Of a stretch of DNA of 64,000 bases, positions 1-64,000 are shown one piece after another; positions within the stretch are counted from its first letter, which is position 1, and each line of letters opens with the position of its first letter. The notes under the pieces are model-generated. The model saw nothing but the letters and a program-made list of their open reading frames with translations. It was not told the DNA's origin and did not search any database. The translations under genes and the position numbers were made by a program. This DNA is from Polaromonas sp. A23. Its GTDB lineage: Bacteria > Pseudomonadota > Gammaproteobacteria > Burkholderiales > Burkholderiaceae_C. The stretch is from contig NZ_MUNO01000026.1 of the NCBI RefSeq assembly GCF_002001015.1, forward strand, positions 310,001-374,000, written 5' to 3'.

Positions 1-368
1 CAAGCCCCGCGCGGTGTGAAAGTAAAAGCGACAGTTTCATGTGTGACACCTCTTTTTGGGATGCCTTCATGATGCTGCGCGGTCCTTAGGGTTTTCTTAA
101 ACCGGGGTACGCTGTGCCTGACAGCTGTCCGAGGACGGTCAGCATGAAATTCATTTTTGAAGTCCGCATGAAACTTTCTAGGGTGGCTACGCGAGTTACT
201 TCCAAAACCCCGATCGGTATCTCCGGGAAGTGGTGTGGAATCCGAAGTGGGAAGCCGGGGCTTGAAAAACCGCGTCCGGCCGATAGACTCGGCGTTCGCC
301 CCCAAGAGATGGCCCGTGCTCACGCCGCGTCCCATCTTCTGCCTGCCACAACAAGAGAGCCCTTCCCC
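1..368. other. Intergenic stretch upstream of the RidA-family gene
   Basis: No gene is supported here. One reading frame runs in from position 114 in phase with the RidA gene, but its residues upstream of position 369 do not resemble the family, so it is taken as read-through. The segment presumably holds the promoter of the RidA gene. No clear sigma70 box or hairpin was found. Confidence 0.5.
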
Positions 369-755
369 ATGCCAGTCATCAAACACAACCCCAAAGAACT
401 CTTCCCGCAATACCGCTGCTACAGCCACGCCATGGAAATCCGCGGCGACTCGCGCATGCTGGTGATCAGCGGCCTCAACGGTTATCTGGCAGACGGCAAA
501 ACCATGCCTGAGTCTTTCGAGGAACAGGCCGAAGTGATCTGGACACACATCCAGACCCTGCTGCGCTCTGCCGGCATGGACCTGCACAACCTGGTTTCCG
601 TGCGCACCTATCTGGCCGACCCGAGCTACGACGAAGCCAATGTGCGCACACGCGTGAAAGTTCTGGGCACTCACGAACCCACCCTCACCGTGGTTTGCTG
701 CCGGTTGCTGGACCCGAAGTGGAAGCTGGAAGTTGAAGCCGTGGCGGCCACCTGA
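369..755 (+). CDS. RidA/YjgF/UK114-family protein
   Basis: A 128-residue protein of the size of RidA-family proteins, which hydrolyse reactive enamine/imine intermediates of amino acid metabolism or act in related detoxification. The segment around residues 55-105 has the family layout (EQAEVIWTHIQTLL, then LVSVRTYLADPS, then PTLTVVCCRLLDP). The catalytic Arg sits in the SVRTYL strand. An earlier in-frame start at 114 would add 85 unrelated residues, so the ATG at 369 was chosen; a purine-rich AAGAGAG lies about 10 bases upstream. The next gene starts 10 bases downstream, suggesting co-transcription. Whether it is a true RidA deaminase or another subfamily cannot be told from sequence alone. 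Confidence 0.8.
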   Translation: MPVIKHNPKELFPQYRCYSHAMEIRGDSRMLVISGLNGYLADGKTMPESFEEQAEVIWTHIQTLLRSAGMDLHNLVSVRTYLADPSYDEANVRTRVKVLGTHEPTLTVVCCRLLDPKWKLEVEAVAAT

Positions 756-765
756 GCGCTTCGTC

Positions 766-1383
766 ATGACAGCCCAAGTGCAGGCACTGCTGTTCGACCT
801 CGGCGGCGTGGTGATCGACATCGACTTCAACCGTGCCTTCGAGCACTGGCAGCCGGTGTCGCGGCTGTCCCTCGACGAGATCAAGGCCGGCTTCCAGTTT
901 GACGCCGCCTACCAGCAGCATGAGCGCGGTGAAATTACCGCAGCGCAATACTTCACCCATCTGAGCAACACCCTCCAGCTGCAGGAAGGCCATGCGCGTG
1001 TTGCCGAGGGCTGGAACGCCCTCTTTCTCGGCGAAATCAGCGAAACCCTGGCGATGATCCAGCTCGCCCGCGGGCAGCTGCCCTGTTATGCCTTCACCAA
1101 CTCCAATACCGCCCATCAGGCTGCCTGGTCGGCGATGTTCCCGGCGGTCGTTCAGGCGTTTGACCGCATCTTCGTCTCGTCCGACATGGGCTGCCGCAAG
1201 CCCGAGCGGAAGGCCTTTGACCACATCGCTCGTGCGATCAACGTTGCGCCCCAGGCCATCCTGTTTTTTGACGACCTGGCCGAGAACGTCGCCGGCGCTC
1301 AAGCTGCCGGACTGCAGGCTGTTCATGTGCGCGGGCCCGAGGATGTGCGGGCCGCGCTTGAACGCATAGGCTGTATGACATAG
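766..1383 (+). CDS. HAD-superfamily phosphatase, YihX-like
   Basis: A 205-residue cytoplasmic HAD subfamily IA hydrolase. Motif I is FDLGGVVIDIDF with the nucleophile Asp11. Motif II lies around AFTNSN, the motif III Lys is in CRKPERKAF, and motif IV is FFDDLAEN. The layout, including QHERGEI and SSDMGCRKPE, closely parallels E. coli YihX (alpha-D-glucose-1-phosphate phosphatase), but substrate cannot be assigned with certainty. The frame is open upstream to 733, overlapping the RidA gene; the ATG at 766 puts motif I at the usual distance from the N terminus. The following DUF1697 gene starts 7 bases after the stop. Confidence 0.8.
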   Translation: MTAQVQALLFDLGGVVIDIDFNRAFEHWQPVSRLSLDEIKAGFQFDAAYQQHERGEITAAQYFTHLSNTLQLQEGHARVAEGWNALFLGEISETLAMIQLARGQLPCYAFTNSNTAHQAAWSAMFPAVVQAFDRIFVSSDMGCRKPERKAFDHIARAINVAPQAILFFDDLAENVAGAQAAGLQAVHVRGPEDVRAALERIGCMT

Positions 1384-1390
1384 TCCGGGC

Positions 1391-1936
1391 ATGAAACACG
1401 CCGTCTTCTTCCGCAACCTGAACCTGGGCCGGGCAAACTGCCCCGACAAGGCGCAGCTGGAAGCGGCCTTCCTGGCCGCCGGTGCAGACACAGCTGCATC
1501 GTTCCTGACCAATGGCACCCTTGTTTTTTCTGTCAGAAGCAACACCGCGGCACGTAAGGTTCTGGCCTTGGCCTGCCGGTTACTGCAGGCTGAGTGCGGC
1601 CTCAAGGAGCCCGCTTATGTGCGTCAAGTGGATTATCTGGTCGGCCTCGTCGCAAGCCATCCGTTCAAGTCTGTAGCACCCGGCAGCGTCTACGCATGCT
1701 GCGTGTCCTTCCTGCCCGCAAAATACGCCGAACCGCCTGCATGGCCGCGGGCGTCGGCTCGCGGCGATGTAGAAATATTGGGTGTCAACGGCACTGAGGT
1801 GTTCAGCGTCAGCCGGCAAATTGCCAAGTCGCCCGGCAGCCCGAATGCGTTTCTGGAAAAATTATTGGGCTCACCGGTGACCACGAGGAACTGGAACACG
1901 GTGGTTCGCCTTGTCGGGAAGCATGACGCTCCTTGA
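1391..1936 (+). CDS. DUF1697-family protein
   Basis: A 181-residue protein matching the DUF1697 pattern: an N-terminal FFRNLNLGR segment (usually a LLRGINVG-like strand), the middle SFLTNGTLVFS strand, and a C-terminal TTRNWNTVVRL signature. The function of the family is not established. It is probably the third gene of an operon with the RidA-like and HAD genes. The stop is followed by about 100 bases before the next small gene, which has its own good ribosome binding site. Confidence 0.75.
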   Translation: MKHAVFFRNLNLGRANCPDKAQLEAAFLAAGADTAASFLTNGTLVFSVRSNTAARKVLALACRLLQAECGLKEPAYVRQVDYLVGLVASHPFKSVAPGSVYACCVSFLPAKYAEPPAWPRASARGDVEILGVNGTEVFSVSRQIAKSPGSPNAFLEKLLGSPVTTRNWNTVVRLVGKHDAP

Positions 1937-2044
1937 ATGAGCCCGGCACGCGACTTCGTGGTTTTTCTCAAACACTGTCAGGTTTAAAGGGCTGTACGTC
2001 CTGTAACCAGTCGGCTATTCTGGAAACATCTTCTGGAGGGAACC

Positions 2045-2302
2045 ATGGAACCGTTCTTGAATGTCGAGGACCACGGCACTTGGCTGAGTTTTGAAGTGCC
2101 GCATGCCGGTGGCCCCATACCGGCCAAAATTTCCCGAGAGGCCATGGAAGAACATTTCGGCGCGGGCCAGGGGCCGGGCTCGCTGAAAGACGCCTACGCG
2201 CTTGACGCAGAAATGATTAATGCGCGGGCGGTCGACTTCATTCTTCCGGGCGTCACTTACACCCGGGACAGCCCGCTGGTGCTCAAGACGGAAGATTTCT
2301 AG
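2045..2302 (+). CDS. Small DUF1488-like protein
   Basis: An 85-residue acidic protein with a strong GGAGG ribosome binding site just before the ATG. The central ISREAMEEHFGAG stretch resembles the ISREAL(E/D)DHFGA signature of DUF1488-type small proteins, whose role is unknown. No membrane segment or signal peptide. It appears to be monocistronic, followed by a family A repeat and then the convergent alkB gene. Confidence 0.6.
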   Translation: MEPFLNVEDHGTWLSFEVPHAGGPIPAKISREAMEEHFGAGQGPGSLKDAYALDAEMINARAVDFILPGVTYTRDSPLVLKTEDF

Positions 2303-2345
2303 CAACCGTTTTCAGCAACGGTGTTTGTGCTTCGGTCTGTCCTTC

Positions 2346-2400
2346 GCTACGTTTTTAGTAGCATTTGATGCCCGCCAGATAAGGGCTGATGCCCGCTTTT
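2346..2400 (+). repeat. Dispersed repeat family A, copy A1
   Basis: The core GCTACGTTTTTAGTAGC (imperfect dyad) is followed by the tail with GCCCGCC...ATAAGGGCTGATGCC. It lies between the DUF1488-like gene and the 3' end of alkB. Confidence 0.8.
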
Positions 2401-2404
2401 ACCA

Positions 2405-3061
2405 TCACACCCTCCCCGCGCAACGAAACGTGAGATTGATACGGCGGCGTCCCAGCAAGGGATGTTCACCGTCTGCCAGCGGTGCCACGCCATGGAAGGC
2501 CAGGCGTGACGGGCCGCCCCAGACCACGACGTCACCATGGGTCAGACGATAACGCTGTGGCTTGTCTCTGCGGCTGGCGGAACCGAACAGGAACACAGCC
2601 GAAAGGCCAAGGGAAACTGAAACGATGGGCGCTGCGAAATCCTTCTCGTCCTTGTCCTGGTGCAGCGAGAGACGGGCACCGGGCTCGTAGACATTGATGA
2701 GACAGGCGTCTGGCCGGAAGCCCTCAAAGCCGGCCTGCGCTGCCGCCCGCTCGGCCAAGACCATCAAAGGCGCCGGCATGGCCGGCCAGGGCTGACCGGA
2801 GAGCGGGTCCAGCGGGTCGTAGCGGTAACCGCTGCGGTTTGACACCCAGCCGAGTGCACCGCAATTGCTCATGCCCACCGACATGGTGTATCCGCCGGGC
2901 GTGACCAGGTGGCGGAACGGCGCCTGCGCAGTGACCTCTTCAATAGCCTGCAATAGCGTCGCATCACCTTCACGAGCAAAACCGCGTAACAAGGCTGCGC
3001 CCGGTGCGAGCGTCTCCCGCGTCACGGTAATCGGCAAGTCGTCAAAAAGATCGCTGGTCAA
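2405..3061 (-). CDS. alkB: DNA oxidative demethylase AlkB
   Basis: A 218-residue 2-oxoglutarate/Fe(II) dioxygenase, expected to remove 1-methyladenine and 3-methylcytosine lesions from DNA by oxidative demethylation. Iron ligands are visible as His134 and Asp136 (LHQDKDE) and His190 (AFHGVAPL). The 2OG-binding arginine region is RRRINLTFR near the C terminus. The substrate-side segment NCGALGWVSNRSGYRYDP is typical of bacterial AlkB. Length matches E. coli AlkB (216). It is followed on the same strand side by a second 2OG-Fe(II) oxygenase gene upstream (3143-3880), suggesting a small repair-related group, although no ada gene is present. Confidence 0.93.
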   Translation of the reverse strand: MTSDLFDDLPITVTRETLAPGAALLRGFAREGDATLLQAIEEVTAQAPFRHLVTPGGYTMSVGMSNCGALGWVSNRSGYRYDPLDPLSGQPWPAMPAPLMVLAERAAAQAGFEGFRPDACLINVYEPGARLSLHQDKDEKDFAAPIVSVSLGLSAVFLFGSASRRDKPQRYRLTHGDVVVWGGPSRLAFHGVAPLADGEHPLLGRRRINLTFRCAGRV

Positions 3062-3089
3062 ACGTCATTCCTTGATCAGGGCACAGAGA

Positions 3090-3114
3090 CTTCGACAGGC
3101 TCAGCCCGTACGGA
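3090..3114 (+). repeat. Dispersed repeat family C, single copy (TTCGACAGGCTCAG type)
   Basis: Contains TTCGACAGGCTCAG followed by CCCGTACGG. This short motif is widespread in proteobacterial genomes and recurs at 41669 and, inverted, at 41718 in this window. Confidence 0.7.
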
Positions 3115-3142
3115 TGAAAGCTGTTACTCAAATGCAACGATG

Positions 3143-3880
3143 CTACTGCGCGTCATGAAAAATCACACCGAGTGTGTGGCGATGGCCGGAGCGAAGCCGG
3201 CTCACGCCGTGGCGCATGTTGACCCGATAGAACCCGCGGCTGCCCTGCACCGGGCGGTGATGCACGGCAAACACCACGGCATCGCCCTGGCGCAGCGGAA
3301 CTACCTCGGGCCGGGACTGCATGCGCGGGCGCTGCTCGGTCAGCACAAATTCTCCGCCGGTGAAGTCTTCTCCCGGCCGAGACAGCAGAACCGCCACCTG
3401 CAGCGGAAACACATGCTCGCCGTACAGGTCCTGGTGCAGGCAGTTGTAATCACCTTCCGCGTACTGCAAAAGCAGCGGCGTCGGCCGTACCTGCCCGGCC
3501 GCATGGCAACGCGCCAGAAAGGTGGCATGCTCAGCCGGGTAGCGCACGTCTATACCCATGGCTTCGTTCCAGCGATTGGCCACATCCACCAGCCGGGGAT
3601 ACAGCGTGCTGCGAAGCTGCTGCACCAGCCCGGGCAGCGGGTAGCCGAAGTATTGGTACTCGCCCTGGCCAAAACCGTGGCGAGCCATCACGACACGGCT
3701 GCGAAACAGCTCACTTTGCCGGTAAAGCTCGGCGACTTCTGCACACTGGTCAGGACCCAACAGTTGCGGCAACACGGCGCTGCCGCGCGCCTGCAGTTCT
3801 TCGGTCAGCGCCGCCCAGTCAAATTCGGCAGGAAGGCTCGCCGGGATAGCCGGTACCCGGGAAAGTTGCGTCGATGTCAT
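3143..3880 (-). CDS. 2OG-Fe(II) oxygenase (Oxygenase-NA type)
   Basis: A 245-residue protein of the 2OG-Fe(II) dioxygenase fold. The HxD iron motif is His149-x-Asp151 in CLHQDLYGEHVFPLQ. It is followed by LLSRPGEDFTGGEF and an Arg/His-rich C-terminal block containing the distal His (224 or 235). These features match the bacterial family found near ada/alkB genes (Pfam Oxygenase-NA, putative nucleic-acid oxygenase). The adjacent alkB on the same strand supports a role in alkylation damage handling, but the substrate is unknown. The start at 3880 gives the usual N terminus. Confidence 0.8.
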   Translation of the reverse strand: MTSTQLSRVPAIPASLPAEFDWAALTEELQARGSAVLPQLLGPDQCAEVAELYRQSELFRSRVVMARHGFGQGEYQYFGYPLPGLVQQLRSTLYPRLVDVANRWNEAMGIDVRYPAEHATFLARCHAAGQVRPTPLLLQYAEGDYNCLHQDLYGEHVFPLQVAVLLSRPGEDFTGGEFVLTEQRPRMQSRPEVVPLRQGDAVVFAVHHRPVQGSRGFYRVNMRHGVSRLRSGHRHTLGVIFHDAQ

Positions 3881-4011
3881 GGCCCCAGCTTAGGGTGATG
3901 ACGACGCTTCAGCTCGCCGGAATCGGACATTTCTTTTGGCGTATTCCAGCCTATTTCGACAACCTTTACCCATGAAATCGCTCGCTACCCCAGTAAGGAC
4001 GGGCGCAACAT

Positions 4012-4070
4012 GCTACTTTATTAATAGCGTGCTAAAAGCCTGGAGCTCCCAGGCCGCGCTGGCCAAATCC
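4012..4070 (+). repeat. Dispersed repeat family A, copy A2 (diverged tail)
   Basis: The core GCTACTTTATTAATAGC is intact; the tail (GGCCGCGCTGGCC) is only loosely like the other copies. It overlaps the last 13 codons of the minus-strand gene ending at 4032. Confidence 0.6.
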
Positions 4071-4511
4071 CGTGTGGCTCGGGCCCGACACCCAACGCTG
4101 GCGTGGACGCGGCGATGGAGCCGCAACTGGGGCGGCTTGCAAAGGTAGCTGCGGCACCGGACGGCTTTGCGCAAACTCCGGCAGGTAGACGGCCAGCGCG
4201 CTGAAACGGGCCACGATGTGCGGACAGACCCAGTGCCGCACCCAGCGCGCCAATGCAATTCTTGGGTCACCCATCAGGAGGCTCCCGGCAAAGCGCGGGC
4301 TATTGAAAAACCTGGCCACCTGGCTTTCCACCAGCGGGGTTGCCTCGTCGGCAACCCAGTCCAGGAAAGCCGGAGACATATGAAGGCAGCTGGCTTTCAC
4401 CAGATCATTGACAAGGTCGTCCAGTGCCGCAACGGCAATGATGCAGGCGTCTTTGTCGGAAAGGGGGTGAGTGCGAAGCATGGTGGCAAAAAGAACAGGC
4501 GGCTGGGGCAT
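4032..4511 (-). CDS. Hypothetical protein
   Basis: A 159-residue protein with no recognised domain. The N-terminal half is helical and acidic (DKDACIIAVAALDDLVNDLVKAS), suggesting a soluble helical protein. The last 45 residues are Pro/Arg/Gly-rich and partly encoded by a family A repeat, so the C terminus may have been altered by repeat insertion. An internal ATG at residue 11 (4481) is an alternative start. It lies 66 bases downstream of another minus-strand hypothetical gene and may share its transcript. Confidence 0.5.
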   Translation of the reverse strand: MPQPPVLFATMLRTHPLSDKDACIIAVAALDDLVNDLVKASCLHMSPAFLDWVADEATPLVESQVARFFNSPRFAGSLLMGDPRIALARWVRHWVCPHIVARFSALAVYLPEFAQSRPVPQLPLQAAPVAAPSPRPRQRWVSGPSHTGFGQRGLGAPGF

Positions 4512-4577
4512 GCCGGGGGATTTCTGATCTTGCCCAGACTACGTGACACCTTGATGTCACCCTTCATCCAGCCAGCC

Positions 4578-5123
4578 TCAGGGTTCGGGCGGCAGCAGCA
4601 TCGCGATGCGCTGGCTCAGGCCATCGGCTCTTTCCGCCCCGGCAATTTCCTCGACATTGAGGATGATGTCTGCCGCAATGGCCATCATGGATTCGCGGTC
4701 CCGCGCTTCGCGCAACTGGTCGCGGAAATGTTTCGCCAGTTCAGGCATTTTTCTGACGAACATGCGCTCGCAGATGTCAAACAGGAACATCCGGGTCGTG
4801 GCCAGCGAGCGCTTGCCTTCGAAATTATCTCCGCCCAGTGTTGGCGACTCGGCGACCAGCCGGGCAGGCTCGGTGGTGAGTACCGGGGGTGCGGATTCGC
4901 GGGCTTCGGCAGTGCTGGCAGCACCGCCGCCCGCAACGACAATCAGGTAGCCATCGGTGATGAGCTTGTCCACCATGCTTCCATCGTCCTGCAGCAGGCC
5001 GAGCATTTCATGACGCGTCTTGCGGCCGTCTGCAAGAAAAAGCGCCGAACGCTCACGCAGGTTAAGCACCCGCAAGCGGGAGCTGAGTTCAAGTTTGGCT
5101 TTATCTGATTTTTGGAGTTGCAT
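4578..5123 (-). CDS. Conserved hypothetical protein, helical
   Basis: A 181-residue soluble protein. Its N-terminal 60 residues (LELSSRLRVLNLRERSALFLADGRKT) look like a winged-helix/regulatory-type segment often seen in betaproteobacterial proteins of unknown function. Residues 95-175 are strongly helical (FLFDICERMFVRKMPELAKHFRDQLREA). The frame is open upstream to 5312, but the ATG at 5123 is preceded by AGGGGGA and begins MQLQKSDKAK, so the upstream 63 residues are rejected. Probably followed by the gene at 4032-4511 in one transcript. No function is assigned. Confidence 0.55.
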   Translation of the reverse strand: MQLQKSDKAKLELSSRLRVLNLRERSALFLADGRKTRHEMLGLLQDDGSMVDKLITDGYLIVVAGGGAASTAEARESAPPVLTTEPARLVAESPTLGGDNFEGKRSLATTRMFLFDICERMFVRKMPELAKHFRDQLREARDRESMMAIAADIILNVEEIAGAERADGLSQRIAMLLPPEP

Positions 5124-5457
5124 TTGGCTGCGTCCCCCTGGCAATCGTAAGGACTTGTGAATCCTAGGTGCACCGTATGTCCATCGCATGACAGCCAAAC
5201 CTTTGGGATAGGGCATGCACGGAAGGCGTCCGAGGATTGGCGAGATAGTGCCAATACTGGGTACCAGCTCTGGATGCCAGCTTTCTGGGTAGGAAAGCCA
5301 TCTCGTCATCAAGATATTGGGATTTTTTGCTACGGATTCTTACGCACGATAGACAGAACGGTCATAAGGCCGCCATAATTTTCTGACGACTCGCCGATTC
5401 GCTACGACAAGTTCGCGGGTTGAACAGACGCTTGGCTCCATTTTTCGAAAGATACGT
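5124..5457. other. Divergent intergenic region
   Basis: A 334-base gap between the minus-strand gene starting at 5123 and the plus-strand gene starting at 5458. It presumably carries promoters in both directions. No gene, repeat or clear hairpin was found. Confidence 0.5.
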
Positions 5458-5703
5458 ATGAACCCGATCAAGCAAGCCCGCAAACTGATTGAGAGAGAGT
5501 CGGACTCTCAGGCAGCACAAACGCTGGCGCGCCTGGTCCGCGCGCTGGAGTCAGAAGAAAAGTTTGACCTGGGCGATCTTTATGCGCTGGATTACGACAA
5601 CTTCAACGTGGGGATTGAAGTTCTCAGGGAGTGGCGACTAGAGCGTTATTACAAGGGAAAAATCAGGCTGCATGACCTGTCCGTACAGCTTGGTCAGTTG
5701 TAA
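5458..5703 (+). CDS. Small conserved hypothetical protein
   Basis: An 81-residue soluble protein (MNPIKQARKLIE..., then KFDLGDLYALDYDNFNVGIEVLREWRLERYY). The residue pattern is that of a compact helical protein with a clear codon bias, and the start is the first ATG. No signal peptide or membrane segment. No family name is recognised. Confidence 0.6.
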   Translation: MNPIKQARKLIERESDSQAAQTLARLVRALESEEKFDLGDLYALDYDNFNVGIEVLREWRLERYYKGKIRLHDLSVQLGQL

Positions 5704-5910
5704 AAACTCCAACGAAAGACCGGCACAATTCCAGCCAGGCAGGATCGGCTCCCGCGCATGATGTCTGCGGCGGCAAATTGAGAGGCCGGCCTAGCAGCCG
5801 GAAACAGCGCCAGGGCAAGCCTCTTTGAAGCCCATGGTGCTGCACAAACGTTCTAGACGCGCCGCCCAGATTGGGCAAGATTCAATCCCTTCACGTTTGA
5901 AGGAAAAGTT

Positions 5911-6378
5911 ATGAGTCTTGAGACCGTAGTGGCTGTCTTGAAGGAAAAGGCGTCGGATATCGAAATAGTAGATATTGGAAGGAATCACACAACCGCGATC
6001 ATTTCGGAATTGTGGAGGTTGCAACCGGCGCAGGTGGCCAAAACACTGCTATTGCAGACGCGGAACGGGTGGGTCGTTGTCGTGACATGCGGTGACTCGC
6101 GCTTGGACAATCGCAAGCTCAAGGACCAATTTGGTGGTCGGGCGCGTGTGGCGGCGGCGCCGGAAGCTGAAGCGCTCACCGGCCATCCGGTTGGCGGCAT
6201 TTGCCCTCTTGGCTTGAGAGACCCGTTACCTGTCTATCTCGACATCGGCTTGCGCCGATTTAATGAAGTTGTTCCCGGAGCCGGTTCTACCACGCATGCG
6301 TTTCGCATCGCCCCCGCCCGCCTCTGCATCATCTCTGAGGGTCGGTGGGTGGACATCTGCGGCTCAATTCCGGCTTGA
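5911..6378 (+). CDS. YbaK/EbsC-type aminoacyl-tRNA deacylase
   Basis: A 155-residue single-domain protein of the YbaK/prolyl-tRNA-editing fold, which hydrolyses misacylated tRNAs in trans. The diagnostic segment is GHPVGGICPLGLRDPLPVYLD (about residues 90-110), and the preceding strand is KTLLLQTRNGWVVVVTCGD. The start is supported by AAGGA upstream. Whether it edits Cys-tRNAPro, Ala-tRNAPro or another species is not decidable here. It stands alone between an unknown small gene and a convergent AraC regulator. Confidence 0.85.
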   Translation: MSLETVVAVLKEKASDIEIVDIGRNHTTAIISELWRLQPAQVAKTLLLQTRNGWVVVVTCGDSRLDNRKLKDQFGGRARVAAAPEAEALTGHPVGGICPLGLRDPLPVYLDIGLRRFNEVVPGAGSTTHAFRIAPARLCIISEGRWVDICGSIPA

Positions 6379-6495
6379 AAATTTCCTTTGCCTCCTGATT
6401 TGGGAAGGTGAGGCAGGAAAGTCATTTGACTCGAGTCAACGTGAGCGTGTTGAACACCCAAGGGCGAACGTCTTTGCGCGTACGCAGAACGCAAA

Positions 6496-7320
6496 TCAGG
6501 CTGCGAGTTGACTCCAGCGTCCTGGCGTAAATCCGTAGGTCGCTTTGAAGACGCGCGTCATGTGCGACTGATCGGCAAAACCGGTTTCTGATGCCGCTTC
6601 CGCCAAGGGCGCGCCAGAAAGAATGCAGGAGCTCGCAAGATCCAGTCGCCGCATCAACAAATAGCGATGTGGAGACGTGCCATACCGTTTCCGAAACTGT
6701 ACCGCCAGCTCAAAGCGAGACATCCCGGAGATCGTTTCCAACTCAGCAGATTGCACATTCCGCGCGGCGTTCGCCCGAAGATACTCCGCCACTGCGTCCA
6801 GAGCATCTACATTTACTGGTTTTGTCCTCGCGACCGAACTTCCACTACTTGTGATGAGTAGTTGCGCCACCGACAACACGATGAACTCTGCGGACAAAGA
6901 ATCGATATCACCGACGAACCACCTCCGCATTTGATGGGCAAACCCATATTCAGAGCGAACCGGTTCACGAACAAGCGGCAGGGGCGCTGCGGCGCCTGCC
7001 AGAGCGCGTACGGCATCATGGATGGCGACGGGGTCCAAATGCACTGAGCAGTATCCGAACCCCTCAACGCTTCCGGGACGCCCATCGTGCGATTCACCAG
7101 GATGAAGTATGGAAATCTGGCCTGGAAATGATCGGTGGACCGAGCCACGATACTCAAACTCCTGAATACCCCACTCCGTCAGTGAAATCGCATAACTATC
7201 GTGACTATGCGAACAGAAGTGCTCATCGCGTAGTTCAGCGCGAAAACGTGTCACCCCACTAACTTTGCGCTCAGGGCGAACCCAGCTTGCAGTTGCCTGG
7301 CCGCTTTCAGCATCACTCAT
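6496..7320 (-). CDS. AraC-family transcriptional regulator
   Basis: A 274-residue regulator. Residues 25-150 form an AraC-type ligand-binding cupin (HFCSHSHDSYAISLTEWG, then GQISILHPGESHDG). The C-terminal 100 residues carry the two helix-turn-helix motifs (SAELETISGMSRFELAVQFRK and AEAASETGFADQSHMTRVFK), ending TYGFTPGRW. The frame extends to 7461, but the ATG at 7320 gives the normal AraC length. It is transcribed divergently from the DHA2 exporter at 7597, which is a plausible target; this is inferred from position only. Confidence 0.85.
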   Translation of the reverse strand: MSDAESGQATASWVRPERKVSGVTRFRAELRDEHFCSHSHDSYAISLTEWGIQEFEYRGSVHRSFPGQISILHPGESHDGRPGSVEGFGYCSVHLDPVAIHDAVRALAGAAAPLPLVREPVRSEYGFAHQMRRWFVGDIDSLSAEFIVLSVAQLLITSSGSSVARTKPVNVDALDAVAEYLRANAARNVQSAELETISGMSRFELAVQFRKRYGTSPHRYLLMRRLDLASSCILSGAPLAEAASETGFADQSHMTRVFKATYGFTPGRWSQLAA

Positions 7321-7596
7321 GGCTTCTATTGTTGCGTGGTTCCGTGTCTTCCCGCAAGACCGATGCAATTCCGGCCCATCTTTAAGGTGCGATGAGGCAA
7401 GAACCTGAACCAGCGGATCGTGACGGCCTTTCCAAAAAGTCAGTAACCTGTAGGCCTGCAACCAGACCGCTGCGAGGATACGCCGGCGGGAACAAGTACA
7501 TGCATTTTTTTGAAGAACAAGCAGGAGAGCCTCACATGCTTAACGGCAGGCTGCTGAACAAACTGAGGGCCCGGCCTAACACCCGGGAGCATCGCC

Positions 7597-9078
7597 ATGG
7601 CAGGTAACGCCCTGTCGCCCTGCGACGAAGGCTTCATCCGCGCGCAGCGGTCGGCCGGGTCAGCGGTACCGGTGGCACGACATGGCCTAGCCCTGGCGGC
7701 CACGGTTCTCGGCTCGTCCATGGCCTTCATTGACGGCTCGGTCGTCAACATCGCCCTGCCCGCCATCCAGCGCGATTTTGCGGGCAGCAACAGCGCCGGC
7801 CTGGCGGCCATGCAATGGGTGATCAATGCCTACCTGCTGGCACTCGGCTCCCTGGTGCTGGTGGGCGGCTCGCTGGGCGACCGCTTCGGGCGGCGCACGG
7901 TGTTCATCATCGGCATTGCGCTTTTTACCGTCGCATCAGCCGCCTGCGGCCTGGCCCCGGGCGCCGGCGCCCTGATTGCAGCGCGCGCCCTGCAGGGCGT
8001 GGGCGCGGCACTGCTGGTGCCGGCCAGCCTGGCCATCATCGGCAATGTGTTTGAAGGCGAGGCGCGCGGCAAGGCCATCGGTACCTGGGCCGCCTGGGCA
8101 GCCATCACTGGTGCGGCAGGTCCGGTGCTGGGCGGCTGGCTGGTGGACACCGTCTCCTGGCGCGCGATTTTCTTCTTGAATGTGCCGCTGGCCGCGGCCA
8201 CGATCTGGCTGGCCCTGCGCGCCGTGCCCGACAGCCGCGACCCTGATGCGCCACGGCACTTCGACTGGCTCGGCGTAGTGCTTGTGGCGAGCGGCCTGGG
8301 CGCCCTCACCTATGGCCTGACGCTGGCGCCCGAACGCGGCTGGAGCCATGTGCACGTGCTGCTGTCATTGGTGCTGGGCAGTGCCGCGCTGGTGGCCTTT
8401 GGCGTGGCGCAATTGCGAGTGCGGGCACCCATGATGCCGCCCTCGTTGTTCAAGTCGCGCGATTTTGTCGGAACGAACCTGCTGACACTGCTTTTGTACT
8501 TTGCGATGAGCGGCGTGCTGTTTTTCCTGCCGTTTGTATTGATAGGCGCCTTCGGCTACTCGGCCACCGCGGCAGGCGCCACGCTGCTGCCTTTTTCCAT
8601 CTTGCTGGGCTTGCTGTCTTCCAAGGCCGGTCAGGCCATGCAGCGCTTCGGTGCGCGGCGCATGCTGATAGGCGGCCCGGCGCTGGCCGCCGCCGGCCTG
8701 GCCTTGATGGCGCTACCGGGTGTGGGCTGGTCCTACTGGGCGGGCTTTTTCCCGGCCATGGTGGTATTGGGCCTGGGCATGACGATTGCCATCGCGCCGC
8801 TGACCACCACCGTGATGAACGCGGTGCCCACGGCCCATGCAGGCGTGGCCTCAGGCGTGAACAACGCCGTGGCGCGGGTGGCAGGCCTGCTGGCCGTGGC
8901 TGTGCTCGGCGTGGTGTTTACAGCAGCACTAGGCGGCCCGATGGAGGGCGCGTCTCCTGCCACGCTGATTCACGCATTCCGTTGGGTGGTGCTGGCGGCG
9001 GTCTTGTGTGCGCTGGCCTCGGCGATGTGCGCTGTGGTGTTTTTGCAGCCTGCGCCGGCACCTGACCGACTGCGGTAA
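7597..9078 (+). CDS. MFS multidrug exporter, DHA2 (EmrB/QacA) family
   Basis: A 493-residue inner-membrane protein with about 14 hydrophobic segments, expected to be a proton-coupled drug or metabolite exporter. Family motifs include SSMAFIDGSVVNIALPAI at the first helix (D1 type), GSLGDRFGRR (motif A) near residue 90, and GAAGPVLGGWL (motif C) near residue 175. No EmrA-type membrane fusion gene is adjacent. The divergent AraC gene may regulate it. The N-terminal 30 residues before the first helix are hydrophilic; a later start is possible. Confidence 0.88.
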   Translation: MAGNALSPCDEGFIRAQRSAGSAVPVARHGLALAATVLGSSMAFIDGSVVNIALPAIQRDFAGSNSAGLAAMQWVINAYLLALGSLVLVGGSLGDRFGRRTVFIIGIALFTVASAACGLAPGAGALIAARALQGVGAALLVPASLAIIGNVFEGEARGKAIGTWAAWAAITGAAGPVLGGWLVDTVSWRAIFFLNVPLAAATIWLALRAVPDSRDPDAPRHFDWLGVVLVASGLGALTYGLTLAPERGWSHVHVLLSLVLGSAALVAFGVAQLRVRAPMMPPSLFKSRDFVGTNLLTLLLYFAMSGVLFFLPFVLIGAFGYSATAAGATLLPFSILLGLLSSKAGQAMQRFGARRMLIGGPALAAAGLALMALPGVGWSYWAGFFPAMVVLGLGMTIAIAPLTTTVMNAVPTAHAGVASGVNNAVARVAGLLAVAVLGVVFTAALGGPMEGASPATLIHAFRWVVLAAVLCALASAMCAVVFLQPAPAPDRLR

Positions 9079-9086
9079 GTGGCACG

Positions 9087-9524
9087 CTAGGCCAGGTGCC
9101 AACGCGTCCAGCTAACGATATCGGCCGCGCCCATGGCGCCGGCCTGGCGTGCAACCTCGCGGCCATTCACGAACAGTGCCACTGTGGGAATGCTGCGAAT
9201 GTTGAAACGTGCGCCCAGGTTGCGGGTTTCTTCGGTATTGACCTTGGCCACACGCACCTTGGGCTCCAGCTGCGCAGCCGCCTGCTCATAGGCCGGCGCC
9301 ATCTGCAGGCAGGGGCCGCACCAAGGTGCCCAGAAATCAACAAGTACCGGGATCTGGCTGCGCGCGATGTGGCGGTCAAACGCAGCTTCATCGAAGCTGG
9401 CCGGGTGCCCCGTAAACAGCGCCTGGTGGCAGCTGCCGCAGTCGGGCGCCTTCGCCAGGTCCGTGTTCTTGACGCGGTTGGTCGTGTGGCAGTGTGGACA
9501 CACGATGTGCGTCGAATCTGTCAT
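9087..9524 (-). CDS. trxC: Thioredoxin 2 (TrxC)
   Basis: A 145-residue cytoplasmic thioredoxin with an N-terminal zinc-binding domain, Cys9/Cys12 (CPHC) and Cys29/Cys32 (CGSC). The thioredoxin active site WCGPC has redox cysteines 69 and 72. This two-domain arrangement is diagnostic of TrxC, an oxidative-stress thioredoxin. The cis-Pro loop is SIPTVALF. Its 3' end faces the exporter gene, with 8 bases between the two stop codons. Confidence 0.95.
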   Translation of the reverse strand: MTDSTHIVCPHCHTTNRVKNTDLAKAPDCGSCHQALFTGHPASFDEAAFDRHIARSQIPVLVDFWAPWCGPCLQMAPAYEQAAAQLEPKVRVAKVNTEETRNLGARFNIRSIPTVALFVNGREVARQAGAMGAADIVSWTRWHLA

Positions 9525-9568
9525 CGGCCCTTACCGCTTATCGCATTTACCGCTTCTGCGTGATGAAC

Positions 9569-9799
9569 TCAGCTGCCGGCTTCGTCCAGCGCCTTGCATG
9601 AGGGGGCACACACGGCGTGGGATTTACCCAGCACCTTGCGTGTGCCCATTTGCGAACGGGGACGGTGTTTGCCGCACATGAAGCACGACATTGTGGCGGC
9701 GCCGAAAGAGGCGGACGCCACAAACGGGGAGCCCGACACCTTGGATTTGTAACGCAGTCCGTCGGCGAGGACGGTGGTTTTGGCATCAGCTCTGGCCAT
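9569..9799 (-). CDS. Small Cys-containing conserved hypothetical protein
   Basis: A 76-residue protein. Cysteines in MSCFMCGKHRP and CAPSCK suggest a small metal-binding knuckle. It overlaps the upstream gene (start 10139) by 14 bases, so translational coupling is likely. No named family is recognised. Confidence 0.6.
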   Translation of the reverse strand: MARADAKTTVLADGLRYKSKVSGSPFVASASFGAATMSCFMCGKHRPRSQMGTRKVLGKSHAVCAPSCKALDEAGS

Positions 9800-10139
9800 G
9801 GGTGTTTCCTTGGTTGGGTTGGCGCATTGCGCGCTCTATGGCTTGCCTGGCCTGCCGTTCGGCAGCCAGCGCCGGATCCAGCGGCGAACGGCATAGGCCC
9901 GCGTGCTGGTAGTGCGTATTTTCGTACATTTCGGCCGCGGCCGGGTGAGTGTCGAGCAAAGCACCCAATTCAGGGCCTGGCTCTGCCTCGCCCAAGGCAC
10001 CGGCTAGGCGGCTCACCACTGAGCGATATTGCTCCGCATCCACCGGCACAGCACTGTGTTCCAGCCGCTCAAGCAGATCGGCCAGCACGTGGGTCACGGT
10101 CAGGCTGGCACTGGAAGAAGGGGTTTGGGCGGTGTTCAT
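9786..10139 (-). CDS. Hypothetical protein upstream of the Cys-rich small gene
   Basis: A 117-residue soluble, acidic, helical protein starting MNTAQTPSSSASL. The open frame continues to 10196 but the extra N-terminal residues come from a region next to a family A repeat, so the ATG at 10139 was chosen. It contains HVLADLLERLEHSAVPVDAEQYRSVVSRLAGAL and a C-terminal helix rich in Ala and Arg. Overlaps the next gene by 14 bases. Function unknown. Confidence 0.55.
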   Translation of the reverse strand: MNTAQTPSSSASLTVTHVLADLLERLEHSAVPVDAEQYRSVVSRLAGALGEAEPGPELGALLDTHPAAAEMYENTHYQHAGLCRSPLDPALAAERQARQAIERAMRQPNQGNTHGQS

Positions 10140-10198
10140 GCCCCAGTAACTGGGGACTTTTGCGCAAAAAACAAGCACTTGCGGACAGTCCGACATTA

Positions 10199-10252
10199 GC
10201 TATGTATTTGATAGCTACATACACCCGCCACTCAAGGGCTTGCAGCTGTTTT
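10199..10252 (+). repeat. Dispersed repeat family A, copy A3
   Basis: Core GCTATGTATTTGATAGC, then ACACCCGCC and CAAGGGCTTGCAGC. Together with copy A4 it flanks a roughly 60-base AT-richer spacer. Confidence 0.8.
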
Positions 10253-10313
10253 GTATCACTAAAATGCGCCAAATCCCGTGCCAGGGCATTTTTTGCATTT
10301 TCATGCAGTCAAA

Positions 10314-10364
10314 TTGGCCTTTTGCCCTTGCGGTACGGGCGCAAGCAGCTATATTTTTTATAGC
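10314..10364 (-). repeat. Dispersed repeat family A, copy A4
   Basis: Inverted relative to A3. On the minus strand the core reads GCTATAAAAAATATAGC, followed by GCTTGCGCCCGT and AAGGGC. Confidence 0.8.
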
Positions 10365-10454
10365 GCCCCTGGAAACGTCCGGCCGCTGTCAGTGCCAGAG
10401 ATCGGCGATGGAAACTTCGGTCGATTTAACCAGCACCCGTCTTGAACAACGCTC

Positions 10455-11483
10455 TTATTTTTTCGTGTAGATCTGGTCGAAAGAGCCGCCGTCCGCGAAG
10501 TGCTCCTTGTCGGCCTTGGCCCATCCACCGAAAGCCTGGTCAATGGTGAACAGGTTCAGCTTGGGGAACTGCTTGGCGTACCTGGCGATGGCCTTTTGCG
10601 AGACGGCCGGTCGGTAGAAGTTCTTGCCGGCGATGTCCTGGCCTTCTTCCGAGTAAAGGAATTTCAGGTATTCCTCGGCCACGGCGCGTGTGCCTTTTTT
10701 GTCCACATTTTTGTCCACCACTGCCACGGCGGGTTCGGCCAGGATGCTGATGGAGGGTGCCACAACGTCAAACTTGGCGCCAAACTCTTTTTCCAGCAAG
10801 TAGGCCTCGTTCTCCCAGGCAATCAGCACGTCACCCTGGGCGCGCTGGGCAAAGGTGATGGTCGAGCCGCGTGCACCGGTATCGAGAACGGGCACGTTGC
10901 CGTACAGCTTGGCAACAAACTCCTTGGCCTTGGCGTCGCTGCCGTATTTGCGTTTGGCGAATTCCCAGGCGGCCAGATAGTTCCATCGCGCACCGCCGGA
11001 GGTCTTGGGGTTAGGCGTGATGACCTTGACGTCCGGACGAATCAAATCGTCCCAGTCCTTGATGCCCTTGGGATTGCCCTCGCGCACGGCCAGCACGATG
11101 GTCGAGGTATAGGGCGATGCGTTGTGCGGCAGCTTCTTTTGCCAGTCTGCGGCCAGCCAGCCGCCGTTTTTCACCAGCGCGTCGGTGTCGCCGGCCAGTG
11201 CCAGGGTGGCCACGTCAGCATCCAGCCCGTCGATGATGGAGCGGGCCTGCTTGCCCGAGCCGCCGTGCGACTGCTTGATGGTCACCTCTTGGCCGGCGGT
11301 GGCTTTCCAGTGTTTGGCGAAGGCGGCGTTGTACTCAACGTACAGTTCACGCGTCGGATCGTAGGAAACGTTAAGCAGCGTCACCGATGGTTTTTGAGCC
11401 AGAGCGGCGGTGGCCGACCCTGCAAGCGCAACGGCTAATGCCAGGCGGCTGGAAACATTCATAAAATGGCGGCGTGGGGTCAT
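10455..11483 (-). CDS. sbp: Periplasmic sulfate-binding protein
   Basis: A 342-residue ABC-transporter solute-binding protein for sulfate (Sbp/CysP family). An N-terminal signal peptide (core [17 protein letters not shown]) is followed by [15 protein letters not shown], the family signature. [33 protein letters not shown] and [20 protein letters not shown] are the substrate-binding loops. The start at 11483 is preceded by a purine-rich AGAAAG; an ATG at 11462 would also leave a complete signal peptide. The permease and ATPase genes are not in this window, so the gene is an orphan here. Confidence 0.9.
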
Positions 11484-11640
11484 GGTCTGCTTTCTGATCT
11501 GGTGCATTTGCATGCGAGTCAATGAAAAACTGGATTCTGGGAGTCGCAGACCAAAACTGGAACAAATAAGAAGTTAGTTCTTAATACCCTAATCATCTAT
11601 AACGCATCCATAACGACATCTCACGAAAGAAAACCCACCT

Positions 11641-11913
11641 ATGGCACGCACTGTCAAATGCATCAAACTAGGCCGCGAAGCCGAGGGCCTGGACTTTCCG
11701 CCCTACCCCGGCCCGCTGGGCAAACGCCTGTGGGAAGAAGTCAGCAAGGAAGCCTGGGCCGAATGGATGAAGCAGCAAACCATGCTGGTCAATGAAAACC
11801 GCCTGAACCTGGCCGATGCCCGCGCCCGCCAGTACCTGGCGCGCCAAATGGAAAACCATTTCTTCGGCACCGGCGCAGACAAAGTACAGGGCTACGTTCC
11901 CCCTGCTGAATGA
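11641..11913 (+). CDS. Probable Fe(2+)-trafficking protein YggX
   Basis: A 90-residue protein of the YggX family, implicated in iron traffic and protection of Fe-S clusters from oxidative damage. The signatures are [20 protein letters not shown] with the single conserved Cys7, then [16 protein letters not shown] and the C-terminal QMENHFFG. Length equals the family norm. mnmC begins 18 bases after its stop. Confidence 0.93.
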
Positions 11914-11931
11914 CCCAGGTCACAGCCTTTC

Positions 11932-13794
11932 ATGGCTGAACTGATCGAGTGGTTGGCTGACGGCACGCCCTACAGTCCGCGTTATGGCGACCGCTACCGC
12001 AGTGAGTTGGGCGGGCTGGCGCAGGCGCGTGAGGTCTTTTTGCACGGCTGCGGACTGCCTGCAGCCTGGGCCGATCAGCCGCAGTGGCGAATTCTGGAGA
12101 CTGGCTTTGGGCTGGGTCTGAACTTTCTGGTCACCTGGCATGCGTGGAAGGCAGACCACCAACGCCCTCGAATTCTGCATTTTGTCTCGACAGAGGCTCA
12201 CCCTGCCAGCGCCTCCGATGTGTTGCGCGCGGCGGCTGCCCATCCTGAATTGCTGCCTTTTGCGGAACACCTGGCCAGCCAGCTCTGGGGCTTGCTGCCA
12301 GGTTTTCACCGTCTGGTGTTTGAAGAGGGGCGCGTCTTGCTAACGCTCTGCATCGGGGACACCAAAGCCGTTTTGCGAGAACAGGTGATGGAGGCCGACT
12401 CGGTTTACCTTGACGGATTCAGCCCCTCAAAAAATCCTGACATCTGGGACCTCCACACCCTGAAAGCCGTGGCGCGCTGCTGCCGCCGCGGCACACGCAT
12501 AGCAAGCTGGACGGTAGCGCGCGCCGTGCTGGACAGTCTGGCCCAGTGCGGCTTTGTGGTTCATAAAACCACCGGCCTTCCGCCCAAGCGCGACAACCTG
12601 CAAGGGCAGTTCGATCCGCGCTGGGAACCGTGCAAGCCCAAGCGACTCACGCCTGTGAAACCCACAACTTGCGTGGTCATAGGCGGTGGCCTGGCCGGCG
12701 CAGCCGTAGCCTCCAGCCTGGCCCGGCGCGGCTGCCAGGTCACAGTGCTTGATGCGCATGAGGCACCGGCAGGCGGCGCATCAGGTCTGCCCGCGGGCCT
12801 GCTGGTGCCGCATGTTTCGCCGGACGACAGTTTGCTGTCGCGGCTTTCGCGTTGCGGCGTGCGGACCACACTGCAGCAGGCGGCTGCGCTTTTGCAGGAG
12901 GGGAGCGACTGGAAACCAACCGGCGCGCTGGAGCGGCGGCTGGACGGGAGCGCAGGCCTTCCCGTTGACTGGCCGGAGGCTGGGCGCGAATGGAGCGAAA
13001 CCGCCGCGCCAGAGCGCTTCGGTCAGGTAGGCGTGCTGGAACCCGCAGCCTGCTGGCATCAGCGGGCGGGCTGGGTTAAACCCTCCCGGCTGGTGAATGC
13101 CTTACTCTCTCAAACGGGCATTTCATGGCAGGGGAACGCTCAGGTATTTCAACTACGGCGAGACGCGACTACCCACCTGTGGCAAGCGCAGGACGCGAAG
13201 GGCCACACGCTGGCACAAGCTTCCATCGTGGTGCTGGCTGCGGGCTATGCCAGCGCATTGCTGGCAGGAGTCAGCCTGCCCCTGCAGGCGATTCGCGGAC
13301 AAGTGTCCTGGGGCTTGCAAACCGGTCCCGTAAAGGCCTTTCCAGGGTTTCCGGTCAATGGCCATGGGAGCTTCGTGTCGGACGTGCCGACAGCGCAGGG
13401 CCCAGTGTGGCTGTGCGGCGCCAGTTTTGAGCGGGACCAAAACAACACGGATATCCGCGCTCATGATCAGCAGGCCAATCTGGAAAAACTGCGTTTGCTG
13501 CTGCCCGAAGTGGCGGCTTGTCTTACCCCTTCGTTTGAAGACGGCTCAGTGCAGGACTGGGCCGGTGTGCGCTGCGCCTCTCCCGACAGGTTGCCCTTGG
13601 TGGGCCCGCTTGATGTCGCCTTGCTGCCCGGATTGTGGGTGAACACCGCGATGGGCTCGCGTGGGCTGACTTTTGCGCTGATGTGCGCCGAACTGCTGGC
13701 TGCGCAGCTGCACGGGGAACCCCTGCCTGTGCAAGCGCGTCTGGCAAATGCCCTCTCGCCGGGGCGTTTCACGCGACTTGATCAGCGACCGTGA
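11932..13794 (+). CDS. mnmC: Bifunctional tRNA wobble-uridine modification enzyme MnmC
   Basis: A 620-residue two-domain enzyme converting cmnm5s2U34 to mnm5s2U34 in tRNA. The N-terminal methyltransferase domain (about residues 1-235) shows LETGFGLGLNFLVTW and VYLDGFSPSKNPDIW. The C-terminal FAD-dependent oxidoreductase domain starts at about residue 240 with VVIGGGLAGAAVASSLARRG. The last 47 codons occur again, 91 percent identical by hand alignment, at 20909-21052. The intact gene therefore ends in a segment that may have been replaced when the downstream cassette arrived. Confidence 0.93.
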   Translation: MAELIEWLADGTPYSPRYGDRYRSELGGLAQAREVFLHGCGLPAAWADQPQWRILETGFGLGLNFLVTWHAWKADHQRPRILHFVSTEAHPASASDVLRAAAAHPELLPFAEHLASQLWGLLPGFHRLVFEEGRVLLTLCIGDTKAVLREQVMEADSVYLDGFSPSKNPDIWDLHTLKAVARCCRRGTRIASWTVARAVLDSLAQCGFVVHKTTGLPPKRDNLQGQFDPRWEPCKPKRLTPVKPTTCVVIGGGLAGAAVASSLARRGCQVTVLDAHEAPAGGASGLPAGLLVPHVSPDDSLLSRLSRCGVRTTLQQAAALLQEGSDWKPTGALERRLDGSAGLPVDWPEAGREWSETAAPERFGQVGVLEPAACWHQRAGWVKPSRLVNALLSQTGISWQGNAQVFQLRRDATTHLWQAQDAKGHTLAQASIVVLAAGYASALLAGVSLPLQAIRGQVSWGLQTGPVKAFPGFPVNGHGSFVSDVPTAQGPVWLCGASFERDQNNTDIRAHDQQANLEKLRLLLPEVAACLTPSFEDGSVQDWAGVRCASPDRLPLVGPLDVALLPGLWVNTAMGSRGLTFALMCAELLAAQLHGEPLPVQARLANALSPGRFTRLDQRP

Positions 13795-13851
13795 GTGTTT
13801 TCGCGGTTTTGCCCTTTAACCACGGGAATAGTACGCTATATATTTTGTAGC
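13651..13851 (+). repeat. Direct repeat, left copy (mnmC 3' end plus family A repeat)
   Basis: The last 144 bases of mnmC plus the following family A element (A5). A homologous copy lies at 20909-21108 in the same orientation. Thirteen differences were counted by eye over the 144 coding bases. The copies bracket the exosortase cassette. Confidence 0.85.
13805..13851 (-). repeat. Dispersed repeat family A, copy A5
   Basis: On the minus strand the core is GCTACAAAATATATAGC, with a tail containing AAAGGGC. It follows the mnmC stop and is matched by A6 after the second mnmC fragment. Confidence 0.8.
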
Positions 13852-14019
13852 AATTGGGTGAGTTCAAGAAGTTGGGCATTACCGGACTTTTTTGTGGATC
13901 TAGGCCCCGACGCTTCGGGGAGGGTAGTGTTCCACTTGTGCGCCCGCAGCAGAGTTGGGGTAAGCGCGGCCGTTCGCGTCCCCTGCCCTTCGGGCTCCTC
14001 CTTTACCTCACTTTGGCAC

Positions 14020-16809
14020 TCACCCCAGCCCTGCTGCTCGATACCTCGGGGTGGCCCGGTGTTGGCAGCCAGCCGCGCGCCGCGCGCGGATCATCCATGT
14101 GGCCACGGCCAGGCTCACCAGTAGCAGTAACCATTCCTCAGGTTCTGGCGTGATGTTGGCAGTCAACGGGTTGCTGGGTTTTTGCAGTGTCTCGGTGCCC
14201 GACTCCTGAGCCCGTTCAAACCGGTCATCACTTGCCTCTGCCTTGGCCAAGGCCTCTTGCTGTTGGGTGTTAACCAGCACCAGCATGGACGAATAGGGCG
14301 TGACCACGCCGTGGTTTTGCGCAATGGCATGCAGAGCAGCAAGTTGCGGCACTGCCAGTGGCGCCGTTTGTCGGGTGGACTGGGCAATCCACAGGCGGGC
14401 AGCCAGGGGTGCAAAAGCCTCGTCGGTCGCGGTTCTGGCGTTGCTGTCTTCCACCGAGAAGGCGTAACCGTCTCGCTGCATCAAAAAGCCAGGCGCCGCG
14501 TTCTGCGCGCGTGCATAGTGCTCCCACGCTTCCTGCAGACTGGCAAATGCGGAGCCACCGCTGGTTTGCATGGATTCCAGCGTGGCGTCGTCGTAGGCTG
14601 GGGCCATCGCGCCGCCCAGGTGAACCATGCTCAGCATGCCGTTTTTGAACCGGGTACGGGCCTTGTCTTTGCTCAGATCGAAAGCGCCGTTGTCGGTCAG
14701 GACAATGGTCAGGTCTTGCGCCTCGGGGATGTGGGTGGCGGCCTGTTGCAGCAATTGGTCAACATGGCCGCCCCCCATAAACCCCGTGAGCAGGGCCGGG
14801 GTCACGTCGGCTAAGGGGACCCGGCGTGTCGTCTCTTGCATCACCGGCGTGGTGGTGAACAGCACCGACACCGTGTTGCCAGCCGATTGCTGTTTGAACT
14901 GGTCCAGGGCTTTTAGCAGTTCCGGGCGGTGTGCGGCCATGGACCAGCTGCGGTCTAACACCAGCGTTAGCTTCTTGCCGGCTACCGTGGGCAGGCTGGC
15001 CGTTGCCGGTTGGGCAATGATGGTGGGACCGAGCGGGCCCACGCGGTAGGCGTGGCGACTCGGAGCGACGTTCAGCGCCACGGGCAGTTCCTTGGGCCAC
15101 CAGTTTGAGAGGTCGCCTGGGCAAGCGCTGCCATTGCAGAGCCGTTGCGTATGCCGGTCCCAGGCGACGTTGCGCTTTTCGGCCAGCACTGGCAGCGGCC
15201 AGGCACCATGGCTCGCCAGCGTGGTGTATTGCAAGCGCAGATACAGCTTGGGTCCGGCGGTCTCACCGCGCGCATGGTGCGCTCGCGGGCGTGGCGGTAC
15301 CGGAAAGGCGCGCAGGCGGTACTGGCGCGGACCGACTTGCTCAAGCAACGCGGGGTCCACACGGCGCTGGACCTCGGCCTTGTAGACGCGCTGCGCCGCG
15401 CCCCGGCTGGCGATGGTGAAGGCCTGCATATGGTCGCGGTCTTCGCCCAGCCACAGGCCGGTGATGGCCGCACTCTCCGGCAGGGAGAACAGATAGAAGA
15501 TTTCTTGCTGCTCCGTGGTGAGATTGACATAGGTCTCATCCAGCGTGATGCGTGCCAGGTCTCCACTCGCGTCGACACGCGCGCTTTGCTCGGCCACGCG
15601 TACCTTGCGCTGGTCGATGTTGATCAGGCCGGATTCGCGTTCGTCCTGGTTGTACGTGGCCGACAGGGCTTGTGCAATGGCGCTGCGTTCGCCGCGTTGG
15701 ATGGGGGTGTCAAAGTACTGTTCGTAAAGCTCTGCAGCGCGCTTGGCGTCCACCGCCATGTTGCTGCCCTCGTACAGCATGGGCTTGGCCAGCGCGTTGA
15801 ACGCGGCGTTGGGTAGCGCGGCCACATCGGACGGAAGGCCAAGCAATTGGCGGTACCAGTTGCCCACGGCGGTTGATTCGCCGGTGGACGAGGCATAGCG
15901 GTAAGCGCCCAGGTAGGCGTTCAGCAAGCCGGCGCGCAGCATGGGTGCCTTGTCCTGAAATTGTGCGGCTGTCAGCGTGGGAGAACTCAGCAGCGCGAAG
16001 GCCTCCTGTTGCGGTTGGTGGTTGATTTGCACGAAGAGCAGGCCTTGCAGTACCAACATGGTCGCGACGGCCGCCATGCGTTGCGGCAGCGAGAGTGCAC
16101 CCGATCGCCAGGCCTTCACCAGTGCGCGCAGGCACAAAACGGCCATGCACAGTGGCATAGCCAGCAGGCTGCCCGCCGTGAGCACGAACAGCAAGCCGAA
16201 TATGGGAATCAGGAACAGCAGAAAGAAACCTTGCGTCAAGGCCTGCAACAGGTGCAACCAATTGATCGGGTTGAACAACTCAAAGATGCCACGCAGAGCA
16301 GCGGGCGACCAGGCGAGCAAGACCAAAGCTCCCGCATACAGGGCTGCCAGCGCCAGACCCGTGCTGGCCATCAGGCGCACGGTATGCCATACCCGCGTTG
16401 CAGGCAGTGGGCGGACCCAGCTGTGGTACCCGTGTACGCACAGGCCCAGTATCGCAACCAGCAGCCATTGCGACACGGCAGGGCTGAGTTCGCGCATGAT
16501 GATCAACCGGTACAGGCAAAGGCTATAGAACGGCCCTTCGACGGCAAAGAACAGAAACGCCAGGGCCTCGGGTCGCCCCCGCAACCGGGTACTGGCCAGC
16601 AATACGCACAGCCAAGGCACGACCATCCACGACAACAGAATGAAGACGTAGTCAAACGGTACGTCGCCCTGCCACCATTCCGTAAGTAACAGCGGAACGG
16701 CGGGGACCATGGGCAAGGTCGAGCAGATGAACAGTAGGTTCCAGCACCAGAACAAGCCGACGGCGCACTTCAGAATAAAGGGCCCAATAGTTTTTAGGAT
16801 GCGCATCAT
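14020..16809 (-). CDS. VIT/VWA-like membrane protein with PEP-CTERM-like sorting signal
   Basis: A 929-residue protein. Residues 1-260 contain about seven hydrophobic segments. A VIT-like domain spans roughly 395-510 (LDETYVNLTTEQQEIFYLFSLP ... YKAEVQRRVDPALLEQ). A VWA-like region near 610-720 contains LVLDRSWSM (MIDAS-type DxSxS). The C terminus has TPEPEEW at about residue 887, one hydrophobic helix and RARR, the tripartite layout of an exosortase substrate, then 18 further residues. The ATG overlaps the exosortase stop by four bases, so it is probably the dedicated substrate. XrtK/MSEP-CTERM and XrtN/VIT are known analogous enzyme-target pairs; which subfamily this belongs to is not settled here. 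Function after sorting is unknown. Confidence 0.8.
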   Translation of the reverse strand: MMRILKTIGPFILKCAVGLFWCWNLLFICSTLPMVPAVPLLLTEWWQGDVPFDYVFILLSWMVVPWLCVLLASTRLRGRPEALAFLFFAVEGPFYSLCLYRLIIMRELSPAVSQWLLVAILGLCVHGYHSWVRPLPATRVWHTVRLMASTGLALAALYAGALVLLAWSPAALRGIFELFNPINWLHLLQALTQGFFLLFLIPIFGLLFVLTAGSLLAMPLCMAVLCLRALVKAWRSGALSLPQRMAAVATMLVLQGLLFVQINHQPQQEAFALLSSPTLTAAQFQDKAPMLRAGLLNAYLGAYRYASSTGESTAVGNWYRQLLGLPSDVAALPNAAFNALAKPMLYEGSNMAVDAKRAAELYEQYFDTPIQRGERSAIAQALSATYNQDERESGLINIDQRKVRVAEQSARVDASGDLARITLDETYVNLTTEQQEIFYLFSLPESAAITGLWLGEDRDHMQAFTIASRGAAQRVYKAEVQRRVDPALLEQVGPRQYRLRAFPVPPRPRAHHARGETAGPKLYLRLQYTTLASHGAWPLPVLAEKRNVAWDRHTQRLCNGSACPGDLSNWWPKELPVALNVAPSRHAYRVGPLGPTIIAQPATASLPTVAGKKLTLVLDRSWSMAAHRPELLKALDQFKQQSAGNTVSVLFTTTPVMQETTRRVPLADVTPALLTGFMGGGHVDQLLQQAATHIPEAQDLTIVLTDNGAFDLSKDKARTRFKNGMLSMVHLGGAMAPAYDDATLESMQTSGGSAFASLQEAWEHYARAQNAAPGFLMQRDGYAFSVEDSNARTATDEAFAPLAARLWIAQSTRQTAPLAVPQLAALHAIAQNHGVVTPYSSMLVLVNTQQQEALAKAEASDDRFERAQESGTETLQKPSNPLTANITPEPEEWLLLLVSLAVATWMIRARRAAGCQHRATPRYRAAGLG

Positions 16810-18287
16810 GGGAGCTCTCTACTTGTGTGGGAGGAGGAGGCCACCACCGCATGCACGGCGCGGTGGAGGTCTTGTACAACGGCGTCGGACGCGGGACCAT
16901 CGACCACCAGCGTGACCAGAGACCAGTGTTGTTGGGGGTGAAGCAATTGCGACCACAGCCGTGCGGCCAGATCGGGCGCAACCTGCGCGTCCGATTGGAA
17001 CCAGGTGACCGCGGTTTGCGCGCCTGCTTGCAGCGTGACCACGCGGTAGTCGCCGTGGCGTGTGCTTATTCGCGTCTGTTGTTCAATGTGTACGCCCTGT
17101 GCCAGCAGACACAGCTCGGGTGCGTGGTGCGCGCGCCAGTTGTTGCTTTGCACGACCAACAGGCTTCCACGTGTGCCGCGCAGATTAAAACGCTGCTTTT
17201 CGGCAATGGTCGCGCCGTAACCCAACACCAGGTTTTTCTCCTGGCTGGACAGTGCAACGGACTCCGCCTGCAACTGCGCGGGCCAGTTAAGTGCCTGCAG
17301 GTTTGCGGGAGCCTGCACTTGGCGCGTGGGTGTGGGCAACAGCGCAATACTGGCGATCAGTCCCGCCAGCAGCGTGTAGGTTTGCCACCGTAGTTGGCGT
17401 ACCTGACTCGCCGACAGCGGAGCCATGACCGGGCCGCGGCACAGCCAAAAGTTGACCGCACCCACCAGCGCCAGCGCCAGCAACCCCAAAGACGTATGAG
17501 CCATGTCGACCAGCAAGGGCGGGGCCTGGTGATGCATGGCCACGACCAGGGCGGTCACCCGCAATGCATTGAAACCCACGGCAATGGCGGCGCTGAAAGC
17601 TCCCGCCAGCCACCACCGCTGCGCCATGGCTTGAGGCCAGGCCAAACGTGCACACAGCCACAGCGCCATGGCATACCACAGCGTACGCACACCACTGCAG
17701 GCGCTGGCCACATCGGCCACGCCGTTCTCGGTGACGATGATGGATTCCACGGTGACATTGCCCACGCCCAGCGCGTGCAGCAATGGCGCCACCGCGTGCG
17801 CCGTCCACAAGCGCAGTGGCAGACCCAGGTGTGCGTCGATGTGTGCTTGTATGGGCAGGCACAACAGCGTCACCAGCAACAGCACCAGGCGCTGGCGCCA
17901 GGTAGCCGCATCCATATAGGTGGCGCTGATCGCATAGAGCAACAGCAACGCGGCCGTGGCTTGGATGAAATGCACATCGGTGCTGATGCGGGCGATGGCT
18001 GCGAACGTGGCGCCGACCAACACAATCGGCAATGCACGGGGGTGGGCTTGTGATGATGGCGCTTTGCGCACGAAATCGAAAAAAACCAGCAAGATCAGAC
18101 CCATGAGGACAACCCGTTGCACGGCATGTGTGGGTTGTTCCAGCGCAAAGAACATCCAACGCAAGGGCTCGAAACTGGCGATCAGCCACGCCGCCAACAT
18201 TGCGTAACGCCGCCAACGCAAGTCCCTGGTGATCGCACGTGGACCGTTGCTTAGCGCGGGCAGGATTGAGTACGTTGCCGCGCTCAT
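16806..18287 (-). CDS. Exosortase fused to EpsI-like domain
   Basis: A 493-residue inner-membrane protein. Residues 25-310 hold about eight membrane segments with the exosortase catalytic triad: Cys197 (ASACSGVRT), Arg243 (FNALRVTAL) and His264 (DMAHTSLGLL). Exosortases are transpeptidase-like enzymes that cleave PEP-CTERM tails at the outer face of the inner membrane. The C-terminal 180 residues resemble EpsI/DUF3485 (WRAHHAPELCLLAQGVHIE), making this a fused form. The frame opens at 18371, but MSAATYS at 18287 has AAGG upstream and the first 28 residues are dropped. It overlaps the substrate gene by ATGA and follows the lipid kinase gene by 43 bases. Confidence 0.85.
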   Translation of the reverse strand: MSAATYSILPALSNGPRAITRDLRWRRYAMLAAWLIASFEPLRWMFFALEQPTHAVQRVVLMGLILLVFFDFVRKAPSSQAHPRALPIVLVGATFAAIARISTDVHFIQATAALLLLYAISATYMDAATWRQRLVLLLVTLLCLPIQAHIDAHLGLPLRLWTAHAVAPLLHALGVGNVTVESIIVTENGVADVASACSGVRTLWYAMALWLCARLAWPQAMAQRWWLAGAFSAAIAVGFNALRVTALVVAMHHQAPPLLVDMAHTSLGLLALALVGAVNFWLCRGPVMAPLSASQVRQLRWQTYTLLAGLIASIALLPTPTRQVQAPANLQALNWPAQLQAESVALSSQEKNLVLGYGATIAEKQRFNLRGTRGSLLVVQSNNWRAHHAPELCLLAQGVHIEQQTRISTRHGDYRVVTLQAGAQTAVTWFQSDAQVAPDLAARLWSQLLHPQQHWSLVTLVVDGPASDAVVQDLHRAVHAVVASSSHTSRELP

Positions 18288-18330
18288 GTGGCGCCTTGAC
18301 TGGCAGATGGGTGGTGTTCGCTGACCAAAT

Positions 18331-18729
18331 TTACAGCCCCTTTCCCAAATAGGGCCAGAAGGTGATGACACCGGTGGCTACTGCTGCGCAAGCCGCTATC
18401 AACACACTGCCGGCCGCAAGATCTTTTGCACATTTGACTGCCAATGAGTACTGTGGGGACACCACATCGCAGAGCGACTCAACGGCTGTGTTCATGGCCT
18501 CTGCCATCCACACCATAGTCATCGCGCCAATCAGCCAGCGCCAATCACTGGCGTTCATTCGACACCACACGGCCAACCCGGTCACGAGCACCGTGGCGAT
18601 CAGATGCAGCCAAGCGTTGTGCTGTGTTTTAAGCATCAAAGCCAAGCCTTCGAAGGCATAGCCAAAGCTCTTGAAGCGTGCGGTCAGAGTGAATCGCTGC
18701 GACGCGCCGGCGTGAGGGACTTCTTTCAT
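18331..18729 (-). CDS. Diacylglycerol/undecaprenol kinase family protein (cassette copy)
   Basis: A 132-residue small membrane kinase of the DagK_prokar family. The N-terminal amphipathic FKSFGYAFEGL is followed by QHNAWLHLIAT. Catalytic-type residues lie in EAMNTAVESLCDVVSPQYSLAVKCAKDLAAGSVLI, and there are three hydrophobic segments. The family phosphorylates diacylglycerol or undecaprenol. A second, more divergent paralogue is at 46884-47375. Its position between the Ldi-like and exosortase genes suggests a lipid-linked role in the same system. The substrate is not predictable. Confidence 0.85.
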   Translation of the reverse strand: MKEVPHAGASQRFTLTARFKSFGYAFEGLALMLKTQHNAWLHLIATVLVTGLAVWCRMNASDWRWLIGAMTMVWMAEAMNTAVESLCDVVSPQYSLAVKCAKDLAAGSVLIAACAAVATGVITFWPYLGKGL

Positions 18730-18856
18730 GTTTCATCCTTCTTATTCACCAGCCGCCACGCCTGGGCAGCACATGTTCGTCGAACCGTGCACACCCGCAT
18801 AACCTGCAAGCCATACAAGCAGCCCCATACCGCGGCCATCAAGATGCAACAAGCCA

Positions 18857-20782
18857 TCACAGCGCGCCGGCCGGTTCTAGCGTCAAACAGGTGCGTCCAG
18901 CCAGCGGAACCTGCAAGCGCACCTGACCCATGTCGTCCGCCAGCACCTGCGTCAGGCTTGCACCTGTCACCCGATAGGCTGCTAACGGACGCAAGCCCGA
19001 CACACCCAGGCTCTGAACGCCATCGCCGGCTCCGCCGTAAAGCACCGCTTGCAAAGATCCGCTTGCATCATCGGAGTGCGCTGCTGCAACCAGCACGTCG
19101 GGATAGGACAGGTTTTCCAACCGAGGACCTTTTGATGGAAGTGGGTTGCTGATCAAGTCTCGAAAACTGTTGCGCCCTCCGGAGAGCGCCATCAACTCGA
19201 CACCATGCGCCCATACCGAGGCCTTACTCCTGTGGGCAACCCCATGCTCGAGAATGGTCGGACACGAGTGCTCCAAGGCATCCATGCAGTTTTGGTACAC
19301 ACACGCATCACCCAACTCTGCCGCCGCCAAGGCCGCCGCTGCGTAGGCACTGCCTCTTGAGAAACCATAGTTTCCTGTGTCGATGGGCCAAAACGCATTG
19401 CGTCGAAGTCGCCCATGACTATCGAACAGCTGACGTCTCAGCAACAGCCATTGGCGACGTGCCAAATCAGGTGCCAGCGCGTTCAAAAAGTAGCAGGGCA
19501 TCGCCAGCGGCATGGCGCCACCCATGGCGGGCAAGGCCAATCCCGTATACGTGGAGCGGCATGGCACGTACCGGCCCTTACCATCCAGAAACTCCGCGTC
19601 CAGATGCCGGCGAAACTGGGGTGCGTGACGGGCCCATTTCGCCTGGCCGTATTGCGCATCGTGGGCACACAGTGCCGTGGCGCCCATGGTGTTGCACAAG
19701 GGATAGACCCAATTGGGTTCGCAGGCCATCAAATAAAAAGGTGCACGTTCGTATTCTTTCTCCAAGTTTGCCAGCAAGGACTCAAAGCTGTGTTCGTAGC
19801 GTCGCCCGTTCGGGTGCGCCAAGGTAAAGGCAGCTGTTTTCGAAAATTCCTGACTTTCTGTGCTCGCCTGGAACAGGGCCATCTGCAGCGCCGCGAAGCC
19901 CGTGAACATGATGTTTTCACGGGCGGTCGGGTCGGGATTCCAACGCAGGTTTCCCCACAGATTTTCCAGCGACCAGTAAGCCCATGTGCGGTGCTGCGTC
20001 TGCTTGTGAAGTAGCTTGCTTTGCGCGTCGCTCATGTATCCGCCCAACGCGGGTGTGAAGCGTGCCTGCGTCACGGCAATGCCATAAGCCAGAAAGTTGA
20101 CTTGATACCGCAGCGCCGCCGTCTGAAATTGATCGCGTTGCTCGAACCCGGAAAATTCATCGACAGGCTGCAGCGCGCGGTCGAGTGCGAATCTCACCCG
20201 TTGCAGATGCTCCAAGGACATCTCTGGTTTTTGGCTTGGTGAGTGGGCTGTGAAGATCGTGTCCAAGCGAGCCGTTTGCCGGACCAAATACTCGTTATCG
20301 ATGCGCCTTTGTCGGCCTGCAAACACGAACCAGGCCAGCATTGACAGGCAGAGAGCCGCAGCAAGCAGCGCGAGCATGCGGTACACGTTATAGACCACTC
20401 CTGGCTGAATGGCGCCATGGCCCATGCTTGCGGCCCACAGGGCCGAGCCGAGCCACACCAACGGGGGCAGCAACACATTGCCCGTGCCAAACCAGATCAA
20501 CAGCGCCAATGCCAAGGCACTCACCGAACACAGCCAAGCAGCGATATGAGCTATGCCGCTGCCTGTGCAGATATCAGCATGCGCCAGAAATCCGCCACCC
20601 GGCACCATCAAACCCAGACCGAAAATCTGCAGAGCGTCCTGATGCGCGACAAGCAGCAAAGCCGAGCCGACCGTCACCAGCAGCAGATACAGCTTTAGAA
20701 GTCGGAAGATCTTTCCATTCGTTACCGGACCGAAAAGCCGTGTGTAGGGTGGAAGTGGAGCGACGCTATTGATTGAATTCAC
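18857..20782 (-). CDS. Membrane-anchored linalool dehydratase/isomerase-like protein
   Basis: A 641-residue protein. Residues 25-155 contain four to five hydrophobic helices (LYLLLVTVGSALLL, ALALALLIWFG, MLALLAAALCLSMLAWFVF). Residues about 260-530 match the alpha/alpha-barrel Ldi domain: YWSLENLWG, NIMFTG (residue 290), and ACEPNWVYPLCN with Cys354 and Cys363 nine residues apart, like the catalytic Cys171/Cys180 pair of Castellaniella Ldi. A short beta-rich tail follows. The start is GTG (20782) with a purine-rich GGGGAAAG upstream. It is the first gene of the exosortase operon. The reaction and substrate are unknown; monoterpene chemistry is not implied. Confidence 0.75.
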   Translation of the reverse strand: MNSINSVAPLPPYTRLFGPVTNGKIFRLLKLYLLLVTVGSALLLVAHQDALQIFGLGLMVPGGGFLAHADICTGSGIAHIAAWLCSVSALALALLIWFGTGNVLLPPLVWLGSALWAASMGHGAIQPGVVYNVYRMLALLAAALCLSMLAWFVFAGRQRRIDNEYLVRQTARLDTIFTAHSPSQKPEMSLEHLQRVRFALDRALQPVDEFSGFEQRDQFQTAALRYQVNFLAYGIAVTQARFTPALGGYMSDAQSKLLHKQTQHRTWAYWSLENLWGNLRWNPDPTARENIMFTGFAALQMALFQASTESQEFSKTAAFTLAHPNGRRYEHSFESLLANLEKEYERAPFYLMACEPNWVYPLCNTMGATALCAHDAQYGQAKWARHAPQFRRHLDAEFLDGKGRYVPCRSTYTGLALPAMGGAMPLAMPCYFLNALAPDLARRQWLLLRRQLFDSHGRLRRNAFWPIDTGNYGFSRGSAYAAAALAAAELGDACVYQNCMDALEHSCPTILEHGVAHRSKASVWAHGVELMALSGGRNSFRDLISNPLPSKGPRLENLSYPDVLVAAAHSDDASGSLQAVLYGGAGDGVQSLGVSGLRPLAAYRVTGASLTQVLADDMGQVRLQVPLAGRTCLTLEPAGAL

Positions 20783-20908
20783 AGACCGATCTTTCCCCGA
20801 AAGGAAAACACCTAACTGATGCGCTCGACTTTCGGTGGGTGCAGTCTGATGTGCGTCTGTGAGGTCTTGATGAACTACGTGAAGTTGAGGTGAAGTCGCC
20901 TGCTAGCC

Positions 20909-21052
20909 ATGGGTTCGCGCAGGCTGACTTTTGCGCTGATGTGCGCCGAACTGCTGGCCGCGCAGCTGCACGGAGAACCCCTGCCCATGGAGGCGCGTCT
21001 GGCAAATGCCCTCTCGCCGGGGCGTTTCAGGCGACTTGACCAGCGATTGTGA
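20909..21052 (+). pseudogene. mnmC: mnmC 3'-end fragment (right direct-repeat copy)
   Basis: This encodes a 47-residue remnant homologous to the MnmC C terminus, ending in a stop at the same point. Compared with the intact gene there are 13 base and 5 residue changes (Gly to Arg, Val to Met, Gln to Glu, Thr to Arg, Pro to Leu). The Gly lost lies in the normally conserved MGSRGLTFA segment. No upstream mnmC sequence precedes it. It is probably the displaced native end, or a donor end, left by cassette insertion. Confidence 0.85.
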
Positions 21053-21058
21053 ACAAAA

Positions 21059-21108
21059 CAGGCTTGCGCCCTTTGTTCGCGGGCGCAAGCAGCTATATAT
21101 TTTGTAGC
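21059..21108 (-). repeat. Dispersed repeat family A, copy A6
   Basis: On the minus strand the core is GCTACAAAATATATAGC, followed by TGCTTGCGCCCG and AAAGGGC. It overlaps the last five codons and stop of the response-regulator gene. Confidence 0.8.
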
Positions 21109-21917
21109 AAATTTTTGAGTTGCCCGGGGTGCAGGGGTTTTTTCAGGTACACCTGCGCACCCGAGAAGCGTGCCCGCAAGCCTTGCTGCCAGTTGGGTGC
21201 CGAGCCGGTCACAAACATATGGGCAATGGCCGGCCGGGTGTTGTCCACCGCCTTGACGAGTTGCCAGGGGTCCATGTCGGACAGGCCGAGGTCCACCGTC
21301 ACGAGGTGGTAGGCATGGGTGTTCAGGAGCACCAGCGCCTCGATGCCGGTGGCCGCTTCGTCCACCTCGTGCAGACCGGCCGCGGCAAGCTTGGCACGCA
21401 GATACAAGCGGTCATCGCGCCCGCGATCAACCAGCAGCACACGGCGTCCTGGCGCCGGCAATTCGCCAGGCTCCAACGGCAGGGGCTGGGTGTCGTCACC
21501 GGTTTCGTCGAGCAGCACGTCGAGATCGTGCTCATGGGAGATATCCAGATCAATCGGTGCGGACGCGGAGGCAGCCGGCGCGAACTCCTTGTCCATCGCG
21601 TCCAGTACGGCCGACCATTTGACCGGTGCCGGAAAAACGCGCCAGGCTTCAAGCGGGGCATCTTCGCCAACCCAGATCAGCTTGACGGCGTCATGAGAGG
21701 GGTTGGCAAGCTCCAGCACGGCCTCCCAGCTCTCGCCGTCAATGATGAGGACGTCCGGTGCATGAACAGCCTCGGCGGTCTGTGCTGTCCAGGCCGTATA
21801 AACGACATCGCGGGACTCTGACAGGCGGAGCATGGACTCCAGCGCATGGCGCTCAGCGTCGCTGAACCCGTAATACTTGACGAATATCCGCTTCACTGGT
21901 CCGCCTGTGTTTGTCAT
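21093..21917 (-). CDS. Response-regulator-like protein with C-terminal receiver domain
   Basis: A 274-residue protein. The C-terminal 120 residues form a CheY-like receiver: RRVLLVDRGRDDRLYLRAKL, phospho-acceptor Asp in LVTVDLGLSDMD, switch Thr in HMFVTGSAP, and Lys in VYLKKPLHP. The N-terminal 120 residues resemble a degenerate receiver (VKRIFVKYYGFSDAERHAL ... DVLIIDGESWEAV). No DNA-binding or enzymatic output domain was seen. The frame runs to a GTG at 22016; ATG codons at 22010 and 21917 are alternatives, none with a strong ribosome binding site. The last codons lie in a family A repeat. Confidence 0.7.
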   Translation of the reverse strand: MTNTGGPVKRIFVKYYGFSDAERHALESMLRLSESRDVVYTAWTAQTAEAVHAPDVLIIDGESWEAVLELANPSHDAVKLIWVGEDAPLEAWRVFPAPVKWSAVLDAMDKEFAPAASASAPIDLDISHEHDLDVLLDETGDDTQPLPLEPGELPAPGRRVLLVDRGRDDRLYLRAKLAAAGLHEVDEAATGIEALVLLNTHAYHLVTVDLGLSDMDPWQLVKAVDNTRPAIAHMFVTGSAPNWQQGLRARFSGAQVYLKKPLHPGQLKNLLQNI

Positions 21918-22020
21918 TGCCGTGGATGATACGGGGCTTGTGTCCAATTGTTGCAACAGCGTTGTCCGGATGACACGAAATTCGACCTCCGAAAGCCCGG
22001 AGAGCCGCATAAACACTGGT

Positions 22021-22034
22021 GAATAAGCTTATTC
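22021..22034. promoter_or_regulatory. AT-rich perfect palindrome upstream of the sulfur operon
   Basis: GAATAAGCTTATTC is a perfect 14-base palindrome, 64 bases upstream of the TauE-like gene. LysR-type regulators such as CysB bind AT-rich dyads upstream of cys genes, so this is a candidate operator for the cys operon. The assignment is inference. Confidence 0.35.
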
Positions 22035-22097
22035 GCATAAGCGCAGAACGAATCTGTCGTTTGTTTTTATAAGCAGTACACCTAAAGTGTGCGGCTT

Positions 22098-22889
22098 ATG
22101 CATGATTTTGCTTTTGTCTTTGCCGGCTTCGCCGTCGGCCTCGTGGTGGGTTTGACCGGCGTGGGCGGGGGTTCGCTCATGACCCCCCTGCTGATCTTCT
22201 TTTTCGGCATCAAGCCGCACCTGGCCATTGGTACCGACTTGCTGTTTGCCGCTTTCACCAAGCTCGGCGGCACGGTCAGTCTGGCCCGCACGCGCATGGT
22301 GGACTGGAAAATTGTGGGGCAAACGGCTGCGGGCAGCATTCCGGCTTCACTGCTCACGCTGTATATATTGCACATTGTCGGCCCCGCCAGCCCCGCCGCC
22401 CATGCCGCGATGACCACGACACTGGGCGTGGCGCTGCTGCTCACAGCCACGGCCATGCTCTACAAGGCCGTGTATGGCAAGGCCGCACCGCGCGACATCG
22501 CCCGTGCCGACCTGCACGCCGCCACACAGGCGCGCCACTGGGCGCTGCCGTTGCTGTTCGGCGCGGTCATCGGCAGCCTGGTGACCCTGACCTCGGTGGG
22601 CGCCGGCGCCATCGGTGTCATTGTTCTGATGCTGCTTTACCCCGCCTTGCCGCTGCCGCGCATTGTGGCCGCGGACATTGCCCACGCCGTGCCGCTGACG
22701 CTGGTGGCGGGCCTGGGCCATGCATCCATCGGCTCTGTGGACTGGGTGCTGCTGGCCAAGCTGCTGGCCGGCTCGCTGCCGGGCATCTGGCTCGGTTCGC
22801 GGCTGGTCAACAGCACGCCCGACCGCTGGATACGCTCCCTCCTTTCCCTGCTGCTGGCTTATGCCGGCGCCAAATTAATCGCCATCTGA
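22098..22889 (+). CDS. TauE/SafE-family (TSUP) membrane permease
   Basis: A 263-residue inner-membrane protein with about eight hydrophobic segments. The TSUP signature lies in the first repeat (VGLVVGLTGVGGGSLMTPLLI) and is echoed in the second half (SLVTLTSVGAGAIGVIVL). The family exports sulfite/sulfonates or imports sulfate. As first gene of the cys operon, 25 bases upstream of cysI, a role in sulfate/sulfite movement is likely. ATG 22098 was chosen over the in-frame GTG at 22089. Confidence 0.85.
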   Translation: MHDFAFVFAGFAVGLVVGLTGVGGGSLMTPLLIFFFGIKPHLAIGTDLLFAAFTKLGGTVSLARTRMVDWKIVGQTAAGSIPASLLTLYILHIVGPASPAAHAAMTTTLGVALLLTATAMLYKAVYGKAAPRDIARADLHAATQARHWALPLLFGAVIGSLVTLTSVGAGAIGVIVLMLLYPALPLPRIVAADIAHAVPLTLVAGLGHASIGSVDWVLLAKLLAGSLPGIWLGSRLVNSTPDRWIRSLLSLLLAYAGAKLIAI

Positions 22890-22914
22890 ATCCACTTTTT
22901 GATCTCTGACAGCC

Positions 22915-24723
22915 ATGTATCAATACACCGAATTTGACCGCCAGTTCGTCCAGGCACGCGCTGACCAGTACCGCGACCAGCTGACCCGCTGGCAGGCGGG
23001 CCAGCTGCCTGAAGACGAGTTTCGCCCCTTGCGTCTGCAAAACGGCTGGTATGTGCAGCGTTATGCGCCCATGCTGCGCGTGGCCGTGCCTTATGGCGAG
23101 CTCTCCAGCGCGCAGGTGCGTGTGCTGGCCAAAATTGCCCGCGAGTACGACCAGCCTAACGCCGCCCTGTTCAACGAAGCGCAGGCCAAGCAGGACCAGC
23201 TTGGCCCCGTCAACCTGAAAAACGGCCTGTCCGTCAGCTCAAAACTGACCGCCGGTTACGCCCACTTCACGACACGCCAGAACATCCAGTACAACTGGAT
23301 TCCGCTCGACAAGTCGGCCGACGTGATGGACCTGCTGGCCAGCGTCAGCATGCACGGCATCCAGACTAGCGGCAACTGCATCCGCAACATCACCAGCGAC
23401 GAGCGTGCCGGCATTGCGGTTGACGAAATCGCCGACCCACGGCCTTTTGGCGAGATCCTGCGCCAATGGAGCACGCTGCACCCCGAGTTCGCCTTTTTGC
23501 CGCGCAAGTTCAAGATCGCCATCAGCGGTGCCAAGGAAGACCGCGCCGCCACGGCGTGGCACGACGTCGGCCTGCATCTGGTGCGCAATGCGGAAGGCGA
23601 GCTGGGTTTCAAGGTGCTGGTCGGCGGCGGCATGGGCCGCACACCCATCATCGGCACCGTGATCCGCGAGTTCCTGCCCTGGCACCAGATCATGAACTTC
23701 ATCGAAGCCATCGTGCGCGTGTACAACCGTTATGGCCGCCGCGACAACATGTACAAGGCGCGCATCAAGATCCTGGTGAAAGCCGAAGGCCAGAAGTACA
23801 TCGATGACGTGGAAGCCGAATACAAGCAGATCATGGAGCATGACGGCGGCCCGCACACCATCACGCAGGCCGAGCTGGACCGTGTCGCGGCTTCTTTCGT
23901 GCCGCCCACGCTCAAGTGCGACCGCAAGAGCGCCGATGCGAAGATTGCCAACATCCTGCGCGCTGCCGCGGAAGACGACATCGAGTTCGGCCGCTGGCTC
24001 AAGCAGAACGTCGCGCCGCACCAGAACCCCGACCTGCGCGCCGTGACGCTGTCCTTCAAACGCCTGGGCCAGGCGCCCGGTGACGCGACCGCTGACCAGC
24101 TCGATGTAGCGGCCGACCTGGCTGACCGCTTCAGCGCTGGCGAAGTGCGCGTCACGCACGACCAGAACCTGCTGCTGCCCTGGGTGCGCTGCGACGAGTT
24201 GCCCGAGCTGTGGCGCGCCGCGCGCAAGGCCGGTTTTGCCAAGCCCAATATCCGCCTGCTGACCGACATGATTGCATGCCCCGGCGGCGACTTCTGCTCG
24301 CTGGCCAATGCCCGCTCCATTCCGATCGCCGAGGCCATCACCGAGCGCTACCAGGACATGGACGAGTTGCATGACCTGGGCGAGATCGACCTGCACATCA
24401 GCGGCTGCATCAACTCCTGCGGCCACCACCACAGTGGCCACATCGGCATCCTGGGTGTGGACAAGGACGGCCTGGAGTGGTACCAGGTGTCGCTGGGCGG
24501 CTCGGACGGCTCTGCGCTGAGTGGCAACCCTGTGCCCGGCAAGGTGGTTGGCCCTTCGTTTTCCGCAGCTGAAGTGCCCGAAGTGATTGAGGCCGTGCTG
24601 GACACTTACCGCCGCGAGCGTGAAGCTGGCGAGACCTTTATTTCAACGTTACGCCGCGTCGGCATGGATCCTTTCAAGGAAGCCGCCAAGGGCGCACGTT
24701 TTGCCGCCGCTGTGGCCGCCTGA
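22915..24723 (+). CDS. cysI: Assimilatory sulfite/nitrite reductase hemoprotein (CysI type)
   Basis: A 602-residue siroheme-[4Fe-4S] enzyme reducing sulfite to sulfide. The two duplicated ferredoxin-like halves are visible (TRQNIQYNW and THDQNLLLPW). The cluster/siroheme cysteines are in ACPGGDFCSLA (C-x5-C) and SGCINSCGHHH (C-x3-C). No flavoprotein cysJ is present; adjacent ferredoxin and ferredoxin reductase genes are possible electron donors. A nitrite reductase annotation is possible for such proteins, but the operon with cysH-cysD-cysN argues for sulfite. Confidence 0.93.
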   Translation: MYQYTEFDRQFVQARADQYRDQLTRWQAGQLPEDEFRPLRLQNGWYVQRYAPMLRVAVPYGELSSAQVRVLAKIAREYDQPNAALFNEAQAKQDQLGPVNLKNGLSVSSKLTAGYAHFTTRQNIQYNWIPLDKSADVMDLLASVSMHGIQTSGNCIRNITSDERAGIAVDEIADPRPFGEILRQWSTLHPEFAFLPRKFKIAISGAKEDRAATAWHDVGLHLVRNAEGELGFKVLVGGGMGRTPIIGTVIREFLPWHQIMNFIEAIVRVYNRYGRRDNMYKARIKILVKAEGQKYIDDVEAEYKQIMEHDGGPHTITQAELDRVAASFVPPTLKCDRKSADAKIANILRAAAEDDIEFGRWLKQNVAPHQNPDLRAVTLSFKRLGQAPGDATADQLDVAADLADRFSAGEVRVTHDQNLLLPWVRCDELPELWRAARKAGFAKPNIRLLTDMIACPGGDFCSLANARSIPIAEAITERYQDMDELHDLGEIDLHISGCINSCGHHHSGHIGILGVDKDGLEWYQVSLGGSDGSALSGNPVPGKVVGPSFSAAEVPEVIEAVLDTYRREREAGETFISTLRRVGMDPFKEAAKGARFAAAVAA

Positions 24724-24733
24724 GGAGAACTGC

Positions 24734-25138
24734 ATGAAACTTTTGCCATTTACCGACCACGCCGTTGTTGAAAACACCTCCGTTCTGGTGCTCGCCAACG
24801 ACGCCGACCCACTGCAAGCCTCGCTGGAAGGCGTGACGCGCATCGACCTGCACTTTCCGAAATTCACCGATGGCCGCGCTTTCAGCCAGGCCTTCCTGCT
24901 GCGCCGCCGGCGCGAATTCAAAGGTGAAATCCGTGCCACCGGCGATGTGCTGGTGGACCAGTTGGCCCAGATGGAGCGCAGCGGCTTTGACGTCGCCGTA
25001 CTCCGCGCCGACCAGGACATGGCGACTGCCGAACGCGTGCTGGCGTCCTACCCCGGTTACGGCGTCGGCAAATACCAGGGCGACGCCGTCGACGTACAAC
25101 CCCACTTCAAGGAAGCAAAGGAAGGGGCTACGGCCTGA
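24734..25138 (+). CDS. DUF934-family protein of the sulfite reductase operon
   Basis: A 134-residue protein beginning at an ATG with AGGAGA upstream, 10 bases after the cysI stop. The core LHFPKFTDGRAFSQAFLLRRR and GDVLVDQLAQMERSGFDVAVL matches DUF934, a family regularly placed beside CysJ-less cysI. Its biochemical role is not established; an accessory or electron-transfer-related function for sulfite reduction has been inferred from such context. cysH follows after 5 bases. Confidence 0.88.
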   Translation: MKLLPFTDHAVVENTSVLVLANDADPLQASLEGVTRIDLHFPKFTDGRAFSQAFLLRRRREFKGEIRATGDVLVDQLAQMERSGFDVAVLRADQDMATAERVLASYPGYGVGKYQGDAVDVQPHFKEAKEGATA

Positions 25139-25143
25139 ACACC

Positions 25144-25764
25144 ATGAGCCTCGACCTCGCAAAAATCAACGCAGAACTCGGCCGCAATGCGCAGGGCCTG
25201 GTGGACTGGGCCATCGGACTCGACCGGCCAGCCATCGTCACCACCAATTTCCGCCCCTTCGAGGCGGTGATACTGCACATGGTGACGCGCGCCAACCCGA
25301 AGGTTCCGGTGATCTGGATGGACAACGGCTACAACACCGAGGCCACCTACCGCTTCGCCGACGAAGTGACCAAGTTGCTCAAGCTGGACCTGCACATTTA
25401 TCTGCCGCGCCGCTCACGTGCGCACCGCGAGGCCGTGGAAGGCCCGACTCCGGCGCTGGACGATCCACGCCACGCGGCCTTCACTGATGAAGTCAAACTC
25501 GAGCCCTTTGCTCGCGCCCTGCGTGAAACCGCACCCCAGGTCTGGTTCACCGCCCTGCGCGCCACCGACACCGCCGTGCGTGCCCAGATGGACCCGGTCA
25601 GCGTCAATCCGGACGGGCTGATCAAGGTCGCGCCGCTGCTGCACTGGTCGTCCAAGGACCTTTACCAGTACTGTGAAATCAACGGCCTGCCCAACAACTT
25701 CGACTATGTGGACCCCACCAAGGGCGAAGACAACCGCGAATGCGGTCTGCACCTCGCACACTGA
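25144..25764 (+). CDS. cysH: Phosphoadenylyl/adenylyl-sulfate reductase (CysH)
   Basis: A 206-residue PP-loop-fold thiol reductase forming sulfite from (P)APS. The N-terminal nucleotide loop is IVTTNFRPFEAVILHMV, with VIWMDNGYNTEATYRF after it. The C-terminal catalytic Cys is in NRECGLHLAH. The Cys-Cys/Cys-x-x-Cys pairs that bind [4Fe-4S] in bacterial APS reductases are absent: the position normally holding CC-x-x-RK is replaced by SRAHREAVE. That points to a PAPS-type enzyme, yet no APS kinase gene or CysC fusion is present here. It is shorter than E. coli CysH (244). Confidence 0.88.
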   Translation: MSLDLAKINAELGRNAQGLVDWAIGLDRPAIVTTNFRPFEAVILHMVTRANPKVPVIWMDNGYNTEATYRFADEVTKLLKLDLHIYLPRRSRAHREAVEGPTPALDDPRHAAFTDEVKLEPFARALRETAPQVWFTALRATDTAVRAQMDPVSVNPDGLIKVAPLLHWSSKDLYQYCEINGLPNNFDYVDPTKGEDNRECGLHLAH

Positions 25765-25780
25765 CTCCACACACAGACTT

Positions 25781-26737
25781 ATGAACGCCCGCACACCATC
25801 CAAACTGCTGCCAGCCGACCCGGCGATCTCCATCGCGCGGCTGTCCAATGCCCACCTCGATGCGCTCGAGGAGGAAACCATTTTTATCCTGCGCGAAGTG
25901 GCAGCCGCCTTCGAGCGCCCGACCCTGCTGTTTTCGGGCGGTAAGGACTCGCTGGTCATGCTCAAGTGCGCCGAGAAAGCCTTTGGTGTGGGCCGCATCC
26001 CCTACCCGCTGCTGATGATCGACACCGGCCACAACTTCCACGAAGTCACCGATTTCCGCGATCTGCGCGCGAAAGAACTGGGCGCCGAACTGATCGTGCG
26101 CAACGTGGAAGACTCGATGAAACGCGGCACCGTGCGACTGGCGCACCCCGGCGAGTCGCGCAATGTGCACCAGTCGGTCACGCTGCTCGAAGCGATTGAC
26201 GAATTCCGCTTTGACGCGCTGATTGGTGGTGCACGCCGCGACGAAGAAAAAGCCCGTGCCAAGGAGCGCATCTTCTCGCACCGCGACAGCTTCGGCCAGT
26301 GGCAACCCAAGGCCCAGCGCCCGGAACTGTGGACGCTGTTCAACACCCGGTTGCAGCCCGGCGAGCATTTCCGCGTATTCCCGATTTCCAACTGGACCGA
26401 GCTTGACGTCTGGCAGTACATCGAGCGTGAGCAGATCGCCCTGCCTTCGCTTTATTACGCGCACCAGCGCAAGGTGGTCGAACGCAAGGGCCTGCTGGTG
26501 CCGGTGACCGAACTCACACCCGCGCGCGACGGCGAACAGGTGGTTGAAAAAACCGTCCGTTTCCGTACGGTGGGCGACATCACCTGCACCTGCCCGGTGG
26601 ACAGCCCGGCCGCTACCGCCGCCGAGATCGTGATCGAAACCCTGGCCGCCGATGTGAGCGAACGCGGCGCCACGCGCATGGACGACAAGACCTCCGATGC
26701 TTCAATGGAAAAGCGTAAAAAAGATGGGTATTTCTGA
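25781..26737 (+). CDS. cysD: Sulfate adenylyltransferase subunit 2 (CysD)
   Basis: A 318-residue catalytic subunit of ATP sulfurylase, making APS from sulfate and ATP. The PP-loop is LLFSGGKDSLVML (residues about 47-59), followed by GGARRDEEKARAKERIFS and FPISNWTELDVWQYI. It ends with the family tail EKRKKDGYF. The ATG at 25781 follows the cysH stop by 16 bases. The stop overlaps the cysN start (TGATG), so the two subunits are translationally coupled. Confidence 0.96.
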   Translation: MNARTPSKLLPADPAISIARLSNAHLDALEEETIFILREVAAAFERPTLLFSGGKDSLVMLKCAEKAFGVGRIPYPLLMIDTGHNFHEVTDFRDLRAKELGAELIVRNVEDSMKRGTVRLAHPGESRNVHQSVTLLEAIDEFRFDALIGGARRDEEKARAKERIFSHRDSFGQWQPKAQRPELWTLFNTRLQPGEHFRVFPISNWTELDVWQYIEREQIALPSLYYAHQRKVVERKGLLVPVTELTPARDGEQVVEKTVRFRTVGDITCTCPVDSPAATAAEIVIETLAADVSERGATRMDDKTSDASMEKRKKDGYF

Positions 26738-28050
26738 TGAGCACTACTGATTTGATAGCTGGAAGCACACAACCGACGGGGGCTACTGGCCAAAACGACC
26801 TCAGATCTGCACTGAAGTTCATCACCTGCGGTTCGGTCGACGACGGCAAAAGCACGCTGATCGGCCGCCTGCTGGTGGACAGCAAGGCCGTGCTGCAGGA
26901 CCACCTGGCCGGCGTGCAGCGCCAGGGCGAAACCGACCTGGCCTTGCTGACCGACGGCCTGAGCGCCGAACGCGAACAGGGCATCACCATTGATGTGGCC
27001 TACCGCTACTTCGCCACCGAAAGCCGCAAGTTCATCATCGGCGATGCACCCGGCCATGAGCAGTACACGCGCAACATGGTCACCGCGGCGTCGAGTGCCG
27101 ACGCCGCCGTGGTGCTGGTCGATGCCACCAAGCTGGACTGGAAAAATCCGTCCATGGAGCTGCTGCAGCAAACCCGCCGCCACTCGCTGCTGGTCAACCT
27201 GCTGCGTGTACCGTCCATCGTGTTCGCGGTGAACAAGCTTGACGCCGTGGAGGACTCCACGCTGGCTTTCACAAATATCAGTGCGGCGTTGACGGCCTTT
27301 GCGCTCGCCGCAAAGATTCCGGTCAAGGCCATCGTGCCCATCTCTGCGTTGATTGGCCACAACGTGGTGGACGCCAAGCCAGGCTGGTGCGGCTACGACG
27401 GCCTGTCGCTGTTGCAACTGCTGGAACACCTGCCTGCCACGCCGGCCGAAAGTACCGAGGCCTTTGCCTTCCCGGTGCAATGGGTGGAGAAGTTTTCTTC
27501 CTCCTCGGACACCACGCAGGGTCGCCGGGTCTTCTGGGGCCGGGTCGCAACAGGCGGTGTGCAGCCTGGCCAGACCGTGACCGTGCTGCCGAGCGGGCAA
27601 AACGCCGTGGTGGCGCAGGTGCTGGACCACACGCGCCAGCCCCGCTCCATCCTGGCCGGCCACAGCGCCGGCATTGTGCTGGACCGCGAAGTGGACGTTT
27701 CGCGCGGCGACTGGCTGCTGGCGACCGATACCTTTGAACCCTCGCGCGAGCTGTCGGTCACCATCGCCTGGATGGATGACGAACCCCTGATCGCTGGCCG
27801 TGCCTACTGGGCGCTGCATGGCCATCGCTGGGTCAAGGCCAAGGTCAAGCGCATCGTCCACAAGCTCGATGTCAACACCCTGGCCGAAGAAGACGCCACT
27901 GAGCTACCGCCCAATGCGATTGGCCACGTCGAACTGAGCCTGCAGGAACCGCTGGCCACCCTGCCTTACGCACGTTCGCGTGTGCTGGGCTCGCTGGTGC
28001 TGGTGGACACAGCCTCGAACAAGACCTCTGGTGCCGCGCTAATCCTTTGA
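26737..28050 (+). CDS. cysN: Sulfate adenylyltransferase subunit 1, GTPase (CysN)
   Basis: A 437-residue GTPase that drives APS synthesis with CysD. The G1 motif is GSVDDGKST (residues about 32-40), G3 DAPGHEQYTRNM, and G4 NKLD; EF-Tu-like beta-barrels follow. There is no C-terminal APS kinase domain. Residues 3-20, before the conserved RSALKFITCGSVD, are encoded by a family A repeat (A7), so the N terminus has been extended or rewritten by it. Confidence 0.95.
   Translation: MSTTDLIAGSTQPTGATGQNDLRSALKFITCGSVDDGKSTLIGRLLVDSKAVLQDHLAGVQRQGETDLALLTDGLSAEREQGITIDVAYRYFATESRKFIIGDAPGHEQYTRNMVTAASSADAAVVLVDATKLDWKNPSMELLQQTRRHSLLVNLLRVPSIVFAVNKLDAVEDSTLAFTNISAALTAFALAAKIPVKAIVPISALIGHNVVDAKPGWCGYDGLSLLQLLEHLPATPAESTEAFAFPVQWVEKFSSSSDTTQGRRVFWGRVATGGVQPGQTVTVLPSGQNAVVAQVLDHTRQPRSILAGHSAGIVLDREVDVSRGDWLLATDTFEPSRELSVTIAWMDDEPLIAGRAYWALHGHRWVKAKVKRIVHKLDVNTLAEEDATELPPNAIGHVELSLQEPLATLPYARSRVLGSLVLVDTASNKTSGAALIL
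26743..26797 (+). repeat. Dispersed repeat family A, copy A7 (inside cysN)
   Basis: Core ACTACTGATTTGATAGC (first base differs), tail with GGGGGCTACTGGCC. It is in frame with cysN codons 3-20, upstream of the conserved GTPase domain. Confidence 0.75.
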
Positions 28051-28139
28051 TCAGGATCAGGCCCGCCCCAACGCCAACTTAACCCTGCTCACGGAATCCT
28101 CTTAAAATCGAGGGTTTCCACCGATCCCGCTAGAACAAC

Positions 28140-28469
28140 ATGACTCACATCGTTTCTGAATCGTGCATCCGCTGCAAATACACCGACTGTGTGGATGTCT
28201 GCCCCGTGGACTGCTTCCGCGAAGGCCCCAACATGCTGGTGATCGACCCCGACGAGTGCATCGATTGCGCGGTCTGCATCCCCGAATGCCCGGTCAACGC
28301 CATTTATGCCGAGGAAGATGTGCCCGCCGATCAGGTCAATTTCATCAAAATCAATGCCGAGCTGAGCAACGCCCCCGGCTGGAAAAGTATTACCAAGCGC
28401 AAGGAAGCCTTGCCTGATGCCGAAGAGTGGAAAGACGTCACCAGCAAACTGGACCAGCTCGTCCGTTAA
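28140..28469 (+). CDS. fdxA: 7Fe ferredoxin FdxA
   Basis: A 109-residue ferredoxin with [3Fe-4S] and [4Fe-4S] sites. Cysteines are visible in [18 protein letters not shown] and [17 protein letters not shown], followed by a C-terminal helical extension ([17 protein letters not shown]) typical of the Azotobacter FdI/FdxA type. It is a soluble electron carrier. It lies 89 bases after cysN and 63 bases before a ferredoxin-NADP reductase gene. Confidence 0.95.
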
Positions 28470-28532
28470 GCCGCACCCGGCACCGTGACGCGCACCCACC
28501 CGGCCCGCTCAAAATTGCAAGAACCAGAAACT

Positions 28533-29633
28533 ATGGAACCTCAACTGAACCAGGAAGTGATCAACACGGCGGCCGCACACGATGGCCCGATAGAGACCGA
28601 TGCGGTCATCGTCGGCGCGGGCCCGGTCGGGCTGTTCCAGGTGTTTGAACTCGGCCTGCTGGAAATCAAGGCCCATGTGATTGACTCGCTGGCCTACCCC
28701 GGCGGCCAGTGCATCGAGCTTTACCCGGACAAGCCGATTTACGACATCCCCGCCGTGCCCATGTGCACCGGCAAGGAATTGACCGACTCGCTGCTCAAGC
28801 AAATCGAACCCTTCGGCGCGACCTTTCACTTCGGGCAGGAAGTCTGCATCGTTGAAAAGCAGGAAGATGGCCGCTTTTTCGTCCAGACCTCCAAAGGCAC
28901 GCAGTTTCTGACCAAAACCATCTTCATCGCCGCGGGTGTGGGCGCTTTCCAGCCACGTCTGCTGAAGGTTGATGGTCTGGAAAAATTCGACAACACGCAA
29001 CTCTTTTACCGCGTGAAGTCGCCGGCAGACTTTGCCGGAAAAAATCTGGTCGTTGTGGGTGGTGGCGACTCCGCCCTCGACTGGGCACTCAATTTCGTCA
29101 AGGAAGGCCCGAACAAGGCCGAAAGCGTGATCCTGATCCACCGCCGAGACGGCTTCAAGGCCGCACCGGCCAGCGTCGCGAAGATGAAAGAGCTCTGCGA
29201 CAACTACGAGATGCAGTTCATCGTTGGCCAGATCACGGGCTACGAGGAAAAGGACGGCAAGCTCACGGGTGCCAAGGTTACCGGCTCGGACGGTGTCACC
29301 CGCGTGGTACCGCTTGACGTGCTGCTGGTCTTTTTTGGCCTGTCACCCAAACTCGGGCCGATTGCAGACTGGGGCCTGGACATCGAGCGCAAACAGCTTA
29401 AGGTGGACACCGAAAAGTTTTCGACCAACGTACCGGGCATTTTTGCCGTCGGCGATATCAACACTTACCCCGGTAAAAAGAAGCTGATCCTCAGTGGCTT
29501 TCATGAGTGCGCGCTCGCCGCTTTCGGTGCTGCGCCTTTCATTTTCCCGGACAAGAAAATCCATCTGCAATACACAACCACCAGCCCGAAACTGCACAAG
29601 GTATTGGGTGTGGAGTCGCCAGTCTTCGACTGA
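28533..29633 (+). CDS. Ferredoxin/flavodoxin-NADP reductase, thioredoxin-reductase-like type
   Basis: A 366-residue flavoprotein with two Rossmann folds: FAD-binding [17 protein letters not shown] (about residue 24) and NADP-binding [15 protein letters not shown] (about residue 172). It ends with the FAD-contacting [24 protein letters not shown]. The redox CxxC of thioredoxin reductase is absent, which defines the type-2 ferredoxin-NADP reductase family. The start ATG 28533 was chosen over the open frame from 28485. Placed after fdxA, it probably supplies or accepts its electrons, perhaps for sulfite reduction. A rho-independent terminator follows. Confidence 0.9.
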
Positions 29634-29658
29634 CCCGCTGCGCTCCAACAGGAAACAA

Positions 29659-29680
29659 GGCCCGCTTCAGCGGGCTTTTT
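29659..29680 (+). terminator. Rho-independent terminator after the ferredoxin reductase gene
   Basis: GCCCGCT TCAG CGGGC-type hairpin followed by TTTTT, 26 bases after the stop codon. Confidence 0.85.
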
Positions 29681-29683
29681 CCT

Positions 29684-29712
29684 TTGGGCGCCTGAGGCGA
29701 GCGGGCTACAAT
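29684..29712 (+). promoter_or_regulatory. Sigma70-like promoter of the TPP-riboswitch transcript
   Basis: TTGGGC and TACAAT separated by 17 bases, placed 25-50 bases upstream of the TPP aptamer. Prediction from sequence only. Confidence 0.45.
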
Positions 29713-29735
29713 TCTGCTGCGGTCTTCAAGATCGC

Positions 29736-29820
29736 ATTCGCTGGGGGTGTTGCCATGAAAGTGGCGACTGAGAAAGTCCCTTTGAACCTGACTGAGGTAA
29801 TCCTCGCGCAGGGAAGCATG
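29736..29820 (+). promoter_or_regulatory. TPP riboswitch (THI element)
   Basis: The conserved TPP aptamer elements occur in order: GGGGGTG (about 29743), CTGAGA (29768-29773), then AACCTGACTGAGGTAATC running to CGCAGGGAAGC (29785-29817). It precedes the pyrimidine transporter gene by about 80 bases. Binding of thiamine pyrophosphate is expected to reduce expression of the downstream gene, probably by hiding its ribosome binding site, since no terminator hairpin with a U-run was seen. Confidence 0.93.
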
Positions 29821-29897
29821 TACAGGGCGCAACGCAGTCTTTTCGACACTGCCGGCGCCCACGCAAGCCGACCTGCCATTGACACAAGGAAAAGTTG

Positions 29898-31163
29898 ATG
29901 GCGTTCCCTACAAACACTTCAAACACCGCACTGACACCTTTGCCGCAGGGCGAGCGCCTGTTCGGCTGGCGTGACCATGCAGCGCTGTGGCTCAGCCTGG
30001 GCGTAGGCCTGCTGGTGATGCAAATCGGCGCCTACCTGGTGCCCGCACTCGGCGCGAAAGCGGCCATGGCGGTCATTGTTGCCGGTTCCGTCCTCGGCGC
30101 AGGGCTGCTGGCCTGGACCGCAAAAATCGGCTGCGACAGCGGCCTGTCGAGTGCTGGCCTGATGCACGCCACCTACGGCAGCAGTTTCGCGCGCCTGCCG
30201 GTATTGCTCAACATCGTGCAATTGATCGGCTGGACCACGTTCGAGCTCGTCGTCATGCGTGACGGCACTGTCGCCATCGCGCGTCAGTCCGGCGCATTCA
30301 CCGCCTCTTTCTGGCCTGTTTTGGCCACTTTGCTATGGGGTGGCGTGCTGATTGCGTTGCTGACGGGTTCCATGGTCGCGCTGGTACGCAAATTCATTGG
30401 CAGGTTTGGCCTGCCGCTGGTGATTGCATCGTTGGTATGGTTGACTTGGCAGTTCCTTGGCCGCGCACAAGCCCAGGGCTGGGAAACGATATGGAATCGT
30501 CCCGGCGCAGGCGGCATGAGCACACTGTCGGCTCTGGATCTTGTGATTGCCATGCCGGTGTCGTGGCTGCCGCTGGTGGCTGATTTTTCGCGTCACGGCC
30601 GCGATGGCAAAAGTGCGCTGCGTGGCACCTGGCTCGGTTATGCGATTGCCAACACTTGGTGTTACGGCCTCGGAGTGCTGATCGCGCTGACCACGCCAAG
30701 TACCGACCTCGTTGCCGCCTTGCTGCTGGCCCAGGGCGGCCTGATTGCCCTCGGCCTGATACTGATCGACGAGGTGGACAACGCCTATGGTGACCTGTAC
30801 TCGGGCTCGGTGGCCGGCCACAGCCTGAAACCCGGCTGGAGCCTGCGCCGCTGGGGGGTCGTTCTGGCGGTCCTGTGCACCGCCCTGGCACTGGTGCTTC
30901 CCATGCATAGCCTGGAGCCATTTCTGCTGATGCTCAGTTCAGTGTTTGTTCCCCTGTACGGCGTGATCCTGGCGCGCCTGGGCGGCGTGTCCGGCGTTTC
31001 ATCCCTGCTGGGAAGAAAAAAGGTCGATGTGAGTGCGGTGGCAATCTGGCTTCTCGGCATCGCCACCTACCATCTGTGTGCAAAACTCGCGCCTGACTGG
31101 GGCGCTGCGCTGCCCACGCTGGCTTTGACTTTTATCGCAGCCCGTCTGACCCGTGCCCGCTAG
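29898..31163 (+). CDS. cytX: Hydroxymethylpyrimidine transporter (CytX-like, NCS1 family)
   Basis: A 421-residue inner-membrane protein with about 11-12 hydrophobic segments. It belongs to the nucleobase-cation symporter-1 group (QIGAYLVPALGAKAAMAVIVAGSVLGAGLLAWTAKIG early; MPVSWLPLVADFSRHGRDGKSALRGTWLGY in the middle). The TPP riboswitch directly upstream and the neighbouring thiD mark it as an importer of the thiamine pyrimidine precursor (HMP). The ATG at 29898 has AAGGA upstream. The symbol is assigned on context and family; direct substrate evidence is absent. Confidence 0.85.
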   Translation: MAFPTNTSNTALTPLPQGERLFGWRDHAALWLSLGVGLLVMQIGAYLVPALGAKAAMAVIVAGSVLGAGLLAWTAKIGCDSGLSSAGLMHATYGSSFARLPVLLNIVQLIGWTTFELVVMRDGTVAIARQSGAFTASFWPVLATLLWGGVLIALLTGSMVALVRKFIGRFGLPLVIASLVWLTWQFLGRAQAQGWETIWNRPGAGGMSTLSALDLVIAMPVSWLPLVADFSRHGRDGKSALRGTWLGYAIANTWCYGLGVLIALTTPSTDLVAALLLAQGGLIALGLILIDEVDNAYGDLYSGSVAGHSLKPGWSLRRWGVVLAVLCTALALVLPMHSLEPFLLMLSSVFVPLYGVILARLGGVSGVSSLLGRKKVDVSAVAIWLLGIATYHLCAKLAPDWGAALPTLALTFIAARLTRAR

Positions 31164-31186
31164 ACGCTAAAAGCGAGGCAACGCGT

Positions 31187-32029
31187 TCAGAGGCGATTTA
31201 ACCGCATGGCCACCGGTGCGTGCCCGTGGTTCAGCGGCCCACTGCCCGCGCCGGTTTTCACTTTGGCCCCGGCCTCCAGCCCCGCACGAACGTAGGCACG
31301 AGCGGCTTCCACGGCTTCCAGCAATGGCTGTCCGAGTGCCAACCCGGCAGCAATGGCCGAGGATAAGGTGCAGCCTGTTCCATGGGTATTGGCGCTGTGA
31401 ATGCGGGCAGCGCGCATCCAGTGGCGCTCACCTGCTGCGGTAAGCAGCAAGTCCATGACGGTGTCCCCCGGCAGATGGCCGCCTTTGAGCAGCACGGCGC
31501 GTGCACCTTTACTCAATAGCTCGTGTGCAGCAGCTTCCATGTCTTCGGCATTGCGCAAAGGTCTGCCCACCAGCAAAGCCGCTTCATCAAGATTGGGCGT
31601 GACAAGCATGGCCCGCGGAAACAGCTCGCGCACCAAAACTTCAATTGCCGGGTTGTCAATCAGGACCGCGCCGCTTGTAGCCACCATCACGGGATCAAAC
31701 ACAACATTCTTCAGTGCATGCCGATCAATGGCATCAGCCACAGTCAGCGCAATTTCGGGCGCATGCAGCATGCCTATCTTTACCGCATCAACACCGATAT
31801 CTTCGACAACTGCGTCAATCTGGTCACGAAGCATGCCCGGTGGCACGCCATGAATGGCGCGCACGCCCTGGGTGTTCTGTGCAGTGAGCGCGGTGACCGC
31901 CGTCATGCCATAACAGCCCAGCGCTGCAAAAGTCTTGAGATCGGCCTGGATACCCGCCCCTCCGCTGCTGTCAGATCCGGCAATGGACAGGACGCGCGGG
32001 TACTGGAATTCGAAAATGTCGTTGCTCAT
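31187..32029 (-). CDS. thiD: Hydroxymethylpyrimidine/phosphomethylpyrimidine kinase
   Basis: A 280-residue ribokinase-fold enzyme phosphorylating HMP to HMP-PP in thiamine synthesis. Motifs: LSIAGSDSSGGAGIQADLKTF at the N terminus, DAVKIGMLHAPE, VFDPVMVATSGAVL, and the C-terminal anion hole THGTGCTLSSAIAAGLA with the catalytic Asp/Cys region. It is convergent with the transporter gene (23 bases between stops) and therefore not under its riboswitch. Confidence 0.95.
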   Translation of the reverse strand: MSNDIFEFQYPRVLSIAGSDSSGGAGIQADLKTFAALGCYGMTAVTALTAQNTQGVRAIHGVPPGMLRDQIDAVVEDIGVDAVKIGMLHAPEIALTVADAIDRHALKNVVFDPVMVATSGAVLIDNPAIEVLVRELFPRAMLVTPNLDEAALLVGRPLRNAEDMEAAAHELLSKGARAVLLKGGHLPGDTVMDLLLTAAGERHWMRAARIHSANTHGTGCTLSSAIAAGLALGQPLLEAVEAARAYVRAGLEAGAKVKTGAGSGPLNHGHAPVAMRLNRL

Positions 32030-32170
32030 GGAGAAAGAGATCCGGTGGTGGGCAAAGCGAAAGCAATGCAGGATTATCAGTGAAGCGGTTTACCACCCGG
32101 AACCCGAGGAAGCATCCAGAACGCAGCTCCGCGGACCAGCCCTTGAGACGAACGCCCAGAAAAATCAGGC

Positions 32171-32176
32171 TATAAT
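32171..32176 (+). promoter_or_regulatory. Consensus -10 box upstream of tRNA-Asn
   Basis: A perfect TATAAT lies 12 bases before the mature tRNA 5' end. A TTGAGA upstream is too far (22 bases) for a standard -35. Confidence 0.5.
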
Positions 32177-32188
32177 CTTAGGCTGTAT

Positions 32189-32264
32189 TCCTCAATAGCT
32201 CAGTTGGTAGAGCGCCGGACTGTTAATCCGTAGGTCCCTGGTTCGAGCCCAGGTTGAGGAGCCA
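32189..32264 (+). tRNA. tRNA-Asn (GTT)
   Basis: Acceptor arms TCCTCAA/TTGAGGA pair perfectly. The D arm AGCTCAGTTGGTAGAGC, the anticodon loop CTGTTAA with GTT at 32222-32224 and the T arm GGTTCGAGCCC are all present. CCA is encoded (32262-32264). A strong terminator follows. Confidence 0.97.
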
Positions 32265-32270
32265 AAATTC

Positions 32271-32305
32271 AAAGCCTGAACGTCATCAACGTTCAGGCTT
32301 TTTTC
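32271..32305 (+). terminator. Rho-independent terminator after tRNA-Asn
   Basis: AGCCTGAACG and CGTTCAGGCT pair perfectly around a 7-base loop and are followed by a run of T. Confidence 0.92.
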
Positions 32306-32383
32306 GTTGTTGAGGGTACTATTTGCAGACTGTGGCCACGCGTTGGTTGCAGCGCCTGCATCAAGCCCACCACAATACCTGCC

Positions 32384-33157
32384 ATGCGCAAGTCACCTCA
32401 CCCCCTGCCCTGGCTTGATGCAGACGAGCCTTTCCCCCCCGTGGAGGCCGCATGGGCCGCAGGCGACCCGGCCCCAGGGCTTTTGGCGGCAGGCCGGTCG
32501 CTGGGTGTTTCAACCCTGAGACAGGCCTACGCGATGGGCATCTTCCCCTGGTTCGGTGCCGGCCAGCCTATTTTGTGGTGGAGCCCTGACCCGCGCATGG
32601 TGCTGCGCACGGACCATTTCAGACTGCATCGTTCGCTTCGTAAAACATTGCTGCGCTTTGTTGCCGCGCCCGGCCATGAGATCCGGTTCGATACCGCATT
32701 CCCCCAGGTCATCCACGCCTGCGCTACCACTTTACGTGACGGGCAGCCGGGCACCTGGATCGTTCCGGACATGGTCAAGGCCTATACAGCGCTGCACTGC
32801 GCAGGTGATGCCCACAGCGTGGAGACCTGGATACACGGCGAGCTTGTGGGCGGGCTGTATTGCGTGAACCTGGGCGGTATGGTATTTGGTGAGTCCATGT
32901 TTGCGCGCCAGACCGATGCGTCAAAAATTGCACTGGCGGCACTGGTGGCTTTCTGCCGTGCCAAGGAAATGCCTATGGTCGACTGTCAGCAGAACACAGG
33001 GCACCTGGCCTCATTCGGCGCCACCGAGATGCCGCGCGCGGAATTTGTCTCGGCTGTAGCAACAAACATGACTCAAACTGCCCCCCGATGGGAATTTGAC
33101 GCCCTATACTGGAATCAAATACTGAAGGCCAAGACGCAGAACGAACTTACCACGTGA
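32384..33157 (+). CDS. aat: Leucyl/phenylalanyl-tRNA-protein transferase
   Basis: A 257-residue enzyme adding Leu or Phe to proteins with N-terminal Lys/Arg, marking them for ClpS/ClpAP. Signatures: [20 protein letters not shown], and [29 protein letters not shown], with [15 protein letters not shown] near the end. Its stop overlaps the GTG start of bpt (GTGA), so the two N-degron transferases are translationally coupled. Confidence 0.96.
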
Positions 33158-33915
33158 CGCACCTCAAAGACCTGCCCCTCCAGACGCTGCAGTTTTATGC
33201 CACGGCGCCTTACCCCTGCAGTTACTTGCCAGGCAGGCAGGCTCGCTCTCAAGTCGCCACGCCCAGCCACCTCATCCACAACGCGGCCTACTCGGAACTG
33301 GTGACCAACGGTTTTCGTCGCAGCGGCATGTTTACCTACAGGCCCTACTGCGATGGCTGCCATGCTTGTGTGCCACTGCGTTTGCCGGTAGCGAGCTTTC
33401 AGCCAGACCGCAGCCAGCGCCGCGCGCTGAAGCAACATAAAACCCTGCAAGTTCGGGTTCTCAAACTGTGCTTTCTGCCTGAGCATTACCAGTTGTACCT
33501 GCGCTACCAGAACGGACGCCATGCCGGGGGCGGCATGGACCATGACAGCATCGACCAGTACACGCAGTTTCTTTTGCAGAGCCGCGTCAATTCACGGCTG
33601 GTGGAGTTCCGCGAAACTCTGCCCAATGGCGAGGCCGGCGCGCTGAAAATGGTTTCAATTCTCGACGTGCTGGAAGATGGCGTGTCCGCGGTTTACACGT
33701 TTTATGAGCCCGACGCACGGGCGAGTTACGGCACTTTCAGCGTGCTGTGGCAAATCGAGCAGGCAAAGCAGATGGGGCTGCCCCATGTGTACCTGGGCTA
33801 CTGGATCGCGGAGAGCCCGAAAATGAGCTACAAAGCCCGGTTTCTGCCAAACCAGATCCTTATAGACGGGCAGTGGGTGGAAGCCGACAAGGCGACGCAG
33901 GCCAACGCAACCTGA
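33154..33915 (+). CDS. bpt: Aspartate/glutamate leucyltransferase (Bpt)
   Basis: A 253-residue GNAT-fold transferase of the ATE family. In bacteria Bpt attaches Leu to proteins with N-terminal Asp or Glu. The N-terminal domain has [18 protein letters not shown] with conserved cysteines; the C-terminal domain has [41 protein letters not shown] start within the aat stop codon. Older annotations call it arginyltransferase. Confidence 0.94.
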
Positions 33916-33999
33916 AAGAGTTTGGGAGGTTTCAGGGACGCATCCAAGCGTGGGCCAAGGCAATGCTGATTTCACCAGCTAAAATCCACAACATCACCC

Positions 34000-34791
34000 A
34001 TGAGAAAGCTCGACCCCCTCACTCCCCCAGCCAAGCCTACGGTTCAGGTCATCGAACGCATGTTCACCCTGCTGGAGATTCTGGCAGGTCGCGAGGAAGC
34101 CGTTTCGCTGAAGGAAATCAGCGAAAAATCGGGGCTTCATCCGTCAACCGCGCACCGTATCCTGAATGATCTGGCCACCGGCCGTTTCGTAGACCGGCCA
34201 GTGGCGGGCAATTACCGTCTTGGCATGCGTCTGCTGGAGCTCGGTAACCTCGTGAAAGGGCGTCTGAGCGTTCGTGACGCTGCGCTGACGCCCATGCGCG
34301 AGCTGCACAAACTGATCCAGCAACCGGTCAATCTGAGCATGCGCCAGGGCGACGAAATCATCTACGTCGAACGCGCCTACAGTGAGCGCTCCGGCATGCA
34401 GGTGGTACGTGCCATCGGTGGGCGGGCGCCGCTGCATCTAACCTCGGTAGGCAAGCTGTTTCTGGCTTTTGACGATCCCCAGCGGCTGCGCAGCTACGCT
34501 ACTCGCACAGGCTTGCCTGGTCAGACCAAGAACAGCATCACCCAGCTTGCAGTGCTCGAACGCGAGCTGGCGAAAGCACGCCAATACGGTATGGCACGGG
34601 ACAACGAAGAACTGGAACTGGGTGTGCGCTGCATGGCTGCCGGTATTTACGACGACCAAAGCAAGCTGGTGGCAGGTTTGTCGATTTCGGCACCGGCCGA
34701 CAGGCTGGACGAAAACTGGCTGCCGAAGCTGCAATCAACGGCGAGCGAAATTTCGGCAGCGCTCGGCTACAGGTCCGACAATTTCAAGTAA
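34000..34791 (+). CDS. IclR-family transcriptional regulator
   Basis: A 263-residue regulator. The N-terminal winged helix spans roughly residues 15-75 (VSLKEISEKSGLHPSTAHRILNDLATGRFVDR). The C-terminal IclR effector domain includes SERSGMQVVRAIGGRAPLHLTSVGKLFLAF and RGMAYDNEEL-like QYGMARDNEELELGVRCMAAGI. Its target is not evident; the neighbours (Bpt upstream, convergent pbpG) are unrelated. A family A repeat follows the stop. Confidence 0.9.
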   Translation: MRKLDPLTPPAKPTVQVIERMFTLLEILAGREEAVSLKEISEKSGLHPSTAHRILNDLATGRFVDRPVAGNYRLGMRLLELGNLVKGRLSVRDAALTPMRELHKLIQQPVNLSMRQGDEIIYVERAYSERSGMQVVRAIGGRAPLHLTSVGKLFLAFDDPQRLRSYATRTGLPGQTKNSITQLAVLERELAKARQYGMARDNEELELGVRCMAAGIYDDQSKLVAGLSISAPADRLDENWLPKLQSTASEISAALGYRSDNFK

Positions 34792-34792
34792 A

Positions 34793-34844
34793 AACGGGCT
34801 TCAGCCCTTATGCGACCTGCGCGAGTAGCTACTATTAATATAGC
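34793..34844 (-). repeat. Dispersed repeat family A, copy A8
   Basis: On the minus strand: core GCTATATTAATAGTAGC, then CTCGCGCAGG and ATAAGGGCTGAAGCCCG, one of the best-preserved tails. The GGGCTGAAGCCC inside could form a small hairpin between the convergent iclR-type and pbpG genes. Confidence 0.85.
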
Positions 34845-34868
34845 ACCGGCAGGAGATGCGGGCTGGCT

Positions 34869-35933
34869 TTAGCCGCCACTGGTAGCCGGGGCGGCAGCAC
34901 TTATTTTGGATGCACCGACCGGCTGCGACTCCACCCAACGACGAACCCGCTCGGCATCGCCGAGACGGCTCAATTTGCCGGCCGAATCAAGAAACACCAT
35001 GATCAGCTTGCGCCCTGCAATTTTTGTCTGCATGACGAGACATTGGCCTGCTTCAGAGATGTAGCCGGTTTTCTGCAGGCCAATCTCCCACTCGGGGTTT
35101 TTGACCAACCGGTTGGTGTTGTTGTATTGCAGGGTCTGCCGGCCCACCGCGACCTGATAACCGGTGGAAGTGGACAACTCGCGCAGGACAGGATCACTGT
35201 GGGCTGCGTTAACCAGCGTCGCCAGATCCTGCGCGCTGGACTGGTTCTGACTGGACAGGCCAGTCGGTTCAACGTAGCGGGTGTCTTTCATACCCAGCAT
35301 TTTGGCTTTGGCATTCATCAGGCTGACAAAAGTGGACATGCCGCCGGGGTAGGTACGACCCAAGGCATGGGCCGCACGGTTTTCGCTGGACATCAAAGCC
35401 AGATGAAGCAGTTCACCACGCGTCAGGCTGCTTCCCACGCGCAGGCGGGAGCGGCTGCCCTTTTCCGTGTCCACGTCGTCCTGGCTGATGGTAATACTCT
35501 CGTCCATAGGCAGACGAGCACCACTGATAATCACACCCGTCATCAGCTTGGTCAATGAAGCAATGGGAAGCACCGCATGATCGTTCTTGCTGAACAGCAC
35601 TTCATTGGTATCCTGGTCAATCACCAACGCCACACTGGACTTGAGCTCCAGTGGGTCCTGAGCGCCGTGCAAGCCGGCAAGCTGCCCAAAAGAAGGTCGC
35701 GGCGGCGAAGACACCGTGACTATGGATTTGCGGGGAGCCTTCGTCACGAAACGAGCGCTTTTCCGGCCTGAGATGACCTGCTTGGAAACCGTCTTGCTTG
35801 CGTGTGATTTTTTAACAACCTGGCGCTTGGCCGGCGCTGCTTCAGCCGCGGGCGAAATCAATGCCACCGAAAAAGTAAGAATTCCAACGACCTGTAAGGT
35901 CTGTTTGAAAATCGAATTCAGCGTAATGGACAT
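34869..35933 (-). CDS. pbpG: D-alanyl-D-alanine endopeptidase (PBP7/PbpG-like)
   Basis: A 354-residue penicillin-binding serine peptidase of peptidase family S11. It cleaves cross-links in peptidoglycan in the periplasm. The active-site motifs are SLTK with Ser126/Lys129, SEN at 183-185, and KTG at 288-290. An N-terminal signal peptide (VVGILTFSVALISPAAEA) is followed by a basic, low-complexity linker of about 50 residues. No C-terminal amphipathic anchor is evident. Confidence 0.9.
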   Translation of the reverse strand: MSITLNSIFKQTLQVVGILTFSVALISPAAEAAPAKRQVVKKSHASKTVSKQVISGRKSARFVTKAPRKSIVTVSSPPRPSFGQLAGLHGAQDPLELKSSVALVIDQDTNEVLFSKNDHAVLPIASLTKLMTGVIISGARLPMDESITISQDDVDTEKGSRSRLRVGSSLTRGELLHLALMSSENRAAHALGRTYPGGMSTFVSLMNAKAKMLGMKDTRYVEPTGLSSQNQSSAQDLATLVNAAHSDPVLRELSTSTGYQVAVGRQTLQYNNTNRLVKNPEWEIGLQKTGYISEAGQCLVMQTKIAGRKLIMVFLDSAGKLSRLGDAERVRRWVESQPVGASKISAAAPATSGG

Positions 35934-36127
35934 TGATTCGTCTCCGGGTTCGATTAGTACGAATGCCGGAGTGTATACAAATAGAAAAAGTCACGCAATA
36001 TCAAAAGCTTGCGTAACTTTCCTAAACGCAACAATCAAATACCAGAGAATCCTGGCCTCACACGGCCAAAAAGTCATAAAAAGTTATTAAGCCATTGAAT
36101 ATAAAGGGTTTTTTGAAGTTCTTCGGC

Positions 36128-37666
36128 TTAACCTTGAGCGGCAACCCTGTCGGCTTTATTTTGTAACTTGCTCAGGGCACTCAAATAGGCTTTGGCCGAA
36201 GCAACCACGATATCCGGGTCGGCACCGACCCCGTTCACCACGCGGCCGCTGTTTTGAAGGCGAACTGTGACTTCTCCTTGGCTCTCCGTGGAGCCACTGA
36301 TGGCATTCACCGAATAGAGCACCATCTCGGCCCCGCTTTTGACGAGAGTTTCAATAGCCTTGAGCGACGCGTCCACCGGACCATTGCCATCTGACTGACC
36401 ACGGACTTCCTTGCCGTCCACCGTAAAAACAACAGTCGCCTGGGGACGTTCGCCGGTTTCACTATGCTGAGAGAGAGAAACAAAACCGTACTGTTCGTTC
36501 TCGTGCGCAAGACTTTCCTCACTTACAAGCGCCAGAATATCCTCATCAAAAATCTCGCTCTTGCCGTCAGCCAACTCCTTGAACCGGGCAAAAGCAGCGT
36601 TGGTGTCAGCCTCGCTTTCCATCTCGATGCCGAGGTCTTGCAGGCGCTGCTTGAAGGCATTGCGGCCGCTAAGCTTGCCCAGCACCATCTTGTTGGAGCT
36701 CCAGCCCACGTCTTCGGCGCGCATGATCTCGTAGGTCTCACGCGCCTTCAGCATCCCGTCCTGATGGATGCCCGAGGCATGCGCAAAAGCATTCGCACCC
36801 ACAACGGCCTTGTTCGGCTGGACGACAAAGCCGGTGGTCTGACTCACCATGCGGCTCGCAGCAACGATGTGAATCGGATCAATGTTCATGTCGAGGTTGA
36901 AATAGTCGCGTCGTGTCTTCACGGCCATGACGATTTCCTCAAGCGAACAGTTGCCTGCACGCTCGCCGAGGCCGTTGATGGTGCACTCCACCTGCCGCGC
37001 GCCGCCAATCTTCACGCCAGCCAGTGAATTGGCCACCGCCATGCCGAGATCGTTATGGCAATGTACCGACCAGATCGCCTTGTCGCTGTTAGGCACGCGC
37101 TCGCGCAGGGTTTTGATGAAATTGCCATACAGCTCAGGCACCGCATAACCTACGGTATCCGGCACATTGATGGTGGTTGCACCCTCGGCAATCACTGCCT
37201 CAAGCACGCGACATAGAAAGTCCACATCGCTGCGGTAACCATCTTCCGGGCTGAATTCCACATCGGCCACGAGGTTGCGCGCAAAGCGCACCGAGAGCTT
37301 GGCTTGCTCCAGCACTTGCTCCGGGCTCATCCGCAGCTTCTTCTCCATGTGCAGAGCGCTGGTGGCAATGAACGTATGAATACGGGCACTGTTCGCGCCT
37401 TTGAGAGCCTCTGCCGCACGTGAAATATCACGGTCATTGGCACGGGAAAGCGAACAAATGGTTGAGTCCTTGATGGCATTGGCAATAGCCTGCACCGCCT
37501 CGAAGTCGCCGTTGGAACTGGCCGCAAAACCAGCCTCGATCACATCAACTTTCAGACGCTCGAGTTGACGGGCAATCCGCAGCTTTTCATCGCGTGTCAT
37601 CGACGCGCCAGGCGATTGCTCGCCATCGCGCAAGGTGGTGTCAAAAATAATCAATTTGTCGGTCAT
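36128..37666 (-). CDS. leuA: 2-Isopropylmalate synthase, LeuA type 1
   Basis: A 512-residue enzyme of leucine biosynthesis condensing acetyl-CoA with 2-oxoisovalerate. The catalytic barrel begins [19 protein letters not shown] with the metal Asp; the metal His pair is in [28 protein letters not shown] follows. The C-terminal leucine-binding regulatory domain starts near residue 390. GCAGGAG precedes the ATG. It lies 44 bases downstream of a second, unrelated-type leuA, so both are likely on the leader-controlled transcript. Confidence 0.95.
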
Positions 37667-37710
37667 GGCGGGCTCCTGCAGGGCTGCTTTGCTGTCTTTA
37701 AAGAAAATAC

Positions 37711-39411
37711 TCAGTGCGCTATGTTAGCTGCCGCTGTGTCCTGTCCGGCCGTACTCCGCTGCAGGCCGGACACAATAGCCTTGAGAGACGCCGACACGAT
37801 GTTGCTGTCCATGCCGATGCCAAAGAGTGTCTGCCCGTCGACTCGCAATTCCAGATAAGCCACAGCCCGCGCATTGGCTCCGGCCCCGATGGCGTGCTCG
37901 TGATAGTCAAGTACCCGGATAGCGCGGCCGGTAGAAGCCTCCAGCCCGGTAACAAAAGCATCAATCGGCCCCGTACCCACGCCCACAATCTGATGGCTGC
38001 TGCCGTCCACTTCCACGTTGGCCTTGATGGTGAAAGACTTGGCGTTTGCCTTTGTTGTTTCCTCGATGACCAGATGTTGTGGTGCAGCGGTGGATCGCAA
38101 ACCGTATTCCTTTTCAAACAAGGCGAAGAGATCCTGCGCGGTCAGTTCCTTGCCGGTTGCATCCATGACGCCCTGCACGATCTGGCTAAATTCAATCTGC
38201 AGGCGCCTCGGGAGCTCGAGACCAAATTCATTTTCAAGCAGGTAGGCAATGCCGCCCTTGCCCGACTGGCTGTTAACCCGGATGATGGCCTCGTAGCTTC
38301 GCCCCAGGTCTTTCGGATCAATGGGCAGATAGGGCATGCTCCAGATATCGCCATCCTTGCGGTCGGCAAAGGCTTTCTTGATGGCGTCCTGGTGCGAGCC
38401 GGAAAACGATGTGTAAACGAGGTCCCCGGCGTAGGGATGGCGTGGGTGCACGGGCAGCTGATTGCAGTATTCGACGCTGCGACGGATCTCGTCAATTTCC
38501 GAGAAATCCAGATCAGGCGAAATGCCCTGGGTATAGAGATTGAGGGCGATATTGACCAGGTCAACATTGCCTGTGCGTTCGCCGTTTCCGAAAAGACACC
38601 CTTCAATCCGGTCGGCTCCGGCCATCAAAGCAAATTCACCCGCCGCAGTACCTGTGCCCCGATCATTGTGGGGATGAACGGAAAGAACAATAGCATCGCG
38701 CCGCGCCAGATGGCGGTGCATCCACTCCATCATGTCCGCGAAAATATTGGGCGTCGAATGCTCTACGGTGGAGGGCAGATTGATGATGCACTTGCGCTCC
38801 GCCGTGGGCTGCCAGACCTCGGTCACCGCATCAACCACTCGTTTGGAAAAATCAAGTTCCGTTCCGGACCACATTTCCGGCGAATACTGGAAAGTCCATT
38901 GCGTGTCCGGCTGCTCGGCAGCCAATTGCTTGAAAAGGCGCGCATTGGCAGTGGCGAGCTGGACAATTTCATCCTCGCTCATGCCAAGGACAACGCGACG
39001 CATCACTGGCGCGGTGGCGTTGTAAAGATGGACAATGGCTCTGGGAGCACCCTGAAGTGACTCAAAAGTCCGACGTATCAGTGGCTCACGTGCCTGCGTC
39101 AGAACCTGAATTGTGACGTCGTCGGGGATGAGCCTGTCATCAATGAGCCGCCGCACGAAGTCGAACTCCACCTGCGAGGCAGAGGGAAAACCCACTTCAA
39201 TTTCCTTGAAACCGATCTTCACCAGGGTGTCGAACATCTTGAGCTTGCGCCCTATGTCCATGGGCTCGATCAGCGCCTGATTGCCATCACGCAGATCCAC
39301 ACTGCACCAGATCGGAGGCCGACTCAGCACGGCATCGGGCCAGCTCCGGTTAGTCAGGCGAACCGGTGGAAAAGACTTGTATTTACTCGAAGGGTTTTTC
39401 AACATGGTCAT
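37711..39411 (-). CDS. leuA: 2-Isopropylmalate synthase, LeuA type 2
   Basis: A 566-residue enzyme of the actinobacterial-type LeuA class: [23 protein letters not shown] with metal Asp, [37 protein letters not shown], and a C-terminal allosteric domain. The frame extends to 39441 but ATG 39411 (with CAGGA upstream) is the likely start. Immediately upstream is a Leu-rich leader peptide and terminator. Having two classes of LeuA in tandem suggests different feedback control or substrate preference. Confidence 0.94.
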
Positions 39412-39449
39412 TTCGTCAATCCTGAAATTCAAACCCAGCAACCCAAAGA

Positions 39450-39484
39450 AAAACGGCCCGTTGCTGGTGCAAACGGGCCGTTGA
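39450..39484 (-). terminator. Attenuator terminator upstream of the leuA pair
   Basis: On the minus strand, AACGGCCCGTT and AACGGGCCGTT pair perfectly (11 bp, 9-base loop) and are followed by TTTCTTT, 20 bases after the leader stop codon. Competing pairings exist: CCAGCAAC in the loop/3' arm with GTTGCTGG downstream, and AATTCAA with TTGAATT. An antiterminator is therefore plausible. Confidence 0.8.
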
Positions 39485-39504
39485 ATTGGGTGTACGCGTG
39501 CGCG

Positions 39505-39558
39505 CTACCGTCTCCGCCCGTTGGCAGATAGCAGTAGTGCTAGCGAAATTCGTTTCAT
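39505..39558 (-). CDS. leu operon leader peptide
   Basis: A 17-residue open frame, MKRISLALLLSANGRRR, with four Leu codons among five consecutive positions (CTA GCA CTA CTG CTA); CTA is normally rare in high-GC genomes. The stop is followed by a perfect terminator hairpin and then leuA. This is the classic arrangement of ribosome-mediated attenuation by leucyl-tRNA supply. No Shine-Dalgarno is apparent, and TGTGATACAT, which resembles an extended -10, lies only about 10 bases upstream, so translation may be near-leaderless. Too short to appear in standard gene calls. Confidence 0.72.
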   Translation of the reverse strand: MKRISLALLLSANGRRR

Positions 39559-39622
39559 GGCTGTCAATGTATCACAAAACATTCGTAAGCCTGCGGCGAA
39601 GGAATTGCCTCGGGAGAACCAC

Positions 39623-40435
39623 CTATTTATGCAAGCCGCGCTCATCGGGCTCATCAGTCGAAGTCGATATCACGCTCGTCTGCAACCCTTTGGCTTTGCG
39701 CCAGCCATAAAGCACGTAGCCCGAAAAACCATAAATGACAAACAATCCGAACATGACAGTGGGTGGATCGATATTGATCACCGCAATACCCAGGGCAATC
39801 AGCACGATCACTGCGAACGGAACGCTGCGCTTTAGGCTCAGGTCCTTGAAACTATAAAAGGGCACGTTGGTGACCATGGTCAGGCCCGAATAAAGCGTCA
39901 AGCCAAACATGATCCAACGAACTTCTTCGCCCCGCACGCCGGCCTCTGTCATCAACCAGATAAAGCCGGCCACCAGCGCCCCTGCCGCGGGCGATGGCAA
40001 TCCTTGAAAAAAGCGCTTGTCGACAACCGTCGTATTCACGTTGAACCGGGCCAGCCGGAGCGCAGCACACGCACAGTAGACAAACGCCGCAATCCAGCCC
40101 CAACGCCCAAGGCTGGTCAGAGCCCACACGTACGCAATCAAAGCCGGCGCAGCACCGAAAGAAACCATGTCGGACAGTGAATCCATCTGCTCGCCAAACG
40201 CACTTTGGGTGTTCGTCATTCGGGCCACGCGACCGTCCAGACTGTCCAGCACCATGGCACAGAACACACCGATTGCAGCCTGGTCAAACCGGCCATTCAT
40301 CGCCATCACGATGGCATAAAAACCGCCAAACAGAGCCGCCAGGGTGAAGAGGTTGGGCAGGATGTAGATGCCCTTGCGGCGCTTGCGCGGCAGGGCTTCA
40401 TCGATCTCGATATCGGGCTCATGGCCATCATGCAT
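39623..40435 (-). CDS. pssA: CDP-diacylglycerol-serine O-phosphatidyltransferase
   Basis: A 270-residue inner-membrane enzyme making phosphatidylserine, precursor of phosphatidylethanolamine. The CDP-alcohol phosphotransferase motif is present as DSLDGRVARMTNTQSAFG followed by EQMDSLSD. About seven hydrophobic segments. The open frame begins at 40474, but the ATG at 40435 has a clear GGAGGA six bases upstream and is chosen. Lies between ilvC (with its own terminator) and the leu leader, the usual Burkholderiales order. Confidence 0.93.
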   Translation of the reverse strand: MHDGHEPDIEIDEALPRKRRKGIYILPNLFTLAALFGGFYAIVMAMNGRFDQAAIGVFCAMVLDSLDGRVARMTNTQSAFGEQMDSLSDMVSFGAAPALIAYVWALTSLGRWGWIAAFVYCACAALRLARFNVNTTVVDKRFFQGLPSPAAGALVAGFIWLMTEAGVRGEEVRWIMFGLTLYSGLTMVTNVPFYSFKDLSLKRSVPFAVIVLIALGIAVINIDPPTVMFGLFVIYGFSGYVLYGWRKAKGLQTSVISTSTDEPDERGLHK

Positions 40436-40536
40436 GGAAGGTCCTCCGGATTTCGGAAGATTTTGCACGTCCATGGTGTAACGCGGAAAGAGATTGATTC
40501 ATGCTGAGAGGATACCAAACGGCTATTACAGGAAAC

Positions 40537-40569
40537 AAAAAAGCCGCGCAAATGTCTTGCGCGGCCTGA
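40537..40569 (-). terminator. Rho-independent terminator after ilvC
   Basis: On the minus strand GCCGCGCAAGACATTTGCGCGGC is a strong hairpin followed by TTTTTTG. It ends the ilvB-ilvN-ilvC transcript before pssA. Confidence 0.9.
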
Positions 40570-40609
40570 AAGCTGGCTCAAACAGGGCTGAGGAGCCCTT
40601 TTCTCGGCA

Positions 40610-41644
<1,035 letters not shown>

Positions 41645-41668
41645 TTAACGGGTTCTGGCGAAAATGCC

Positions 41669-41692
41669 CTTCGACAGGCTCAGGGCGAACGG
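41669..41692 (+). repeat. Dispersed repeat family C, left arm of inverted pair
   Basis: CTTCGACAGGCTCAGGGCGAACGG, partner of the copy at 41718-41741 in opposite orientation, between ilvN and ilvC. The pair could fold into a long hairpin in the operon mRNA. Confidence 0.8.
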
Positions 41693-41717
41693 TTAAACGC
41701 TTGTCGCCACTCAAAAT

Positions 41718-41741
41718 CCGTTCGCGTTGAGCCTGTCGAAA
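41718..41741 (-). repeat. Dispersed repeat family C, right arm of inverted pair
   Basis: The plus strand carries CCGTTCGCGTTGAGCCTGTC, the near reverse complement of the arm at 41669, with 25 bases between the arms. Confidence 0.8.
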
Positions 41742-41763
41742 CGCGCGCACGGACAGCTGAAAA

Positions 41764-42255
41764 TTACACTCTGAGAATTCTCTCGCCGCGGCCTATGCCG
41801 CTGGAGCCGGTACGCACTGTTTCCAGAATCGCCGTGCGGTCTATCGCTTCCAGAAACGCGTCGTTTTTGGACTGGTCACCGGTGAGCTCAATCGTGTAGC
41901 TCTTCTCGGTCACATCGATGATTCGACCGCGAAATATATCAGCCATGCGCTTCATTTCCTCGCGTTCCTTGCCAACGGCACGGACCTTGACCATCATCAA
42001 TTCGCGCTCGGTATAGGACCCCTCGGTGAGGTCCACCACTTTGACGACCTCAATGAGGCGATTCAGGTGTTTGGTGATCTGCTCGATCACGTCGTCGGAC
42101 CCGGTGGTCTGTATGGTCATGCGCGACAGGCTGGCGTCCTCCGTGGGTGCCACAGTCAGGCTCTCGATGTTGTAGCCGCGCGCAGAGAACAGGCCGACCA
42201 CGCGTGAAAGAGCACCGGGCTCGTTCTCCAGCAAAACTGCAATGATGTGTTTCAT
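41764..42255 (-). CDS. ilvN: Acetolactate synthase small regulatory subunit
   Basis: A 163-residue ACT-domain protein giving valine feedback control to IlvB. N-terminal ACT: MKHIIAVLLENEPGALSRVVGLFSARGYNIESLTV; C-terminal half RELMMVKVRAVGKEREEMKR. The open frame goes to 42504, but the canonical start MKHII at 42255 is used. Lies 103 bases downstream of ilvB. The symbol could equally be ilvH. Confidence 0.95.
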   Translation of the reverse strand: MKHIIAVLLENEPGALSRVVGLFSARGYNIESLTVAPTEDASLSRMTIQTTGSDDVIEQITKHLNRLIEVVKVVDLTEGSYTERELMMVKVRAVGKEREEMKRMADIFRGRIIDVTEKSYTIELTGDQSKNDAFLEAIDRTAILETVRTGSSGIGRGERILRV

Positions 42256-42358
42256 AAGAAGATTCCTCTTTTCGCTGCCCTCCCCCGTGCACGGTAATGC
42301 ACGGGCTCGGCAAACAATAGATTCGTCAGGAGACGGATGATGAATGAATTCGTGTGGC

Positions 42359-44140
42359 TTAGAGGTCTTCAGACCCGAGCAACATTTCCGTGATGCCCTT
42401 GCCGGCCTTGACCATCGGAAACACGTTTTCCGTAGGATCGGTGCGGAAGTCCATGAACACGGTACGGTCCTTAAGCTTTCGAGCCTCGCGCAGGGCAGGT
42501 TCAACGTCCTGCGGTTTTTCGATCAACATGCCGACATGCCCATAGGCTTCGGCCAGCTTCACGAAATTGGGCAGTGCGTCCATGTAGCTGCTGCTGTAGC
42601 GGCCTTCGTAGTCAATTTCCTGCCACTGCCGAACCATGCCGAGATAACGGTTGTTTAGCGAAACGATCTTGATCGGTGTGTTGTATTGCAGGCAGGTGGA
42701 GAGCTCCTGGATGCACATCTGTACAGAGCCTTCACCGGTAACGCAATAAACCTCGCTGTCAGGCTTGGCCAGCTTGATGCCCATGGCATACGGAATGCCC
42801 ACACCCATGGTCCCCAGGCCGCCAGAGTTGATCCAGCGACGAGGTTCATCAAAGCGGTAGTATTGAGCAGCCCACATCTGATGCTGGCCCACGTCGGACG
42901 TGATGTAGGTATCAGCGTCCTTGGTCATGTTCCACAGGGTCTCCACCACGTACTGCGGCTTGATCACGTCGCCCGCACCCATGCTGTACTTGAGACAATC
43001 GCGCTTGCGCCAGTCTTCAATGGTGTCCCACCAACCTCCCAGAGCATGGGCGTCGGGTTTGAGGCCGGACTCCTTGATCATGGCGATCAGCTCCGTCAAC
43101 ACGTCCTTGACGTCGCCAACGATGGGAATGTCGACCTTGACGCGCTTGGAGATGCTCGACGGGTCAATGTCAATGTGGATGATCTTGCGTTCGTTTTGCG
43201 CAAAATGCTTGGGATTGCCAATCACACGGTCATCAAAACGGGCGCCGACAGCCAGCAACACGTCGCAGTTCTGCATGGCGTTGTTGGCTTCAATCGTCCC
43301 GTGCATGCCCAACATGCCGAGAAATTTCTTGTCGCTGGCCGGATAGGCACCCAGGCCCATCAGCGTGTTGGTGCATGGATAACCCAGCATGTCCACCAAA
43401 GTGCGCAATTCTTGCGAAGCATTACTCAGCAAAACTCCGCCGCCGGTATAGATGTAAGGCCGCTTGGCCGACATCAGCAACTGAAGAGCCTTGCGAATCT
43501 GCCCACCATGGCCCTTGCGCACCGGGTTGTAGGAGCGCATTTCAACCGTCTGCGGATAACCGGTGTAGAGGGTCTTGTTGAAGGAGACGTCTTTGGGAAT
43601 GTCCACCACCACCGGCCCAGGCCGACCGCTGCGGGCAATATGGAAGGCTTTTTTCAGGATGTCGGCCATATGCCGCACATCCTTGACAAGAAAATTGTGC
43701 TTGACGATGGGACGCGTGATGCCGACGGTATCGCACTCCTGAAAGGCGTCCAGGCCGATCGCCGCCACCGGCACCTGGCCGGTGATGATCACCATCGGAA
43801 TACTGTCCATGTAGGCCGTAGCAATGCCGGTGATGGCGTTGGTCACACCTGGACCGGAGGTAACCAGCGCAACGCCAACTTCACCGGTGGCACGGGCGTA
43901 CCCGTCAGCTGCGTGCACGGCGGCCTGCTCGTGGCGAACCAGCACATGCTGAATCGTTTCCTGCTTGTAAAAAGCGTCGTAGATGTGCAGAACGGCACCG
44001 CCCGGATAGCCCCACACGTGCTTGACGCCTTCGGCCTGCAGTGCTTTGATCAGGATCTCTGCGCCACGCAGCTCTTGAGAATTTGAATGGGCAGACGCTG
44101 CCGCTGATGCCGAAGCGATTTCGGCTTTTGTGATTTCCAT
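42359..44140 (-). CDS. ilvB: Acetolactate synthase large catalytic subunit
   Basis: A 593-residue ThDP-dependent enzyme, first committed step of valine/leucine synthesis. The N-terminal ThDP PYR domain shows WGYPGGAVLHIYDAF with the catalytic Glu in LVRHEQAAVHAADGYARATG. The central FAD/Rossmann domain and the C-terminal ThDP-pyrophosphate motif (GEGSVQMCIQELSTCLQYN ... NNRYLGMVRQWQ) are intact. The N-terminal 24 residues are Ala/Ser-rich and poorly conserved. First gene of ilvBNC. Could also be called ilvI. Confidence 0.96.
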   Translation of the reverse strand: MEITKAEIASASAAASAHSNSQELRGAEILIKALQAEGVKHVWGYPGGAVLHIYDAFYKQETIQHVLVRHEQAAVHAADGYARATGEVGVALVTSGPGVTNAITGIATAYMDSIPMVIITGQVPVAAIGLDAFQECDTVGITRPIVKHNFLVKDVRHMADILKKAFHIARSGRPGPVVVDIPKDVSFNKTLYTGYPQTVEMRSYNPVRKGHGGQIRKALQLLMSAKRPYIYTGGGVLLSNASQELRTLVDMLGYPCTNTLMGLGAYPASDKKFLGMLGMHGTIEANNAMQNCDVLLAVGARFDDRVIGNPKHFAQNERKIIHIDIDPSSISKRVKVDIPIVGDVKDVLTELIAMIKESGLKPDAHALGGWWDTIEDWRKRDCLKYSMGAGDVIKPQYVVETLWNMTKDADTYITSDVGQHQMWAAQYYRFDEPRRWINSGGLGTMGVGIPYAMGIKLAKPDSEVYCVTGEGSVQMCIQELSTCLQYNTPIKIVSLNNRYLGMVRQWQEIDYEGRYSSSYMDALPNFVKLAEAYGHVGMLIEKPQDVEPALREARKLKDRTVFMDFRTDPTENVFPMVKAGKGITEMLLGSEDL

Positions 44141-44445
44141 GATGAACCTTTGTGAATTTCTCTAACGAAATACCTTGGGTGCCTCTTCACCCACTCTTGT
44201 GGAGCGGCGTCGAGACTTGAGGCCAAAACCATGGGCGAAAACATAATCCGCCGGGTCATGACCCGTTTGCTGTTTGAATTGCAACCCGCATTATGGCATC
44301 ACAGGGCCCCGCCATTGGAAACAACCCAAAAAAACGCGGCTCAACCAACACTTGATGCGATAATTTTGTGGCTTGGCCGGGGGAGCACTGCAGTCAGGCA
44401 AAAGTACAACAATGACAGCGCTGGGACAAATCGGGACTCAATCCG
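44141..44445. other. Divergent promoter region between ilvB and the sigma factor gene
   Basis: A 305-base gap. It should contain the ilvB promoter (leftward) and the sigma factor promoter (rightward). No branched-chain leader peptide comparable to the leu one was found upstream of ilvB, and no strong terminator hairpin. Confidence 0.5.
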
Positions 44446-45012
44446 TTGGCAACTGAACTAGAACTCTCCGATTTTCTGAAAAACGTTGAAAAACGTGCCT
44501 TCAAACGCAGCGTTTATCACGTCAGGGACGAGGAGGCAGCGCTCGATATCGTCCAGGACAGCATGATGAAGCTGGCCCAGCATTACGGCGACAAGCCAGC
44601 GGCTGAGTTGCCGATGCTGTTTCAGCGCATCCTCTCCAACACCACCCTCGACTGGTTCCGGCGCCGCAAGACGCGCAACGCCCTGTTTTCCAACATGAGT
44701 GACTTCGAATCAGCCGGTGATGACGGTGATTTCGATTTGCTTGAAACTTTAGAGAGCTCCACCAACTCTGAAGGAACGGAAAGCGCCCAAGACGCCACGG
44801 AACGGGCACAGATCCTGCAAGAAATCGAGATAGAGATCAAGGAGCTGCCCGGCCGTCAACGAGAAGCCTTTCTGATGCGTTATTGGGAAGAAATGGATGT
44901 AGCTGAAACGGCTGCCGCCATGGGTTGTTCCGAGGGAAGCGTGAAAACGCACTGTTCGCGGGCTGTCCATGCGCTCAGCAAGGCTTTGGCCGCCAAGGGA
45001 ATACAACTATGA
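44446..45012 (+). CDS. ECF-type RNA polymerase sigma factor
   Basis: A 188-residue sigma factor. The region-2 portion includes VRDEEAALDIVQDSMMKLAQHYGDKP and FQRILSNTTLDWFRRRK. An acidic linker rich in Asp/Glu/Ser follows, then region 4 (ELPGRQREAFLMRYWEEMDVAETAAAMGCSEGSVKTHCSRAVHAL). The start is TTG at 44446, giving MATELELSDFL; an upstream ATG at 44412 is in another frame. Its stop overlaps the DUF3619 start (ATGA), suggesting a coupled partner protein. Confidence 0.9.
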   Translation: MATELELSDFLKNVEKRAFKRSVYHVRDEEAALDIVQDSMMKLAQHYGDKPAAELPMLFQRILSNTTLDWFRRRKTRNALFSNMSDFESAGDDGDFDLLETLESSTNSEGTESAQDATERAQILQEIEIEIKELPGRQREAFLMRYWEEMDVAETAAAMGCSEGSVKTHCSRAVHALSKALAAKGIQL

Positions 45013-45437
45013 ATCACTCTCTGCAAAAACGTACCGAAATCCTTCAGGACCGCTATGGCCTGAAAACTGCCTCCTACCTTTCCGCCGCCGCCGCGGACCT
45101 GTCTTACGACGTTTCAGAGCGGCTGCGCGCCGCGCGGGCCCAGGCTGTGGCCGCGCGAAAGATAGCCCGCTTCCAGACTTCGCCTGTGACCGCAGGGCAA
45201 GGGGCGGGGCCTGTGCTGACTTGGGGCACAGACGAAGGATTCAGTTTGTGGAACCGTATTGGCTCCATCGTGCCGCTGATTGCGCTGGTGGTGGGGCTGC
45301 TTACCATCAACTCCCTGCAAACCGATAGTTTTGTCCAGGAACTGGCCGAGGTCGATTCGGCCTTGCTAACCGATGAACTGCCGCCCGACGCCTTTTCCGA
45401 CCCCGGATTTGTGCAGTTTCTCAAAGCGACCCGTTAA
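45009..45437 (+). CDS. DUF3619-family single-pass membrane protein
   Basis: A 142-residue protein with a soluble N terminus (residues 1-90), one membrane segment (IVPLIALVVGLLTINSL, about 93-110) and an acidic C-terminal tail. This matches DUF3619, found after sigma factor genes in Burkholderiales. The four-base overlap with the sigma gene and the membrane topology resemble anti-sigma partners, but no anti-sigma motif was recognised, so that role is inference. Confidence 0.8.
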   Translation: MNHSLQKRTEILQDRYGLKTASYLSAAAADLSYDVSERLRAARAQAVAARKIARFQTSPVTAGQGAGPVLTWGTDEGFSLWNRIGSIVPLIALVVGLLTINSLQTDSFVQELAEVDSALLTDELPPDAFSDPGFVQFLKATR

Positions 45438-45446
45438 GCCGGTGCC

Positions 45447-46232
45447 GTGACTGACAAAAACCAGGTCATGTCCCAGCCTCGCCACTGTTTTACCGTACGC
45501 GGGGTGCCGACCAGCATCAACGGAGCGGCATTGCCCGGATCGGGCGGAGCATGGGCGCCATACGGTTTGTTTCTCGGTTTTCTCGTCTTGGCGCTAGGCT
45601 TGAGCCTCGGCAACCTGGCGAAAGCCCAAACTCCACCGACCAAACCTGCGCCAGTGCCTGCTACCCAGGCGTCAGCCAGCAAAGTGGTGGTCGCCCAGTC
45701 CGTCTCCGGGCCAGCATGGACAGAATTGACGCCAGTTGAGCGCAACATCCTGCAGCCATTGGCAGCGAGCTGGAATGGCCTGAGTCAGGGCCACAAGCGC
45801 AAGTGGCTGCAGATGACAAAAAGCTACCCAACGCTCTCGACCGAAGAGCAGGTCAAAATGCAGGGCCGAATGAAGGAGTGGGTGGCGCTCAGCCCGCAGC
45901 AGCGGACCCTGGCCAGGCTGAACTTTGCAAAAACCAAGGAACTGTCCAAAGAGTTGACTGCCGAGGAAAAAAAGGCCAAATGGCAGGCCTACCAGGCGCT
46001 CAGTGAAGAGGAAAAACGCAAACTCGCCGCCAAAGCCCCGGCCAAGCCTGTGGGGGCTGCTGCCACCGCCAAACCCGTTGCGCCACAAAAGTTGGCCAGC
46101 GTGCCATCGCGTGCAGACAAGCCCAAGGGCAAACCAGCACCTAAAATAGCCGATGCCCAACCCGGTACCGGCCTGGGTGCAGCTGCAACGCCAGCTGCTG
46201 TGCCTGGCGCAACTACACCCCAGACTCCCTAG
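45447..46232 (+). CDS. DUF3106-family exported protein
   Basis: A 261-residue protein with an N-terminal hydrophobic segment (YGLFLGFLVLALGLSLGNLAKAQ, residues about 38-60) that is probably a signal or anchor. The DUF3106 core follows (WTELTPVERNILQPLAASWNGLSQGHKRKWLQMTK, YPTLSTEEQVKMQGRMKEWVALSPQQR, LTAEEKKAKWQAYQALSEEEK). An Ala/Pro/Lys-rich tail follows. GTG start at 45447; ATG at 45468 is possible. Third gene of the sigma cluster. Function unknown. Confidence 0.8.
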   Translation: MTDKNQVMSQPRHCFTVRGVPTSINGAALPGSGGAWAPYGLFLGFLVLALGLSLGNLAKAQTPPTKPAPVPATQASASKVVVAQSVSGPAWTELTPVERNILQPLAASWNGLSQGHKRKWLQMTKSYPTLSTEEQVKMQGRMKEWVALSPQQRTLARLNFAKTKELSKELTAEEKKAKWQAYQALSEEEKRKLAAKAPAKPVGAAATAKPVAPQKLASVPSRADKPKGKPAPKIADAQPGTGLGAAATPAAVPGATTPQTP

Positions 46233-46343
46233 CTCACAAGTCTGTCAAAAGTGATAACTGGCCGCTTCGGGCGGTTTGGTGCGCGTCGGCGTTGTCATAA
46301 CTGGCCGCCATACCTGCCGCTTCCATCCACGAAAAAAAAATTG

Positions 46344-46862
46344 ATGCCTCCGGACTTTTCAGCCCTTCCCACCCCCTCACTGCGTCGCCGCATGGCCTGC
46401 TGGCTGTATGAGGGCATATTGATGTTCGGAGTGGTTTTCATTGCCGACTACCTCTTCAGCACCCTGAGCCAGACTCGCAATGCCATGGATAACCGCAACG
46501 CACAGCAGTCATTTCTGTTTGTGGTGTTCGGCATCTACTTTGTATGGTTCTGGGCCAAAGGCCAGACTCTGGCCATGAAAACCTGGAATATCCGCTTGAC
46601 CGATCTCCAGGGGAACCCGGTCAGCCAGAAACGCGCCTTTGTCCGCTATACCCTGAGTTGGCTCTGGTTTCTGCCACCGTTGGCAGCCAGCTGGCTGCTG
46701 GCGCTGGATGTCAAGCAGGCGCTTGTCCTGGCGGGCGGATGGATTGCCATCTGGGCCATCCTCTCCCGCTTTCATCCTGACCGGCAGTTCTGGCATGACG
46801 CGCTTGCGGGAACGCGGCTGGTCAGTAGCCTGCAAGCAAGCATCTTGGCCCGCAAGGGCTGA
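46344..46862 (+). CDS. RDD-family membrane protein
   Basis: A 172-residue membrane protein with the RDD domain: SLRRRMACWLYEGILMFGVVFIADYLF (first helix, RRRMACW in place of RDD), KGQTLAMKTWNIRLTDLQGNPVS, and RFHPDRQFWHDALAGTRLV at the end. The open frame starts at 46251, but the ATG at 46344 begins the conserved region. Role unknown; it completes the conserved sigma-DUF3619-DUF3106-RDD order. Confidence 0.88.
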   Translation: MPPDFSALPTPSLRRRMACWLYEGILMFGVVFIADYLFSTLSQTRNAMDNRNAQQSFLFVVFGIYFVWFWAKGQTLAMKTWNIRLTDLQGNPVSQKRAFVRYTLSWLWFLPPLAASWLLALDVKQALVLAGGWIAIWAILSRFHPDRQFWHDALAGTRLVSSLQASILARKG

Positions 46863-46883
46863 AACTTCGGAACCGGCTCCGCC

Positions 46884-47375
46884 ATGAAAACGGCACATCA
46901 AATTGCCACAGAGGTGCGGGACAATGCAGAAATGCCTCAGCCCTTGCCAGTCCCCATGATGCCGCCCTCCTTGAGCGCCCCCTCGCCCGTCGAGCCTCCC
47001 GTCAATCCGCAGAAAGACCGAAAAGGACTGAACCGCGTCGTCCACGCGCTCGGCTACTCCCTGGCCGGCCTGAAGGCTGGTTGGCACGAAACAGCCTTCC
47101 GGCAGGAGGCCATCGCGTCCATGGTGTTGATCCCCACCGCGTTCTGGCTGAGCCGCAGCTGGGTAGAAGCCGCATTGCTGGCAGGCTCGGTAATTCTTGT
47201 GATGATTGTTGAACTTCTCAATACCGGCATAGAAACCGCTATCGACCGTATCGGGCCGGAATGGCACGACCTGTCCAAACGCGCCAAGGACATGGGTAGC
47301 GCGGCCGTGTTGCTGAGCCTGCTGCTCTGCGGCGGTACTTGGGCCATGGCGCTTTTTCAACGCTTTTTCGCATGA
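46884..47375 (+). CDS. dgkA: Diacylglycerol kinase family protein (chromosomal copy)
   Basis: A 163-residue DagK_prokar protein with a 50-residue Pro-rich N-terminal extension before the kinase core (GLNRVVHALGYSLAGLKAGWHETAFRQEAIA). The catalytic segment is VELLNTGIETAIDRIGPEWHDLSKRAKDMGSAAV, closely E. coli DgkA-like, with three hydrophobic helices. An internal ATG at 46932 would shorten the extension. Its stop overlaps the next gene (ATGA). A second copy sits in the exosortase cassette. Confidence 0.9.
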   Translation: MKTAHQIATEVRDNAEMPQPLPVPMMPPSLSAPSPVEPPVNPQKDRKGLNRVVHALGYSLAGLKAGWHETAFRQEAIASMVLIPTAFWLSRSWVEAALLAGSVILVMIVELLNTGIETAIDRIGPEWHDLSKRAKDMGSAAVLLSLLLCGGTWAMALFQRFFA

Positions 47376-47959
47376 CGCCGGCTTTCTCAATCTGCGTCTA
47401 CTGCGGCTCACGCCCGGGAATCGACCCCGTATTTGCCGAAACCGCGCGTCGCGTGGGCGAATGGATCGGCGAGCATGACGGCCAGTTAGTCTATGGCGGC
47501 GGGCGCAACGGCCTGATGGGCATCGTGGCCGATGCCACGCTCGCGGCTGGCGGGCGCGTGATTGGCGTCATTCCTAAGGCGCTGGTGGAAAAGGAATGGG
47601 CGCACACCGGGTGCACCGAATTGCACATCGTGGACACCATGCATGACCGCAAACGCATGATGGCCGAACACGCAGACGCATTCCTGTCACTGCCCGGCGG
47701 CATCGGCACCCTGGAAGAATTTTTTGAGGTCTGGACCTGGCGCCAGCTTGGCTACCATGCCAAACCGGTAGGCCTGCTCAACCTGGACGGTTATTACACC
47801 GAACTGCTGGCTTTTCTGACCTCATCGGTGAAAAGCGGCTTCATGAGCGACTGGCAGATGGAATTGATCCATGTGGACAGCGAGCCGGAGGCCCTGCTGC
47901 AGCAACTGGTGCAGCTCGCGGGCATGGCGCCCGAAGGTTTGCGGCTGGACCAGATTTAA
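47372..47959 (+). CDS. LOG-family cytokinin riboside 5'-monophosphate phosphoribohydrolase-like protein
   Basis: A 195-residue Rossmann-fold protein of the TIGR00730/LOG family. It has ICVYCGSRPG at the N terminus, GRNGLMGIVADATLAAGG, and the signature LPGGIGTLEEFFEVWTWRQLG (PGGxGTxxE), with the catalytic Arg in DRKRMM. The family hydrolyses nucleoside 5'-monophosphates at the N-glycosidic bond. Overlaps the dgkA stop by four bases, so they are co-translated. A family B repeat follows directly after the stop. Confidence 0.92.
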   Translation: MTPAFSICVYCGSRPGIDPVFAETARRVGEWIGEHDGQLVYGGGRNGLMGIVADATLAAGGRVIGVIPKALVEKEWAHTGCTELHIVDTMHDRKRMMAEHADAFLSLPGGIGTLEEFFEVWTWRQLGYHAKPVGLLNLDGYYTELLAFLTSSVKSGFMSDWQMELIHVDSEPEALLQQLVQLAGMAPEGLRLDQI

Positions 47960-47960
47960 C

Positions 47961-48026
47961 GCACCCGCAGGCGCAGCGGCCCCCTCGGGGGGGCAGGAAG
48001 CTACACGAAGTGAGCGACCGTGGGGG
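47961..48026. repeat. Dispersed repeat family B, copy B1
   Basis: GCAGGCGCAGCGGCCCCCTC, then a CGGGGGGGC block, then TACACGAAGTGAG and GTGGGGG. The pattern is shared with B2 and, inverted, with B3. Confidence 0.8.
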
Positions 48027-48033
48027 CACACAT

Positions 48034-48375
<342 letters not shown>

Positions 48376-48430
48376 CTATCTCCGTTAGTTCTAAATATCA
48401 TCAAAGCGTCGGGGGCATCCCCTCCCAAAC

Positions 48431-48522
48431 CAGCAGGGGCCGCGGAACCGGCTTTGCCGGGCCGCAGGCGCAGCGCCCCCTCGGGGGGCAGCGCATTACA
48501 CGAAGTGAAAAGCGTGAGGGCT
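48431..48522. repeat. Dispersed repeat family B, copy B2
   Basis: CAGGGGCCGCGGAACCGGCT then GCCGGGCCGCAGGCGCAGCG, a CCCCCTCGGGGGG hairpin core, and ATTACACGAAGTGAAAAGCG. It abuts the nadE stop codon. The CCCCTCGGGGG dyad may act as a terminator-like hairpin. Confidence 0.85.
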
Positions 48523-50211
48523 CTATTTGTTAAATTTGCTGGTAATAGGATAGCGCCAATCCTTGCCGAAGCTTCGGTGGGTAACCCGAATACCCACCGG
48601 AGCCTGTCGCCGTTTGTATTCATTGATCTTGATGAGCCGCGTCACACGCTCGACCACCGCGCGGTCAAAACCCGCGGCGATGATGTTTTCCACGCTTTCG
48701 TCGTTTTCCATGTAGCGCTGCAAAATCGCGTCCAGCACCTCGTAGGGCGGCAGGCTGTCCTGGTCGGTCTGGTCGGCGCGCAGCTCGGCGCTAGGCGGCC
48801 GCGTGATGATGCGCTCCGGGATCGGGTTGCTGCCGGTGCCATAGGGATCATTCCGGTTGCGCCACTCGGCGAGGCGGAACACCGTGGTTTTCAGCAAATC
48901 CTTGATGACGGCGAAACCGCCGGCCATGTCGCCATAAAGCGTGCAGTACCCAGTGGCCATTTCGCTCTTGTTGCCGGTGGTCAGCACGATGGAGCCAAAC
49001 TTGTTGGACAGCGCCATCAGGAACACCCCCCGGATACGCGCCTGGATGTTTTCTTCAGTCGTGTCTTCCGGCAAGCCCTTGAACTCCCCGGCCAGCGAGG
49101 CCTTGAAGGCTTCAAATTCCGGAATGATGGAGATCTCGTCGTAACGCACCTTCATGCGCGCCGCCATCTCGCGTGCGTCGATCCAGGAGATGTCAGCCGT
49201 GTAGGGCGAAGGCATCATGACGGTGCGCACCTTGTCGGCGCCCAACGCATCGACCGCAATGGCCAGCACCAACGCCGAATCGATGCCGCCGGACAGGCCC
49301 AGAATGGCGCCGGGGAAACCGTTTTTACCCAGGTAGTCGCGCACCCCCAGCACCAGGGCGTCCCACAGGTCGGCTTCGGGGCTGCGTTCGGGAACGCGAT
49401 CTGCTACCAGTTTGATAGCTGCTGGCCCCCGCACCGCCTGGGCTACAAACAGATTTTCCTTGAAACTTTCAGCGCGGCCAGCCAGTGCCCCATCAGCTTG
49501 CAGGGCAAACGAATGGCCTTCAAAGACGATTTCGTCCTGACCGCCGACCAAATGCGCATAAACCATGGGCAGGCCGGTGGCCAGCACACGCTCGCGCATC
49601 ATGAGCTCACGCTCGCCGCCCTTGCCCACATGAAAGGGCGAGGCGTTGATGACCGCCAGCAGCTCGGCACCGGCCTTCTTGGCCAGCCGCGCCGGCTCTT
49701 CGAACCAGGCGTCTTCGCAGATCAGCAGGCCGACCTTGACCGCCCCGGTGCCTTCGCCCGCCTCGAACACACAGACGCCCTGCCCCGGCGTGAAATAACG
49801 CCGCTCGTCGAACACTTGGTAGTTGGGCAATTCGCGCTTGGCATAGGTGTCGACGATGCGGCCTTCGCGAAGCACCCGCGCGGCGTTGTGCCGCTGCTGC
49901 ACTTCCACGCTTTTGGTGCGCAGGGCCTTGCCGCTGTCGCCATGGGTGGGGGTGCCCACCACTACCGTGAGCCCTTTTAACCCGGCGAGTTCGCGGGCCA
50001 CCAGATTCACGGCATCATCACAGGCCTGGATGAAAGAACGGCGCAGAAACAGGTCTTCGGCCGCGTAGCCGCAGATCGCCATCTCGGGCGTCAGCAGCAA
50101 CCGCACGCCATCGGCATAGGCGGTGCGAGCGGCTTCGATGATTTTTTGCGCATTGCCCGGCATGTCGCCAACGCAATAGTTCAACTGAGCAACGCAGATT
50201 TTGAGAGTCAT
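48523..50211 (-). CDS. nadE: Glutamine-dependent NAD+ synthase
   Basis: A 562-residue enzyme amidating nicotinic acid adenine dinucleotide. The N-terminal nitrilase-fold glutaminase (residues 1-250) has Glu in LLTPEMAICGYA, Lys in YAKRELPNYQVFDE and the nucleophile Cys in LLICEDAWFEEPARLAK. The C-terminal synthetase PP-loop is GLSGGIDSALVLAIAVDALG. Residues about 253-270 in the inter-domain linker coincide with a family A repeat (A9). Its ATG shares two bases with the divergent neighbour's ATG. Confidence 0.95.
   Translation of the reverse strand: MTLKICVAQLNYCVGDMPGNAQKIIEAARTAYADGVRLLLTPEMAICGYAAEDLFLRRSFIQACDDAVNLVARELAGLKGLTVVVGTPTHGDSGKALRTKSVEVQQRHNAARVLREGRIVDTYAKRELPNYQVFDERRYFTPGQGVCVFEAGEGTGAVKVGLLICEDAWFEEPARLAKKAGAELLAVINASPFHVGKGGERELMMRERVLATGLPMVYAHLVGGQDEIVFEGHSFALQADGALAGRAESFKENLFVAQAVRGPAAIKLVADRVPERSPEADLWDALVLGVRDYLGKNGFPGAILGLSGGIDSALVLAIAVDALGADKVRTVMMPSPYTADISWIDAREMAARMKVRYDEISIIPEFEAFKASLAGEFKGLPEDTTEENIQARIRGVFLMALSNKFGSIVLTTGNKSEMATGYCTLYGDMAGGFAVIKDLLKTTVFRLAEWRNRNDPYGTGSNPIPERIITRPPSAELRADQTDQDSLPPYEVLDAILQRYMENDESVENIIAAGFDRAVVERVTRLIKINEYKRRQAPVGIRVTHRSFGKDWRYPITSKFNK
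49403..49455 (+). repeat. Dispersed repeat family A, copy A9 (inside nadE)
   Basis: Core GCTACCAGTTTGATAGC, then GCTGGCCCCCGCACCGCC and TGGGCTAC. It is antisense to, and in frame within, nadE at the glutaminase-synthetase linker. Confidence 0.75.
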
Positions 50212-51628
50212 GAAAAAGAAAAATACGGTTGGTGCTTTGGCTGAAAACGATTATGTCATTCGTGTGCTGGACACGCCCGGCCAGGTCGATGCTGCCGACT
50301 GGAACGCCTTGCTCGCCTTGCAGGATCCGGCCGGCGGGCTGAACCCCTTCATGCGCCACGAGTACCTCGCCGCCATGTTCGAAAGCGGCAGCGCCACGCC
50401 GGCCACCGGATGGACGACACGTTTCGTCACGCTCTGGGAGGGCACGCAGCTGACAGGCGCCTGTGCCCTGTACCTCAAGGACCACTCCTACGGCGAATAC
50501 GTGTTCGACCACGCCTGGGCCAACGCCTACCATCAGCACGGGCTGCCCTACTACCCCAAGGCGCTGGTGGCGCCGCCTTTCACACCCGTGCCCGGCCCAC
50601 GCCTGCTGGCACGCGATGCCGCAACCCGCACGCTGCTGGTCCAGGCACTCGTGGCCTGGTGTGCGGAAGAAGGTCTGTCGTCGCTGCACCTGCTGTTTGC
50701 CAGTGATCCCGATGTAGCCGCGTGCGAGGAAGCCGGCCTGATGCTCCGGCACAACGTGCAGTTTCACTGGACTAACAGTGCCCCCACGCTCCCCACTACG
50801 TGTGGTTCGCTGCCCCCCGAGGGGGCGCTGCGCCTGCGGGCCGGCGAAGCCGGACCCGCGGCCCTGACTGAAAAAGACAGTGACTCTGGAGGCCACAGTT
50901 CTTCCCCCATTTCCTCGGCCAAACTCGGCCACACCCGCCTGTTTCGAAACTTCGACGACTTCCTGATGTCGCTGAACCAGGAGAAACGGAAAAAAATCCG
51001 CCAGGAACGGCGCAAGGTTCTTGATGCCGGCGTCCGCTTTCGCTGGTCACTGGGCGCAGATATCAGCAACGCGGACTGGGACTTTTTCTACAGCTGTTAT
51101 GAGCGAACCTATTACGAACACGGCAACGCGCCCTACCTCAGCCGCGACTTCTTCCGGCGCATGCAGGACACCATGCCGGAGAACTGGCTGCTGTTCGTGG
51201 CGGAGCGCGAAGGCCACCCCATTGCTACGAGTTTGATAGCTGTCGGTGCAGGTGGAATAAGGGCCACAGCCAAAAAAGACCTTGAAAACAAGGAAAAAGT
51301 AGCCTACGGCCGCTACTGGGGCGCCACAGAGCGCGTGGACTGTCTGCACTTTGAAGCCTGCTATTACCAGCCCCTGCAGTGGTGCATCGAACACGGCTAC
51401 CAGCGCTTTGAAGGCGGCGCTCAGGGTGAACACAAGATGGCCCGCGCCCTGCTGCCGGTGAAAACCACCAGTGCCCACTGGCTGGCGCATCCGGCGTTCT
51501 CCGACGCAGTCGAGCGTTTTCTGGAACGCGAGGGAGAAGGCATTGCGGGCTACATGGAAGAGCTGGAGCGCCGCAACCCTTTCCGGCAGGCCGGTGCCAA
51601 GCCGCCCCCAGACTCATCCGCTATGTAA
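50210..51628 (+). CDS. FemAB-related GNAT acyltransferase-like protein (PF04339 type)
   Basis: A 472-residue cytoplasmic protein: an N-terminal half with PFMRHEYLAAMFESGSA and FDHAWANAYHQHGLPYYPKAL, a C-terminal half with NQEKRKKIRQERRKVL, FFYSCYERTYYEHGNAPYLS and GRYWGATERVDCLHFEACYYQPLQWCI, all typical of the peptidogalycan-biosynthesis/FemAB-related family. Residues 191-221 derive from a family B repeat and 339-356 from a family A repeat, in frame, lengthening two loops; the last codons and stop are in another A copy. Start ATG 50210 overlaps the nadE ATG on the other strand; a downstream start such as GTG 50252 cannot be excluded. Substrate unknown. Confidence 0.82.
   Translation: MKKKNTVGALAENDYVIRVLDTPGQVDAADWNALLALQDPAGGLNPFMRHEYLAAMFESGSATPATGWTTRFVTLWEGTQLTGACALYLKDHSYGEYVFDHAWANAYHQHGLPYYPKALVAPPFTPVPGPRLLARDAATRTLLVQALVAWCAEEGLSSLHLLFASDPDVAACEEAGLMLRHNVQFHWTNSAPTLPTTCGSLPPEGALRLRAGEAGPAALTEKDSDSGGHSSSPISSAKLGHTRLFRNFDDFLMSLNQEKRKKIRQERRKVLDAGVRFRWSLGADISNADWDFFYSCYERTYYEHGNAPYLSRDFFRRMQDTMPENWLLFVAEREGHPIATSLIAVGAGGIRATAKKDLENKEKVAYGRYWGATERVDCLHFEACYYQPLQWCIEHGYQRFEGGAQGEHKMARALLPVKTTSAHWLAHPAFSDAVERFLEREGEGIAGYMEELERRNPFRQAGAKPPPDSSAM
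50780..50870. repeat. Dispersed repeat family B, copy B3 (inside coding sequence)
   Basis: Opposite orientation to B1/B2: CCCCCACGCTCCCCACTACG, then TTCGCTGCCCCCCGAGGGGG, then CGCTGCGCCTGCGGGCCGGC. It is read in frame as a Pro/Gly/Ala-rich segment at residues about 191-221 of the FemAB-like protein. Confidence 0.85.
51224..51276 (+). repeat. Dispersed repeat family A, copy A10 (inside coding sequence)
   Basis: Core GCTACGAGTTTGATAGC, tail GGTGCAGGTGGAATAAGGGC, then CACAGCC. It lies in frame between HPIATS and the conserved YGRYWGA block of the FemAB-like protein. Confidence 0.8.
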
Positions 51629-51674
51629 ATAGTAGCTATTGGCGCCCGTTTTTATTGGGCTGGATGCCAATTTG
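51620..51674 (+). repeat. Dispersed repeat family A, copy A11
   Basis: Core GCTATGTAAATAGTAGC, then TTGGCGCCCGTTTTTATTGG and GGATGCC. It supplies the last two codons and the stop of the FemAB-like gene. Confidence 0.85.
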
Positions 51675-51707
51675 GCTTATATCCGGCGCTGTTTTAAGCT
51701 CTTACCC

Positions 51708-52529
51708 ATGCTCGACCATCCAGCCGACCTCCCCCCTTCAGAAGCGCCTGTCGATGCACCCGCGCCCTTGGGCCGCCTGCACGCACGGCGCCTGCGCGAA
51801 ATCTACCGCTCCGCCGGCTGGCCCTGCCAGGACGTGCTTGAAATTGAGCTGCTGGCCTGGGGCATGCTGGAGCGCATCGCGGGCCCGCTGGGTCATGAAA
51901 CCCTGCGCGTCACTGATGCGGGCGTCAGCTATCTGGCCAGCACCTTGGTGCGTAACCGCTCGGCCTTGTCGGCGCATGAAGCGCTGGTCGAGCGCGTCGC
52001 CTGCGACATGGTGCGCGCCGGCCGCATCACCTGGCGCGACCTGAGCCTGAGGGCGCAACTGCCAGCGGCCGACGGGGAAAGCAAAGCACGCTGGTGCATC
52101 TCCAAGCCCGATGTCTTTTCGATCCGCAACACCTCGGTGGCCGCCTACGTGGACCCCATCGTCCACGAGATCAAGGTGCGCCGCTCCGACCTGCTGGGCG
52201 ATCTGAGGCGCCCCGACAAGCGCGCCGCCTACCTCGACCTGGGCGGCGAGTGCTGGTATGTGCTGGGCTGCGATGCCAGGGGCCGGCCCATCGCCACCGC
52301 GGACGAAGTTCCGGCGGAATGTGGCGTGATGCAGATGGAGGGAACCCAGCTAACGGTTGTGCGCGCCGCCCCGCGCCGCACCCGGCAAGAACTGCCCTTT
52401 GGCGTCTGGGTGGCGCTGGCCAAGGCAACACCAGTTGCCGGCCTGCGGGACGACGAGCAAGGCCTGCTCGCCGATATTGAAAACATTGAATGCGGCGACA
52501 CGGACGCCCCGGACAAAGGAACACCATGA
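51708..52529 (+). CDS. PD-(D/E)XK nuclease-like hypothetical protein (MmcB-like)
   Basis: A 273-residue protein. The middle region reads KPDVFSIRNTSVAAYVDPIVHEIKVRRSDLLGDL, with Asp149, Glu154 and Lys156 arranged like a PD-(D/E)XK restriction-like nuclease core, followed by AAYLDLGGECWYVLG, a strand often seen in such endonucleases. N-terminal residues 25-110 are helical. The start MLDHPAD (51708) was preferred to the open frame from 51639, which begins in a family A repeat. Its stop overlaps the next gene (ATGA). Function inferred only from the motif. Confidence 0.6.
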   Translation: MLDHPADLPPSEAPVDAPAPLGRLHARRLREIYRSAGWPCQDVLEIELLAWGMLERIAGPLGHETLRVTDAGVSYLASTLVRNRSALSAHEALVERVACDMVRAGRITWRDLSLRAQLPAADGESKARWCISKPDVFSIRNTSVAAYVDPIVHEIKVRRSDLLGDLRRPDKRAAYLDLGGECWYVLGCDARGRPIATADEVPAECGVMQMEGTQLTVVRAAPRRTRQELPFGVWVALAKATPVAGLRDDEQGLLADIENIECGDTDAPDKGTP

Positions 52530-52858
52530 CAAGCAAACAAGACACTCCGGCCGGCGGCTACAAGGTCAACCTTCTCGAATGCCCCGGCCTCAGCCCGGCC
52601 GAACGCGCTGCCGCCGAGTTGCGTTTTCGCATGGCGCTTGAGTTCGCGCTGGGTGGGCCTGACGAAGTGTTACCCACCCTCAAAACCTACATGCTGGTCC
52701 AGTCGCTCAACGACGGGCTCCCTCTTGAGAAGGATTCGGAAGCTGAAGAGCAGATCATTGCCCTGTGGCAAAACGCCGAAGCAGACGCCATTCTGGCTGC
52801 GTCTCGACCGCTCGGGAAAGACATGGGCGACGCCCGCTTTGAAATCGTGCCGGTTTGA
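52526..52858 (+). CDS. Small hypothetical protein coupled to the nuclease-like gene
   Basis: A 110-residue soluble protein (YKVNLLECPGLSPAERAAAELRFRMALEFALGG, DEVLPTLKTYMLVQSLNDGLPL). Starts inside the stop codon of the preceding gene, so translational coupling is likely. No recognised domain. Confidence 0.65.
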   Translation: MTSKQDTPAGGYKVNLLECPGLSPAERAAAELRFRMALEFALGGPDEVLPTLKTYMLVQSLNDGLPLEKDSEAEEQIIALWQNAEADAILAASRPLGKDMGDARFEIVPV

Positions 52859-52989
52859 ACCTCTCTTGGGCGCCTGACTGAACAGGGTTTGTTTCCTTCC
52901 GATAACGGATAACGCGCCCCGGCAAACCCTAGTGCCGTCAGCGGCCGGGCTCGGTTAACGTCTGCTCCATCAAAACCGCAAAACAATTC

Positions 52990-54507
52990 ATGAAATCCCT
53001 GACCGGCCTGGACGCAACCTTTCTCTACCTTGAAACCCCCGAGATGCCCATGCACGTGGGTTCGCTCAATCTGTGCGAACTGCCTGCCGGTTTCAAGGGC
53101 AGCTTTCACAAGGCTGTGAAAGAGCACATCGGAAGGCGCATGCACCTTGCGCCTGTATTCAGCCGCAAGCTGGTGTTCATGCCGTTTGACTTGGGTCACC
53201 CGCTGTGGGTGGAGGCCGATGTGGTGGACATCGATTTTCATATACGGCGTGTGCCCTGCTCCGCGCAAAAGCCGATGACGCTGGCGCAAGCGCACACCAT
53301 GGTGGCCAAGCTGCACAGTGAGTTGATTGACCGCGCCCACCCGCTGTGGGAGTTTTATGTCTTTGACGCAATCAAGCTGCCTTCGGGTGAACGCGTTGGT
53401 GGCTTTTTCTCGAAAATCCACCATGCGGCGCTGGACGGCAAAGGTGGCGTGATGCTGGCCAACGCGATGCTGGACATGGGGCCGGTGCCGCGCGAAGTCC
53501 CGCCGCCCGACCCGGCGCGGCGCGGCAAAACGGCGGCGGACCTGAAGATCGGCAAGATGATTGGCTCGGTGTTTTCTAACTCACTGGCCCAGGTGGCCAA
53601 GCTGGCCAAGTCCCTGCCCGCTGCAGCCGGCACCTTGGGCAGCACGCTGGCCAAACAGTCGATGCAAGGCGACGGTGGCCGGCCGAAGATGCCGATGAAG
53701 CTGGCGCCGAAAAGCCCGTTCAACACCGGCGTCACGCAGGGCCGTGTGTTTGTCGCGGCCAGCGTGCCATTGGCCGAATGCAAGGCCATGGGCAAGGCCG
53801 TCGGCGGCAGCTTCAACGACGTGGCGCTGTGGATCTGCTCCACCGCACTGCGCAGTTACTTGGCTAATCACGGCGGTGTACCAAGCAAATCGTTGGTCGC
53901 GGCCATGCCGGTGTCGCTGCGCGAAGCGGGCGCAAGCAATGCCGCCGAGCTGGGCAACCAGGTCAGCATGAGCCTGGTGGAGCTGGGCACTCACCTGGCC
54001 CATCCGCTCAAACGCATGAACGCCATCATGGCTTCCACCGCCAAGGTGAAGACATCGATGCAAAGCCTCAAGGGCCTCTTGCCAACGGACTACCCGTCAC
54101 TGCTGGCACCCTGGCTGGTGGGCGGCGCGGCCAAGGCAGCGCTCAATGCCTACGGCAAAACCGGCCTGGCGAGCCGCCTGCCCATGGTGGCCAACCTTGC
54201 CATCTCCAACGTCCCGGGCCCACCGGTGGCCTTGTACCTGGCGGGTGCGCGCATTTTGAGTTTTCACCCGCTGTCCATCGTGCTGCACGGGCTGGCGCTG
54301 AACATCACTATTCAGACCTATGCGGGGCATGTCGACTTTGGCATCGTCGCCGGTAAAAAGGCCTTGCCGCAGGCGCAAGACCTGGCGCAGGCCATTGAAG
54401 ACGCCTTCCAACAGGCGCAGGCCCTGCTGGGGGCTGCACCGGCAACTGCCGCATCACCTACGAGGCAGGCAAGCCCAGTGAAAACCCGTAAGACTACTGT
54501 CGCCTAA
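52990..54507 (+). CDS. Wax ester synthase/diacylglycerol acyltransferase family protein
   Basis: A 505-residue WS/DGAT enzyme, expected to acylate fatty alcohols or diacylglycerol using acyl-CoA for storage lipid. The catalytic HHxxxDG motif is His144-His145...Asp149-Gly150 (KIHHAALDGKGG). Also seen are LTGLDATFLYLET at the N terminus, SFNDVALWICSTALR and ANLAISNVPGPPVALYLAGA. A Pro/Ala-rich linker near residue 170-190 and a basic Ala-rich C-terminal tail are less conserved. It precedes a lipase-like gene by 85 bases, consistent with neutral-lipid turnover. Confidence 0.92.
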   Translation: MKSLTGLDATFLYLETPEMPMHVGSLNLCELPAGFKGSFHKAVKEHIGRRMHLAPVFSRKLVFMPFDLGHPLWVEADVVDIDFHIRRVPCSAQKPMTLAQAHTMVAKLHSELIDRAHPLWEFYVFDAIKLPSGERVGGFFSKIHHAALDGKGGVMLANAMLDMGPVPREVPPPDPARRGKTAADLKIGKMIGSVFSNSLAQVAKLAKSLPAAAGTLGSTLAKQSMQGDGGRPKMPMKLAPKSPFNTGVTQGRVFVAASVPLAECKAMGKAVGGSFNDVALWICSTALRSYLANHGGVPSKSLVAAMPVSLREAGASNAAELGNQVSMSLVELGTHLAHPLKRMNAIMASTAKVKTSMQSLKGLLPTDYPSLLAPWLVGGAAKAALNAYGKTGLASRLPMVANLAISNVPGPPVALYLAGARILSFHPLSIVLHGLALNITIQTYAGHVDFGIVAGKKALPQAQDLAQAIEDAFQQAQALLGAAPATAASPTRQASPVKTRKTTVA

Positions 54508-54592
54508 GAGACCCCACTAGAGAAGCCTCTCTCTACAAAAGCTACCCGCCACCCCAATACTGTTGCTGGTAAGAACAACAGAAAAACAAGCA

Positions 54593-55441
54593 ATGCTCCC
54601 CACCATGGCACGACCGGAACCAAAGCAGTCAGCGCAAAAGCAGTCAAAAAACCAGCAGCAAGAGCTGCACGACGGACCGCCACCTAACGCCTGGCTGCTG
54701 GCGCTGGAGTTTCGCGCCATCTGGGAGTTTGGCGCGCTGTTGCCTGCCTGGCCCATGCTGGCCCGGGCACCGCGCGGCGACGGCCACGGTGTGGTGGTCT
54801 TCCCTGGCCTCTCAGCCAATGACGGCTCCACCATCCCATTACGCCGCTACCTGGACTCCCTGGGCTACCAGACCGGCGGATGGGAGCAAGGTTTTAATTT
54901 TGGCCCCCGTGCGGGGGTGCTGGAATCGGCCAGGGCCGGTGTCAAGCGTGCTTTTGACAGCAGCGGGCGCAAGGTCAGCTTGGTTGGCTGGAGCCTCGGG
55001 GGGGTGTATGCCCGTGAACTGGCCAAGGAGCTGCCGCACATGGTGCGCGGCGTCATTACGCTCGGGTCCCCGTTTGCCGGTTCACACAAGTCCACCAACG
55101 CCTGGCGCATTTACGAGTTGGCCAGCGGACGCAAGGTCGCTCGAGAAACAGAGAGCTACGACCTACCGACGGCACCACCGGTGCCGACCACCAGCATTTA
55201 CTCCCGCAGCGACGGCATCGTGGCCTGGCAAGGCAGCGTGCAAAAACCTGCCTCCCACAATCCGCAAACCGAAAACATCGAGGTGGTGGCCAGCCATATC
55301 GGCCTGGGCGTGAACCCAAGCGCCTGGTGGGCTGTGGCCGACCGGCTGGCTCAGCCCGAAGGCCAGTGGCAGCCGTTTGACCGCCCAGGCTTGTTCGGGC
55401 TCAAGAGCTTTATCTACCCGGACCCACAGCGTCCGGCCTGA
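54593..55441 (+). CDS. Alpha/beta hydrolase, lipase-like
   Basis: A 282-residue alpha/beta-hydrolase. The oxyanion strand is VVVFPGLSANDGST, the nucleophile elbow GWSLGG with Ser134, the Asp candidate is in SIYSRSDGIV, and the His is in VVASHIGLGVN. ITLGSPFAGSHKSTNAWRIYE resembles PGAP1/esterase-like lipases. An N-terminal basic Gln/Lys-rich region precedes the fold; no signal peptide. Downstream of the wax-ester synthase gene. Its 3' end overlaps the convergent membrane-protein gene by 32 bases. Confidence 0.82.
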   Translation: MLPTMARPEPKQSAQKQSKNQQQELHDGPPPNAWLLALEFRAIWEFGALLPAWPMLARAPRGDGHGVVVFPGLSANDGSTIPLRRYLDSLGYQTGGWEQGFNFGPRAGVLESARAGVKRAFDSSGRKVSLVGWSLGGVYARELAKELPHMVRGVITLGSPFAGSHKSTNAWRIYELASGRKVARETESYDLPTAPPVPTTSIYSRSDGIVAWQGSVQKPASHNPQTENIEVVASHIGLGVNPSAWWAVADRLAQPEGQWQPFDRPGLFGLKSFIYPDPQRPA

Positions 55442-55784
55442 ACGCGCGGCCCAGCAGGGCCAGCGCCGGCGGCAGCAGCAACCAGGTGCCCGAGCGCGGC
55501 ATCAGCAAGAGCACCAGTCCCACCACGAGCAGCATGCCAGCGCCCATTGGCAAGGGCGGCGGAACATGCGCTTTCTCCAGACTGTCGACCAGTGCGCCTA
55601 CCACCAACAGGAGCAGGCCTGCGATCAGGAACCAAGCGGCATGCCCGCGTGCTACATCACCGGCCACCACATCGAAAACGCCTGCCCCCAAGATATCGAC
55701 CCAAGCGGCGTGGTGTTTAACCATTGCCACGGGCATGTGCACAACGCCGACGGCCATGATCCAGCGGCCTATCCATCTTTTCAT
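55410..55784 (-). CDS. Small membrane protein (DUF6463-like)
   Basis: A 124-residue protein with four hydrophobic segments (WIGRWIMAVGVVHMPVAM, WFLIAGLLLLVVGALV, GMLLVVGLVLLLM, LLLPPALALL). The pattern WIGRW...GVVH, a ‘HAAW’ turn and conserved glycines resemble DUF6463. AGGAAG precedes the ATG at 55784; the frame upstream to 55922 is rejected. It is divergent from the AraC gene at 55879, which may control it. Function unknown. Confidence 0.65.
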   Translation of the reverse strand: MKRWIGRWIMAVGVVHMPVAMVKHHAAWVDILGAGVFDVVAGDVARGHAAWFLIAGLLLLVVGALVDSLEKAHVPPPLPMGAGMLLVVGLVLLLMPRSGTWLLLPPALALLGRAFRPDAVGPGR

Positions 55785-55878
55785 TTCGCTTCCTTTCAAT
55801 AGAAGCCGCCACTGTGCCCGCGTGACCACGCGCCGTCTTGAACGATTCCGGCATTCCGCTGCTGTACGATCCGGGAAC

Positions 55879-56730
55879 ATGCCGCCACCCGAGAACGACT
55901 TCGCTGCCACGGCCCGGGTCATCGCGCCGACTACACCACTCGCCTCGTGCGTGCGCGCCTATGTCATTCGCAACACCACGGGTCGCACACCGTTGCCGCC
56001 AGCACAGCGCCTGAACCGCTTTCCGGCTTCGCCGATGTGCAGCATCAGCTGGATCATCCAGGGCGAGGTGATGGCGCTGGAAACCGGGCTGCCCACACCA
56101 CGAGCAGCATTGGGCGGACCGCAGACCCAGCCGCGCGTCAGCCAGAACCCGGGACCGGTACATGTCTTCATCGTGTTGTTCTTTCCGCAGGCCTTGCATG
56201 CGCTGACCGGGCTGGACATGTCACGCCAGGTTGACCGTTTCGTCGCGTTGGGCGACGTGCTCGATGGTCCCTGGCTCGCGCTGTCGCAGCAAGTCTTAGC
56301 CGCCGCGGACGACGCCACGCGCGTGGCCTTGATCGCGAACTTCCTGGAACCACGCTGGCAGGCAGCGCGCAGCGCCGGAGCGGCGCCCGGCAGCGTGCTG
56401 GGAGATTGGGTGAACAGCCTGGCGATCCATGTAGCGGCTTCGGGCTGGGGCCGTAGCGCGCGCAATATTGAGCGGCGCATCAAGATCTGGGCCGGCCAGC
56501 CCTTGCGCGTCCTGCGCCGCTACCGACGCGCCGAGCGATCCTTACTGGAAAGCCGCGCCGACCTGGAAGCGGGCACCGTCTCCTGGGCGGAGGCGGCCGC
56601 CCAGGGCGGGTATGCCGACCAGCCGCACCTGAGCCGCGAGGTGCGCGCCATCACCGGCCTGCCGCCGGGCGAACTGGCGCGGCGCATCAGGGACGACGAA
56701 AGCTACTGGGTCTACCAGATCTGGTCTTGA
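55879..56730 (+). CDS. AraC-family transcriptional regulator
   Basis: A 283-residue regulator. The N-terminal domain (PLASCVRAYVIRNT ... PASPMCSISWIIQGEV) is the ligand-sensing half of a DUF6597/AraC type. The C-terminal HTH region contains LRRYRRAERSLLESRADLEAG and SWAEAAAQGGYADQPHLSREVRAITGLPPGEL. ATG 55879 was chosen, as the 131 residues upstream in frame are antisense to the membrane protein gene. Divergent neighbour at 55784 is the likely target. Confidence 0.82.
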   Translation: MPPPENDFAATARVIAPTTPLASCVRAYVIRNTTGRTPLPPAQRLNRFPASPMCSISWIIQGEVMALETGLPTPRAALGGPQTQPRVSQNPGPVHVFIVLFFPQALHALTGLDMSRQVDRFVALGDVLDGPWLALSQQVLAAADDATRVALIANFLEPRWQAARSAGAAPGSVLGDWVNSLAIHVAASGWGRSARNIERRIKIWAGQPLRVLRRYRRAERSLLESRADLEAGTVSWAEAAAQGGYADQPHLSREVRAITGLPPGELARRIRDDESYWVYQIWS

Positions 56731-56740
56731 GCTTGGCGGC

Positions 56741-57286
56741 TCAAGCCTTCTTGGCCTGTTCCCGGTTGTAGTTGGCGATGCCGTCGGTGATTTCCTTGTG
56801 GGCCGATTCCGTGCCTTCCCAGCCGTTGATCTTGACCCACTTGCCTTCTTCCAGATCTTTGTAGTGCTCGAAGAAGTGCGCAATAGTTTTCAGGCGCAGC
56901 GGGTTCATGTCTTCAGGCTTTTGCCACTGGGTGTACAGCGAGCATTTCTTGTCGACGGGAACCGCCAACACCTTGCCGTCTTCGCCGGCTTCGTCGGTCA
57001 TCTTCAAAATACCGATGGCGCGGCAGGTGACGACCACGCCGGGAATCAATGGCACCGGCGTGATCACCAGCACATCCACCGGATCACCGTCACCGCTCAA
57101 GGTTTTGGGCACATAACCGTAGTTGGTCGGGTAGTGCATGGAGGTGCTCATGAAGCGGTCGACAAAAATGGCGCCGGATTCCTTGTCTACTTCGTACTTC
57201 ACCGGGTCGGCGTTCATCGGAATTTCGATGATGACGTTGAAAGCTTCGGGGGCGTTTTTGCCGGGGGTAACTTTATCGAGGGACAT
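56741..57286 (-). CDS. ppa: Soluble inorganic pyrophosphatase, family I
   Basis: A 181-residue cytoplasmic enzyme hydrolysing PPi to two phosphates. Family I signature [12 protein letters not shown] (metal-binding Asp triad), [29 protein letters not shown] at the N terminus and [13 protein letters not shown] before it. Transcribed away from the membrane H+-pyrophosphatase gene 228 bases upstream, so both PPi-hydrolysing systems share one intergenic region. Confidence 0.96.
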
Positions 57287-57514
57287 GGTCTCTTTGTGTT
57301 GAAGTAATGAAAAAAGTAAAAGGATCAGTTGGTATTTACCCTCATTTTACTGATTCACACCTGACGCTTCGCCAAGTTGTCACGTTTTGGCGTTAAATTT
57401 CAAAGGTTGGCCAATCGTCTCCACGCATGTTGAGAGCAACGAGGAAGCAACGCAGCGGGGGCACCGCTAGCGTGGCGCCCCCTCCAAGCGAAAAACAACG
57501 TAGGAGATTTCTCT

Positions 57515-59737
57515 ATGACAGGCAACTCAGCGCTCATTCTTGCGCTCATTTGCGGACTGGTCGCCGTAGCTTACGGTTTCTGGGCCCGCAGCTGGATTCT
57601 TTCCCAGGACGCCGGCAACCCGCGCATGCAGGAGATCGCAGCCGCGATCCAGACCGGCGCCGCCGCCTACCTGGCGCGCCAATACAAAACCATTGCCATC
57701 GTCGGCGTCGTGCTGGCGATCCTGATCGGCATTTTCCTGGACGTACCCAGCGCTATCGGTTTTGTGGTCGGCGCCGTGCTTTCCGGCGCCTGCGGCTTCA
57801 TTGGCATGAATGTCTCGGTGCGCGCCAACGTGCGCACCGCGCAGGCCGCCACCAAAGGCATTGGCCCCGCGCTTGACGTCGCTTTCCGCGGCGGCGCCAT
57901 CACTGGCATGCTGGTGGTCGGCCTGGGCCTGCTGGGCGTCACGGCGTTCTACTGGTTCCTCGTCGGCAACGGCAACTACAAGCCCGACAGCAACCTGGCC
58001 GCCTTGCTGAACCCGCTGATCGGTTTTGCCTTCGGCTCCTCGCTGATCTCCATCTTCGCCCGTCTGGGCGGCGGCATTTTCACCAAGGGCGCTGACGTCG
58101 GCGCCGATCTGGTGGGCAAGGTCGAGGCCGGTATTCCGGAAGACGACCCACGCAACCCGGCCGTGATTGCCGACAACGTGGGCGACAACGTCGGCGACTG
58201 CGCCGGCATGGCTGCCGACCTGTTTGAGACCTACGCCGTCACGCTGATTGCCACCATGGTTCTGGGCGCCCTGCTCGTCACCAACGCCGGCACCAGCGCG
58301 GTGGTGTACCCACTCGCGCTCGGCGCGGTGTCCATCATCGCGTCCATCATCGGCTGCTTCTTCGTGAAGGCCTCGCCCGGCATGACCAACGTGATGCCAG
58401 CGCTGTACAAAGGCCTGGCCGTCGCCGGCGGCCTGTCGCTGATCGCGTTTTACTTCGTCACCACCTGGCTGATCCCCGACAACGCCATCAAGGCCGCTGG
58501 TTCGCAGATGGCCCTGTTCGGCGCCTGCGCCGTTGGCCTGGTGTTGACTGGCGCGTTGGTCTGGATCACCGAGTACTACACCGGCACGCAGTACGCACCG
58601 GTCAAGCACATTGCCCAGGCATCAACCACCGGGCACGGCACCAACATCATTGCCGGCCTCGGCGTCTCCATGCGCTCGACCGCCTGGCCGGTGATTTTTG
58701 TGTGTATCGCGATCTGGGTTTCGTTCTACCTCGCCGGTCTGTACGGCATCGCGATTGCGGCCACATCCATGCTGAGCATGGCCGGTATCGTGGTGGCACT
58801 GGACGCTTACGGCCCCATCACCGACAACGCCGGCGGTATCGCTGAAATGGCAGACATGCCGGCCAGCGTTCGCGACATCACCGACCCGCTGGACGCCGTG
58901 GGCAACACCACCAAGGCCGTGACCAAGGGTTACGCCATCGGTTCCGCCGGCCTGGCTGCGCTGGTGCTGTTTGCCGACTACACCCACAAGCTCGAAGCCT
59001 ACGGCCGGGCCATCACCTTCGACCTGAGCAACCCGATGGTTATCATTGGCCTCTTCATCGGCGGCCTGATTCCCTACCTCTTCGGCGCCATGGCAATGGA
59101 AGCCGTGGGCCGCGCAGCCGGTGCAGTGGTGGTTGAAGTACGCCGCCAGTTCCGCGACATCAAGGGCATCATGGACGGCACGGGCAAGCCCGAGTACGAC
59201 ACCGCCGTCGACATGCTGACCACCGCGGCCATCAAGGAAATGATGATCCCCTCGCTGCTGCCTGTGGTGGTGCCGATTCTTGTCGGCCTGCTGCTGGGGC
59301 CCGCAGCGCTGGGCGGCCTGCTGATGGGCACCATCGTGACAGGTCTTTTCGTGGCGATCTCGATGTGCACCGGTGGCGGCGCCTGGGACAACGCCAAAAA
59401 GTACATTGAAGACGGCAACCACGGCGGCAAGGGTTCCGAGACGCACAAAGCCGCTGTGACCGGTGACACCGTGGGCGACCCCTACAAGGACACGGCCGGC
59501 CCGGCCATCAACCCGCTGATCAAGATCATCAATATCGTGGCGCTGCTGATCGTGCCGCTGATGATGAAGTTCCACGGCGGCACCGCCAATGCAGCACCGG
59601 CCACCCCTGTGGCAGCCCCCGCTGCGATGAGCGCACCGGCCGCACCTGTGGCAACACCCGTGGCACCGGCCATGCCCGCACCGGCGCCCACCCAGGCGCC
59701 GGCGGCAGCGGCTACGCCGACGCCAGCCACCAAATAA
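57515..59737 (+). CDS. hppA: K+-insensitive pyrophosphate-energised proton pump
   Basis: A 740-residue membrane pyrophosphatase with about 16 helices. The catalytic/metal motifs are [40 protein letters not shown], and [24 protein letters not shown]. Lys467 in [10 protein letters not shown] is the residue that replaces bound K+ in K+-independent enzymes. The last 50 residues are an Ala/Pro-rich tail ([20 protein letters not shown]) not found in most HppA, of unknown role. TAGGAG precedes the ATG. A terminator follows. Confidence 0.96.
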
Positions 59738-59763
59738 AAGAAGAAAAAGCCACGCTTTACTTC

Positions 59764-59788
59764 GGCCCGCTTCGGCGGGCCTTTTTTA
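59764..59788. terminator. Rho-independent terminator between hppA and the tetR-type gene
   Basis: GGCCCGC TTC GGCGGGCC hairpin followed by TTTTTT on the plus strand, 27 bases after the hppA stop. It overlaps the 3' end of the convergent TetR gene by a few bases. Confidence 0.9.
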
Positions 59789-60427
59789 TGGCTGCGGCCC
59801 GGCCAACACGGCACGCACCAGCGCGCTGCACGCGGGTGTGAGCGTGGCCAGCTCTGCAGTACGGTTGCCCTCGATGGCCTGCAGCACCAGTTCATTGATG
59901 CCGCCCACCACCGCCATGGCCATGGCCGCTGTCAGCGACTCGTCCTGCGGGCTGTGCTGGTGGCCGGCGTGAACGACCTGCACCACAAAGTCGGCCAGTT
60001 CCTGGTTCATGCGGCGCCGTACCTGCAGGCCTTCAGCGCCAAGGCCGAGGATTTCAATAAAAAGGGTACGCAGCAACGCCGGGTTGCTGGCCAGGCAGCC
60101 CAGGTAGGCATTCAGCGCGCGGTCGACCTGCGTCTCCCAGTCGCGGCTGGGATCAATGGCTTCCTTCAGCACCTTGAACGCCCCATGGCTGGAGGCCACA
60201 TAAAGCGCAATCAGGCAGTCTTTCTTGGTGGCAAAACATTCGTAGAAGGTGCGCTTGGAAACGCCGGCTTCACGCACGATGTCTGCCACCGTAGTGTCGG
60301 CGTAGCCCTTCAGGGCCACGCTGTACGCCATGCCTTCAAGCAGGCGGGAGCGGTAGGCGGTGACGGGATCGCGGTCCAGGGACGCGACTTCAGGCGGTAT
60401 TGGGTCGGTGCGCATTGTTAAAACCAT
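59786..60427 (-). CDS. TetR-family transcriptional regulator
   Basis: A 213-residue repressor. The N-terminal HTH (residues about 35-65) is TTVADIVREAGVSKRTFYECFATKKDCLIALY; the C-terminal ligand-binding domain is all-helical. The ATG at 60427 has AAGGGG upstream; ATG 60415 is an alternative. It is divergent from a metal-dependent hydrolase gene. The 112-base gap contains two 18-bp perfect operators that are its likely binding sites. Confidence 0.88.
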   Translation of the reverse strand: MVLTMRTDPIPPEVASLDRDPVTAYRSRLLEGMAYSVALKGYADTTVADIVREAGVSKRTFYECFATKKDCLIALYVASSHGAFKVLKEAIDPSRDWETQVDRALNAYLGCLASNPALLRTLFIEILGLGAEGLQVRRRMNQELADFVVQVVHAGHQHSPQDESLTAAMAMAVVGGINELVLQAIEGNRTAELATLTPACSALVRAVLAGPQP

Positions 60428-60459
60428 ATCACCCCTTGGAACCTGGTATGAATACTTGT

Positions 60460-60477
60460 TGGTACTTGACAGTACCA
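60460..60477. promoter_or_regulatory. TetR operator O1 overlapping the -35 box
   Basis: TGGTACT TGAC AGTACCA, perfect 7-bp arms with a 4-bp centre. It covers the -35 hexamer (60466-60471) of the hydrolase promoter. Confidence 0.75.
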
Positions 60478-60494
60478 CAAGCTCACCCTATAGT
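60466..60494 (+). promoter_or_regulatory. Sigma70 promoter of the TetR-controlled hydrolase gene
   Basis: TTGACA (perfect -35) and TATAGT (-10) with exactly 17 bases between them; the expected start of transcription is near 60501, at the edge of operator O2. Confidence 0.8.
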
Positions 60495-60501
60495 CAGCCC
60501 A

Positions 60502-60519
60502 TGGTACCCTCCGGTACCA
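60502..60519. promoter_or_regulatory. TetR operator O2 at the transcription start
   Basis: TGGTACC CTCC GGTACCA, the same 7-4-7 architecture as O1, centred 42 bases downstream of O1 (four helical turns). It would place repressor across the initiation site. Confidence 0.75.
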
Positions 60520-60539
60520 AACTATCGACCGGAGAAGAC

Positions 60540-61364
60540 ATGAGCGAACTTGTGGTGCGCCGCCTGCTGATTGACCTTGAAACGCCGTTGCCGCGCCATT
60601 GGTGCGAAGGCGATACGTTTCGCACGGCCTTTTTCAATGCGCTCTCGATGAGTTTTCCGGTCGGTGAACAGTTTTTCATTGATTCTGTGCGCAACGGCCT
60701 GAAAGCCCTGCCCGCCGAATTGCAGGACAAGTACAAAGCGGAAGTCCAGGGTTTCATCGGCCAGGAAGCCACCCACCGCCGGATTCACAGCCTGTTCAAT
60801 GGGCACCTCGAAAAGCAGGGCCTGGTCAACGACTGGGCGCCCCGCGCCGAGCGCAACATGCAGTTGCTTGCCGACACCAATCCGCTTCATGCACTGGCAA
60901 TCACCGCCGCCAACGAACATTTCACCGCGATTCTTGCCGAGTGGATGCTGCGCAACCATGACATGCTCGACGGCTGCGAGCCGCGCCTGAAAACCATGTG
61001 GCTGTGGCATTGCGCCGAAGAGTCGGAGCATAAAAATACGGCCTTCGATGTGTACACCGCGCTCGGCGGAAGCCACGAGTGGCGCATCAAGTGGTTCCGC
61101 CGAATCACCACCGTGTTCTTGACCGACACCTTGCGCCAGACCGTCAACAACCTGCATCACGACGGTACCTTGTGGCAATGGCGCACATGGAAAAGCGCGG
61201 CCGCTTTCCTTTTTGGCCAGCGCGGCCTGGTGCGCCAGACCTTCAAGCCCTGGCGCGAATACCTGCGTGAAGGCTTCCACCCCGACCAGCAGGCCAGCGA
61301 GCTGTCGGCACGTTGGCTGACAGACAACATCAAAGCGTATACCGCTGTCGGCGCTGCAACCTGA
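60540..61364 (+). CDS. Putative metal-dependent hydrolase (PF10118 type), ferritin-like
   Basis: A 274-residue soluble protein. Helical segments carry carboxylate/His pairs characteristic of a di-iron or di-metal bundle: GFIGQEATHRRIHSLFN, ITAANEHFTAILAEWML and WLWHCAEESEHKNTAFDVY. This matches the predicted metal-dependent hydrolase family PF10118, whose substrate is unknown. GGAGAAG precedes the ATG. The strong promoter with two operators implies tight repression by the divergent TetR protein and induction by an unknown ligand. A family A repeat and then an aldehyde dehydrogenase follow. Confidence 0.85.
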   Translation: MSELVVRRLLIDLETPLPRHWCEGDTFRTAFFNALSMSFPVGEQFFIDSVRNGLKALPAELQDKYKAEVQGFIGQEATHRRIHSLFNGHLEKQGLVNDWAPRAERNMQLLADTNPLHALAITAANEHFTAILAEWMLRNHDMLDGCEPRLKTMWLWHCAEESEHKNTAFDVYTALGGSHEWRIKWFRRITTVFLTDTLRQTVNNLHHDGTLWQWRTWKSAAAFLFGQRGLVRQTFKPWREYLREGFHPDQQASELSARWLTDNIKAYTAVGAAT

Positions 61365-61393
61365 ATTGCCACGCTTCGAAGGCGGTTTTATCT

Positions 61394-61440
61394 GCTATCT
61401 ATTTTGTAGCATGCCGCGCCCGTTAAATAAGGGCTGAGCC
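61394..61440 (+). repeat. Dispersed repeat family A, copy A12
   Basis: Core GCTATCTATTTTGTAGC, tail GCGCGCCCGTTAAATAAGGG then CTGAGCC; one of the closest copies to the consensus. Confidence 0.85.
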
Positions 61441-61493
61441 CCGATTGGGCCTGACATCCGGTCGCGGGCGTGTTTTCACGCAAAATCGCAGGC

Positions 61494-62927
61494 ATGCAAC
61501 TCAATTACATTGCCAACGCGTCGGTTCGCTCCTCTTCGGGGAAAACGATTCCGGTCATCGATCCCTCTGACGGCCAAGCCTTTGACGAGATCCAGCGCAG
61601 CAATGCGCAGGACATTGACCACGCCGTTCAGGCCGCGCATGACTGCATGGACACGGTCTGGCGCAAGATCACCGCCGCCGAGCGTGGCCGGTTGCTGATG
61701 CGGCTGGCGGAGAAGGTCGAGCAGCATGCAGACGAGCTCGCGATGATCGAGCAGCGCGACTGCGGCAAGCCCACCAAGCAGGCCAAGGCCGACGCCGCTG
61801 CGCTGGTGCGTTACTTCGAGTTTTATGCCGGCGCCTGCGACAAGCTGCATGGCGAGACCCTGCCCTACCTGGACGGCTACAGCGTGATGACCTGGCGCGA
61901 GCCGCACGGCGTGACCGGCCACATCATTCCGTGGAACTACCCGATGCAGATTTTCGGCCGCAGCGTGGGCGGCGCACTGGCCGCCGGCAATGTCTGCGTG
62001 GTCAAGCCGGCCGAAGACGCCTGCCTGTCGCTGATCCGCGTGGCGCAGCTCGCAGCCGAAGCCGGCTTTCCGGCCGGCGCCATCAACATCGTCACCGGTT
62101 ACGGCCATGAAGTCGGCGACGCTCTCGCGCGCCACAAGGGCATTCACCACATCAGCTTCACCGGCAGCCCCAAGATTGGAACTTTGATCCAGCAGGTCGC
62201 GGCCGAACGCCACTGCCCGGTTACGCTGGAGCTGGGCGGCAAAAGCCCGCAGATCGTGTTTGCCGACGCTGACCTCGACGCTGCCATCCCGGCCGTCATC
62301 AATGCCATCGTGCAAAACGCCGGCCAGACCTGCTCGGCCGGCTCCCGCCTGCTGGTAGACGAGATGATTTACGAGCCGCTGCTGGAGCGCCTGGGCCAGG
62401 CCTTCGAACGGCTGCGCGTCGGCCCCGCCACGATGGACCTGGACGTCGGTCCGCTGATCCGCCAGACGCAGCAGCAGCGCGTCTGGGACTTCCTGAGCGA
62501 CGCGCAGGTGGCAGGCATACCGATGGTCGCGCAGGGCGAGATCGTCGACGAAGCGCCAGACACCGGCTTTTACCAGGCACCCACGCTGCTGCGCGATGTG
62601 CCGGTGATGCACCGCCTGGCGCAGGAAGAAGTGTTTGGCCCGGTGCTTTGCGCCATGAGTTTCAGGGACGAAAACCACGCCGTCGAACTCGCCAACGCCA
62701 CCCAGTTCGGCCTGGTGGCCGGCATCTGGACCCGTGACGGCTCACGCCAGTTCCGCATGGCTAAACGCGTTCAGAGCGGCCAGGTCTTCATCAACAACTA
62801 CGGCGCCGGCGGCGGCGTCGAACTGCCCTTCGGCGGCGTCAAGTCGTCGGGCTATGGGCGGGAGAAAGGCTTTGAGGCGCTGTATGGCTTCACCACGCTG
62901 AAGACGGTGGCCATCAAACACGGCTAG
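61494..62927 (+). CDS. NAD(P)-dependent aldehyde dehydrogenase family protein
   Basis: A 477-residue ALDH. Cofactor-binding IIPWNYPMQIF and FTGSPKIGTLIQQ, catalytic Glu in TLELGGKSPQ, and nucleophile Cys (about residue 280) in NAGQTCSAGSRLL are all intact. EEVFGPVLC and NNYGAGGGVELPFGGVKSSGYGREKG complete the fold. Substrate is undetermined. It sits 129 bases downstream of the TetR-controlled hydrolase gene, separated by a family A repeat, so linkage to that regulon is uncertain. The short upstream extension to 61470 is rejected. Confidence 0.92.
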   Translation: MQLNYIANASVRSSSGKTIPVIDPSDGQAFDEIQRSNAQDIDHAVQAAHDCMDTVWRKITAAERGRLLMRLAEKVEQHADELAMIEQRDCGKPTKQAKADAAALVRYFEFYAGACDKLHGETLPYLDGYSVMTWREPHGVTGHIIPWNYPMQIFGRSVGGALAAGNVCVVKPAEDACLSLIRVAQLAAEAGFPAGAINIVTGYGHEVGDALARHKGIHHISFTGSPKIGTLIQQVAAERHCPVTLELGGKSPQIVFADADLDAAIPAVINAIVQNAGQTCSAGSRLLVDEMIYEPLLERLGQAFERLRVGPATMDLDVGPLIRQTQQQRVWDFLSDAQVAGIPMVAQGEIVDEAPDTGFYQAPTLLRDVPVMHRLAQEEVFGPVLCAMSFRDENHAVELANATQFGLVAGIWTRDGSRQFRMAKRVQSGQVFINNYGAGGGVELPFGGVKSSGYGREKGFEALYGFTTLKTVAIKHG

Positions 62928-62989
62928 AGCCTAAGGAAATTTCTTCGCATCAAAGAGGGAGGTTTTTGCGCCCCCGCGCTCCTCCCCTG

Positions 62990-63826
62990 CTACCCCAACA
63001 CATCCTTGAGCGCAACCTCATAAAGGCCCGTCAGTTTGTCCATGACTTCCAGCAGGCGTTCGCTGGCCGTGGCGACATTTCTCAGCCCCGATTCATCCGG
63101 TTTGTTGCGCAAGGCCGCTTCAAAGAAAACCCATTGCTGCTCGCCAAGGGTGAGTTCGCTGCGGATGTTTGCGGTGGTAATGGGTAGCTTGGCCAAGCTG
63201 GAAAGGGTCGATTTGAACTCCGCTGCATCGGCATTCATTTGCTGCGGGGTGCTTGTTTCTCCCAGTTTGGCTGCAACCAGAAAATAGTTTTTCGCCAGCC
63301 GCTGGGACAACATGCGCTGGCGCCCTACTGTGTTGAGCAATCTCGCAGAGCCGGCCGCGGAAAGTTTTTCAATCGTCTCGGTGGTGGTATTTGCGGTGAT
63401 CAAAAACTTGTCCACCTGCAGGGCCACGGCCCTGACCGATTCGTGGGTAGGCGGCATGGTGAGAAGGCTGTTGAGAACATCAACATGCTTCTGAATAACG
63501 CCGAGCAGGGCTGCAATATCCGCAGGCCAGGGACCCGTATTCAGGCCTTTGGCCAGTTCCTCTCCGCCTGCGGCAACCATGTGACGGGCTGACACCAGGA
63601 CATCGCGAGCCAACGCCGGCTGCACATTGAGGTACAACTGACAATAGGCTTTGGCAATACGCTGCGACAACGCACGGAACCGCGCCGTGCGGTTGATGGC
63701 ACTGGCAAGCGCCATCTGGGCCTGGGCCGACGAATGAAAAATGGACATCAGCATCATGGCGGCGGCCCCCCGAACCACGGCGCGGCGATTTGCCCTGTGG
63801 CCCCGATAGCATGGTGTGACGTGCAT
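62990..63826 (-). CDS. Exported protein with PilJ-type sensor (type IV pili MCP-like N-terminal) domains
   Basis: A 278-residue protein. An N-terminal signal (RRAVVRGAAAMMLMSIFHSSAQAQ, with a twin Arg) precedes two related helical segments: ALASAINRTARFRALSQRIAKAYCQL and LLNTVGRQRMLSQRLAKNYFLVAAKLG. These match the PilJ-type extracellular sensor domain (PF13675), which resembles NarX-type nitrate sensors. No methyl-accepting or kinase output domain follows, so it is a periplasmic stand-alone form. ATG 63826 was chosen; the frame stays open to the window end, where an upstream start cannot be judged. Confidence 0.75.
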   Translation of the reverse strand: MHVTPCYRGHRANRRAVVRGAAAMMLMSIFHSSAQAQMALASAINRTARFRALSQRIAKAYCQLYLNVQPALARDVLVSARHMVAAGGEELAKGLNTGPWPADIAALLGVIQKHVDVLNSLLTMPPTHESVRAVALQVDKFLITANTTTETIEKLSAAGSARLLNTVGRQRMLSQRLAKNYFLVAAKLGETSTPQQMNADAAEFKSTLSSLAKLPITTANIRSELTLGEQQWVFFEAALRNKPDESGLRNVATASERLLEVMDKLTGLYEVALKDVLG

Positions 63827-64000
63827 AAGCAATAATCCGGATTGGTTGAACTTGCCGCAAGTATTGCGCTGCAACATGCCGCTGACTGTGACGAGCATCA
63901 ACAAACGGTTGAAGACTCCGGGCAAATGTGCCCGGCGCGGAACCAGAGCCCCAATGCGTCGCAGCGCCACAAGAAACCCCACACTTTGCAAGGAATACAC
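63827..64000. other. Window edge, no gene called
   Basis: The minus-strand frame of the PilJ-type gene is open to the end, but the translation here (rich in Arg and Leu, no domain) is not convincing. Nothing else was seen. Confidence 0.4.

Follow-up and report, generated by a model that had tools for sequence, protein, structure and literature searches.

What does a homologue of linalool dehydratase/isomerase (Ldi) act on when it is anchored in the membrane and encoded in one operon with an exosortase? This question was raised by a gene in the window, the 64,000-nucleotide stretch of Polaromonas sp. A23 DNA that was analysed. A sequence-only reading had placed there, at positions 18857-20782, an Ldi-like protein of about 640 residues, and had suggested from the exosortase context that it may be a hydratase/isomerase of a polyprenyl or other membrane lipid. 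Position and size were both borne out. The coding strand is the minus strand, on which a single open reading frame with a GTG start runs from 20782 to 18857 and encodes 641 aa, while the plus-strand translation is riddled with stops. The features of the locus are collected in Table 1.

Table 1. Features of the Polaromonas sp. A23 window discussed in the text
Feature	Position	Strand	Basis
mnmC 3' end, left direct-repeat copy	13648..13794	+	flank of segment
VIT-domain integral PEP-CTERM protein (TIGR02921), presumed XrtO target	14020..16809	-	633 bits vs cut-off 200; ATGA-coupled to xrtO
Exosortase O (XrtO, TIGR04489)	16806..18287	-	260.7 bits vs cut-off 250
DgkA-family kinase (PF01219), undecaprenol-kinase-type as judged from the tree, 132 aa	18331..18729	-	PF01219, tree
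CC microprotein, 43 aa, MACCILMAAVWGCLYGLQVMRVCTVRRTCAAQAWRLVNKKDET	18726..18857	-	between Ldi and kinase
Membrane-anchored Ldi-family protein, 641 aa	18857..20782	-	ORF, PF18566 1.2e-71, AlphaFold2 model, Ldi Z 36.7, invariant residues
Duplicated mnmC 3' end, right segment boundary	20906..21052	+	repeat alignment
Canonical dgkA, separate from the undecaprenol-kinase-type paralog	47052-47351	+	same window

The protein consists of a membrane domain (residues about 19-155), an (alpha/alpha)6 Ldi domain (about 180-550) and a C-terminal beta domain (about 554-637). The Pfam Ldi profile (PF18566) matched residues 225-522 with an E-value of 1.2e-71 and a score of 242.3 bits, against a cut-off of 26.1. 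In a phmmer comparison with the PDB, the Ldi entries were retrieved at about 1e-8 to 3e-7 and no other significant match was obtained. The AlphaFold2 model, for which an alignment of 48 related sequences was used (three rows from plasmid records were left out), displayed a pLDDT of 94.5 and a pTM of 0.93. Superposition of such a model on Ldi was the check proposed in the sequence-only reading. With the Castellaniella enzyme (5i3t) it gave a Z of 36.7 and 2.5 Å over 334 residues, which together with the Pfam match confirms the fold. A true Ldi (PF18566) domain thus follows a membrane domain of four helices. An NCBIfam match to ribose-5-phosphate isomerase (E 0.0095) was discarded as noise, being far under the cut-off.

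The runner-up folds to the model were GH76, GH105/88 and the N-acylglucosamine and cellobiose epimerases, with Z values of about 19-20 (best 20.4); GH127 was found too. Such folds, together with the C-terminal beta domain, would be in line with a barrel that acts on a lipid-linked sugar, like a glycosidase or an epimerase, rather than on an allylic alcohol. The Ldi match lies far above the best of them, however, and the Ldi cysteine pair and its neighbours are invariant, so that this activity is very improbable.

The conservation of the active site was evaluated next to the 87 other proteins of the alignment, using the Ldi residues named in PMC12455561, where the numbering is one lower. The stretch CEPNWVYPLCN occupies residues 354-364 and was paired by phmmer with CEPDNYFVQCN of the solved Ldi. 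Its two cysteines, C354 and C363, align with C171 and C180 of Castellaniella Ldi (the locus L002 protein in the alignment), exactly as had been supposed from the motif. C354, E355, C363, N364 and M292 are invariant in 87/87 of the proteins, and the equivalent of Ldi M125 is conserved in the 641-aa protein. The reading had further pointed to Asp, His and Tyr residues that might complete the same pocket. Two of the three were found: Ldi D39 corresponds to D201 (kept in 83/87) and Ldi Tyr66 to Y226 (kept in 85/87). The histidine was not; the position of Ldi His129 is occupied by Phe, Trp or Tyr in 86/87 proteins, with F296 here and Trp in Lis, the assayed enzyme of Thauera linaloolentis. Ldi Tyr45 is unconserved, and its position corresponds to D208 here in a loop of uncertain alignment.

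In the membrane domain the model has helices at residues 19-45, 49-68 (broken), 74-100, 105-119 and 127-170. These probably represent four membrane passes (the last one at 127-155) with 49-68 as a re-entrant segment, in agreement with the four to five transmembrane helices predicted earlier. Across 48 sequences, G57, P61, G64, F65, W97, G101, P106, W110 and A114 hardly vary, suggesting that the domain does more than anchor the protein. Basic residues precede the first crossing and follow the last one, which would place the catalytic domain on the cytoplasmic side. A cytosolic catalytic domain has likewise been proposed for Lis (PMC4791888).

The anchored architecture as such is already known. 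Lis of T. linaloolentis 47Lol (ENO87364, EC 5.4.4.4) has 644 aa with four N-terminal transmembrane helices and an Ldi domain, and is the precedent (PMC4791888). Its gene was located in genome G831, where the mass (71,825 Da), the length and the GRAVY values (-0.115/0.940/-0.406) match the published ones and the published forward primer matches the gene start. Lis resembles the Polaromonas protein in size, domain order, the cysteine pair and the aromatic residue in place of His129. In contrast, it belongs to another clade, is about one third identical, has Glu for D201 and lacks the kinase neighbour. Ldi of Castellaniella defragrans (LinD; 5HLR, 5G1U, 5I3T) shares the fold of the catalytic domain and has counterparts of its C171/C180, D39, Y66 and M125 here, but it is a soluble periplasmic protein with a signal peptide, has no membrane domain, is about 20% identical and possesses the His129 and Tyr45 that are unconserved in the 641-aa protein. 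The Castellaniella genome (G412) contains no gene for the microprotein described below.

Ldi-domain genes were found to be sparse: 1/61 genomes in the genus, 3/399 in the order and 5/397 in the phylum. A scan of GTDB genomes provided 80 named loci, and 85 loci were tabulated. The tree contains a 37-row clade (SH-aLRT 100) that holds Lis and excludes the 641-aa protein. The tabulated loci were divided into 35 of this Lis clade and the 50 outside it, referred to as the group of the Polaromonas gene. The closest relatives of the 641-aa protein are from Aquabacterium (67-68% identity) and Massilia (about 60%). Spongiibacter thalassae encodes two Ldi homologues in one locus (L091; 6968-8881 and 11716-13896), the second of which is followed by a CC ORF (see below) at 13920-14120.

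The two sets of loci differ in their neighbours. A DgkA-family gene adjoins Ldi in 48/50 loci of the group and in 0/35 Lis-clade loci. Alcohol and aldehyde dehydrogenases occur at some Lis-clade loci, as is expected for terpenol degradation, and aldehyde dehydrogenase neighbours recur in that clade only. These differences bear on the possibility that the 641-aa protein is an ordinary Lis, degrading plant monoterpene alcohols, with a kinase gene that merely lies adjacent. The common architecture, the cysteine pair and the aromatic residue would fit such an enzyme, but the position outside the Lis clade, the distribution of the kinase and the confinement of the aldehyde dehydrogenases make it unlikely.

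Gram-positive DgkA homologues are undecaprenol kinases (UdpK). In a tree of 26 rows, the operon kinases were separated from E. coli DgkA and from the canonical DgkA of the same genomes by a split with 100/100 support. They clustered with the kinases of the Paenibacillus ybeY-dgk-cdd and Parabacteroides dgk-PAP2 loci, which are few as references and of presumed substrate. The IH and AKDxAAG signatures are shared with UdpK as well. Based on this tree, the operon kinase is classified as undecaprenol-kinase-type and not as E. coli DgkA-type. An ordinary diacylglycerol kinase was ruled out because of the tree and of the separate canonical dgkA in the genome; two DgkA-family genes were present in 6/8 genomes checked. 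Unlike UdpK, the operon kinases are mainly proteobacterial, often occur in genomes that also carry a canonical dgkA at another site, and are linked or fused to the microprotein.

A paralogous cis-prenyl diphosphate synthase (UppS) gene lies directly upstream in 7/50 loci of the group. These loci fall into three parts of the tree, and in the one from Aureimonas AU20 the UppS and Ldi genes overlap. The operon UppS was a second copy in 5/5 such genomes checked. No operon UppS was found in the Polaromonas sp. A23 genome. In 18 loci, mostly alphaproteobacterial and with or without UppS, an HTH_34 winged-helix regulator and a protein of about 200 aa with no Pfam match precede the module (e.g. L010 8201-9167).

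Between the Ldi and kinase genes, a 43-aa ORF was detected that reads MACCILMAAVWGCLYGLQVMRVC...QAWRL... and follows the pattern MxCC–TM–WR. This CC microprotein gene overlaps the Ldi stop (TGATG) and the kinase start (ATGA). Similar ORFs were collected by their start, M-x(0-2)-C-C, and a hydrophobic stretch, for which the background was 17 in 1.89 Mb of strand sequence. In the group, 50/50 loci have a CC ORF downstream of Ldi, at a distance of at most 800 bp and usually no more than 40 bp; 30 of these ORFs are stand-alone genes and 20 are long forms, mostly kinase fusions. In the Lis clade, a CC ORF was found nearby in 23/35 loci, mostly upstream. A profile built from the microproteins of one set of loci retrieved the Ldi-adjacent gene in the other, at 16 and 13 loci, with 3 and 0 matches elsewhere; one of the three adjoins a second Ldi gene. 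Massilia microproteins showed dN values of 0.06-0.20 and dS values of 0.29-0.70, with dN well under dS.

Genome-wide, significant matches were located only near Ldi in this genome (a single match), G820, T. linaloolentis, Thauera Sel9, G822 and G823. G822 has two, one for each of its Ldi loci (L018 and L019). No microprotein was found in 60 congeners without Ldi, and it gave no match in Pfam or NCBIfam; it is apparently previously unrecorded. When Ldi and microprotein of locus L043 were modelled as a stop-read-through fusion, a modelling device that claims no read-through, the microprotein region reached a pLDDT of only about 34-49, too low to position it on Ldi. Altogether, Ldi, microprotein and kinase form a conserved gene module, which is the main finding of this work.

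In T. linaloolentis, the microprotein gene lies on the lis contig, 8.7 kb upstream of lis (L138 5922-6317, plus strand), and its product has an MGCC start, probably internal to the ORF, and a C-terminal extension with an EHGEH motif. EHGEH-like motifs, EHG-H and GEH, occur in L012 and L091. Mycobacterium innocens (L086 6015-6974) has the microprotein as a fusion with a Caa3_CtaG domain, and in Rhodococcus opacus (L011 11095-12038) the Ldi gene has a CtaG gene and a CC ORF after it. The CtaG association may hint at a copper or redox link.

The exosortase side of the operon was then considered. XrtO and the TIGR02921 VIT-domain protein, its presumed target, passed their NCBIfam cut-offs and stand next in the operon. 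The likely ATG start of xrtO is at 18287, 43 bases from the kinase stop, although the longest ORF begins at 18371. The stretch from 13795 to 20905 (about 7.1 kb) comprises exactly five genes, those of Ldi, microprotein, kinase, XrtO and PEP-CTERM target. On either side of it lies a copy of the mnmC 3' end; the two copies are 90% identical over 147 bp, or 81% over 217 bp when the downstream stretch is included. No integrase gene was noticed in the segment. Given the repeats at its borders, the segment seems to have been acquired at mnmC; the five genes probably arrived together, and a functional link between them is therefore possible in this organism.

Beyond this locus, the pair does not accompany the family. 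XrtO adjoins Ldi in 1/85 tabulated loci, that of the Polaromonas window only, and the TIGR02921 protein lies beside none of the other 84. XrtO was above the cut-off in 0/18 other genomes with the Ldi family (one of them Thauera, of the Lis clade) and in 1/349 genomes of the order, this one alone. Ldi as a standard component of exosortase operons was rejected on these grounds. A literature search found no paper treating both exosortase and linalool, and nothing relevant on XrtO or 'exosortase O'. It is conceivable that Ldi makes or tailors the lipid which XrtO joins to its PEP-CTERM target, the whole segment being one protein-anchoring system. The five genes are co-oriented and tightly spaced between the repeats, XrtO is as rare in the order as Ldi, and archaeosortase cleavage has been tied to prenylation of the target (PMC11980579). 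We nevertheless consider this doubtful, in view of the loci and genomes that lack XrtO and of a module that evidently exists elsewhere without it.

The conservation of kinase and microprotein beside Ldi suggests that a long-chain membrane lipid is remodelled rather than plant scents, and the pairing of a prenol kinase with a cis-prenyl synthase is indicative of long-chain prenols. The lipid hydratase/isomerase of the sequence-only reading is partly supported by the conserved kinase, the microprotein and the seven UppS genes, while the exosortase operon given as its reason does not hold for the family. Our preferred explanation, to which a probability of roughly 0.55 is assigned, is an isomerase/hydro-lyase of polyprenol-type allylic alcohols that is coupled to a prenol kinase and has the CC microprotein as its obligate partner.

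As to substrate, reaction direction, kinase coupling and the role of the microprotein, we infer the following scheme. The inner-membrane domain would draw the substrate from the bilayer, and in the cytoplasmic (alpha/alpha)6 barrel C354 and C363, with D201, Y226 and M292, would convert an allylic terpenoid alcohol by acid-base catalysis, resulting in a hydroxyl shift and/or the loss or addition of water. In the branch of the Polaromonas gene a long-chain prenol is the most likely substrate. Lis favours the conversion of geraniol to linalool and the reverse is uphill (PMC4791888), so that a tertiary-to-primary conversion needs a pull. This could be exerted by the undecaprenol-kinase-type neighbour, through phosphorylation of the primary alcohol; in the Lis branch, it would probably come from the alcohol and aldehyde dehydrogenases. 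The CC microprotein would be a small membrane protein on which the anchored Ldi depends. Such a requirement would be an attractive explanation of why Lis showed no activity when it was produced by itself in E. coli (PMC4791888).

Several observations speak against this explanation. The UppS product carries a nerol-like (cis) alpha unit, and nerol is not used by Lis (PMC4791888). Castellaniella Ldi gives lower yields with alcohols longer than about C13, and a C16 alcohol brings a sharp drop (PMC12455561). The UppS gene occurs at the seven loci only and not in this operon, the His129 of Ldi is missing, and the fusion model did not position the microprotein on Ldi. A broader version of the polyprenol scheme is a long shot. 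It would comprise a dispersed pathway of Ldi, CC microprotein and UdpK, in some cases with UppS, for the synthesis or recycling of an isomerised or dehydrated polyprenol (phosphate) not described so far, with the microprotein as obligate subunit of all anchored Ldi and Lis enzymes and with exosortase O using the lipid here to anchor its single PEP-CTERM target.

New in this work are the split of the family, mirrored by the kinase, the CC microprotein and the link to XrtO, the latter seen in this genome alone. The anchored Ldi enzymes belong to a family under study for terpene-alcohol biocatalysis, and the microprotein encoded beside most of them offers a testable explanation for the inactive Lis in E. 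coli. The branch with the kinase suggests a polyprenol pathway that the literature searched does not describe. Finally, the locus with the exosortase could open a test of which lipid exosortases attach to their targets.
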